From NCBI GenBank assembly GCA_012520195.1, contig JAAYOS010000080.1, forward strand, positions 1-37,507: a stretch of 37,507 nucleotides of DNA, written 5' to 3'. A model generated the notes under the pieces. That model worked only from the letters and a program-made list of their open reading frames with translations. It made no database searches and was not told where the DNA came from. Positions 1-37,507 of this stretch are shown here, piece after piece (within the stretch, counting starts at the first letter, position 1; each line of letters begins with the position of its first letter). The DNA is from Clostridiales bacterium (GTDB lineage Bacteria > Bacillota > Clostridia > Oscillospirales > JAAYOS01). The translations under genes were made by a program, and so were the position numbers.

Positions 1-835
1 CAATCTCAAAATGGAATGTAACGCCTTCTGGTATGTCTGTCCCGTAATGAGATATAATGAACTGAAACAGCTCAGCTGCGCGTTTCCTGTCAGCATTAAA
101 AGTCCTATCAACAAGCTTTATAACCTTGGCGCCGCTGTATGCAAGCTTCAGCATGTCGCGTTTTGCGCGGTCTATTGGGAAAAACCGTGCACCACCGGTC
201 TGACCCGAAAGGCAGAAAGCGCATCGGTAAGGGCATCCTCTGCTCGTCTCCAGATAGGCGATCTTCCAGTCAATGTGCTCCAGATATTTTTCGGAGTACG
301 GACTTTCGGGTATTACGTCGGTTGTGTGCGGGTCAGCTGTTGAAATGCCGTCGCCATCCGCCTTCCTCCAAAAGAGACCGGGGACATCTTGGAGTGCCTG
401 CTCCTTCCCGCTATAAATGTTCTCCACAAGCATTGCAAAAGGGAGCTCCCCTTCTCCCGATATAATATAGTCCACTCGAGGATTATCCTTCATAACATCT
501 TCCGCATTATAGCTCACCTCAGGGCCACCGAGCACTATAATCGATTTAGGCAGCTCATCCTTAACCATCCCGACAAGCTCCCTTATCATTTCGATATTCC
601 ATATATAACAACTAAACCCGACTAAATCCGGCCTTCCAGCAATAATCCGCTTGACTATTGCAGTAGAATGCTCGTTTATGTTGCCCTCAACGATGTTTAC
701 CTCATATCCATCGCCACACCTTTTTGTAATTGCATCTGATAGATACCAGGGAGCAAGCGAGGTATGAACAAAACGCGAATTAACTGCGCAAATTGTCACT
801 CGATACTTATTCACTTCTATAACTTTTCCTTTCAT
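1..835 (-). CDS. B12-binding domain radical SAM protein, 3' part missing at window edge
   Basis: The 278 codons seen give a cobalamin-binding-like N-terminal region (about residues 12-150, with LGGPEVSYN near 102-110 and SGEGE near 126-130) followed by a radical SAM start with SRGCPYRCAFC, placing the CX3CX2C cluster cysteines at 201, 205 and 208. Such proteins bind a 4Fe-4S cluster and SAM for radical chemistry; the substrate is unknown, and the layout resembles the DUF4080-type family. The gene continues past base 1. Start choice is uncertain: ATG at 835 and an in-frame ATG at 844 lack a Shine-Dalgarno, while GTG at 814 has AAAGGA upstream and would give an N-terminus closer to the family (NKYRVTICAVNSRF). 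Family confidence is high, start confidence low. Confidence 0.85.
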   Translation of the reverse strand, partial: MKGKVIEVNKYRVTICAVNSRFVHTSLAPWYLSDAITKRCGDGYEVNIVEGNINEHSTAIVKRIIAGRPDLVGFSCYIWNIEMIRELVGMVKDELPKSIIVLGGPEVSYNAEDVMKDNPRVDYIISGEGELPFAMLVENIYSGKEQALQDVPGLFWRKADGDGISTADPHTTDVIPESPYSEKYLEHIDWKIAYLETSRGCPYRCAFCLSGQTGGARFFPIDRAKRDMLKLAYSGAKVIKLVDRTFNADRKRAAELFQFIISHYGTDIPEGVTFHFEI

Positions 836-874
836 GGGTTGCATAATATATTCTAGCTATATATCCGATAGGCA

Positions 875-904
875 TATATACTTATATTGAGAAGATGAGC
901 ACAA
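875..904 (-). promoter_or_regulatory. possible promoter of the radical SAM gene
   Basis: On the minus strand TTGTGC (904-899) and TATATA (880-875) are 18 bp apart, about 35 bp before the possible starts. The region is very AT-rich, so chance matches are likely. Confidence 0.3.
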
Positions 905-960
905 CTTATCTTAGATTATTTTCTCTATAAAAGCAATCCTCGCACCGCTCAACATAAAAA

Positions 961-1040
961 TGACAGCCCCCTGTCCTATAAACCTTTTGAAGAAACTGGC
1001 CTATGTTCCCTTCAAATCATCGTACAGTTTGGGCTGTCAG
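961..1040 (-). ncRNA. rod-like inverted-repeat element: small RNA, 3' UTR structure or terminator
   Basis: TGACAGCCC (961-969) and GGGCTGTCA (1031-1039) are perfect 9-bp inverted repeats. Inside them, on the minus strand, nest CTGT/ACAG, TTTGAAG/CTTCAAA and AAC/GTT, giving an uninterrupted rod with small internal loops. On the minus strand the outer stem is followed directly by TTTTT, as at an intrinsic terminator, and the element starts 29 bases after the stop of the gene ending at 1069. It therefore could be that gene's terminator or 3' UTR structure, a small RNA ending there, or a short mobile palindromic repeat. It matches no RNA family I recognise. Confidence 0.4.
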
Positions 1041-1068
1041 TATGATTTTACGCTCAACTTCTAACTTT

Positions 1069-1524
1069 TTAACCGAAAAATAGTCTTCTTCTCCTTCTGC
1101 GACGCAGAAACTCGTTTAGAAGCAGAATGTCAATCAAGTCGCGAAATAGCCCTCTTCTGCGCGGACGTCTTCCAAAGTAGAAGGGACCCTGTACAGGCAG
1201 CGAGTCTACATCGGCCATTGTCTGTTCATGGCCGCGGAAGTAGTCAGCCATATCCGGAAAGTTTTTTACCATGTCATCGTAAATACTGTCGGTAATCGAC
1301 TCAATCATCTGCTGAGACGGCATCTCAACACCTGCTGACTCCGCTTGATCACAAACCATCATAATATATGGCGCCAGTCTGTAATATACTTCGGGATATG
1401 TTGTGCAGGGCATGTTCATATCCTCAACCGGTTGAAGCGGCTGCCTGGCTTGCGGTATTGCGCCGTGACCTCCGCCATACGGCATCATGTTGTTGTTTTC
1501 CAAATGGTTCACCCCAGTCATCAT
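1069..1524 (-). CDS. conserved hypothetical protein with Arg-rich tail, probably from spore formers
   Basis: Function unknown. The 151-residue product has a Pro/Asn/Gly-rich N-terminus, a central block (YPEVYYRLAPYIMMVCDQAE, then MIESITDSIYDDMVKNFPDM) that looks like a small helical domain, and a C-terminus of FRDLIDILLLNEF followed by seven arginines. I recall similar YPEIYYRL-type hypothetical proteins in spore-forming Clostridia, but this is memory, not a search. The basic tail could bind nucleic acid or an acidic surface. ATG 1524 has no ribosome binding site; TTG at 1503 has GGGGTGA just upstream and may be the true start. A promoter is proposed at 1585-1614, and a structured element follows the stop. 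Confidence 0.7.
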   Translation of the reverse strand: MMTGVNHLENNNMMPYGGGHGAIPQARQPLQPVEDMNMPCTTYPEVYYRLAPYIMMVCDQAESAGVEMPSQQMIESITDSIYDDMVKNFPDMADYFRGHEQTMADVDSLPVQGPFYFGRRPRRRGLFRDLIDILLLNEFLRRRRRRRLFFG

Positions 1525-1566
1525 ATTTTCGGTAACACAAGTTATTTGCTGTTCGTATTTGTCGAA

Positions 1567-1644
1567 TTATCTGACCTCACTCACATTATATGGGTCTTCA
1601 CTAAAATGTGTCACGTCCATATCATGCTCCTGCATGGGTGGCAT
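1567..1644 (-). CDS. possible 25-codon small protein
   Basis: Reading MPPMQEHDMDVTHFSEDPYN and a few more residues, this short frame has a good ribosome binding site (AGGAGAGGGG directly before ATG 1644). It ends about 40 bases ahead of the gene starting at 1524, so the two could be cotranscribed. The proposed promoter 1585-1614 lies inside it, so only one of the two ideas may be right. No family recognised. Confidence 0.25.
   Translation of the reverse strand: MPPMQEHDMDVTHFSEDPYNVSEVR
1585..1614 (-). promoter_or_regulatory. putative sigma-A promoter for the 1524 gene
   Basis: Minus strand GTGACA (1614-1609), 18 bp, then TATAAT (1590-1585): five of six and six of six to consensus. Transcription would begin about 50 bases before ATG 1524. 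Confidence 0.4.
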
Positions 1645-1714
1645 CCCCTCTCCTGACATAAAATTCATGCAGGAAGACCGTTTTTTGGGGTATTCTATAT
1701 TAGAGGTGAAAAAT

Positions 1715-1858
1715 ATGTCATATGTTGACCCGAAAATGAAAAAACACATGGATTCACTGTCGCCAGAACTCCAGGAAGCAGTCTTGGCGAAGGGCATCCC
1801 GATAAAGACATTGCAGGACTTGATCATTGTACTTGAAGAAATAACAGAGCAACCGTGA
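1715..1858 (+). CDS. 47-residue hypothetical protein
   Basis: Starts with MSYVDPKMKKHMDSLSPEL and continues as a mostly helical, charged 47-residue polypeptide ending in EEITEQP. The start is fixed by GAGGTG seven bases before ATG 1715; the longer open frame running upstream has no such signal. A TATTCT element at 1691-1696 could serve as a -10. A strong hairpin terminator follows within ten bases. No signal peptide or membrane segment. I recall similar short proteins in Clostridia but know no function. Confidence 0.6.
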   Translation: MSYVDPKMKKHMDSLSPELQEAVLAKGIPIKTLQDLIIVLEEITEQP

Positions 1859-1867
1859 AACATTCAA

Positions 1868-1906
1868 AAGTCTCCCTCTCAGCCTCTTTGGCTCTGAGGG
1901 AGACTT
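1868..1906. terminator. bidirectional intrinsic terminator
   Basis: AAGTCTCCCTC pairs with GAGGGAGACTT, extended by AGCC/GGCT around a short loop after a 2-base mismatch. It is followed by GTCCGTTTT on the plus strand and by TTGAATGTTT on the minus strand. It separates the convergent ends of the 47-residue gene and the chromate transporter pair. Confidence 0.75.
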
Positions 1907-1916
1907 GTCCGTTTTC

Positions 1917-2489
1917 TCATATGATGTAGAACGCAAGTAGCCCGACAAAACCTGCTCCTGCCATCACATATATAGGATTGGGCTTAAACCGCCTCATTAC
2001 AACAAGCGCCGCCGCGAAGAGTACACCGGAAACAACATCGAAGCTGGAAATATCAATACTAAAGATCGACTCCGACTTACCTCCAAAAAGCGCCATTTGT
2101 ACAATTGAAATACCAGCGAAGGCAATCAGAGATACAACAGCAGGCCTAAGTCCCTTCAGTACACCCTGTATGGCGGGCAGTCCGCGGTACTTGTAGTAGA
2201 GATATGCAAGGGTCAGAACAATTATACAGGACGGTGTGACGCAGCCTATCGTCGCAATTATGGCCCCCAATACGCCCGAAGTCTTCATGCCTATAAAGGT
2301 GGCTGCGTTAATTGCTATCGGTCCGGGGGTCATCTGGGAGATGGTTACCAAGTCCACAAACTCTCCCATTGTGAGCCAGCCGTTTATATCGACAGCCTGC
2401 TCCTGAATGAACGGCATAGCGGCGTATCCGCCTCCGAAGCTAAATAGTCCAATCTGAAAAAAGCTCCAGAACAGTTTCAATAGAATCAT
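1917..2489 (-). CDS. chrA: chromate transporter family, short subunit 1 of a pair
   Basis: A 190-residue membrane protein of the short-chain CHR family. It carries FSFGGGYAAMPFIQEQ near residues 16-31 and the TPGPIAINAATFIG block near 54-67, both hallmarks of ChrA halves, and about five hydrophobic segments. Family members with known function export chromate at the cytoplasmic membrane; paired short forms are thought to act as heterodimers of inverted topology. Its ATG overlaps the TAA of the upstream partner (TAATG), so translation is probably coupled. Chromate as the actual substrate is inferred from the family only. Confidence 0.88.
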   Translation of the reverse strand: MILLKLFWSFFQIGLFSFGGGYAAMPFIQEQAVDINGWLTMGEFVDLVTISQMTPGPIAINAATFIGMKTSGVLGAIIATIGCVTPSCIIVLTLAYLYYKYRGLPAIQGVLKGLRPAVVSLIAFAGISIVQMALFGGKSESIFSIDISSFDVVSGVLFAAALVVMRRFKPNPIYVMAGAGFVGLLAFYII

Positions 2490-3085
2490 TATGCGTTCCC
2501 TCCGTTGCTGTTGTCCCGCTTACCGAAGTGTAACCAGGCATAATAGGCAAGTCCTAACAGGGCGCATACCAGTAGAACAAGTTTTACGTCAATGTTGAAG
2601 AATAATACACCGATGAAAGATAATACCATTAGACACGTGCTGAATACGCTTTTTTCACCGACAACGTTCAGCGCCATCTTTACCACTGCATCGACTACGA
2701 CGGCTGCGACTCCGGCGCTCATTCCGCGCAGTACCGAAGATACTGCCGAGCTCTCCTTAAATGCATCGTAAAACACAAACACTATAGCTATTATTATGAG
2801 TGGAGGCGATACTGTACCCACTATTGTGAACAGCGCACCCGGTATCCCTGCCAACCTGTAGCCCGCAAGGATAGATGTGTTAACCGCGATAGGACCTGGC
2901 GCGGATTGCGCTATAGCCACTAAATCTAGCATCTCCTCTTCATCGATCCACTTGTATTTCTCAACAAACTTTTCACGCATTAGCGGTACAATAACGTACC
3001 CGCCACCAAATGTGAACGCGCTAAGCGTAAAGGTCGCCCAAAACAGTTGTAGAAAGAATTGAATTCCACTTTTTTTCTTCTTCAA
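2489..3085 (-). CDS. chrA: chromate transporter family, short subunit 2 of a pair
   Basis: A 198-residue short CHR protein with FTFGGGYVIVPLMREKF and APGPIAVNTSILAGYRLAG, parallel to its neighbour but clearly diverged, as expected for a heterodimer pair. Start is taken as TTG 3085, six bases after GGAGG, giving KKKKSGIQFFLQLFW; the open frame extends further upstream to 3196 but would begin inside the -35 side of the proposed promoter, so that extension is rejected. First gene of a two-gene operon ending at the terminator 1868-1906. Confidence 0.88.
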   Translation of the reverse strand: MKKKKSGIQFFLQLFWATFTLSAFTFGGGYVIVPLMREKFVEKYKWIDEEEMLDLVAIAQSAPGPIAVNTSILAGYRLAGIPGALFTIVGTVSPPLIIIAIVFVFYDAFKESSAVSSVLRGMSAGVAAVVVDAVVKMALNVVGEKSVFSTCLMVLSFIGVLFFNIDVKLVLLVCALLGLAYYAWLHFGKRDNSNGGNA

Positions 3086-3155
3086 TACGATCCTCCATGT
3101 AAGACTTTTTATCGTTAGATTATTTTGACCCTCTTTTTTAACATAGTTAACTACC

Positions 3156-3183
3156 ATTATATACTTTCTATATAGTTTTGCAA
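3156..3183 (-). promoter_or_regulatory. putative promoter of the chromate transporter pair
   Basis: Minus strand TTGCAA (3183-3178), 16 bp, TATAAT (3161-3156). Start of transcription would be near 3149, downstream of the alternative start 3196, supporting TTG 3085. Confidence 0.55.
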
Positions 3184-3205
3184 CGGTCCCTTCCAAAAAA
3201 TCACT

Positions 3206-3219
3206 CGAACATATATTCG
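3206..3219. promoter_or_regulatory. LexA (SOS) box 1
   Basis: CGAACATATATTCG matches the Gram-positive SOS box CGAAC-N4-GTTCG with one changed base. It lies upstream of the dinB -35 and between dinB and the chromate transporter promoter. Confidence 0.65.
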
Positions 3220-3228
3220 ATTCGCCAG

Positions 3229-3257
3229 TTGATTTTATATCTCTTCAATGCTATATT
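3229..3257 (+). promoter_or_regulatory. sigma-A promoter of dinB
   Basis: TTGATT (3229-3234), 17 bp, TATATT (3252-3257). It is flanked on both sides by SOS-type boxes. Confidence 0.65.
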
Positions 3258-3261
3258 ATTA

Positions 3262-3273
3262 GTACATACGTTC
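3262..3273. promoter_or_regulatory. LexA (SOS) box 2 at the dinB start site
   Basis: GTACATACGTTC fits GAAC-N4-GTTC with one mismatch and overlaps the expected +1. The wider segment ACGTTCGAGTG is nearly the exact inverse of the segment around box 1 (CACTCGAACATAT against CACTCGAACGTAT), so the promoter sits between two facing repeats. Confidence 0.55.
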
Positions 3274-3288
3274 GAGTGGTGATCGAAA

Positions 3289-4536
3289 ATGCGAACAATT
3301 CTACACGCGGATGCGAACAGTTTCTATGCATCGGTCGAATGCCTGCACCACCCCGAAATCCGTGACAGAGCGGTAGCCGTGGGTGGTGACGCGTCTCTAC
3401 GCCACGGGATCATCCTTGCGAAAAACGAGCGCGCGAAAGCAATGGGTGTTAAGACGGGCGAGGCGCTCTGGCAGGCAAGACAGAAATGTCCCAACCTACT
3501 CATATTAAAGCCTAACTTTTCGCTCTACCTGCGCTTTAGCCGGCTACTGCGTGAAATGTTTTACGAGTACTCGGATCTGGTGGAGCCGTTTGGGCTTGAT
3601 GAGGCCTGGATCGACGTAACCGGCAGTACCGGCCTCTTCGGTGGGGGCTATAAAATTGCGGAGCAAATACGCAGACGTGTAAAGGATGAGCTAGGAATTA
3701 CAGTCTCTGTGGGCGTTGCAAACAATAAGATTTTTGCAAAGCTGGCAAGCGACATGAAAAAGCCTGATGCCGTCACCAATATTACCGAATCAAACTATAA
3801 GGAGCTTGTCTGGCCGCTGCCCGCCAGTGATCTCTTATACGTGGGGCCATCGACAACACGAAAGCTCCGCCGGTACGGTGTAAACACCATAGGCGATATC
3901 GCAACTGCCGATTCCGGTTTTCTCCATCGACTCCTGGGCAAGACGGGCTATATACTGCACGGATTTGCAAACGGCCTCGACAGTTCACCTGTCGAACAGC
4001 TCGGTGAAGAAGCGGTCATTAAGAGCATCGGAAACAGCACTACAACTCCTCGAGACCTTGTTTGCGAGGAGGATGTAAGGATCATATGCTGGCCCCTCTC
4101 TGAGAGTGTCGCTTCACGGCTTCGCAAACATGGGTTTGTGTGCAGAGGAATACAGATCTCTGTCCGCGATAACAGTCTTTTTTCCTTTGAACGCCAGTGC
4201 CAGTTGGAGCGTCCCTCCGCACTGTCATACGACATCTTTGATAGCGCTATGACCTTATTCAAAAATAACTATGACTGGGCAAACCCCATACGGAGCTTCG
4301 GCGTGCGGGCGATCAACCTTGTCGGCTCGGATACCGCAGTGCAGACCTCTCTTTTCGAGGATGAGGAGAGGCGTCAAAAGCGCGAGAGGCTGGATCTGGC
4401 GGTGGAGGACATCCGCATGCGATTCGGACATTCCAGCATCCGTAGGGCAATTATTCTACAAGATCATACGCTGAGTGGGCTCAACCCCTCCGAACACACT
4501 ATCCACCCGGTCGGATACTTCAAACCCACAAACTGA
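3289..4536 (+). CDS. dinB: Y-family DNA polymerase IV (DinB/UvrX type)
   Basis: Translesion polymerase, 415 residues. Catalytic metal ligands are visible as D8 in LHADANSFYASVE and D104-E105 in FGLDEAWIDV; Y13 sits at the steric-gate position. The helix-hairpin-helix region is near 180-225, the little finger about 240-345, and QTSLF at 352-356 resembles the beta-clamp binding pentapeptide. Residue 10 is Asn rather than the Asp common in E. coli-type DinB, closer to UvrX/YqjW-like relatives. Two SOS boxes and a good promoter lie upstream, so DNA-damage induction is expected. A 79-residue partner gene follows 60 bases downstream. Confidence 0.93.
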   Translation: MRTILHADANSFYASVECLHHPEIRDRAVAVGGDASLRHGIILAKNERAKAMGVKTGEALWQARQKCPNLLILKPNFSLYLRFSRLLREMFYEYSDLVEPFGLDEAWIDVTGSTGLFGGGYKIAEQIRRRVKDELGITVSVGVANNKIFAKLASDMKKPDAVTNITESNYKELVWPLPASDLLYVGPSTTRKLRRYGVNTIGDIATADSGFLHRLLGKTGYILHGFANGLDSSPVEQLGEEAVIKSIGNSTTTPRDLVCEEDVRIICWPLSESVASRLRKHGFVCRGIQISVRDNSLFSFERQCQLERPSALSYDIFDSAMTLFKNNYDWANPIRSFGVRAINLVGSDTAVQTSLFEDEERRQKRERLDLAVEDIRMRFGHSSIRRAIILQDHTLSGLNPSEHTIHPVGYFKPTN

Positions 4537-4596
4537 GACCGGTAAAAAACAGACCGGAATATCAGCAACCGGTTCCATACAAGCGAGGTTGATTAT

Positions 4597-4836
4597 ATGA
4601 AAGATCCAAAAGTTTATGTCGAAGTTATCGCCCGTATCGATCCGGAAGGTGGACTCTACCCTCTTGAAATCATCTGGGAGGACGGACGCAGCTTTCATAT
4701 ATCCCGGATTACAGATATAAGAAGGGCCTCCAGCATGAAGGCCGGAGGCACTGGCATACGCTACAGCTGCGTAATAAACAACCAGTCGACACATCTCTTC
4801 TTTGAAGAGGACCGTTTCTTTGTCGAACGTAAATAG
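4597..4836 (+). CDS. small conserved protein cotranscribed with dinB
   Basis: A 79-residue protein beginning MKDPKVYVEVIARIDPEGG with a compact beta-rich pattern (PLEIIWEDGRSF, RRASSMKAGG, THLFFEEDRFFVERK). Ribosome binding site GAGG stands eight bases before ATG 4597. I recall that Clostridial dinB genes are often followed by a gene of this kind, so a link to the SOS response is likely, but no biochemical role is known to me. No catalytic motif, signal peptide or membrane helix. Confidence 0.75.
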   Translation: MKDPKVYVEVIARIDPEGGLYPLEIIWEDGRSFHISRITDIRRASSMKAGGTGIRYSCVINNQSTHLFFEEDRFFVERK

Positions 4837-4863
4837 GTTCTTTCTGTAAGGGCCTGGCGCAGG

Positions 4864-4971
4864 TTAATCACAGCAGGCAATCAGAAGGGCTAATACAACA
4901 AGGATAACAACAGCCCAAAGACAATCCTTTCTGTCATCACAGAAATCTACGCCACCGACTACATTTGACAT
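4864..4971 (-). CDS. 35-residue single-pass membrane protein, paralogue A
   Basis: A tiny gene reading MSNVVGGVDFCDDRKDCLWA followed by a hydrophobic helix VVILVVLALLIACCD. AGGAGGT lies eight bases before ATG 4971. Its start (MSN), acidic/basic Cys-containing head, Trp at the membrane entry, hydrophobic helix and terminal Cys-Cys match the gene at 5100-5204, as does the whole leader. The form recalls the YjcZ-like tiny hydrophobic proteins of spore formers, but the sequence link is not established. It is convergent with the dinB operon, 27 bases away. Confidence 0.75.
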   Translation of the reverse strand: MSNVVGGVDFCDDRKDCLWAVVILVVLALLIACCD

Positions 4972-4997
4972 AATTTGTTACCTCCTGTCTTTCTTTC

Positions 4998-5029
4998 ATT
5001 ATATTTTATTCAAAAAAGGAAACCCCGGT
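4998..5029 (-). promoter_or_regulatory. promoter of mini membrane gene A, possibly sigma-K type
   Basis: On the minus strand AC (5029-5028), 17 bp, AATAAAATA (5010-5002) fits the sigma-K pattern AC-N16/17-CATAnnnTA with one change. An overlapping TATAAT (5003-4998) could instead be a sigma-A -10, but no -35 is visible for it. The same arrangement precedes gene B. Confidence 0.4.
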
Positions 5030-5046
5030 GCCTCTTCGGAAGAGGC
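5030..5046 (-). terminator. hairpin, possible second terminator
   Basis: GCCTCTT/AAGAGGC with a three-base loop. On the minus strand it lies just after the T-run of the terminator for gene B and is followed, after ten bases, by TTTTTT. Confidence 0.4.
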
Positions 5047-5047
5047 G

Positions 5048-5088
5048 AAAAAAAGAGAAGAAGAAGCGCCGACACGAGTTCGGCGCTT
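5048..5088 (-). terminator. intrinsic terminator of mini membrane gene B
   Basis: On the minus strand AAGCGCCGA and TCGGCGCTT form a GC-rich stem (5088-5064) starting 12 bases after the stop, followed by CTTCTTCTCTTTTTTT. Confidence 0.8.
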
Positions 5089-5099
5089 ATGCGATGTTA

Positions 5100-5204
5100 T
5101 TAGTTACAGCAAAAAATTAGTAAGAGAACAGCAATTATAATGATAATCCAAATCCACTCGTCGCTACGACGGTCACAGGAACCACCGGCTAAGAAATTTG
5201 ACAT
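5100..5204 (-). CDS. 34-residue single-pass membrane protein, paralogue B
   Basis: Reads MSNFLAGGSCDRRSDEWIW then an isoleucine-rich helix (IIIIIAVLLLIF) and ends CCN. GGGAGGT is nine bases before ATG 5204. It has the same plan as the 35-residue gene at 4864-4971: MSN start, Cys/Asp/Arg-rich head, Trp, hydrophobic helix, Cys-Cys end. The short length with a membrane segment suggests a structural or regulatory micro-protein, perhaps in spore envelopes given the promoter type; that is inference. It has its own promoter and terminator. Confidence 0.75.
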   Translation of the reverse strand: MSNFLAGGSCDRRSDEWIWIIIIIAVLLLIFCCN

Positions 5205-5217
5205 ATTGAAGTTACCT

Positions 5218-5253
5218 CCCGTTTTAGTATCATTATATTGTATTCAAAACGGG
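5218..5253. repeat. inverted repeat framing promoter B
   Basis: CCCGTTTT (5218-5225) and AAAACGGG (5246-5253) are perfect 8-bp inverted repeats enclosing the -10 region of gene B, and one arm contributes the first bases of its GGGAGG ribosome binding site. It could be an operator or an RNA hairpin limiting translation. Gene A lacks it. Confidence 0.5.
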
Positions 5254-5262
5254 TAAGAGTGT
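5232..5262 (-). promoter_or_regulatory. promoter of mini membrane gene B, possibly sigma-K type
   Basis: On the minus strand AC (5262-5261), 16 bp, AATACAATA (5244-5236), again one base from the sigma-K pattern. TATAAT (5237-5232) overlaps. The leader TTTTGAATA-CAATATAATGA is almost identical to that of gene A. Confidence 0.4.
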
Positions 5263-5270
5263 GCAAAACA

Positions 5271-5295
5271 AAGTGCTCACCTGGTGTGAGCACTT
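5271..5295 (-). terminator. intrinsic terminator of the SLH protein gene
   Basis: AAGTGCTCAC and GTGAGCACTT form a perfect 10-bp stem with a five-base loop, followed on the minus strand by TGTTTTGC. The stop codon of the gene lies inside the stem. Confidence 0.75.
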
Positions 5296-6464
5296 ATTGT
5301 AGATGTGGCTAAATTTCTTGTAATAACTCCCTTTGATACAAGGCTTTCTATTAATGTAATACCGCTATTTTTTAGATTTGCCTGGAGGGCGTAATATGAG
5401 ATGTATACTACATGGTCACGGTAAAATCCCCTCCGAACAATCTTTTCGGTGTCAAACGGTAGGAGAATACCAACTTTTTCAGAAAATTCAGGTGACTTGG
5501 TCCAATCAAAATCGGTACCGTCGCGGTAACCCAGCGAGCGGAGTACAAATGTCAAATACTGTTCGAGGGTCGCAGTGTTGCTCGCTCCAAATCTGGTACT
5601 CGATGTGCCTTTAGTATAACCTTTAGCGTAGGCGTAGGCGACATATTTATCCGCCTCTCCCCCTCCCCACTTCGGGACATCCGAGAATGGATGACTGCCG
5701 GTATAGCTGAGGGCCGCCTCCTCCTCTCCAATCAGTCTCAAGAAGAGGATCAACGCCTCAAGACGCGTCGGCTCGCGGTCTAGCTCAAACCCGACATTTG
5801 AACCGCGAAACACATCTATGTTCTTAAGCGTTACGGCGATGTCGGTATTCTGCGGTAGATATTCCGGAATTATCTGATAGTTTCCGATGACCGCTATCTT
5901 TACCGTATTTGAGATTGCTTTTATAGATATAAACCCGTCACCAGCAAAAATATACCGGTTATTTCTTCTAGCCTCAGAGTTTGTGAGGGTCTCTCCAGCA
6001 GAGCTTACATTAACTACCCTTTCTTGATCTCTTCCACCGATTATTGCAGAACCCTGCAGTACTGCAAAACTGCTGCCTCTTATGACAACAATGCGCTGCC
6101 CGGCCTTTAGTGTAATTAATGATGAGTCTCCCGAGTCGATATAAAAGCCGCGATCCAGCATCTCCATATATGTATTATATGCGACCCTTTCCTTCAGCTT
6201 TTCTGAATCTATCGTTAAAGCCTTCTCCGCCTCACCAATAACCGACGAGATTTTCAAGTCGGCATTTGCCTCGTTTTGAGAGGTCATGGATAAAAGCTTG
6301 CTTTCCAGATAGTCCAATACCTTTGGGACAAAGGTGCCCTGTATATAGCTCAATGATGCAACCGGGTCCTCCGCGCTTCCGGGTACCCCTGACGCAAAGG
6401 ACGTTAATAGGCTAAACAGGAGAATTAGAGCCGTAACCGCCATTATGTATCGTTTTAACACCAT
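5277..6464 (-). CDS. secreted S-layer homology (SLH) domain protein
   Basis: A 395-residue exported protein. MVLKRYIMAVTALILLFSLL followed by TSFASG is a signal peptide with likely cleavage after ASG or SGVPGSA. The middle (about 60-230) is a region I do not recognise, with two hydrophobic beta-rich stretches (GQRIVVIRGSSFAVLQG). The C-terminal third has SLH-like segments: HPFSDVPKWGGGEADKYVAY, then GYTKGTSSTRFGASNTATLEQYLTFVLRSLGY. SLH domains bind cell wall secondary polymers, so it is probably held on the outside of the wall. Start is ATG 6464 with GGAGG upstream; the open frame extends to 6542 but would begin at the -35 of the promoter. Confidence 0.8.
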   Translation of the reverse strand: MVLKRYIMAVTALILLFSLLTSFASGVPGSAEDPVASLSYIQGTFVPKVLDYLESKLLSMTSQNEANADLKISSVIGEAEKALTIDSEKLKERVAYNTYMEMLDRGFYIDSGDSSLITLKAGQRIVVIRGSSFAVLQGSAIIGGRDQERVVNVSSAGETLTNSEARRNNRYIFAGDGFISIKAISNTVKIAVIGNYQIIPEYLPQNTDIAVTLKNIDVFRGSNVGFELDREPTRLEALILFLRLIGEEEAALSYTGSHPFSDVPKWGGGEADKYVAYAYAKGYTKGTSSTRFGASNTATLEQYLTFVLRSLGYRDGTDFDWTKSPEFSEKVGILLPFDTEKIVRRGFYRDHVVYISYYALQANLKNSGITLIESLVSKGVITRNLATSTISAHTR

Positions 6465-6513
6465 CTTCCGCTCTACCTCCGTTTTCGACAAGAACCGAGA
6501 AAGTATAGATACG

Positions 6514-6542
6514 ATTATAGAATAAATAATATTAATTGTCAA
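6514..6542 (-). promoter_or_regulatory. consensus sigma-A promoter of the SLH gene
   Basis: Minus strand TTGACA (6542-6537), 17 bp, TATAAT (6519-6514): a perfect consensus, implying strong vegetative expression. Confidence 0.8.
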
Positions 6543-6597
6543 AGCAAAAGGGTTAGAATTAATCCCAATGCTAAACTCAACTGCAAGACAAAGCTTA

Positions 6598-6626
6598 TTG
6601 ACATACAGTATAAAAGAAGATATTAT
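6598..6626 (+). promoter_or_regulatory. sigma-A promoter of icd-rex
   Basis: TTGACA (6598-6603), 17 bp, TATTAT (6621-6626). Divergent from the SLH promoter 55 bp away. Confidence 0.7.
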
Positions 6627-6628
6627 AA

Positions 6629-6648
6629 TTGTGAATAAAATCTCAATA
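6629..6648. promoter_or_regulatory. possible Rex operator at the icd start site
   Basis: TTGTGAATAAAATCTCAATA has the Rex half-site TTGTGA and a degenerate inverse half (TCAATA against TCACAA), placed over the expected +1. The nearby rex gene makes autoregulation plausible, but the right half is weak. Confidence 0.35.
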
Positions 6649-6664
6649 TATGAAAGGTAAGAAT

Positions 6665-7807
6665 ATGTATCTGAAACACTTTGAAAAGCTAATCGAAATG
6701 CAAAAAAATCGTGTGGAACAAATGAAATCTCAGGGCAACTTCATCTCATATGATGATCTTGATGAGATTATCATTGGTGTCTGCGGCGGAGATGGTATCG
6801 GGCCAGCAATAACAGCACAGGCACAGCGTGTACTTGAACATATTCTCTCAGACAAGATTGAAGAAGGAAAAGTGTCCTTTCGGACCATCAACAATCTGAC
6901 AATAGAGCATAGAGCCGAAGTCGGAAAAGCCATTCCTGACGACGTTCTAGAGGAGTTAAAAAAGTGCCACGTAATTCTGAAGGGACCGACAACAACACCC
7001 AAACAGGGCGATCCGTGGCCCAATATAGAGAGCGCCAATGTCGCTATGCGTAAAGAGCTAGACCTCTTTGCAAACGTACGTCCAGTTAAGGTTCCCGCTG
7101 AGAACATAGACTGGGTCTTCTTCCGTGAAAACACAGAGGGCGCATATGCAGTCGGCAGCCTCGGGCTGGACATAGATCAAGATATTGCTGTCGACTTTAC
7201 CTTCACGACCCGTCAGGGAACCGAGCGCATAATTCGCCTTGCTTTTGAACATGCAAGGAAAACTGGGCGTACCCGTGTAACCGCTGTCACCAAGGCAAAT
7301 GTTATCAAGACTACTGACGGCATGTTTCTAGATACTTTTTACCAAATTGCAAAGGAGTATCCCGGTATCGAGGCGGATGACTGGTTCATCGACATCATGA
7401 CAGCAAAGCTCGTGGACACAAAACGTCGTACCGACTTCCAGGTCATGGTCCTTCCGAACTTGTACGGAGACATCCTAACAGACGAGGCCGCTGAGTTCCA
7501 GGGAGGCGTTGGAACAGCTGGAAGCGCCAATATTGGAAAGCGCTATGCGATGTTTGAAGCAATTCACGGCTCCGCTCCGCGAATGGTAGATGAGGGCAGG
7601 GACATATACGCCGATCCCAGTTCTATGCTGAGAGCCTCCGTCATGCTCCTGGAGCATATAGGGGAAGTTGAAGCTGCATCAAGACTAGAGCGTGCTCTGG
7701 ACAAATGTGCAGAAGAAAAGAAGCTTGTCATTACAGGCCGCGACACCGGTGCAACCTCTGAGGACTATGCAGATTACGTTATGGATACCCTTAAGGCGCT
7801 ATCATAA
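6665..7807 (+). CDS. icd: isocitrate/isopropylmalate dehydrogenase family, probably isocitrate dehydrogenase
   Basis: Oxidative decarboxylation of isocitrate to 2-oxoglutarate is the likely reaction. The 380-residue product has VCGGDGIGP at the N-terminus, the substrate segment ESANVAMRKELDLFANVRP (Ser, Asn and Arg spaced as in ICDH rather than isopropylmalate dehydrogenase), FFRENTEGAYA, the metal-site strand NLYGDILTDEAAEFQGGVG and the nucleotide segment FEAIHGSAPR. Cofactor preference is not decided here; NAD would fit the neighbouring Rex. ATG 6665 has AAAGGT upstream, whereas ATG 6650 has no ribosome binding site. rex follows 64 bases downstream. Confidence 0.85.
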   Translation: MYLKHFEKLIEMQKNRVEQMKSQGNFISYDDLDEIIIGVCGGDGIGPAITAQAQRVLEHILSDKIEEGKVSFRTINNLTIEHRAEVGKAIPDDVLEELKKCHVILKGPTTTPKQGDPWPNIESANVAMRKELDLFANVRPVKVPAENIDWVFFRENTEGAYAVGSLGLDIDQDIAVDFTFTTRQGTERIIRLAFEHARKTGRTRVTAVTKANVIKTTDGMFLDTFYQIAKEYPGIEADDWFIDIMTAKLVDTKRRTDFQVMVLPNLYGDILTDEAAEFQGGVGTAGSANIGKRYAMFEAIHGSAPRMVDEGRDIYADPSSMLRASVMLLEHIGEVEAASRLERALDKCAEEKKLVITGRDTGATSEDYADYVMDTLKALS

Positions 7808-7871
7808 TAAGCGTTGGTTATATATAATATGGCAGAATATATGAGCAGCACGAAAGGAAAGAGGGGGGCAG

Positions 7872-8501
7872 ATGAGTAAAAAAGTTTCGCTTGCAGTGAT
7901 TAGAAGACTGCCAAAGTACTACAGATATCTTGATGAACTCCATGCAAGAGGTGAAGTCCGCATCTCATCTGGGTCTCTCGCTAAGGAGCTTGGGCTTACT
8001 GCCTCTCAGATTCGTCAGGATCTAAACTGTTTCGGAGGATTCGGACAACAGGGCTACGGCTATAATGTTGAGAACCTTAGAAATCAAATAGCCGCCATCC
8101 TGGGGTTGAACAAACAGAATAGGGCTATTCTTTTGGGTGTCGGCAATTTGGGAAGGGCCCTGATCAACAACTTCAACTTTGAAAAGTGTGGATTTACTTT
8201 AGTCGCTGCCTTCGATGTCACCCCGGGCACCGTCGGCTCCAAGATCAACAATATACCCGTGTACCATATGGATAGCCTCGAAAGCTTTGTTGGAGACAAT
8301 CCTCCAGAACTAGCTGTCCTGACCATCCCTCCAACCGTCACGTTTGAGACGGCAGAGCGTCTGGAGGAACTGGGAATAAAGGGTATCTGGAACTTCACAA
8401 ATCGTGACTTAAGACCAGAAAATAGTTCTCTGAAAGTAGAGAATGTTCATTTCGATGACAGCTTAATGACACTCTGCTACATTATAAACGAATCCGATTA
8501 A
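7872..8501 (+). CDS. rex: redox-sensing transcriptional repressor Rex
   Basis: A 209-residue regulator with an N-terminal winged helix (VIRRLPKYYRYLDEL to LNCFGGFGQQGYGYNV, residues about 8-70) and a Rossmann domain with GVGNLGRAL near 89-97. The C-terminal helix that swaps between monomers is present (SLMTLCYIINESD). Rex senses the NADH/NAD+ ratio and represses fermentation and redox genes when NADH is low. GAGGGGGG precedes ATG 7872. Placement after icd suggests co-expression with an NAD(P)H-forming enzyme. Confidence 0.95.
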   Translation: MSKKVSLAVIRRLPKYYRYLDELHARGEVRISSGSLAKELGLTASQIRQDLNCFGGFGQQGYGYNVENLRNQIAAILGLNKQNRAILLGVGNLGRALINNFNFEKCGFTLVAAFDVTPGTVGSKINNIPVYHMDSLESFVGDNPPELAVLTIPPTVTFETAERLEELGIKGIWNFTNRDLRPENSSLKVENVHFDDSLMTLCYIINESD

Positions 8502-8520
8502 GAGCCAAACAATACAAATA

Positions 8521-8566
8521 ACAGGGCCAATTCTGCAGGTCTAATGCAGAGTTTGCCCTGTTTTTG
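8521..8566. terminator. bidirectional terminator between rex and the lipoprotein gene
   Basis: ACAGGGC (8521-8527) pairs with GCCCTGT (8555-8561), with CTGCA/TGCAG inside. TTTTTG follows on the plus strand and TATTTGTATTGTTT on the minus strand. Confidence 0.75.
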
Positions 8567-8598
8567 TTGTGATCAATTGTTAATAACAGTCTTCCGGG

Positions 8599-9285
8599 TT
8601 ATTCGATGGCTACTAATCTCAAAGCTGCATCTGCGCTATCTTTGGACGCTTCATTGTCAGCCCAATAGGTAGTGCATAGTACTAGATACTTGTCTGCTTC
8701 AATCTGGGAGATATAGTACTCTTCAAAATACTCATCTTCTCCATTGGGAAGCTGTGTTAGAAACTGCAGGAGTGTATACTCTTTTCCGCCTAGAACGACC
8801 TCTTCCTTTGCTTTCAATGAGGAGATGTAGCCATTAAAATCACCTGAGTATGCTTCCTCAAAAGCAGACAGATAAGTATCTTCACTCTCGTAATCAAATA
8901 TCTCTATATACACCATAAGTGATGCATGTTCTTTATCCGCCGAATCAGGCCTGTTCCACAGCTCAACAAACTGAATTACTGAACCTGAATCCTCGTATGG
9001 AGTTACTTCCAGCAAGTTGTATTCGGAAGACTCTTGTGGAGATGCAGTCATGTTCGTCTTATTGATAGCTGCTACAAGCCAATCCTCGGGTACAGTTAGC
9101 GATATGCCATAGACTCCGTTATGGTAAATAACTTGGTCCTTTGCTATCTCTACATTGTCATTGTCGACTTTACTACTGCAACTGCAGAATGAGACAAGCA
9201 ACACTAGTAATAGCAATACTGGCAGGGCTGATTTCACAGCAAACTGATTTTTTCTATATGATTTTCTTATACGATTATGTTCCAT
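8599..9285 (-). CDS. predicted lipoprotein, last gene of the dcw cluster
   Basis: A 228-residue exported protein: basic N-terminus, hydrophobic ALPVLLLLVLLVSF, then CSCSSK, where the second Cys with Ser at -1 is a plausible if imperfect lipobox. The mature part begins with an acidic linker and resembles a small beta-sandwich (VYGISLTVPEDWLVA), of the type seen in PsbP-like or DUF-class lipoproteins; no family is assigned. ATG 9285 lies 10 bases after the ftsZ stop and has no clear ribosome binding site, so translation may depend on ribosomes leaving ftsZ. The open frame continues upstream into ftsZ. Function unknown. Confidence 0.65.
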   Translation of the reverse strand: MEHNRIRKSYRKNQFAVKSALPVLLLLVLLVSFCSCSSKVDNDNVEIAKDQVIYHNGVYGISLTVPEDWLVAAINKTNMTASPQESSEYNLLEVTPYEDSGSVIQFVELWNRPDSADKEHASLMVYIEIFDYESEDTYLSAFEEAYSGDFNGYISSLKAKEEVVLGGKEYTLLQFLTQLPNGEDEYFEEYYISQIEADKYLVLCTTYWADNEASKDSADAALRLVAIE

Positions 9286-9295
9286 ACGCAGTGGT

Positions 9296-10402
9296 TCACT
9301 TTTTGTTGAATATTTGGAATATCTTATCAAACGGGTCCTCTTCCTCATCAGGAGTATCACTGGAAGCCGCAGTATGTGTTCCTGTTGTACTTACCTCAGG
9401 TACTATTTTCTGTGCTCCCGAATAGAGGTTTTCATTCACATCCGACTCGGCATCAAAATTGGTTGCAATCACAGTAATCCGGAGTTCATCCTCCAGTGAG
9501 TCATCAAATGACGCCCCGAAGATAATGTTTGCCTCAGGATGCGCTGCCTGTTGAACAAGATTTGCAGCTATCTCGACATCCTCAAGAGAGAGGTCCATAG
9601 AGCCGGTCACATTAACGAGAACGCCCTTAGAACCGTTGATCGATGTCTCAAGAAGCGGGCTCTGAACTGCCATTTGTGCGGCCTCTTCAGCTTTCCCCTT
9701 CCCGGCAGCCCGACCTACGCCCATATGGGCGTTTCCAGCGTTCTGCATTATCGTCGTAACATCGGCAAAGTCGAGGTTTATAAGGCCTGGAACCTTGATA
9801 AGGTCGGATATGCTCTGTACTGCCTGCCGTAGTACGTCATCAGCAATTTCAAAAGCATTGAGAAACGTGATTTTCTGTTCGGTGACATGTTTTAAGCGTT
9901 CATTAGGAATGACCACTAGTGAGTCGACGCGTTCACGGAGCTCCTCGATCCCCTCCAGCGCCTGGTCCATACGCCGCTTACCCTCAAACCTAAAGGGTTT
10001 TGTAACAACTCCGACTGTCAGGATTCCCATCTCATGAGCAATTTCCGCGACAACCGGGGCACCTCCGGTACCAGTGCCTCCGCCCATTCCTGCGGTTATA
10101 AAGACCATATTTGTGCCTTCAAGTGCCTTGGAGATTTGTGCCCTGCTCTCCTCAGCCGACTTACGTCCAACCTCGGGGTTCGATCCCGCACCCTGACCTC
10201 TTGTCAGCTTTTCACCTATCTGAATCTTCTGAGTAGCACTCGATGTTTTCAATGCCTGCATGTCCGTGTTTATCGCAATAAACTCAACACCGCGCATTCC
10301 TGTGTTTATCATACGGTTAACGACGTTATTGCCGCCGCCACCTATACCAAGCACTTTTATATTAACAACCGTATCTGCACCAATATCCAAGTCAAATGCC
10401 AT
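9296..10402 (-). CDS. ftsZ: cell division protein FtsZ
   Basis: Tubulin-like GTPase forming the Z ring, 368 residues. GTP-binding GGGTGTG at 107-113, the T7 loop in [12 protein letters not shown], an acidic linker about 325-355 and a conserved C-terminal peptide [13 protein letters not shown] that recruits membrane anchors. AGGAGG precedes ATG 10402. It has its own promoter in the 161-base gap after ftsQ. ftsA, which usually precedes ftsZ in many bacteria, is missing here, so the anchor must be encoded elsewhere or replaced (for example by SepF). Confidence 0.97.
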
Positions 10403-10503
10403 TATACTTCCTCCTGCTTATCATTTAAGCACGCAAACCAAGCGTACCTGTATTGGAGCCTGACTCTTGACCCACAACAGTCGATAGATAACTATATAGA
10501 TAT

Positions 10504-10532
10504 AGTGTACCTTTTTTGCAGAGTAAGGTCAA
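10504..10532 (-). promoter_or_regulatory. ftsZ promoter
   Basis: Minus strand TTGACC (10532-10527), 17 bp, TACACT (10509-10504), giving a leader of roughly 95 bases before ftsZ. Confidence 0.65.
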
Positions 10533-10563
10533 TAGTTCAAAACGTTTTTTCTAGCTACGCCTG

Positions 10564-11424
10564 CTATCCCGCAGGCTCTTCGGCAGCCGGATCACTACTT
10601 GTGGAATCCTCTGCCGGCTCTTGCTCTTCCTCAATCTCAACCGGAATAAACCTTGCGGGTTTCTTATCGATAAGCTCGGACAAATCAATTATTCCCGTAT
10701 CAGCTGTACTCAAGTAGCCAACTACTTCCTTCAGACAATCGATTTTATAGTCCAGATGCTCCGGCATCCCCAGCTTAACGATAAATCTGTCGAGATACTT
10801 AAACTCCACGTTGTATACCTTCTCGATATATAACTCAGAAACATCGCCTTCAATACCTTGCCCCGTTATAGACTTCAGAGTATCTACAAGAGCTTCAAAC
10901 TGCATTTCGCTGCTATCTTTATCCCCTCCAATCTCGGCTTTCTTACCAACCTCCGGGTTTATTAGCCCCGGTCCCTTAACTTGAATGAGTTTTTCTCCCT
11001 CCAAAGTACGGACTTGCTCCAGAACCTTTCCGCTATCCGAAATAAGCCAGAAGCCGTCCTTGTCAGAAAAGGCAGCCACCGCATCACATTCTCTTATCTC
11101 GATAACTAATGTGTCGGGTAAGCGGCGTGTCATTTTAACCTCGTCCACATAAGGTAATCTGGCGAATATATTGCTCGTTTTCTCAAATTTATTGAGAAGT
11201 ATCAGATTCGCACCCTGCTCGACCTCGGCAGAGGAGCGAATCTGCTCCGCACTGTAACGCTGAGTTCCGATTACTGCAATATGGTTTATCTTAAAAAAAA
11301 TCGCGATGGTAGATCCAATTGCAGCTGCGACAAAAACGACAAGGAAAAAGACAGACAGACAGCCCGGTTTTCCGTGGCCCCGTCTTTTCGCCGCACCTCT
11401 TACATTGCTTCTGCCCCTTGCCAT
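10564..11424 (-). CDS. ftsQ: cell division protein FtsQ/DivIB
   Basis: Bitopic divisome protein of 286 residues: basic cytoplasmic N-terminus, one membrane segment (LSVFFLVVFVAAAIGSTIAI, about 23-42), then a POTRA domain (KINHIAVIGTQRYSAEQI to ARLPYVDEVKMTRRLPDTLVIEIREC, about 46-113) and the beta domain. The tail after about 262 is acidic and Pro/Ser-rich (EEEQEPAEDSTSSDPAAEEP), likely disordered outside the membrane. ATG 11424 follows murA by six bases and its ribosome binding site (GGAGGA) is inside the murA end. Confidence 0.9.
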   Translation of the reverse strand: MARGRSNVRGAAKRRGHGKPGCLSVFFLVVFVAAAIGSTIAIFFKINHIAVIGTQRYSAEQIRSSAEVEQGANLILLNKFEKTSNIFARLPYVDEVKMTRRLPDTLVIEIRECDAVAAFSDKDGFWLISDSGKVLEQVRTLEGEKLIQVKGPGLINPEVGKKAEIGGDKDSSEMQFEALVDTLKSITGQGIEGDVSELYIEKVYNVEFKYLDRFIVKLGMPEHLDYKIDCLKEVVGYLSTADTGIIDLSELIDKKPARFIPVEIEEEQEPAEDSTSSDPAAEEPAG

Positions 11425-11430
11425 TCTTTG

Positions 11431-12702
11431 TTATTCCTCCGGAATGAATATCCTTCTTCTTTCAATCTTTGCACCGAGACGATTCAGTACTTTATCAAAT
11501 CCATCGTATCCACGCTCTATATGTTGTATCTCCGACACCTCTGTGTTGCCCTCAGCGCCTAATGCGGCAATAACAAGTGCCGCACCGCCCCTCAGGTCGG
11601 TGGCCGTTACCTTCGCACCGTGGAGACGTGGAACACCGCAAACAACCGCTACCCTTCCCTCAATACGAATGTCTGCCCCCATGCGCATAAGCTCGCTTGC
11701 ACAGCGATATCTGTTTTCAAAGATATTTTCGACAAAGACACTTGTGCCGTCCGCAGCACACATTACTGCCATTAGCGGTGATTGGGCATCGGTTGGAAAG
11801 CCTGGATACGGCATGGTACGTATAGGTCTTACAGCACGTAACCTCCCGTCGGAACAGATATGGACCCGGTCCTTTTCCTCGGTTATCCTGCAGCCAGCCT
11901 CACGCATAATGTCTGTCACTGCGGATATGTGCTCAGGTTCTGCACCTTCCAGTGTAATCTCGCCACCCGCAGATGCCACTGCGGCCATATATGATATTGT
12001 TACAATTCTGTCTGGAATAATGCGGTGCTTTACACTGTCCAGCAGCGGTCCTCCCTCAATTTCAATAGTTGAGGTTCCGGCACCGCTGACTCTTGTGCCT
12101 ACAGCTCGGAGATACGCCTGTAGGTCAGCAATTTCAGGCTCACGTGCAGCGTTATGTATCCTTGTGGTACCTTTAGCAGCAGTGGCTGCCAGCATTATGT
12201 TCTCGGTAGCACCCACGCTTGGAATAGACAGTGTAATATCCTTGCCCTCAAGCTTCTCGGCCTTACAAACGATGGACCCGCCAGCTTCGTCTATATCGGC
12301 GCCCAGTTCCCTCAGTGCACGAAGGTGTAGATCTATTGGGCGCGCTCCTAGATTACATCCGCCGGGGTAGCTGATGCAGGCGCTGCCTGTTCTGGCAAGT
12401 ATTGCACCCAAGAATATGACAGATGACCTCATTTCACGCATCAGCCGGTCTGAAATGCTGTCCCTGTTCATGCCTGAGGAGTCCACGGTAATTGTGTCCT
12501 CGCTTCGTTCAGCAGTACAGCCCAGATGTCGTAAAATCCGCAAAGTGCTGTTGACATCGGTGAGATCGGGACAGTTGCTTATTTCCGATACCCCTGCGTT
12601 AAGTATTGATGCGGCGAGTATAGGAAGCACACTGTTCTTTGCACCCTGTACCTTCGTTTTCCCAAATAACCGGTTTCTCCCGCCGATAAGAAACGTATCC
12701 AT
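11431..12702 (-). CDS. murA: UDP-N-acetylglucosamine 1-carboxyvinyltransferase MurA
   Basis: First committed step of peptidoglycan synthesis: transfers enolpyruvate from PEP to UDP-GlcNAc. The 423-residue protein has KNSVLPILAAS near the start and the catalytic loop YPGGCNLGARPIDLH with Cys at 116, the residue attacked by fosfomycin in this family. ATG 12702 is chosen because GGAGGGG sits four bases upstream; the frame also opens at 12717. Firmicutes often have two MurA paralogues; this one belongs to the dcw cluster. Confidence 0.95.
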   Translation of the reverse strand: MDTFLIGGRNRLFGKTKVQGAKNSVLPILAASILNAGVSEISNCPDLTDVNSTLRILRHLGCTAERSEDTITVDSSGMNRDSISDRLMREMRSSVIFLGAILARTGSACISYPGGCNLGARPIDLHLRALRELGADIDEAGGSIVCKAEKLEGKDITLSIPSVGATENIMLAATAAKGTTRIHNAAREPEIADLQAYLRAVGTRVSGAGTSTIEIEGGPLLDSVKHRIIPDRIVTISYMAAVASAGGEITLEGAEPEHISAVTDIMREAGCRITEEKDRVHICSDGRLRAVRPIRTMPYPGFPTDAQSPLMAVMCAADGTSVFVENIFENRYRCASELMRMGADIRIEGRVAVVCGVPRLHGAKVTATDLRGGAALVIAALGAEGNTEVSEIQHIERGYDGFDKVLNRLGAKIERRRIFIPEE

Positions 12703-12720
12703 ATGACCCCTCCGCATTCC

Positions 12721-12743
12721 GGCGTTCTTACACTGGGAACGCC
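12721..12743 (-). other. hairpin just upstream of the murA ribosome binding site
   Basis: GGCGTTC/GAACGCC with a nine-base loop, in the 115-base gap between murG and murA. On the minus strand the 5' arm overlaps an AGGAGG sequence. There is no T-run, so it is not a standard terminator; it may affect mRNA processing or murA translation. Confidence 0.35.
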
Positions 12744-12817
12744 TCCTGTTTTGCGCGTTCAGTTACACTCAAAACATCATATGCGAAAACGGAGGATTCG
12801 GTTAATTTACGATATTT

Positions 12818-13951
12818 TTACGCTTTTTTGTTTTTGTCCCTGTAAAGGGAGCAAATAACTGAATAAATCCGTTCTGCGGAATCAAGGACAGAAATCTCTC
12901 TCAAACGTGATGAGATCGACTCAAGGCGGCATCCGTCGTCAAGCATTTCTTTTGTGGTCCTATACAGGTTTTCGCCGGTACAGTCCTTTTCAAGAATTAC
13001 TACCGCCGCACCCTGTTTCTCGAGTGACCTTGCGTTCATTTCCTGATGGTTCTCCGCAACATTTGGAGACGGCACAACAATTGCTGGAGTGGCAGACGCC
13101 ATTATCTCACTAAGAGTGGATGCCCCTCCCCTACAGATAATCAAATCTGCTGCAGCCATAACGACAGGCATGTCATAGATATATTCGCGCATATCCACAT
13201 TGGGATGGCTGGATAGATCCACGCCGAGCTTTTTTACATAATCGGGCATCCATCTCCAACCGTATCTTCCGGTAGCATGGATATGATAGAACTCATCGGT
13301 TCTCGTCTCAAGTGCAATGAATTCTGCGATCTTCTTGTTCATCTCCCTCGCCCCCAACGAACCCCATGTGGAGACGACAAGTGGCTTATCCTCCAGGCCT
13401 AGCTGCCTTTTTGCATCGCTCTTCTTTAAGAATATGAAGTCCTCACGGACTGGTGTGCCTGTAAGAACCACTTTCTCCGGACTACTATACTTATCTGCGC
13501 TGTCAAACCCCACCATGATCATGTCGACTTTGCGGGATAGGATTGAAGTGGTTAGCCCAGGTATAGCATTTGATTCGTGAATTGCTGTCGGGATACCCAG
13601 CTTTGCAGCAGAGTATATTGTCGGAAAACTCGCATATCCTCCGGTACCCACAACCACATCGGGACCGAACTCTTCGAGAATCTCCCGCGCCTTCTTTATC
13701 GAGTGGGGGATTCCAAACAACAAATTTATGTTGTTCTTTACATCCACAGGCTTTAGACTTCTGCGGAAGTTTGAGATAGGAACCGTCTTTATGGGAAATC
13801 CCTCTCTGCCCACTAGACCTACTTCCATTCCGCCATCAGCCCCTGCAAACAGTATTTCGGTCTCAGGCCGTTTAGCACATATCAGCTTTGCCACTGCAAT
13901 AGCAGGGTTAATATGGCCACCGGTACCGCCACAGGTAAACACTATTTTCAA
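12818..13951 (-). CDS. murG: undecaprenyl-PP-MurNAc-pentapeptide GlcNAc transferase MurG
   Basis: Makes lipid II from lipid I on the inner membrane face. GT28 glycosyltransferase of 377 residues with FTCGGTGGHINPAIA at the N-terminus, GTGGYASFP in the acceptor half, HESNAIPG, and ICRGGASTLSEIMA in the UDP-GlcNAc half. TTG 13951 is taken as start, eight bases after GGAG; a GTG three codons earlier lies on the ribosome binding site itself. Confidence 0.95.
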   Translation of the reverse strand: MKIVFTCGGTGGHINPAIAVAKLICAKRPETEILFAGADGGMEVGLVGREGFPIKTVPISNFRRSLKPVDVKNNINLLFGIPHSIKKAREILEEFGPDVVVGTGGYASFPTIYSAAKLGIPTAIHESNAIPGLTTSILSRKVDMIMVGFDSADKYSSPEKVVLTGTPVREDFIFLKKSDAKRQLGLEDKPLVVSTWGSLGAREMNKKIAEFIALETRTDEFYHIHATGRYGWRWMPDYVKKLGVDLSSHPNVDMREYIYDMPVVMAAADLIICRGGASTLSEIMASATPAIVVPSPNVAENHQEMNARSLEKQGAAVVILEKDCTGENLYRTTKEMLDDGCRLESISSRLREISVLDSAERIYSVICSLYRDKNKKA

Positions 13952-14003
13952 AAATATCACTCCACAACATTCTGTTGAGACGTATCAAGCTGAGCGCCCG
14001 GTC

Positions 14004-15170
14004 TCAGCCCGCCCGTGGTGCGGGTATTTGTCTGGAAACACTCAAGACAACGCCCATTTCCGCAAGCTGAATCAACAGGGAGGTCCCGCCATAGCTGAAA
14101 AAAGGCAGTGAAATTCCTGTGACCGGTATCAGGTTCGTTACAACAGCCACATTAAGGAAAGTCTGCACTGCAAGAAGAGTTATGATCCCAGTTACCATAA
14201 GAGATCCAAAGCGGTCGCGGGCTCTCACTGCTATCCAGTAGCCTCTGATAATAAGCAGCGCAAATAAAAACATCACTAGACATGCACCGACAAAACCCAG
14301 CTCCTCACATACGATTGCGAACACAAAGTCGTTATGTTGCTCAGGGAGGTAAAGGTGCTTCTGCCGGCTTTTACCAAGTCCGAGTCCAAATAATCCGCCA
14401 GATCCCACAGCATATAGTGACTGGATTATTTGATATCCGGAATTTTGGGGATCAATAAAGGGATCTTTCCAAATCTGTATGCGGACGATGGCATGTGCCA
14501 TATTGGTCATAACAAAATAGCCTACTGCAAAGGCAAGAACAATCGCACCCGCAAACCAGCCCCAATGAACCCCTCCGACAAACATCAGAGCACCGCCGAC
14601 TACGACGATCAATATTGCTCCTGAAATATGGGGCTGTATAAGCATCAACCCAGCTATCAAAACAAGAATGATCGCAAAAGGCAGTATCCCATACCTGAAA
14701 GTCTTCATTTTCTCGCGAAACACAGATATCATTGAGGAGAAAGACATAATAACGGCGAACTTAGCTATTTCGGATGGCTGTACCTGTATCGGTCCTACCT
14801 TAATCCAGCGAACCGCTCCACCCGCATCAAATCCTATAATCGGTACAAGTATTAGCAACACAATTGCGGCAACAAGTAGCGGAATGCTAAGCAGGCGCAT
14901 ATACTGATAGTTTATACGTGAGATAACAAGCATGCCAACAATGCCACCCACTCCAATGAGTCCCTGCTTAACAAAGTAATACGTTGAGTCGTTCATAGTA
15001 TATAGAGCAGACGCATAACTGGCTGAAAACATCATAATGAGGCCAACGCACACAACTAGCAGCACGAGCATAAAAAACGGAACATCCATAGGCCCCTGTT
15101 TTCTCTCTGCTCGCATATCATCCTTATTAACATTTTTCATTGCACTGATTGCACTACTTGTCATTGACAC
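14004..15170 (-). CDS. ftsW: SEDS peptidoglycan polymerase FtsW/SpoVE
   Basis: Polytopic glycosyltransferase of 388 residues with about ten membrane segments. SEDS signatures: AVRWIKVGPIQVQPSEIAKF, NSGYQIIQSLYAVGSGGLFG, LPEQHNDFVFAIVCEELGF and TGISLPFFSYGGTSLL. It polymerises glycan strands from lipid II together with a class B PBP, here the SpoVD/PbpB of the same cluster. Whether it serves vegetative division, spore cortex, or both cannot be told from sequence. Good start (GAGAGGTGTCA before ATG 15170). murD, usually directly upstream, is absent. Confidence 0.93.
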   Translation of the reverse strand: MSMTSSAISAMKNVNKDDMRAERKQGPMDVPFFMLVLLVVCVGLIMMFSASYASALYTMNDSTYYFVKQGLIGVGGIVGMLVISRINYQYMRLLSIPLLVAAIVLLILVPIIGFDAGGAVRWIKVGPIQVQPSEIAKFAVIMSFSSMISVFREKMKTFRYGILPFAIILVLIAGLMLIQPHISGAILIVVVGGALMFVGGVHWGWFAGAIVLAFAVGYFVMTNMAHAIVRIQIWKDPFIDPQNSGYQIIQSLYAVGSGGLFGLGLGKSRQKHLYLPEQHNDFVFAIVCEELGFVGACLVMFLFALLIIRGYWIAVRARDRFGSLMVTGIITLLAVQTFLNVAVVTNLIPVTGISLPFFSYGGTSLLIQLAEMGVVLSVSRQIPAPRAG

Positions 15171-15217
15171 CTCTCCGTTTAGAATATGGTCCGGAGTTAT
15201 ACTATTCCGGCGTTGAC

Positions 15218-16225
15218 CTATATTGTGTAGATACTAAATAGAGCAATAAATGAGACTATAACCAGCAGAAACGTGATACCGCTAAACACTCCACAGATTT
15301 TTTTCTCGCTCCATCCGCCCATCTCAAAATGGTGATGTATCGGCGCCATCCTGAATAATCTCTTACCGCCGGTGATCTTAAAAAAGGAGACCTGGATGAC
15401 TACAGATAGAATTTCCACTATATATATAGCTCCGACAATCAGAATTATGATTGGAATATTGAGAGCAAACGCAACTCCGCACACCAGACCGCCCAAGAAC
15501 AGCGAGCCAGTGTCTCCCATGAAAATCCTTGCGGGGTTAAAGTTATATACCAAAAAACCTATAAGAGCACCTGTCGAAGCAGCCGACACTATTGATACAC
15601 CCTCTGAGCACTTCACAGCGGCCGCCACTGTAAAGAATACCATTATTGGTAGCGTTACCGAGCTGAGAAGTCCGTCCACACCATCGGTAAAATTGACTGC
15701 ATTGACAATACCGGTTATAAATAGCACCGATAACAGGGTGTACAGCGCCCAGGGGAGTCTAACAGTCAGATTGGCAAAGGGTATGTATAAGTCGGGCGAT
15801 AAGACTCCGATTAGCCGCAGAAGACTGACAAATGTTAGTGAAACGGCTAACTGCAGAAACAGCTTTTGTGGTGCGGTCAGACCTAGATTCCGTTTTTTTG
15901 CCACCTTAACATAGTCGTCAATGAATCCAATAACGCCAAATGCCAGTGCAAACAGGAATATCATTATTGCAATGGGACTTCTCCCCGTATCATGTACCAC
16001 TGAAATACCAAGCTCAGATACTATTACAGAAGCGCAGATACCAACTATGAACAGTACCCCGCCCATGGTCGGCGTCCCCTGTTTAGACATGTGCCACTTT
16101 GGGCCAATTTCCAATATTTTTTGCCCTATCTCTTTCTTTCTCATTATGGGTATGAATACTCTCCCAAAGGCCAAAGTGACAATAAAAGCAACCGTGGCGG
16201 AGAGTACCGGTAATAACCAGTTCAT
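15218..16225 (-). CDS. mraY: phospho-MurNAc-pentapeptide translocase MraY
   Basis: Transfers phospho-MurNAc-pentapeptide to undecaprenyl phosphate, forming lipid I. The 335-residue integral membrane protein has GTPTMGGVLF, FIDDYVKVAKKRNLGLTAPQK, NFTDGVDGLLS and FMGDTGSLFLGG, and the His-rich loop MAPIHHHFEMGGWSE. ATG 16225 overlaps the murF stop (ATGA), indicating coupled translation. Confidence 0.97.
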   Translation of the reverse strand: MNWLLPVLSATVAFIVTLAFGRVFIPIMRKKEIGQKILEIGPKWHMSKQGTPTMGGVLFIVGICASVIVSELGISVVHDTGRSPIAIMIFLFALAFGVIGFIDDYVKVAKKRNLGLTAPQKLFLQLAVSLTFVSLLRLIGVLSPDLYIPFANLTVRLPWALYTLLSVLFITGIVNAVNFTDGVDGLLSSVTLPIMVFFTVAAAVKCSEGVSIVSAASTGALIGFLVYNFNPARIFMGDTGSLFLGGLVCGVAFALNIPIIILIVGAIYIVEILSVVIQVSFFKITGGKRLFRMAPIHHHFEMGGWSEKKICGVFSGITFLLVIVSFIALFSIYTI

Positions 16226-17655
16226 TGTCCTATTTCTCCCTGCTCTTTATTCTCCAAACCGGAATCGAGACTCTCAATCAACGCATCTCTAACCTGTTCA
16301 AGCCTCATACCGCGACTACCCTTTATCAGTATAACATCACCCTTTGAGGTAATACTAATAAGCTCTCGAGAGAGCTCCTCAATATCTTCGAAATGAGCTA
16401 TCTGGGAGGTGAGCTTTCCTATCTGAATGGCACCCAGCAGAGTATTTTCGGACGCTGTACCTATTAGCAGGATGTTATCCGAGCACTTTGCTGCCTCCTC
16501 ACCGAGAGCCCTATGGGCTTGTTCCGAATAGTCTCCCAGCTCTAGCATATCACCGAGAACAGCGATTTTCTTTCCGGAAGACGGGTATGAACTCAAAACA
16601 CCCAGAGCCGCTGACATCGAGTCGGGGTTTGCGTTATAGCAGTCGTCGATAATGGTCACTCCGGATTTCGAAATAATATTCTGCCGCATATCGGCGCACC
16701 GGTAACATGATAGACCCTCTTTGATCAGATTGAAAACTTCCTGTACTTCAGTTCTGTCATTATCAGCATATTCAAGCCCGACTGCAATCGCAGCAAGTGC
16801 ATTTAGCACATTGTGCTTCCCGATTGCCGGCAGGTCAACCTCAAGATCTCCATACGGCGACGAAACAGAAAAACACATACCGTCCCGAGTCTGCAGGATA
16901 TTGCCAGCAGTAATTTCACAGTCCTTATTACTGATTCCAAAAAACACAGTCTTGTGAGGCAGTTTGCCCTTCAGCTCCCAAAGAAGTGGGTCATCACCAT
17001 TAAGTATTACGACTCCATCGGGTGGAAGGCCTTCGAATATCTCTGTTTTCGCCTTAAGTATACCCTTTTGTGAACCCAGATGTTCAATATGTGCAGTTCC
17101 GATGTTTGTAATAACCGAAATATCAGGGAGTGCAGCCCTTGTCATCCGGGAAATCTCTCCGAATCTGTTCATTCCCATTTCAAACACTGCGGCACGATGT
17201 CCGCTGCCAAGTCTGAGTACCGAAAGGGGCAACCCCACAAGATTATTTAGATTACCCTCGGTTTTCAGTGTAGGCATAAACTCAGAGAGGACTGCCGCGC
17301 ACATCTCTTTGGTAGTGGTCTTACCACTACTGCCTGTTATTGCTGTTATCCGAGTCGAAAATCTTTTTCTGTACCCGCGTGCTATGTCGAGCAAGGCCTG
17401 AAGGGTGTCATCCACATAAAGCGTTCCGGGGTCACTCCCTCTCTGAGCCGACAACACAGCCACAGCTCCAGCTTCTCTAGCCTTATCAATAAAGTTATGT
17501 CCGTTAAATTTCTCTCCGATTATTGGTATAAAAAGCTCGCCCTGTTTTAGGCTCCTTGAGTCGATTGAGATCCCCTCAATAACCGTCTTAAGATCTACCT
17601 CGCAGGGATGTGCCGAGCAGTATTCCACAATTTCACGCAGCGTTATACGTTCCAA
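16222..17655 (-). CDS. murF: UDP-MurNAc-tripeptide D-Ala-D-Ala ligase MurF
   Basis: Adds D-Ala-D-Ala to the UDP-MurNAc-tripeptide. Mur ligase of 477 residues with an N-terminal substrate domain (SIDSRSLKQGELFIPI), P-loop TGSSGKTTTKEM, the central motif VFEMGMNRFGEISRM and VIDDCYNANPDSMSAAL of the C-terminal half. The start is TTG 17655, six bases after GGAGG. A weak internal promoter may lie in the 126-base gap before it. Confidence 0.95.
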   Translation of the reverse strand: MERITLREIVEYCSAHPCEVDLKTVIEGISIDSRSLKQGELFIPIIGEKFNGHNFIDKAREAGAVAVLSAQRGSDPGTLYVDDTLQALLDIARGYRKRFSTRITAITGSSGKTTTKEMCAAVLSEFMPTLKTEGNLNNLVGLPLSVLRLGSGHRAAVFEMGMNRFGEISRMTRAALPDISVITNIGTAHIEHLGSQKGILKAKTEIFEGLPPDGVVILNGDDPLLWELKGKLPHKTVFFGISNKDCEITAGNILQTRDGMCFSVSSPYGDLEVDLPAIGKHNVLNALAAIAVGLEYADNDRTEVQEVFNLIKEGLSCYRCADMRQNIISKSGVTIIDDCYNANPDSMSAALGVLSSYPSSGKKIAVLGDMLELGDYSEQAHRALGEEAAKCSDNILLIGTASENTLLGAIQIGKLTSQIAHFEDIEELSRELISITSKGDVILIKGSRGMRLEQVRDALIESLDSGLENKEQGEIGQ

Positions 17656-17705
17656 ATCAGACCTCCGTCAATATATATCAAATATATCAAGTGATACTTG
17701 GGTCT

Positions 17706-17711
17706 ATTATA
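17706..17711 (-). promoter_or_regulatory. possible internal -10 element ahead of murF
   Basis: TATAAT on the minus strand in the murE-murF gap, but the -35 position shows only a poor match, so this is tentative. Confidence 0.25.
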
Positions 17712-17781
17712 GTACAAATTGTATGAAGCCGAAACCCCAAAACCTATCTTTTCACAAAACCGAAAAAGCTGCGTACAAAAG

Positions 17782-19230
17782 TCAACTGTCTCCGAGTGAC
17801 AAGAAGCTCCTTACGATCTCCCTCTCATCCATGTGGTTTTTCTTCCCGTTTATCTCCTGATATGTCTCATGGCCTTTGCCTGCAAGAAGTATCACATCAC
17901 CCTTTTCAGCATGCTTAATTGCATACCCAATCGCCTCTACCCTGTCAGGTATTATAACCTGCTTCTCCTTGTCGCTCATACCCTCTAAAATGTCCGCAAT
18001 AATGGCACGGGGCTCTTCCGAACGGGGATTATCCGACGTAACAATACATATGTCAGAGTATCGCTCAACCGTTTGACCCATTAGAGGTCTCTTCTTCCTG
18101 TCTCGGTTGCCACCTGCTCCGAACACGGTTATGAGGCGGCCTTTGGTAAACTCCTTTAGAGTCAGGAGAATGTTTTCGAGCCCATCAGGTGTATGCGCAT
18201 AATCAATAATAATTGTAAAGTCTCTACCTGTGGGTACAACCTCTGCACGTCCCTTTACTCCCCGACAGTGTTTTAGCGCGCCTGCCGCCTCTACAAGTGG
18301 CACTCCCAATACAGTTGCCGTCGCTATTGAAGCAAGCCCGTTGTACACTGAAAACTTTCCGGGAATCTCCAGTTCTGCACGATATATTTCTTCAACCCCA
18401 AGTGCTTCAAACTCAACACTAGAGGGGGAGTAGCGGATGTTGCGGGCTACTACATCTGCCGAGAGATCCTCAGTAGAGAAGCTGAGTATCTCACAGTCCG
18501 AGTTGTTGATTATATATTCTGCAGCGGAATCATCAAGATTGATTACCCCTCTTCGGCACATCTTGAATAGCAGCACCTTTGAATCAAGATAGTCCTCCAT
18601 CGAATCGTGAAAGTCCAGATGGTCCTGTGACAGGTTTGTGAAGACACCGACCTCAAATCTCACATTGTCAACCCTATGGAGCTTTAGTGCATGTGATGAA
18701 ACTTCCATTACAGCATACTTGATGCCCTTATTCAGCATGCTACTTAGGTAGGCCTGGATTTCTACAGATTCGGGCGTAGTCCTCGAGGCCTCACTCACTT
18801 CGTCGCCGATTATCACTTCGTTTGTCCCGATGAGGCCGCAGGGCGCACCAATACAGCGTTCGATGAGATCCTTCAGAATATAAGTTGTGGTCGTCTTCCC
18901 GTTAGTTCCTGTAATGCCTACCACCGTCATCTGCTCCGATGGCCTGCCATAGAAGTTTGCTGCAATTGCTGAAAGCGCTCTTCTCGCATCCTTTACTAGA
19001 ACATGATCCACCGGGACATCGCGCATGCTCTCCGAAACTACAGCGACAGCCCCCGCCTCAACGGCCATATCAATGTACTTTGCGCCATCTTCAACATATC
19101 CAGGAACTGCTACAAATATATTTCCAGGTTTGACTTTTCTCGAATCATTGGTGACACCTGTAATTTCCCTCTCAGCGACCGATGTGAGCTTCAGAACATC
19201 GACACCGCTAAGTAAATCCTTCAGTATCAT
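17782..19230 (-). CDS. murE: UDP-MurNAc-tripeptide synthetase MurE, meso-DAP type
   Basis: Adds the third amino acid of the stem peptide. 482 residues with P-loop TGTNGKTTTT near 108-115, MEVSSHAL, the carbamylated-lysine region YLDSKVLLF (Lys about 218) and DNPR at 400-403. DNPR, as in E. coli, is the signature of meso-diaminopimelate selection; lysine-adding enzymes differ there. The cell wall is therefore predicted to be DAP-type. GGAGATGAGAG precedes ATG 19230. Confidence 0.95.
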   Translation of the reverse strand: MILKDLLSGVDVLKLTSVAEREITGVTNDSRKVKPGNIFVAVPGYVEDGAKYIDMAVEAGAVAVVSESMRDVPVDHVLVKDARRALSAIAANFYGRPSEQMTVVGITGTNGKTTTTYILKDLIERCIGAPCGLIGTNEVIIGDEVSEASRTTPESVEIQAYLSSMLNKGIKYAVMEVSSHALKLHRVDNVRFEVGVFTNLSQDHLDFHDSMEDYLDSKVLLFKMCRRGVINLDDSAAEYIINNSDCEILSFSTEDLSADVVARNIRYSPSSVEFEALGVEEIYRAELEIPGKFSVYNGLASIATATVLGVPLVEAAGALKHCRGVKGRAEVVPTGRDFTIIIDYAHTPDGLENILLTLKEFTKGRLITVFGAGGNRDRKKRPLMGQTVERYSDICIVTSDNPRSEEPRAIIADILEGMSDKEKQVIIPDRVEAIGYAIKHAEKGDVILLAGKGHETYQEINGKKNHMDEREIVRSFLSLGDS

Positions 19231-19276
19231 TTACTCTCATCTCCATTTCACTAGATGGATTGTGCTCTCATCCGCG

Positions 19277-21544
19277 TCAGTCAACATTGGTATCCAAGAA
19301 CTCTACTTCAATAACCGTACCGCGTTTAACTTCGGTTCCCGGCGGGACGCTTTGGTCTGTAGCAGTTATTGTTGACACCAGTGAATGCGTGGAACCGGTC
19401 GGCAACATATACATTCCTGCGTCTGTCAAAACTTTGTTGGCTCGCTCAGGGGACATATTTAACACATTAGGTACAACGACTTTCCCCTCGGGGATCTGTT
19501 CTCCCATATAGAGAATTACTTCTGCTGATGTGGTCACCTTGGCACTGTATGCCGGCAGTTGTCCAGTTACTGTTTCACCTTCACCCACGACCTTGTATTT
19601 CATTCCCTTTCTATCCAACTGCCTTTTTGCCTCGCTTTCGGTCAGGCCTTTTAGATTAGGCACCAGAACATCAGTCCCGAACAACTCCTCGCCGGTATAC
19701 TGTGGTTCCACGCCCATATAAGGCAGAATTTCTGCAAGCATTCTTCCTGCAAGTGGTGCTGCGATAAATCCGCCTGACCTGAGGTTTACAGGCGTATCAC
19801 CTGTCGGAGTGTCCAGTAGTACCAGAAGAGCTATCTGAGGGTCGTCAGCCGGAGCTACAGCAACAAAGGAGACTACGTATTTGCCGTATGTGTCCTCACC
19901 TGCAATGATTTTTTCCGATGTTGCTGTCTTCCCACCAATTCTATATCCTTTTACCTGCGCATTGCGTCCGCTACCATCCTCTACTACCTGCTCTAGAAGA
20001 TAGCGCATGGTTTCTGAGGTCTCATTTGAGATAACCTGACGAATAATCTCTGGTTCGGTTGCCTGCAGAACATTGCCGTCTGAATCTAGATACTCCTTTA
20101 TTAGTTGCGGTTTGAGTAGATATCCCCCGTTTACTGTGGCAGCAATAGCGGAGACCATCTGTATCGGAGTGACTGTAAATGTCTGCCCGAATGCGGCAAC
20201 AGCAAGTGAGACATCATTTGAAAGAAATGTCTTATAGTCATGGAGTAGTCCTGTTGCCTCACCAGGTAGATCGATCCCGGTTTTCTGCCCGAATCCAAAA
20301 GCCTGCATATACTTGTAAAATGTCTCCTGTCCGGTCTTTAGCCCAATCGTAACAAAAGCTGGGTTGCACGAATTCTGCAGAGCACGGGTAAACCCCTGTG
20401 TACCGTGTCCGTATCTCCTCCAGCAGTTGATCGGCTTTGACCAACCTGCTACCTTAATTGATCCAGTACAGGTATATGACCAGTCCAGGTCGATGACATC
20501 CTCTTCAAGTGCAATCGCTGTGGTTATAAGCTTAAAAATGGAGCCAGGCTCATATGTGTCCGCAACCGCTTTGTTCCTCCACTGTTCAAGCTGGAGCTCG
20601 GTGCGTTTCTTAGTGTACTCTTCACCTTCGAGCCCCTCTAATAGTCTGTTATCCTCATCTGAAAGATCCCATGCGTTGTTCAGGTCTGCACCACCGGTAA
20701 CGGCCATCGCTAGTATTTGACCGGTATTGACATCCATAGCGATTGCCGCACCCCTGTTTTCTACATAGTGATCTACGATAGCCTGCTCAAGGTGCTTTTC
20801 AAGGATATGCTGAATGGTCTCGTCAATTGTTAGTACAAGGCTCTTACCGTCCTCAGGGTCATAGTATTTCTCATACTGGAAGGACATTGATGTACCCTTG
20901 GCATTTTTTGCTGTAACTATCTTTCCTGCTTTGCCAGTCAGCGTGTTGTCATAGTATGCCTCAATCCCTTCGAGACCCTCATTATCTACACCAACAAATC
21001 CGATTACCTGCGAGGCCAGGTTGCCGTATGTATAATACCGTTTTGTGTCGGGATTTATAGAGATTGCCCTAAGCTTATGCTCCTGCTTAAACTCTCTGAC
21101 CTGGTCGGCAACCTCCTTCTCGACTTTCCGTTTGATGATCTGATAGTATGACTTTCTGTTCTCAGTCTTCTGTAGAACACTCTCATAACTAATATCTAGA
21201 ATCTCTGAAAGCCCCTTAGCGATGAGTTCCGCCTGAGCATCATCCTCTATATACACCGGGGCCAGAAGTATAGTCTCTACACTTGCACTTATTGCAAGGA
21301 CCTTGCCGTTTCTGTCATAGATTGTGCCGCGGTTTGCCGAAATGACGGTGTCCCTTGTCTGCTGGTTGATTGCCCTCTGCTCATAGAAGTCGTGTTCTTT
21401 TATCTGAATCTTATATAGCTGCATAATCAGCGGAATAAACATTACGACGCCGCATAATACCAGCAAGAATATTGTCCGTGCCAGGATCAATCTACTCGCC
21501 CGACGGTCGGCAGTGATACTCTGTTGTTTTTTTTGATCTGCCAT
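19277..21544 (-). CDS. spoVD: class B penicillin-binding protein, SpoVD/PbpB type with two PASTA domains
   Basis: Transpeptidase of 755 residues. Membrane anchor LARTIFLLVLCGVVMFIPLI, PBP dimerisation domain (RGTIYDRNGKVLA), then the catalytic domain with S335-I-F-K, SCN at 392-394 and K539-T-A. The third motif is KTA rather than the usual KTG. PASTA domains occupy about 626-682 and 690-751 and are expected to bind uncross-linked muropeptides. It should pair with the FtsW/SpoVE of the cluster. Only one such PBP is present here, while B. subtilis has pbpB and spoVD side by side. Start ATG 21544 is preferred over 21589. Confidence 0.92.
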   Translation of the reverse strand: MADQKKQQSITADRRASRLILARTIFLLVLCGVVMFIPLIMQLYKIQIKEHDFYEQRAINQQTRDTVISANRGTIYDRNGKVLAISASVETILLAPVYIEDDAQAELIAKGLSEILDISYESVLQKTENRKSYYQIIKRKVEKEVADQVREFKQEHKLRAISINPDTKRYYTYGNLASQVIGFVGVDNEGLEGIEAYYDNTLTGKAGKIVTAKNAKGTSMSFQYEKYYDPEDGKSLVLTIDETIQHILEKHLEQAIVDHYVENRGAAIAMDVNTGQILAMAVTGGADLNNAWDLSDEDNRLLEGLEGEEYTKKRTELQLEQWRNKAVADTYEPGSIFKLITTAIALEEDVIDLDWSYTCTGSIKVAGWSKPINCWRRYGHGTQGFTRALQNSCNPAFVTIGLKTGQETFYKYMQAFGFGQKTGIDLPGEATGLLHDYKTFLSNDVSLAVAAFGQTFTVTPIQMVSAIAATVNGGYLLKPQLIKEYLDSDGNVLQATEPEIIRQVISNETSETMRYLLEQVVEDGSGRNAQVKGYRIGGKTATSEKIIAGEDTYGKYVVSFVAVAPADDPQIALLVLLDTPTGDTPVNLRSGGFIAAPLAGRMLAEILPYMGVEPQYTGEELFGTDVLVPNLKGLTESEAKRQLDRKGMKYKVVGEGETVTGQLPAYSAKVTTSAEVILYMGEQIPEGKVVVPNVLNMSPERANKVLTDAGMYMLPTGSTHSLVSTITATDQSVPPGTEVKRGTVIEVEFLDTNVD

Positions 21545-21673
21545 ACTCCAACCCCCTACCAGATGCAAGTCCACAGTGCATCCGCGCAAACTATAATAAT
21601 ACTACGGGAGTAAGAAATCAATTCTCACTCCCATGGGTTGTTACAAATATATACTGTCTCCCAACAAAATATT

Positions 21674-22225
21674 CTACTTAAAGAAGTTTGTTGCTGTTAA
21701 GAAGAACGTTTTCAATCCGTTGAGAAAATCGCTACCCTCTTCGACCTCCATATGCACAATACCGCGGTCTTGCTTGGACAGATCAATATAGGTGATCTGA
21801 TCCCTTGAGGGGCGGGTCATTCCCAAACTTAGTGCTAACTCCTCCAGCTCCTTGACATTCAGATTTTGCTCATTTCTCACCTTCAAAACTGCAGCTTGAC
21901 TTTTCAATTCTGAAAGCTCGCTCTTTAGCGACGATATCTCTATTGTTAGCTCATTGAGGCGCATGTAATTGAGCACAATGCAAAACATCAGAACAGCTGC
22001 AATAATGAATGACATGACGGTTACAAGTGATATCTTGGATTTAGATTTCACTTTAGCACTGGCTGCAGCTTTTGCCCTGCTTTCAGGAGTTGCAATAGCT
22101 CTGGGGACTGCTACAGGCTCTTGTTGAAGAGTATCCCGAACTCTTTTCCGTCTATCAAAACGTGATAAATCATATGCTATCTGTCCAGTGTAGTCGATAT
22201 CTCTTGCAACACTTGATGACATCAT
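21674..22225 (-). CDS. ftsL: FtsL/DivIC-like septum protein
   Basis: Bitopic divisome protein of 183 residues in the standard ftsL slot between rsmH and the PBP. A long basic cytoplasmic N-terminus (about 1-67) leads to a membrane segment (ISLVTVMSFIIAAVLMFCIV) and a leucine-rich coiled coil (RLNELTIEISSLKSELSELK), then a short LGMTRPSRDQITYIDL segment typical of the family. The N-terminal part is longer than in most FtsL proteins. Its ATG shares a base with the rsmH stop (TAATG); a second ATG follows at once. Confidence 0.85.
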   Translation of the reverse strand: MMSSSVARDIDYTGQIAYDLSRFDRRKRVRDTLQQEPVAVPRAIATPESRAKAAASAKVKSKSKISLVTVMSFIIAAVLMFCIVLNYMRLNELTIEISSLKSELSELKSQAAVLKVRNEQNLNVKELEELALSLGMTRPSRDQITYIDLSKQDRGIVHMEVEEGSDFLNGLKTFFLTATNFFK

Positions 22226-23205
22226 TATCCCCCTAGTCCTATCTTCTCAGCAACACGCAGCTTCGCGCTCCGTGAGCGAGGATTAGCTGTTATTTCCCCT
22301 TCTGTAGGTAAAATCGGTTTTCTGCTAACGTGCTTAAGTGTCGGCTTTTTTCCGCATACGCATACGGGAAAATCCGGTGGGCACTCGCAGCTCTTTACCT
22401 TACTCGAAATAAATCTCTTTACTATTTTGTCCTCAAGTGAGTGGAAAGTGATTACGGCAAGTCTTCCACCCGGAGCTAAAATTCTCTCTCCTGCTTCTAG
22501 CGCTTCCTCAAGTGCCTTAAGCTCATCGTTGACGGCGATTCGGATGGCCTGAAATGTTCGCTTTGCCGGATGCTGTTTTTCTCTCAGTGCCTTAGCCGGC
22601 ATTGCCTCTTTAATTATCTCAGTCAACTCAGTTGTTGTACGTATTGGCCTATTGGCTACTATTCTCGATGCGATTCTTGGAGCATAGCGCTCCTCACCGT
22701 ACTCATAGAGGATTTTTTTAATGTCCTCGTAATCCCAGTTATTGACGATATCCGAGGCAGTCATCACTGATTGCCTGTCCATTCTCATGTCGAGGGGTGC
22801 CTCCCCAGTATATGAAAATCCCCTTTCAACATTATCGAGTTGGGGTGAGGATACCCCTAAATCCATCAGAATACCATCCACCTGATGGACTTCTCTTTGC
22901 TCAAGCTGCTTCGAAATCTCTCTAAAGTCACTTTTTATAAACGTAATTTTATCTCCGAAACGTGCTAATCTATCTGCTGCAGCCTCTATCGCCTCTTCGT
23001 CCTTGTCAAAGCAGAACAGTCTTCCTCCATCTAGCTTTTCGGCTATGGCCTCCGAGTGTCCACCTCTTCCAAGTGTGAGGTCGACGTAAGTACCGTCTGG
23101 CCTTATGTTTAATGCCTCGATAGATTCCTGAAGCAATACTGGTATATGTCCAGCCACTTCATGGCTACTCAAATCGTGTTCGGACGAACGGTCATATCCG
23201 GTCAT
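22225..23205 (-). CDS. rsmH: 16S rRNA m4C1402 methyltransferase RsmH
   Basis: SAM-dependent N4-methylation of C1402 in 16S rRNA (formerly MraW). 326 residues with HIPVLLQESIEAL, the SAM loop DLTLGRGGHSEAI, ILMDLGVSSPQLD, RGFSY..PLDMRMD and the C-terminal ITFHSLEDKIVKRF. A Cys cluster (CECPPDFPVCVC) stands near 275-286. Start ATG overlaps the mraZ stop by four bases. Confidence 0.96.
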   Translation of the reverse strand: MTGYDRSSEHDLSSHEVAGHIPVLLQESIEALNIRPDGTYVDLTLGRGGHSEAIAEKLDGGRLFCFDKDEEAIEAAADRLARFGDKITFIKSDFREISKQLEQREVHQVDGILMDLGVSSPQLDNVERGFSYTGEAPLDMRMDRQSVMTASDIVNNWDYEDIKKILYEYGEERYAPRIASRIVANRPIRTTTELTEIIKEAMPAKALREKQHPAKRTFQAIRIAVNDELKALEEALEAGERILAPGGRLAVITFHSLEDKIVKRFISSKVKSCECPPDFPVCVCGKKPTLKHVSRKPILPTEGEITANPRSRSAKLRVAEKIGLGG

Positions 23206-23618
23206 ATCCCCAAAATCTCCATTGCTTCCTCAAGACTTTCAGCTGTATATTCCTCGTTGATGGCATCCCATTTCTCTGCATCCCATATCTCGGCGCGGTT
23301 GGACAGTCCAATTATTGCTACATCCTTCTCCAATCCGGCATATTCCCTGAGTGGCAGAGGAATAACTATTCTTCCCTGAGAATCTGGCTCACATTTTTCT
23401 GCGCTTCCGAATATCATCCGCTGCAAACTTCTCGCTTTTGATCGTGGCAGAGCTGCTATTCTTTCCTCGATCTCCGTCCATACATCCTGCGGATAGACAA
23501 CTAGACAGTTGTCCACTTCCTTTGTTACATAGAAACTATCGCCTAGCTCGTCGCGCAGCTTTGCGGGTATAAACAGTCTTCCCTTTTGGTCTATTACATG
23601 CCTGTAAGTACCTGTCAT
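23202..23618 (-). CDS. mraZ: MraZ, regulator of the dcw cluster
   Basis: AbrB-fold DNA-binding protein of 138 residues with two repeats: YRHVIDQKGRLFIPAKLRDE near the N-terminus and CEPDSQGRIVIPLPLREYAG near 75-95. In other bacteria MraZ rings bind short direct repeats upstream of mraZ and control the whole operon; matching repeats lie at 23696-23725. ATG 23618 is chosen because AAGGAG stands six bases before it; the frame is open up to 23645. Confidence 0.95.
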   Translation of the reverse strand: MTGTYRHVIDQKGRLFIPAKLRDELGDSFYVTKEVDNCLVVYPQDVWTEIEERIAALPRSKARSLQRMIFGSAEKCEPDSQGRIVIPLPLREYAGLEKDVAIIGLSNRAEIWDAEKWDAINEEYTAESLEEAMEILGI

Positions 23619-23695
23619 GGCGAGCTCCTTGCAACTTAGGCTCACTTTATCCGAGTTTGTTCCTGCTGTGGTATCGTAGTGCTCAATTGTGGGAA

Positions 23696-23725
23696 TCTAA
23701 ACCCCTTTGCTCCACTTTGCTCCAC
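23696..23725 (-). promoter_or_regulatory. MraZ binding region, three 10-bp repeats
   Basis: On the minus strand GTGGAGCAAA is repeated exactly twice and followed by GGGGTTTAGA, a 10-bp period that fits known MraZ boxes (TGGGN or AAAGTG-type repeats spaced by about five bases). The repeats begin about eight bases after the -10 of the mraZ promoter. Confidence 0.75.
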
Positions 23726-23732
23726 CACCATT

Positions 23733-23761
23733 AGTATAATCATAATCGCAGAAAAATGCAA
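23733..23761 (-). promoter_or_regulatory. sigma-A promoter of the dcw operon
   Basis: Minus strand TTGCAT (23761-23756), 17 bp, TATACT (23738-23733). The leader before mraZ would be about 108 bases and contains the MraZ repeats. Confidence 0.75.
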
Positions 23762-23831
23762 GAGGATTTTTGAAACATTTTTCTTTATTTTTACCCGTAT
23801 TTTGCAGAATATCAGCTATTTTTCGAATAAA

Positions 23832-23843
23832 AAACATATGTTC
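23832..23843. promoter_or_regulatory. LexA-like site upstream of the dcw promoter
   Basis: AAACATATGTTC, followed by G, is one base from GAAC-N4-GTTC and shares the ATAT core of the dinB box. It is 71 bp upstream of the mraZ -35, and AT-rich context makes chance possible. Confidence 0.35.
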
Positions 23844-23906
23844 GAGTCTTTGCGACTCGGCCTTATCATCATAATAAATGTCTCTCAACTACTGTAGCTA
23901 GCATCC

Positions 23907-23954
23907 ATACTATATGTTGTGATCACAGTGCGAAATCACCACGACATATAGTTT
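23907..23954. promoter_or_regulatory. pair of NrdR-like boxes, 32 bp centre to centre
   Basis: ATACTATATGTTGTGA (23907-23922) matches 13 of 16 and CCACGACATATAGTTT (23939-23954) 12 of 16 positions of the NrdR box aCaCwAtATaTwGtgT as I remember it. NrdR boxes normally occur in pairs three helical turns (31-32 bp) apart, exactly as here. The two are also near-perfect inverted repeats (12 of 13), so an RNA hairpin is the alternative reading. No ribonucleotide reductase gene is nearby. Confidence 0.5.
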
Positions 23955-24042
23955 ATTGCGGGTTATCTAAAAGGCCGGCTTGCAGACTGAACATTTTCCT
24001 GTGTCTGATGTGTTTTCTTCTCTATCTCAAAAAATGTGCAAA

Positions 24043-24109
24043 AAGTACACACCCTCCACTTCATGACAAACATGAAATAGAGGGTGTGCTACAAATCTAA
24101 GGTGTACTT
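24043..24109. terminator. long composite hairpin after the coaD operon
   Basis: CACACCCTC (24048-24056) pairs with GAGGGTGTG (24080-24088), with TTCATG/CATGAA inside. Minus strand: TACTTTTTGCACATTTTTT follows, a terminator for the gene ending at 24159. An alternative outer stem AAGTACAC/GTGTACTT (24043-24050, 24102-24109) is followed on the plus strand by a T-rich run. Confidence 0.65.
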
Positions 24110-24158
24110 CTCTTAATTTTTCAGTTCTACTGGAAATCCAACAACAACTCTGGGGCAA

Positions 24159-24617
24159 TTACTTGCTTGCCGCTTTGAACTTCTTTCGTGAGTCTCTAAC
24201 CTCATTTAATGCCTCTGCCAGCGCTTCCTCGGTCCGCTTCAGTGCATCATCGACATATTGATTAGTGGCAATCCGTATCTCATTTGCACGTTGCTCAGCC
24301 GACTCAATGAGATCATTAGCTTTCTGGCGCGCTGTCAGGGTTATCTCTTCACGAGCCACCATCGCACGTGCACGCTCTTCGGCCTGCCTTCTAATGGCCT
24401 CCGACTCACGCTTTGCACTCCCGAGAATGTCGTTTTTCGCTTCGACAATCTTCCTAGCCTGTTCTAAGTCGCTTGGTAGCATTGCATTAATCTCTTCAAT
24501 CAGTTCCATTGCACGGGAGCGATCAAGAACACACTTCTCCCTGCCAAACGGTAGGGTAAAGGAGTCTTGAATCATGTTATAAAGAACGGTCAATAGTTCT
24601 TCCACGCCATCTGCCAT
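24159..24617 (-). CDS. coiled-coil protein conserved next to coaD
   Basis: A 152-residue soluble protein. The N-terminal part (about 1-60) has FTLPFGREKCVLDRSRAMEL and LIEEINAMLPSDLEQARKIV; the rest is a long charged coiled coil (SAKRESEAIRRQAEERARAM, then AEQRANEIRIATNQYVDDAL). It resembles proteins of Clostridia that are annotated loosely as ATPase subunit-H-like or DivIVA-like; no enzymatic motif is present. The MAREEI-type segment and Ala/Glu repeats suggest a scaffold. ATG 24617 follows GGTGGG and lies 17 bases after coaD. Function unknown. Confidence 0.75.
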   Translation of the reverse strand: MADGVEELLTVLYNMIQDSFTLPFGREKCVLDRSRAMELIEEINAMLPSDLEQARKIVEAKNDILGSAKRESEAIRRQAEERARAMVAREEITLTARQKANDLIESAEQRANEIRIATNQYVDDALKRTEEALAEALNEVRDSRKKFKAASK

Positions 24618-24634
24618 ACATCCCACCTGCCCTA

Positions 24635-25129
24635 TCAATTATTTTTGCTGCGCTCACTTAGTTTTTTCATTATGACCGGTAGTATTTTCTCCGGAACAAA
24701 CCCCTTAAGATCGCCGCCAACCGATGCAATAGAGCGTGCAGCTGTTGAACTCACATGTGCCAGGAGGCTGTCGGCCGGGAGAAAAACTGTGTCCAACTCA
24801 TGGTTTAGAGCTCTGTTGATTAGAGCCATCTGATACTCAACATCAAAGTCGATGTTTCCGCGAATCCCTTTAACAAGTGTTGTTGCTCCGAGTTCGGCTG
24901 CGAGCGTTGCAGTTAGACCATGGCTACTTACAACCTCAACGTTTTGGAAGTCGGAAATAACAGCACCTAACATTTCAACGCGCTCTTCTGCGGTAAACAG
25001 AGTTGTCTTATCTACATTTACCATTACGGCAACGTATAGCTTATCGAACAGTTTCGACGCCCTCTTAATGACGTCGAGGTGTCCAAGTGTTACGGGATCA
25101 AACGAGCCGGGGTATAAGGCAATTTTCAT
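24635..25129 (-). CDS. coaD: phosphopantetheine adenylyltransferase CoaD
   Basis: Fourth step of coenzyme A synthesis: 4'-phosphopantetheine plus ATP to dephospho-CoA. The 164-residue nucleotidyltransferase has YPGSFDPVTLGHLDVI (with the T/HxGH-type motif as TLGH), VKGIRGNIDFDVEYQMA and the ISSTxxR-type segment AHVSSTAARSIAS. ATG 25129 with GGAGGAG upstream is the start; the longer frame begins inside rsmD. Confidence 0.96.
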   Translation of the reverse strand: MKIALYPGSFDPVTLGHLDVIKRASKLFDKLYVAVMVNVDKTTLFTAEERVEMLGAVISDFQNVEVVSSHGLTATLAAELGATTLVKGIRGNIDFDVEYQMALINRALNHELDTVFLPADSLLAHVSSTAARSIASVGGDLKGFVPEKILPVIMKKLSERSKNN

Positions 25130-25148
25130 GGGCTCCTCCGTAGTAGCT

Positions 25149-25709
25149 TTAGTGCTCCGTATCCGATGCTTTATGGCGGTAGAGCGTGAGCATTGTCCTA
25201 CCATATAGGTATGACCTTCCTTTTTGGAGTGTCTCCGTCTCTTCGGGTAGCTTCAAATCGGACTTGCTTTCGAAAATAATTATACCATTATGTGCTAAAA
25301 TGTCAAATGTTGATATCAGCTTGAGGGTGTTTGTATAGTATGACGAGGCGTATGGCGGGTCGACGAAAATAATGTCAAATTTCTCATCTATTCTTTTCAG
25401 CACTGATGCATAATCGTTTTGTAGGAAACTAGACCGATCGTTAAACCCACACTTTTCAACATTTTCACGCACCATCTGCATCGCCCTTCGGTCGTTTTCA
25501 ACAAACAAGCAGTACGCTGCTCCTCTGCTGAGAGCCTCAAGACCTATCTGTCCGGAGCCCGCGAAAAGATCAAGCACTCTTCTTCCTTCAATCTCAAATT
25601 GAATAATGCTGAAGAGGGCCTCCTTGACCTTTCCGGATGTGGGGCGGGAATGCTGTCCCTCAGGGCTTATAAGCTTTCTTCCACGCTGTGTCCCCGATAT
25701 TATTCTCAC
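25149..25709 (-). CDS. rsmD: 16S rRNA m2G966 methyltransferase RsmD
   Basis: SAM-dependent N2-methylation of G966. 186 residues with RIISGTQRGRKL at the N-terminus, SRPTSGKVKEALFSI, SAM loop VLDLFAGSGQIGLEALSRGA and catalytic DPPY in FVDPPYASSYY. GTG start overlaps the uvrC stop (GTGA). rsmD-coaD adjacency is widespread in bacteria. Confidence 0.95.
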   Translation of the reverse strand: MRIISGTQRGRKLISPEGQHSRPTSGKVKEALFSIIQFEIEGRRVLDLFAGSGQIGLEALSRGAAYCLFVENDRRAMQMVRENVEKCGFNDRSSFLQNDYASVLKRIDEKFDIIFVDPPYASSYYTNTLKLISTFDILAHNGIIIFESKSDLKLPEETETLQKGRSYLYGRTMLTLYRHKASDTEH

Positions 25710-27574
25710 TTTTTCTCCCCCTTATCATTGAGTACTTCCTGAACACTGTGATGTCCGTCAAAATACTCGCGGATGGACCGTGCTATATTCTCAGGCACTA
25801 CCTCCGCAAGCTCATCAACATTTGCAGCCCTAATAGCCTTTACACTGCGAAAACTCTTCAAGAGAGCTGCCCTCCTTGCCGGTCCGACTCCCTTTATTTT
25901 ATCCAGCTCCGAGCCGGATACACGTCTTCTACGTTTTGACCTGTTAAATTCTATTGCAAAGCGGTGTGTCTCCTCCTGAATCTTACCTATCAGCGAAAAC
26001 AACTGAGGAGGGCTGTCAATGCCTATCTCACTTCCATCAGGCGAGACAAGCGCGCGGGTACGGTGCCTTTTATCCTTGACCATGCCATAAACGGGGATCA
26101 TAAGCCCGAAATCCTCAACCACATCTGCGGCAACCTTCGCGTGTACCTCCCCACCATCGATCAATAGCAGATCGGGCTTCTTGCTAAACTTGTCGTCGCC
26201 CTCAATATACCTGCTTAATCGCCTTATCAAAACCTCTTTCATTGAGGCGTAATCATCCTGTCCTTCAACATCCTTAATGTTGAACCTGCGATAATCCTTT
26301 TTTAGCGGAGCGCCACCCTCAAACACTGTCATAGCAGCAACAACATCGCTACCGGAGAGGTTTGATACGTCATAAGCCTCAATTCTGCTTGGTAGTTCTT
26401 CAAGCCCGAGGGCATTTTGTAGGAGCCGGAGGCTGTTCTTTCTGCGGTCCTCTCTTGTAGTAACGCGCTCGGCCTCCTCTTTTGCATTTTCATTAGCCAG
26501 ATTGACCATCTGCACCCTCTCACCTCTACGCGGTACAAGGATGTTGACCTTTCGTCCGGCCTCATCAGACAACATATCTTCAAGGCTTTTGCGGTTCTCT
26601 ATATCGACAGGAAGCAGTATATACCTAGGGATTGCAGTTCTCCCACTGTAGTACTGGGTAACATAGGCATCAACAACTTCGGAGACACTATCTTCAAAGT
26701 AGCTATCAACGAGAGTTACTTCTTTATCGAGCAGCAGTCCGTCAAAATAATGCAGTATTGCCACGGCTTTTCTTGGACCATCATAATAACCTACTACATC
26801 TGTGTCCGCCCTAAAACTCGATACTACGTTTTGTCTTTGACCCAGTGCCGATATCGCGTTATATCTGTCTCGCAACTCTGCCGCCTTTTCGAACAACAGC
26901 CCCTCAGCCGCCTGCTCCATCTCGTCGCGGATATTCTTCAGCACCTGTTCATACTTGCCTTCAAGAGTAGATACCGCCTGACTTACCATTTCACGGTATT
27001 GCTCTTCATCAATCGATCCGTTGCAGGGAGCATTGCATTTCTTCATATGGTATCGCAGGCAGGGCCGACCCTTTCCTATGTCTCTAGGAAAGACGCGGCC
27101 GCAATCGGGTAGAAAGAAAGCGTCCTGCAGAGCTTCAATGATTTTCGCCGTTCTTTGCCTCCCGCCATATGGCCCAAAGTAACGCGCACCATCATTTTTC
27201 ATCCGCGACTCCATCGAGAACTGCGGATAGGGCTCGTCCATATCCACCCTTATAAAGGGAAAACCTTTTCCGTCCTTTAGGAGGATGTTGTATTTGGGCA
27301 TATGCCTCTTAATAAGGGAGCACTCAAGCAGGAGGGCCTCAAATTCGCTCTCGGCTACAATATAATCAAAATCGTGGATCTCAGAGACCATGTTGATTGT
27401 CTTTTGGGTGTGGCTCTGCGAATCCTGAAAGTACTGACTGACACGATTCTTCAGCAACTTTGATTTCCCGACATAGATGACCTTGCCACTACGGTCCAGC
27501 ATTATATATACTCCCGGTTTAAGTGGCAGAGTTTTTACCTTTTCCTTTACACGCAATAAAGTTTGATTATCCAT
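25706..27574 (-). CDS. uvrC: excinuclease ABC subunit C
   Basis: Dual-incision nuclease of nucleotide excision repair, 622 residues. GIY-YIG nuclease domain (KPGVYIMLDRSGKVIYVGKS, about 19-38), a Cys cluster (CGRVFP, CLRYHMKKCNAPC), UVR motif about 200-235 for UvrB contact, RNase H-like nuclease domain (IEAYDVSNLSGSDVVAAMTV, LLIDGG) and C-terminal double helix-hairpin-helix (LDKIKGVGPARRAALLKSF). AGGAG precedes ATG 27574. No SOS box was seen upstream. Confidence 0.97.
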   Translation of the reverse strand: MDNQTLLRVKEKVKTLPLKPGVYIMLDRSGKVIYVGKSKLLKNRVSQYFQDSQSHTQKTINMVSEIHDFDYIVAESEFEALLLECSLIKRHMPKYNILLKDGKGFPFIRVDMDEPYPQFSMESRMKNDGARYFGPYGGRQRTAKIIEALQDAFFLPDCGRVFPRDIGKGRPCLRYHMKKCNAPCNGSIDEEQYREMVSQAVSTLEGKYEQVLKNIRDEMEQAAEGLLFEKAAELRDRYNAISALGQRQNVVSSFRADTDVVGYYDGPRKAVAILHYFDGLLLDKEVTLVDSYFEDSVSEVVDAYVTQYYSGRTAIPRYILLPVDIENRKSLEDMLSDEAGRKVNILVPRRGERVQMVNLANENAKEEAERVTTREDRRKNSLRLLQNALGLEELPSRIEAYDVSNLSGSDVVAAMTVFEGGAPLKKDYRRFNIKDVEGQDDYASMKEVLIRRLSRYIEGDDKFSKKPDLLLIDGGEVHAKVAADVVEDFGLMIPVYGMVKDKRHRTRALVSPDGSEIGIDSPPQLFSLIGKIQEETHRFAIEFNRSKRRRRVSGSELDKIKGVGPARRAALLKSFRSVKAIRAANVDELAEVVPENIARSIREYFDGHHSVQEVLNDKGEKK

Positions 27575-27594
27575 GATTTCTCCTGTTACGTGTA

Positions 27595-27620
27595 AATCCC
27601 GTCCTTTTGGGGACGGGATT
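27595..27620. terminator. strong hairpin between ptsH and uvrC
   Basis: AATCCCGTCC and GGACGGGATT form a perfect 10-bp stem with a six-base loop. On the minus strand the following sequence is TACACG with no T-run, so termination would be inefficient; it may set ptsH mRNA stability or reduce expression of uvrC. Confidence 0.55.
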
Positions 27621-27640
27621 GCATGTTGTTTTCAGTGTGA

Positions 27641-27916
27641 TTAGTTTGATTCCGCTTCGGAAAAGTTAGATTGGCACAGCTCGATTAGTGCATAAACAGC
27701 CTCTTCCTCATCTACACCGTCTGCGATAAGATTGATTTTCGAACCTTTTGTGATGCCTAGTGAAAGGACACCGAGCAAACTCTTCGCATTTATACGCCTA
27801 TCGTCCTTCTCCACCCAAATGGCACTCTTAAACTCGTTCGCTTTCTGAATGAAAAAGGTCGCCGGACGCGCATGCAACCCAACCTCGTTATCGATTAAGA
27901 CTTCTCGAGAAAACAT
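27641..27916 (-). CDS. ptsH: HPr phosphocarrier protein
   Basis: 91-residue HPr of the phosphotransferase system. GLHARPATFF holds the PEP-dependent site His15 and NAKSLLGVLSLGI the regulatory Ser46, so both enzyme I phosphotransfer and HPr kinase control look possible; a Crh-type protein would lack His15. It lies between mutS2 and uvrC rather than with ptsI, so catabolite control rather than bulk sugar uptake could be its role. AGGAGGGT precedes ATG 27916 and it has its own promoter. Confidence 0.93.
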   Translation of the reverse strand: MFSREVLIDNEVGLHARPATFFIQKANEFKSAIWVEKDDRRINAKSLLGVLSLGITKGSKINLIADGVDEEEAVYALIELCQSNFSEAESN

Positions 27917-28052
27917 TACGCGTACCCTCCTGATTTCGCCATCCCAGACATATATTTCCTGTCAAGACAGTGATTAATACTGCTATTATTTTCGGTTTCT
28001 CAACTAAACAGATGTATTGTCGTCAGCTTTCTTAAGCACAACTATTGATATA

Positions 28053-28082
28053 ATAATAGCAAACTTAACGCTCTTTCGTCAA
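28053..28082 (-). promoter_or_regulatory. sigma-A promoter of ptsH
   Basis: Minus strand TTGACG (28082-28077), 18 bp, TATTAT (28058-28053), leaving a leader of about 130 bases. The rest of the 291-base mutS2-ptsH gap shows no clear terminator or gene. Confidence 0.7.
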
Positions 28083-28207
28083 CCTCTTTTTGGCCGCAAG
28101 GCTGTGCAAACCAGTTTCTCATGCAGGATGCTATTTTTCGTAACTTTAACCGACGCGTTGTTATCTGTATTGCACAATTGTTTTTGTGTTATTTTGACGT
28201 ATATGCC

Positions 28208-30637
28208 CTAATTAGTGAGTTCGACAATCGTTACGCCTGTCTCACCCTCACCATAACGACCTGGTCTAAAGGATTTAACATGACGGTTACTTCGCAGATT
28301 ACGTTGTACAGCAGCCCTGAGAGTTCCTGTACCTTTCCCGTGTATAATGGTTAGACTCGTTAGACCCGACAACAGTGCATTGTCAATAAACCGCTCCAAC
28401 TCAAGTATGGCTTCATCCGATGCCATGCCCCTGATATCCAACTCATTTATCGAGCTTCGCACTCCTACACCGTCACCAGCAGCTTCATCATTGACTTGCC
28501 TTATCCGCCGGCTCTCCCTCAAGGACTGTCGATACATCTTTGTTGCATTCTCCGCATGGTCAGTATCAACGAGTTCTACCTCGTCAATGTTCAACGTGAC
28601 TTTCATTATACCTGCCTGTACAGTGAGGTTGCCGCTGCTATCGGGTGGTGTTATAACATAAGCATTTGTTCCGATGTTTACCATCCGAACAGTATCACCT
28701 GCAACGATTGGCCTTACCGGACGCGCCGCTTTGGCCTTTGTTGTATACGGCCTGAGCTCATCCTCTGCGGTATTGAGTCTCCTGCGTAAATCTGAACGCG
28801 CTTTGTTTAGCTTTTCGTTAAAGTCCTCTTCAGAACTCATCTTTCGTAGCTCAGAAAGCTCCCTTAGAACAGAGTCAACCTCTGCCCGGACATTTTCGAC
28901 GATTTGCCTCGCTTCGGCATTAGCCCGGTCACGCGCCTTCTTGCGCTCACTTTCGATTTCGCTCAGGTACTTGCTCGCGTTCTTTGACGCCTGCTCAGCC
29001 TCTAGGCGCAGTCGGGCAGTTTCAGCCCTGTCCTCCTCCATGGCACGTCTCTGTTGTTCAAGGGTCGAAACAACATCCTCAAATCGTCTGTCGTCACTAT
29101 CGATCATTTTCTTTGCATTCTCAATGATCTCGTCGGACAGTCCAAGACGCTTCGAGATTGCAAAAGCGTTTGATTTGCCTGGTATTCCGATAAGAAGGCG
29201 GTATGTGGGTTTGAGAGTGTTGACGTCAAACTCGCACGAAGCGTTCTCCACACCTTCCGTGGATATCGCATACTCTTTCAACTCAGCATAGTGAGTGGTG
29301 GCGGCTGTTACGGCTCCGCGTGACCTTGTGTACTCAATTAGTGAAACTGCAAGAGCAGCACCTTCAACCGGGTCAGTACCAGCGCCCAACTCATCAAATA
29401 ACATGAGAGAATCAGGATGAGCTTTGTCAAGCATAGACACTATGTTCGTCATGTGCGAAGAGAATGTTGAGAGCGACTGCTCTATAGACTGCTCATCCCC
29501 TATATCGGCATATACTCCTGTAAATACCGAAACATAGCTCCCATAATCCGCAGGTATATGCAGTCCACACATAGCCATAACAGTAAGCAGGCCGATGGTC
29601 TTAAGGGCAACGGTCTTTCCACCGGTATTTGGCCCGGTAATAATCAACGTGTCGAACTCCTCTCCAAGCCTTACTGTTATGGGCACAGCGGTCGACGGAT
29701 TTAGTAAGGGATGTCGCGCATTCCTAAAATAGATGCCTCGCTCATCTCTTATTTCAGGCTCTGACGCACGCATATCGTAGGACAGCTTTCCCTTCGCAAA
29801 TATCAGATCGAGTTCAGCAAGCATGCGGTAGTTTTCAAGAATGATTTCCGCCTGTTGGGCAACCTCAGCAGAGAACTCAGCAAGAATGCGCTCTATCTCC
29901 GCTTTCTCCTTTGCTGTAAGCTCGCGGATCTCATTGTTGAGCTGTACCACCTGCATCGGTTCTATAAAAAATGTAGCACCGCTTGAGGAAACATCATGCA
30001 CAAGCCCAGGAACCTCACCCTTATGCTCACTCTTTACGGGTACCACATATCTCCCGTCGCGCTGTGTGATTATAGCCTCCTGAAGATATTTTGAGTAAGC
30101 TGAGGATGAAGTTATCCGCTGCAGTGTCTCCCGAACCTTCGCATTCGCATTTCGTTTTTTACGTCGCAGATCGTAGAGGGTCGGGCTTGCTGAGTCAGAC
30201 ATCTCCTCATCACTTATGATGGCACTATTTATGCTATCCTCTAGATATTTGTTAGGATACAGCCTGTCGAATCTGCCGTCAAGGACAGTAACCTGCTCTA
30301 TATCTTCCTCGCTGTAACTCTTAACCCTTCTTACATCGCGTAATAGGGCAGATATTGAGAGCAGCTCCGACATATTCAGTATACCGCCCCGCTCGGCGCG
30401 CCTTACGATCCCCTCAGGGTTCTTTATGTTGCTGAGAGGTGGGCTTCCTTTTTGCCGAATAAGGCGCACCGCTTCAGATGTCTCAGCCATCAACCTGCGC
30501 ACATCATCTGTGTCGTCAGCAGGGAAAAGGCTTCTTGCGGCATCCTTTGCATCATCATAGAGAGCAAATGATGCGAGTCTGTCCAGAATTGCCGGAAGCT
30601 CCAACGTTTGAATTGACTTCTTATATAACGTTTGCAA
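28208..30637 (-). CDS. mutS2: MutS2 family ATPase/endonuclease
   Basis: 809 residues. MutS core and clamp regions (about 1-320), Walker A GPNTGGKTVALKT, Walker B LMLFDELGAGTDP, a long coiled coil (about 515-620), a KOW-like segment (VAGDTVRMVNIGTNAYVITP) and a C-terminal Smr nuclease domain with LDIRGM and HGKGTGTLR. Bacterial MutS2 suppresses recombination and, as shown in B. subtilis, acts on collided ribosomes; which role dominates here is unknown. Starts at TTG 30637 after GAGG at nine bases. Confidence 0.95.
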   Translation of the reverse strand: MQTLYKKSIQTLELPAILDRLASFALYDDAKDAARSLFPADDTDDVRRLMAETSEAVRLIRQKGSPPLSNIKNPEGIVRRAERGGILNMSELLSISALLRDVRRVKSYSEEDIEQVTVLDGRFDRLYPNKYLEDSINSAIISDEEMSDSASPTLYDLRRKKRNANAKVRETLQRITSSSAYSKYLQEAIITQRDGRYVVPVKSEHKGEVPGLVHDVSSSGATFFIEPMQVVQLNNEIRELTAKEKAEIERILAEFSAEVAQQAEIILENYRMLAELDLIFAKGKLSYDMRASEPEIRDERGIYFRNARHPLLNPSTAVPITVRLGEEFDTLIITGPNTGGKTVALKTIGLLTVMAMCGLHIPADYGSYVSVFTGVYADIGDEQSIEQSLSTFSSHMTNIVSMLDKAHPDSLMLFDELGAGTDPVEGAALAVSLIEYTRSRGAVTAATTHYAELKEYAISTEGVENASCEFDVNTLKPTYRLLIGIPGKSNAFAISKRLGLSDEIIENAKKMIDSDDRRFEDVVSTLEQQRRAMEEDRAETARLRLEAEQASKNASKYLSEIESERKKARDRANAEARQIVENVRAEVDSVLRELSELRKMSSEEDFNEKLNKARSDLRRRLNTAEDELRPYTTKAKAARPVRPIVAGDTVRMVNIGTNAYVITPPDSSGNLTVQAGIMKVTLNIDEVELVDTDHAENATKMYRQSLRESRRIRQVNDEAAGDGVGVRSSINELDIRGMASDEAILELERFIDNALLSGLTSLTIIHGKGTGTLRAAVQRNLRSNRHVKSFRPGRYGEGETGVTIVELTN

Positions 30638-30682
30638 TACTAATAACCTCTGTTTACTAATTTGAACATTTCACTCGACTTC

Positions 30683-30967
30683 TTAGACGATCTCATCAAT
30701 CTCCTCGACGACTTCCTCTGCAACATCCCCGGCCACTTCTTCCATATCCGAAAGACATTCCGCGTCATCTTCGCATTCACAGTCCGAATCGAAATCGCAG
30801 CTCGTATCGTCATCGAGGTTATGCGTCCAATTATCACCGTAATAGTGATAGCTCTTGTTTCCGTTGTTGTTACCAAAACCGTGCTTTACAGGCGAAATCA
30901 AAAAACCCAATATGATTCCTGCCGCAAAAGAAGAGACTCCTATTAGAGCTGCTGTTGACTTTTTCAT
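30683..30967 (-). CDS. small YtxH-like membrane protein with acidic tail
   Basis: 94 residues: MKKSTAALIGVSSFAAGIIL plus GFLISPVKHGFG is a single N-terminal membrane segment with the GxxxGxxxSPxKG-like end seen in YtxH-type proteins. A Tyr/Asn/His-rich stretch follows, then a highly acidic tail with four cysteines (CDFDSDCECEDDAEC, about 57-71) ending in EEVVEEIDEIV. The Cys/Asp cluster could bind metal. AAGGAGGATC precedes ATG 30967. It may be cotranscribed with mutS2, 46 bases downstream. Function unknown. Confidence 0.7.
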   Translation of the reverse strand: MKKSTAALIGVSSFAAGIILGFLISPVKHGFGNNNGNKSYHYYGDNWTHNLDDDTSCDFDSDCECEDDAECLSDMEEVAGDVAEEVVEEIDEIV

Positions 30968-31037
30968 AATGATCCTCCTTAAGATTACATGTAAGTCTAT
31001 AACGAATGATTTTGTATGGCTATAATCGTACGACTCT

Positions 31038-31046
31038 TATTGTATG
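31038..31046 (-). promoter_or_regulatory. possible mother-cell (sigma-E/K) -10 element
   Basis: CATACAATA on the minus strand, 71 bases before ATG 30967, is an exact match to sigma-E/K -10 patterns; the -35 is only partial. TACAAT within it could also serve sigma-A. Confidence 0.3.
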
Positions 31047-31068
31047 ATTTTTCTGCACGTACTAAAAC

Positions 31069-31809
31069 TCAAAACAGAGACTTATAGAACTTTAGCGTCG
31101 AAAACTCACGTTCAAGTCTGCTGATTAGATACCGCTCGGTTACGTTAGCAAGCAGTGTAAGTGGCTTTTCATCAAGTGAATAGGACAGAATTTTCTTCGG
31201 TTCAGCCAACAGTATGTACCTCAAGGCTGACAGGGACTGGCTACACAGCGGCATGGCGTCTCTCTCCTCTCCCAGACAGGCTGAGCACCCAGCGCGGCCG
31301 CTTTGAATCTGAAATACCGGCTCTGACGGCTCCTCGTTTCCGCACACCGGACATTCCAATACATCGGGCGTGTATCCGGCAAACATCATCATCCTGAGCT
31401 CAAATGTCGCCTTAATGAGCAACTGGGGTTTCTTCCTGACCGACAGGGCATAGAGGCAGTTAAGACCAGTTGTAAGCAGACCGGTTGTGGGAACCTCCTC
31501 TTCCGATATCACTTCAAGGACTTCGGCAAAGTAGGCTCCGAGAGAGAGTAGTAGAATATCTTTACGTAGGCCGGTAAACATCTCTACCGGTTCAGCCGCA
31601 TTGATGGTATACCTCCCCCTGTTTTCGAACAATGTGAAGTTCGAATAGGTCAGCAACTGCGTTCCCGCACGCATACTGCTCTGCCTGGACCTGGCACCCC
31701 GACAGGATGCAGAAATTTTACCCAAATCTTGCGAGAGAATCGTAAGCATCTTATCCGAATCTCGGTAGGCCACCTCTCGAAGCACTAGTCCGTCAGTGAT
31801 GTGATTCAT
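31069..31809 (-). CDS. recO: DNA repair protein RecO
   Basis: 246 residues. N-terminal OB fold (DGLVLREVAYRDSDKMLTIL, SCRGARSRQSSMRAG) and a C-terminal helical part with a zinc finger CPVCG ... CSACL (about 156-184). RecO loads RecA with RecR and anneals SSB-coated strands. Its ATG overlaps the era stop (ATGA). Confidence 0.93.
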   Translation of the reverse strand: MNHITDGLVLREVAYRDSDKMLTILSQDLGKISASCRGARSRQSSMRAGTQLLTYSNFTLFENRGRYTINAAEPVEMFTGLRKDILLLSLGAYFAEVLEVISEEEVPTTGLLTTGLNCLYALSVRKKPQLLIKATFELRMMMFAGYTPDVLECPVCGNEEPSEPVFQIQSGRAGCSACLGEERDAMPLCSQSLSALRYILLAEPKKILSYSLDEKPLTLLANVTERYLISRLEREFSTLKFYKSLF

Positions 31810-32690
31810 CCGCTAAAACCAAAATTCCGGATCTGGGTCTCGGACTGCCTCCAGTTCTCCCTGACTTTTACCCATGTCTCAAGGAAGACTCTCGCCCCGA
31901 AGAATCGCTCCATGTCTTTACGAGCCATCGAGCCCACATCCTTTAATCTTGCTCCGTTTTTCCCAATGATAATGCCCTTGTGGGTGTCCTTCTCACAATA
32001 AATCGTTGCCGAGATATTCAGTACGGCTCCCCTCTCCTCGAACTCATCAATAACCACTGCAACCCCATGGGGCACTTCTTTATCCAATGTGTAAAGAAGT
32101 TTTTCCCTGATAATTTCGGCCGCTATCTGGCGGTCAGGCTGGTCAGTAGCTCTATCCTCCGGAAATAGAGGAGGTCCCTCCAAAGCAAATCTTTTTAGTG
32201 AACCAAAAAGAATTTCAATGCCGTCAGAAAGCTTTGCTGAGATTGGAATATAGTCCTCAAAGTCGTGTGCCTTTTCATATTCGGTTATGACCTCAAGAAT
32301 CACCTCTTTAGGCACTGTGTCAATCTTGTTTATCACAAGCAGGGCGGGAATCTTCATCTCCTTGATCTTGTCGATCAGGATTGACTCAGGCTTTCCCACA
32401 CGCGCTTTAGGTTCTACTATCAACAGCACTGCGTCCACGTCCGAGACGCTGCTTGTTACCATCTCATTCATGTATTTACCGAGCCTTGTAACCGGCTTAT
32501 GAAAACCCGGTGTATCCAGGAAAATATATTGAACTTCGTCGAGATTTCGAATTGCAGTAATGCGATTTCTCGTTGTCTGTGGCTTGTCTGATACAATGGC
32601 TACCTTTTCACCAGCCAGAGCATTTACAAGCGTAGATTTTCCCACATTCGGTCTCCCTGCAATAGCAAACATACCGTTCTTTTTTATCAT
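31806..32690 (-). CDS. era: GTPase Era
   Basis: Ribosome assembly GTPase, 294 residues. G1 GRPNVGKST, G3 DTPGFH, G4 NKID, and a C-terminal KH domain (GIIIGKNGARLKDVGSMARK) that binds the 3' end of 16S rRNA. Follows ybeY by 48 bases; the dgkA and cdd genes often found between them are absent. Confidence 0.97.
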   Translation of the reverse strand: MIKKNGMFAIAGRPNVGKSTLVNALAGEKVAIVSDKPQTTRNRITAIRNLDEVQYIFLDTPGFHKPVTRLGKYMNEMVTSSVSDVDAVLLIVEPKARVGKPESILIDKIKEMKIPALLVINKIDTVPKEVILEVITEYEKAHDFEDYIPISAKLSDGIEILFGSLKRFALEGPPLFPEDRATDQPDRQIAAEIIREKLLYTLDKEVPHGVAVVIDEFEERGAVLNISATIYCEKDTHKGIIIGKNGARLKDVGSMARKDMERFFGARVFLETWVKVRENWRQSETQIRNFGFSG

Positions 32691-32738
32691 AGGCTTCTCG
32701 CCATTTTAGGCTTCCTCCCTCGATAATATATTTTGGAA

Positions 32739-33236
32739 TCACTTCCGCTTCAAACCCAAATCCGATAGTATTTTCTCTTCTCGCATACGCATCATGGTCT
32801 CACTAGCTGTATCCGTCTCATGGTCGTAGCCCAACAGATGTAAAACTGAGTGTACAGTCAAAAACCCTAATTCTCGTTCAAGGCTGTGTCCGTATCTATC
32901 GGCCTGCAGCTTTGCCATCTCAATTGATATCACGATGTCTCCTAGATAGATAAGCCCAGTCTCGGGGTCGGTGTTATTCGGAGATGGAACTGGCTGCTCT
33001 CCGGGCATTAGATCTAGCATCGGAAAGGAGAGAACATCAGTCTCCCTGTCTATTGAACGGTTTTCGAGGTTGATTTTTCGAATCCCGCTGTTATCTGTGG
33101 TATGGACTGCAATAAAGCACTGTCCCTCGATACCTTCTGCCTTAAGTGTGTGAAGCGCACATTTCTTTATTAGCCTCTTTTCACTGCTTGTTGCAGCACA
33201 GCCTCTTTTCATTGCGGACACTGAAACCCTACTCAT
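32739..33236 (-). CDS. ybeY: rRNA maturation endonuclease YbeY
   Basis: 165 residues with the metal site HSVLHLLGYDH (HX3HX5H) and LSFPM and YLGDIVIS blocks of the UPF0054 family. Acts in 16S rRNA 3'-end processing and ribosome quality control. ATG overlaps the phoH stop by four bases. Confidence 0.95.
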   Translation of the reverse strand: MSRVSVSAMKRGCAATSSEKRLIKKCALHTLKAEGIEGQCFIAVHTTDNSGIRKINLENRSIDRETDVLSFPMLDLMPGEQPVPSPNNTDPETGLIYLGDIVISIEMAKLQADRYGHSLERELGFLTVHSVLHLLGYDHETDTASETMMRMREEKILSDLGLKRK

Positions 33237-34228
33237 CTTCTACGCCGCCTGTCTTGTCTGGCAGGGGGATTGGGAGCGGATTTCTCGAATTTATCGTAAG
33301 CATTGATAATCTTCTGTACGAGCGCGTGACGAACGACGTCCTTTGCAGTCAAATAGCTTATCGCAATGTCATCTATACCGTCAAGCACGCGGATAGCGTC
33401 CTTTAGACCCGATACCTTATCCCTAGGCAGGTCAATCTGTGTTATGTCTCCAGTTATTACTACCTTGGAACCAAATCCAAACCTGGTCAGGAACATCTTC
33501 ATCTGCTCTCGCGTTGTATTCTGTGCCTCATCGAGTATTATGAACGAATCATCGAGTGTGCGGCCTCTCATATAGGCTAAGGGTGCTACTTCAATATTAT
33601 TTCGTTCTAAATTTTTCTGGTATCCTTCCGGTCCGAACATCTCAAGCAGTCCATCGTATAGAGGGCGGAGATAGGGATCGACCTTGCTCTGTAAATCTCC
33701 GGGCAGAAAACCCAGTTTCTCACCCGCCTCTATAGCTGGTCTTGTCAAGATGATACGGCTCACCTTTTTTTCACGAAACGCTGAAACGGCGGCTGCAACG
33801 GCAAGATAAGTTTTCCCTGTACCTGCAGGTCCTACTCCTATGGTAACGGTGTTATTAAGGATCGCATTTACATAACGTTGCTGGCCGACGGTCTTAGGTT
33901 TAATGGGCTTGCCACGCGCTGTAACGCAAAGCACATCCCTTGCGACCTCGTCTAGCTCCTTCTCCTTGCCTTCACGGACCAGAGCTATAACATACTGCAC
34001 AGTATGCAGCTCAGGCGCCTCTCCCCGGGAGTTCAGGGAAAGCAGCCCATCGATAGTTTTGACGGCGAGGGAGACATCCTCAGGCTCCCCTACGATTCTC
34101 AGCTCATTCTCGCGAGCGGTCACCCTAACGTTCAACTCGTCCTCAACTGCTCGCATATTCTTATCAAACGTGCCGAAAATATTTATTACCTCGTCCATGT
34201 GTCCTATACTTATTGTTTGTTCGGTCAT
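33233..34228 (-). CDS. phoH: PhoH-like ATPase (PhoL type)
   Basis: 331 residues. N-terminal KH-like part (about 10-70), Walker A GPAGTGKTYLA near 134-144, Walker B FIILDEAQN and ITGDITQIDLP sensor segment; the tail is basic (RQDRRRRR). Family members are thought to act on RNA, fitting its position with ybeY and era. Starts eight bases after the yqfD stop. Confidence 0.93.
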   Translation of the reverse strand: MTEQTISIGHMDEVINIFGTFDKNMRAVEDELNVRVTARENELRIVGEPEDVSLAVKTIDGLLSLNSRGEAPELHTVQYVIALVREGKEKELDEVARDVLCVTARGKPIKPKTVGQQRYVNAILNNTVTIGVGPAGTGKTYLAVAAAVSAFREKKVSRIILTRPAIEAGEKLGFLPGDLQSKVDPYLRPLYDGLLEMFGPEGYQKNLERNNIEVAPLAYMRGRTLDDSFIILDEAQNTTREQMKMFLTRFGFGSKVVITGDITQIDLPRDKVSGLKDAIRVLDGIDDIAISYLTAKDVVRHALVQKIINAYDKFEKSAPNPPARQDRRRRR

Positions 34229-34236
34229 CCGATTCT

Positions 34237-35430
34237 TTAACCTCCGGTTCGGTTCTTCAAGGGAATTTCAACGGTCTCTGCGATGTCCTCGAGACATTCA
34301 GCCGTCAGTCTCATGGTGTAGAAGATGCCATCTGTCCCAAGGTAATAGTCCGTCCGTACAATTTCACCTTCGGATACCTCTTCCTCCAAACGCCTCCTGA
34401 GACACTGTCGGAGAATTTCCGCGGCAATCTCAGCGTCCAGCTGGCCTTCATAGCTCTCGTACTCAATGTACCTCTCTGAAACCCAGGTTATTGGCAGTAC
34501 ATACCCCCTAGGTAATGACAGCTGCGTCCTTTCTGTTATTTTATCACATTTCTCATATGGAATGCTACTGTCTAAATATAAATTAAGCCTTTTGCCCCCC
34601 AAAATAACTGATTTTTTGTCGGTTTCCGCACCAGTATACTCCTTGATGCTGATGTTTACAGGTATCTTGGCCGAAAAGTTATACCATGTTCTCGCTTCAA
34701 CCTTTGCCATAGCGTGTACAAGCCTCATCCCAACAACCGTATCTACAACACCGCTTGCAAGCAACTGTCCCTCCACGACTGTATCACCTTTTTCAACCTG
34801 TGCAGCGCCCTCAAGCACAACTACCTTTGTAATTATTCCCGCCCTCGAAGACACAACATTGCAGGGCAACCTCGTATCAACAACCTCAACCTTTTCGGTT
34901 CTCTCTCTCACTTCGACCTCTGCTCTGCTCCCGCGCACATTTACAGCCAGCCATCTTAGCTCAGGTATCTGAAGCAGCATTTTGTTTTCAATGAACTCCG
35001 AATCGATTTCAGAAGATGGTGTGCCAATACTGATCCCGATGTCTCTCAGATTTTTTAGGATACGCTCCTCACTCACCCTTTCATTACCGATAACCTCAAT
35101 ATCCCAAATCCTGAGCGAGAAAAAATACAGTACAGATATAAATAAAATGAACCCCGCAATAAACAGATATCTCTTCCTAAATCTCCACACAAAGAAGGGG
35201 GCGCCCCTTTTAGACAGCACCCGCACCTCACAGAGCGCATTTCTCGCCAGCTCCCTCAGGCGTTCGATCTCAAAAACCCTGACTCTCGCTCTGAGTTTGT
35301 CAGTTTCTACCTTCTGTAGATCCCAAAACACAATATTGTTCTGTGAGCAGATATTGATAAAGCGTTCAGGGTATCGACCGACAATTTCAACCTCCAGGTA
35401 TCCCCTGAAAAAATTCACGACTGTCAGCAT
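34237..35430 (-). CDS. yqfD: sporulation protein YqfD
   Basis: 397 residues. Cytoplasmic N-terminal domain (about 1-85), membrane segment YLFIAGFILFISVLYFF near 88-104, then an extracytoplasmic domain beginning IWDIEVIGNERVSEERIL, a POTRA-like element. Known as a sporulation-linked gene next to yqfC in spore formers; biochemical function unknown. ATG 35430 fits GGGGAG better than the TTG one codon upstream. Confidence 0.9.
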   Translation of the reverse strand: MLTVVNFFRGYLEVEIVGRYPERFINICSQNNIVFWDLQKVETDKLRARVRVFEIERLRELARNALCEVRVLSKRGAPFFVWRFRKRYLFIAGFILFISVLYFFSLRIWDIEVIGNERVSEERILKNLRDIGISIGTPSSEIDSEFIENKMLLQIPELRWLAVNVRGSRAEVEVRERTEKVEVVDTRLPCNVVSSRAGIITKVVVLEGAAQVEKGDTVVEGQLLASGVVDTVVGMRLVHAMAKVEARTWYNFSAKIPVNISIKEYTGAETDKKSVILGGKRLNLYLDSSIPYEKCDKITERTQLSLPRGYVLPITWVSERYIEYESYEGQLDAEIAAEILRQCLRRRLEEEVSEGEIVRTDYYLGTDGIFYTMRLTAECLEDIAETVEIPLKNRTGG

Positions 35431-35468
35431 CAAGTCTCCCCGTCCTCACATGAGTTGATTTCAGCTCC

Positions 35469-35780
35469 CTAGTAAATAAACTCAACACCTAAAATCAGAC
35501 CGCGGATCGACAGCTCAGTCTGAGTCATTGCTCTAATCTGCAAACCGTTACCTACAATGCGAATGATCACACCACTGCTGTTGATATCAATCTCGTCTGG
35601 TCCGTATTCGAGTATTCCCCCATGGTTCTCAATCAGCACCTCACGGCCGCCTGTTATCTCGATCCTCGCCAAACCTGCGACCACTTCACCCGGAAGGTCT
35701 AGCATCTCCGCTGCCCTGATAAGGAGCCCGGCCTCCTTTGACCCCTTCCGTTTTTCGCTTTTACCGGCGCTTCTTGCCAT
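35469..35780 (-). CDS. yqfC: sporulation protein YqfC
   Basis: 103 residues of the YabP/YqfC family: ITGGREVLIENHGGILEY, then GLILGVEFIY at the end. In B. subtilis yqfC is expressed under sigma-E in the mother cell. Start ATG 35780 has GGAGGA seven bases upstream; ATG 35795 would place that site inside the gene. Confidence 0.88.
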   Translation of the reverse strand: MARSAGKSEKRKGSKEAGLLIRAAEMLDLPGEVVAGLARIEITGGREVLIENHGGILEYGPDEIDINSSGVIIRIVGNGLQIRAMTQTELSIRGLILGVEFIY

Positions 35781-35857
35781 CAGAGTTTCCTCCATTCTCA
35801 GGTGTCTTTTCTAATTCATATGCTGAACGGCGGGAAAACTTGAGCTGTTTTTTGACC

Positions 35858-35879
35858 GCAAGTCATTTTACTGCAAGTC
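35858..35879. repeat. short direct repeat between yqfC and ylbJ
   Basis: GCAAGTC occurs at 35858-35864 and 35873-35879, a 15-bp period, in the 159-base gap between divergent sporulation genes. It may be a regulator site; no clear promoter was identified in this gap. Confidence 0.3.
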
Positions 35880-35939
35880 CTCCCAATACATTATTAAGGA
35901 GGCCGATACGACAAGTAAGAGAGATATGGAGGCGGGTCT

Positions 35940-37115
35940 ATGGGACTTTTATTAAATCGCAGAGTTATGGAAACCGTAGTGGGATTAATAATCTTTCTAG
36001 CAATTGTGGGCCTTGTAATCTATCCAAACGACACGATGACAGCTGCAGAGGACGGGCTATCTCTGTGCTTCAATATAATCCTTCCCTCACTTTTTCCTTT
36101 CTTTGTTCTATCCTCCCTTCTGGTGGAACTGGGGTTTGCACGCTATCTCGGCAAATTCCTTGAAGGGTTAATGAGACCGCTGTTCAATGTAAGCGGAGCA
36201 TGCTCACTTGCGTTTGCGCTGGGTTTTATCGGTGGATACCCGACTGGCGCAAAGACTGCAATTGCAATATATGAAAAAGGTCTCTGTACAAAAACTGAGG
36301 GCGAGAGACTTCTCAGCTTCTGTAACAACTCCGGCCCTGCATTCATTTTGGGTGTTGTGGGTGCCGGTGTATTCTCAAGTAGTAAAGCAGGCATTCTCCT
36401 CTATCTAGCCCACGCCTTAGCTTCCATATTGGTCGGAATAGTGTTTCGTTTTTATGGCAGGAGCAGACCCAATTCAGTTTCGCGTAGCTCCGAATCACAA
36501 ATTGAGACTGTTAAGCTCTCCGAGGCTTTTACCAAGTCTGTCAGCGGCTCTTTTTCATCAATATTGAACATCTGTGCCTTTGTTATATTTTTCTCGGTTA
36601 CAATAAGGCTGATGTACCTATTTGGAATCATCCCCTCCATTGCCCGTTTCTTGGGTACACTTACGGAGGGCATTGGTGGAAGCGCAGAAAAGGTTGAACT
36701 TCTCTTAACGGGCATAATAGAGATATCATCCGGTGTCTGGACACTTCGAGACGCGGCAGCATCGATGCGCTCACAGCTCGTAATGGCTGCATTCATGATG
36801 GGCTGGGCAGGCATATCGGTACACTGCCAGGTATTGACCTTTATCGGAGGCAGCGGCCTCAGTACCCGCACATACATTGGTGGAAAGATGCTACACGCCG
36901 TTCTTTCTGCTATACTAACCTACTTTCTATCAGGTCTTTTCAAATTCGAAGCACCTGTAGCATCCTACCTTGTAGAACAGCTTGACGGTATCTTTACACT
37001 GAACTTTGCAAGCTCGCTAAAAATGTCACTTACCGTCTCTGTTGTTCTGACTGTTGCAATGTTTATGTTTTATATGTCTCGAATCCTGATATATGCACCT
37101 AAGAAGCGAAAATAG
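35940..37115 (+). CDS. ylbJ: sporulation integral membrane protein YlbJ
   Basis: 391 residues, about eight membrane segments, with the nucleoside-recognition-domain (Gate) pattern: ILPSLFPFFVLSSLLVELGF, FIGGYPTGAKTAIAIYEKG, FCNNSGPAFILGVVGAGVF and a second half with LTGIIEISSGVWTL. In B. subtilis ylbJ belongs to the sigma-E regulon and is needed for proper spores. GGAGG stands seven bases before ATG 35940. It diverges from yqfC. Confidence 0.9.
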   Translation: MGLLLNRRVMETVVGLIIFLAIVGLVIYPNDTMTAAEDGLSLCFNIILPSLFPFFVLSSLLVELGFARYLGKFLEGLMRPLFNVSGACSLAFALGFIGGYPTGAKTAIAIYEKGLCTKTEGERLLSFCNNSGPAFILGVVGAGVFSSSKAGILLYLAHALASILVGIVFRFYGRSRPNSVSRSSESQIETVKLSEAFTKSVSGSFSSILNICAFVIFFSVTIRLMYLFGIIPSIARFLGTLTEGIGGSAEKVELLLTGIIEISSGVWTLRDAAASMRSQLVMAAFMMGWAGISVHCQVLTFIGGSGLSTRTYIGGKMLHAVLSAILTYFLSGLFKFEAPVASYLVEQLDGIFTLNFASSLKMSLTVSVVLTVAMFMFYMSRILIYAPKKRK

Positions 37116-37131
37116 CTGTATTAGAAATTGC

Positions 37132-37160
37132 TTGACATAAAGAGCTATGAAATGTATTAT
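37132..37160 (+). promoter_or_regulatory. sigma-A promoter of the Fur-family gene
   Basis: TTGACA (37132-37137), 17 bp, TATTAT (37155-37160). Confidence 0.75.
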
Positions 37161-37165
37161 AAAAT

Positions 37166-37180
37166 TGAAACTGAGTTTCA
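37166..37180. promoter_or_regulatory. Fur-type operator over the start site
   Basis: TGAAACTGAGTTTCA is a perfect palindrome with a three-base centre, extended by TTTTCAAAA, similar to Fur/Zur/PerR boxes. It covers the expected +1, so autoregulation is likely. Confidence 0.6.
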
Positions 37181-37205
37181 TTTTCAAAACTGGGGGATCT
37201 AAATA

Positions 37206-37507
37206 ATGGCAGGCATCTATAGGACAAAACAGCGCGAACTAATTCTCAGTTTTTTAAGGGAAAATAGCCACCTTCACCTCACCGCTGACGATATCTCAAA
37301 CCATTTCAGTAATAGGAACATACTGATAGGAAGAGCAACGATCTACAGGTATCTCAACTTATTGGTTGAGAAAAATATCGTCCGCAAATATCACCTTGGA
37401 GACGGGGCAAGTGCGTGCTACCAATTTGTCGATAACTCTTCGCGATGCAACAGGCACTATCACCTGAAATGCAACGGTTGCGGAAAGCTGATCCATATGG
37501 AGTGCGA
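37206..37507 (+). CDS. Fur-family metalloregulator, 3' end missing at window edge
   Basis: 100 codons seen. Winged-helix domain with TKQRELILSFLRENSHLHLT and GRATIYRYLNLLVEKNIVRK (the recognition helix RATIYR), then CNRHYHLKCNGCGKLIHMEC, the His/Cys metal-sensing segment with the CxxC structural zinc pair. Fur, Zur and PerR cannot be separated from this fragment. GGGGGATC precedes ATG 37206. The palindrome upstream suggests it controls itself. Confidence 0.9.
   Translation, partial: MAGIYRTKQRELILSFLRENSHLHLTADDISNHFSNRNILIGRATIYRYLNLLVEKNIVRKYHLGDGASACYQFVDNSSRCNRHYHLKCNGCGKLIHMEC

Follow-up and report, generated by a model that had tools for sequence, protein, structure and literature searches.

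A candidate NrdR operator upstream of the mraZ division operon in a Clostridiales bacterium and its relatives

Results

Upstream of mraZ, the first gene of a division and cell-wall operon, the window (the whole stretch of DNA that we analyzed, 37,507 bp) carries two 16-bp palindromic matches to the NrdR motif. Judging from their sequence and arrangement, these boxes very probably bind NrdR, and the mraZ operon is probably regulated through them. The first-pass annotation had counted 13/16 and 12/16 matches to the consensus, and a direct reading of the sequence gave the same counts. It had also described the 32-bp separation of the boxes as the spacing used by NrdR. Indeed, an offset of 32 bp leaves a spacer of 16 bp, in good agreement with the 15 to 16 bp found in most known NrdR box pairs and with the 14 to 17 or 24 to 27 bp of pairs bound by NrdR (PMC12051234).

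The pair lies inside the 540-bp gap between mraZ and a co-directional gene of 159 amino acids, from which it is separated by a terminator (Table 1). As had been annotated, mraZ is the next gene on the minus strand and no nrd gene is adjacent; the distance to the mraZ promoter, given as 146 bp, was measured as 145 bp from the pair to the −35 element, with the pair upstream. Location at the promoter of an nrd gene, the habit of known NrdR operators, is thus not found here. Binding does not require such a location, which is simply customary among known operators, but its absence bars the label "nrd operator." The region of the pair is present once in the genome, which ruled out a repeat or mobile element.

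Table 1. Features of the mraZ upstream region, in coordinates of the window
Feature	Position	Strand	Basis or remark
mraZ, first gene of the division/cell-wall operon	23202..23618	-	TIGR00242 above cut-off; ATG at 23618
GTGGAG-type repeats	23702..23729	-	Sequence; presumably MraZ autoregulatory boxes, by the MraZ box consensus
mraZ core promoter, TTGCAT-17-TATACT	23733..23761	-	−35 at 23761-23756; aligned in relatives
LexA/SOS-type box CGAACATATGTTTT	23831..23844	-	Between the pair and the mraZ promoter; no other exact CGAACATATGTTYK genome-wide
NrdR-like box proximal to mraZ	23907..23922	+	ATACTATATGTTGTGA; 17.2 bits with the nrdD-trained matrix
Spacer between boxes	23923..23938	.	16 bp, box offset 32 bp
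NrdR-like box distal to mraZ	23939..23954	-	CCACGACATATAGTTT on the plus strand, AAACTATATGTCGTGG on the minus strand; 11.5 bits with the nrdD-trained matrix
Intrinsic terminator of the upstream gene	24047..24089	-	Separates the upstream gene from the pair
Upstream co-directional gene, 159 aa, unnamed family	24159..24638	-	ORF; no Pfam match

The genome assembly around the window (2.45 Mb, 209 contigs) encodes NrdR on contig C110 (TIGR00244, 214.6 bits) and the class III reductase NrdD on contig C3, while a search for a class I or class II reductase gave no PF02867 match. Its own nrdD promoter carries the boxes TTTGTATATATTGTAT and ACACAATATATTGTGT, 32 bp apart and directly upstream of TTGACA-17-TATAAT. 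The nrdD operator therefore shares both box type and register with the pair upstream of mraZ, and the clearly different nrd box that would have spoken against the annotated pair was not observed. When the genome was scanned with the pattern CWAYATRTWG-N22-CWAYATRTWG, allowing up to three mismatches, only two places came within one mismatch, the nrdD promoter and the mraZ-upstream site, with a pattern that was partly tailored to the latter. Since two inner positions had been widened with knowledge of the mraZ site, we built an independent matrix from nrdD promoters.

This palindromic matrix was trained on the nrdD upstream regions of 49 genomes of the order, with pairs 30 to 33 bp apart; 45 of these regions yielded a pair, most commonly at an offset of 32. 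In the matrix scan, a check that had been proposed with the annotation, the mraZ-upstream pair reached a total of 28.7 bits (17.2 + 11.5) and outscored two thirds of the true nrdD pairs. No other pair in the 37.5-kb window reached 14 bits, and shuffling the upstream region 200 times never produced a pair of 28.7 bits. In addition, the core ACTATATGTTGTG of the proximal box recurs in the nrdD box of G014.

The annotation had further suggested looking for the same pair upstream of mraZ and of nrd genes in related genomes. Besides the nrdD regions mentioned above, 24 of the 148 sampled genomes of the order carry a pair scoring 18 bits or more no further than 420 bp upstream of mraZ. They come from at least seven families (f1, f2, f10, f13, f19, f23, and f26, plus three named loci) and include the cultured relative [Clostridium] viride DSM 6836 (L087), with a pair of 23.9 bits. 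In a first set of 63 genomes, the upstream region outscored all of its 200 shuffles in 15 cases, and 12 genomes passed 18 bits, compared to a mean of 0.27 and a maximum of 3 when 200 permuted palindromic matrices were used. A second set, drawn separately and comprising 85 genomes, again had 12 above 18 bits (mean of 0.42 for 300 permuted palindromic matrices) and 8 above 22 bits (mean of 0.09). Offsets of 31 and 32 dominated in this second set and accounted for eleven genomes, compared to one or two for each other offset. At least one of the 300 permuted matrices reached 15 genomes at 18 bits in this set, presumably because its columns fell almost in their true order. The occurrence of the pair is patchy, as 124 of the 148 genomes have none at 18 bits.

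As a control, 381 kb of other, mostly coding DNA was taken from 20 of the genomes and contained no pair at or above 18 bits. Throughout 824 kb of fetched loci, such pairs were confined to nrdD loci, to mraZ, and to two further places in the genome of the window (G000). One of these, at G000:C57:102-148 (L067), lies next to the rpsI terminator and is very strong, with 36.8 bits at an offset of 31; the contig ends there, so that the gene served lies off the contig, and relatives gave no name for it. The other, weaker pair (20.3 bits) is located at G000:C202:848-895 (L072) and adjoins a DnaA-box-like run (TTATACACA, TTATCCACA), a region that is possibly origin-like or DnaA-binding.

Closer to the window, the conservation on which the annotated reading depended was found in the sister species G001, whose MraZ is 86% identical. 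Its pair is degenerate but significant (20.5 bits), keeps the 32-bp register, and occupies the same alignment columns with changed letters, 137 bp from the −35 element compared to 145 bp in the window. The pair was also found in the family members G002 and G008 and was weak in G003 (11.4 bits), and no trace of it was seen in G005, G006, G007, and G009. A narrow scan of relatives with a fixed consensus had suggested no conservation; we set this result aside, as the nrdD promoters of the order show the textbook consensus to be too strict.

The pair recurs at mraZ whatever the neighboring gene. A gene of the 159-aa type stands beside mraZ in 45 of the 148 sampled upstream regions, and it is the upstream gene for ten of the 24 pairs and was not recognized as such for the other fourteen. 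Because the upstream genes differ between families while mraZ is constant, we associate the pair with mraZ. The distance from the pair to the mraZ −35 element ranges from 46 to 201 bp across the genomes with a pair, and in some relatives (G070, G124, G225, G177, and L087) a terminator-like hairpin intervenes between pair and promoter. Variable distance and intervening hairpins fit poorly with a simple occlusion of the mraZ promoter and would call for looping, NrdR oligomers, or activation. NrdR boxes at nrd genes, by contrast, sit at the promoter. This geometry is the weakest link in assigning the pair to the mraZ operon.

Could the boxes instead serve an unseen short transcript that starts near them? 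We consider this unlikely. In its favor are the hairpins just mentioned and, in the window itself, a weak hairpin (GAGTC-GCAAA-GACTC) followed by a T run near 23837, but the hairpin-bearing relatives leave only a few tens of nucleotides for such a transcript. We found no other promoter-like match in 23600-24180, in a scan that is weak and misses the mraZ promoter too. No Rfam family matched, and the sole small ORF (63 aa, 23697-23888) is not conserved. The small NrdR-controlled transcript that the first-pass annotation had offered as its second option thus found little support. We also regard it as highly improbable that the pair was left behind by an nrd gene once divergent to mraZ. This arrangement exists today in G010 (L053/L212), where nrdD is divergent from mraZ and one NrdR pair lies in the intergenic region common to both. 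However, NrdD adjoins mraZ in only this one region among the 148, which speaks against a divergent nrd gene as the explanation, and the presence of a relic in many families would not be expected. Moreover, since ten of the 24 pairs have the usual 159-aa-type gene on one side and mraZ on the other, the arrangement of G010 looks derived.

The resemblance to NrdR boxes might also stem from palindromy only, if the two boxes were the arms of an RNA or DNA hairpin acting as a terminator or attenuator. The arms in the window match at 13 of 16 positions and fold well (z −3.7), and boxes lie within terminator-like stems in G034, G122, G031, and G092; some pairing is expected, as two palindromic boxes are complementary by nature. 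Across genomes, however, no significant covariation was detected, arms re-paired between genomes matched almost as well as those within a genome (8.7 versus 9.2 of 16; P = 0.06), and most pairs folded no better than shuffles. The near-equal matches and shuffle-level folding speak against a conserved RNA stem, so that the stem with compensatory changes, named beforehand as evidence against an NrdR site, did not materialize even though the pair in the window folds well. Permuted palindromic matrices also fail to find the pairs, and the 31- to 32-bp spacing is that of NrdR, which makes the hairpin very unlikely as an explanation. Finally, a short and degenerate motif in AT-rich intergenic DNA invites chance resemblance without function, but in view of the shuffle, permuted-matrix, and control-DNA results we regard this as extremely improbable. 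An NrdR operator acting on mraZ is thus the reading that we retain.

The LexA-type box of the window matches 12 of 14 positions of a CGAACATATGTTCG-like Gram-positive palindrome and is the best in the genome; the next best sites are found in front of a DNA polymerase IV gene, also in the window, and of a radical-SAM gene for DNA repair. We consider it a putative LexA site, based on this palindrome shared with DNA-repair genes of the genome. A DNA polymerase IV-like gene (3289-4536) is immediately preceded by two LexA-type boxes, at 3206-3219 and 3261-3274. LexA-like boxes were found upstream of mraZ, mostly 160 to 240 bp from the start codon, in 40 of the 148 genomes, compared to 1.0 (95th percentile, 4) for permuted palindromes at the same score. 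The NrdR pair and a LexA box occur together in 3 genomes and the pair without the box in 21, an avoidance that is not significant (P = 0.085); the window holds both.

Two other motifs were observed upstream of mraZ. TTTACATAA (13 regions) or TTGACATAA (7 regions) is present in about 20 of the 148 upstream regions, for example in L039 and L042, and mostly on one strand; permuted words of this type averaged 0.6 with a maximum of 4 among the same 148 regions. Separately, terminator-like hairpins in L042, L089, G092, and G122 have as their stem an NrdR-like palindrome that is perfect or nearly so (e.g., CCACAAGATCTTGTGG).

Discussion

We propose that the two palindromic boxes, three helical turns apart, constitute an NrdR operator in the regulatory region of mraZ. 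NrdR reads ATP and dATP through its ATP-cone, and high dATP would bring it onto the pair, from where, 145 bp upstream of the −35 element, it would tune transcription of the division and cell-wall operon. Control could be negative, through looping or oligomers, or positive, as reported for topA in Pseudomonas. The suggestion of the first-pass annotation that dNTP status could be linked to the division and wall cluster is supported by the conservation of the pair, by the nrdD box, and by the lack of a conserved stem, and we regard it as a candidate link.

Like the NrdR operators of ribonucleotide reductase genes (PMC12051234, PMC12176259), the pair in the window consists of two palindromic 16-bp boxes with a 15- to 16-bp spacer and the same base preferences. 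Unlike them, it precedes a division operon without any nrd gene and is located well upstream of the promoter. A target outside the nrd genes has been reported in Pseudomonas aeruginosa, namely, topA (PMC4409342), but there a single box is involved in activation of topoisomerase I, whereas the mraZ region studied here has a full pair.

A DNA-status regulator acting on mraZ has a precedent in LexA. A study of the SOS meta-regulon of the gut identified mraZ as a LexA target with binding in vitro, B. subtilis LexA having bound an mraZ site from the gut by gel shift (PMC3998124). This link between LexA and mraZ in gut Firmicutes is therefore already known, and a LexA-type box is present here too. 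LexA senses DNA damage, whereas NrdR senses dNTP/ATP. As for NrdR, we found no literature linking it to mraZ or dcw among titles, abstracts, and term counts, in a search largely confined to papers outside subscription. The link of DNA precursor supply to cell division that the recurrent pair suggests is thus, as far as we could find, unreported.

We see an even chance that the division operon of this order is wired both to NrdR, for dNTP supply, and to LexA, for DNA damage, through sites upstream of mraZ, with lineages using one or the other and a few using both. If so, transcription would be the level at which division is adjusted to the supply of DNA precursors. The usual view of NrdR is that of a repressor dedicated to ribonucleotide reductase genes, with topA in Pseudomonas as a reported exception. 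If an NrdR operator recurs at mraZ, the division operon would be a second target, with a direct and testable route from dNTP supply to division. Together with the earlier link to LexA, the region upstream of mraZ would become a point where the status of the DNA is read.
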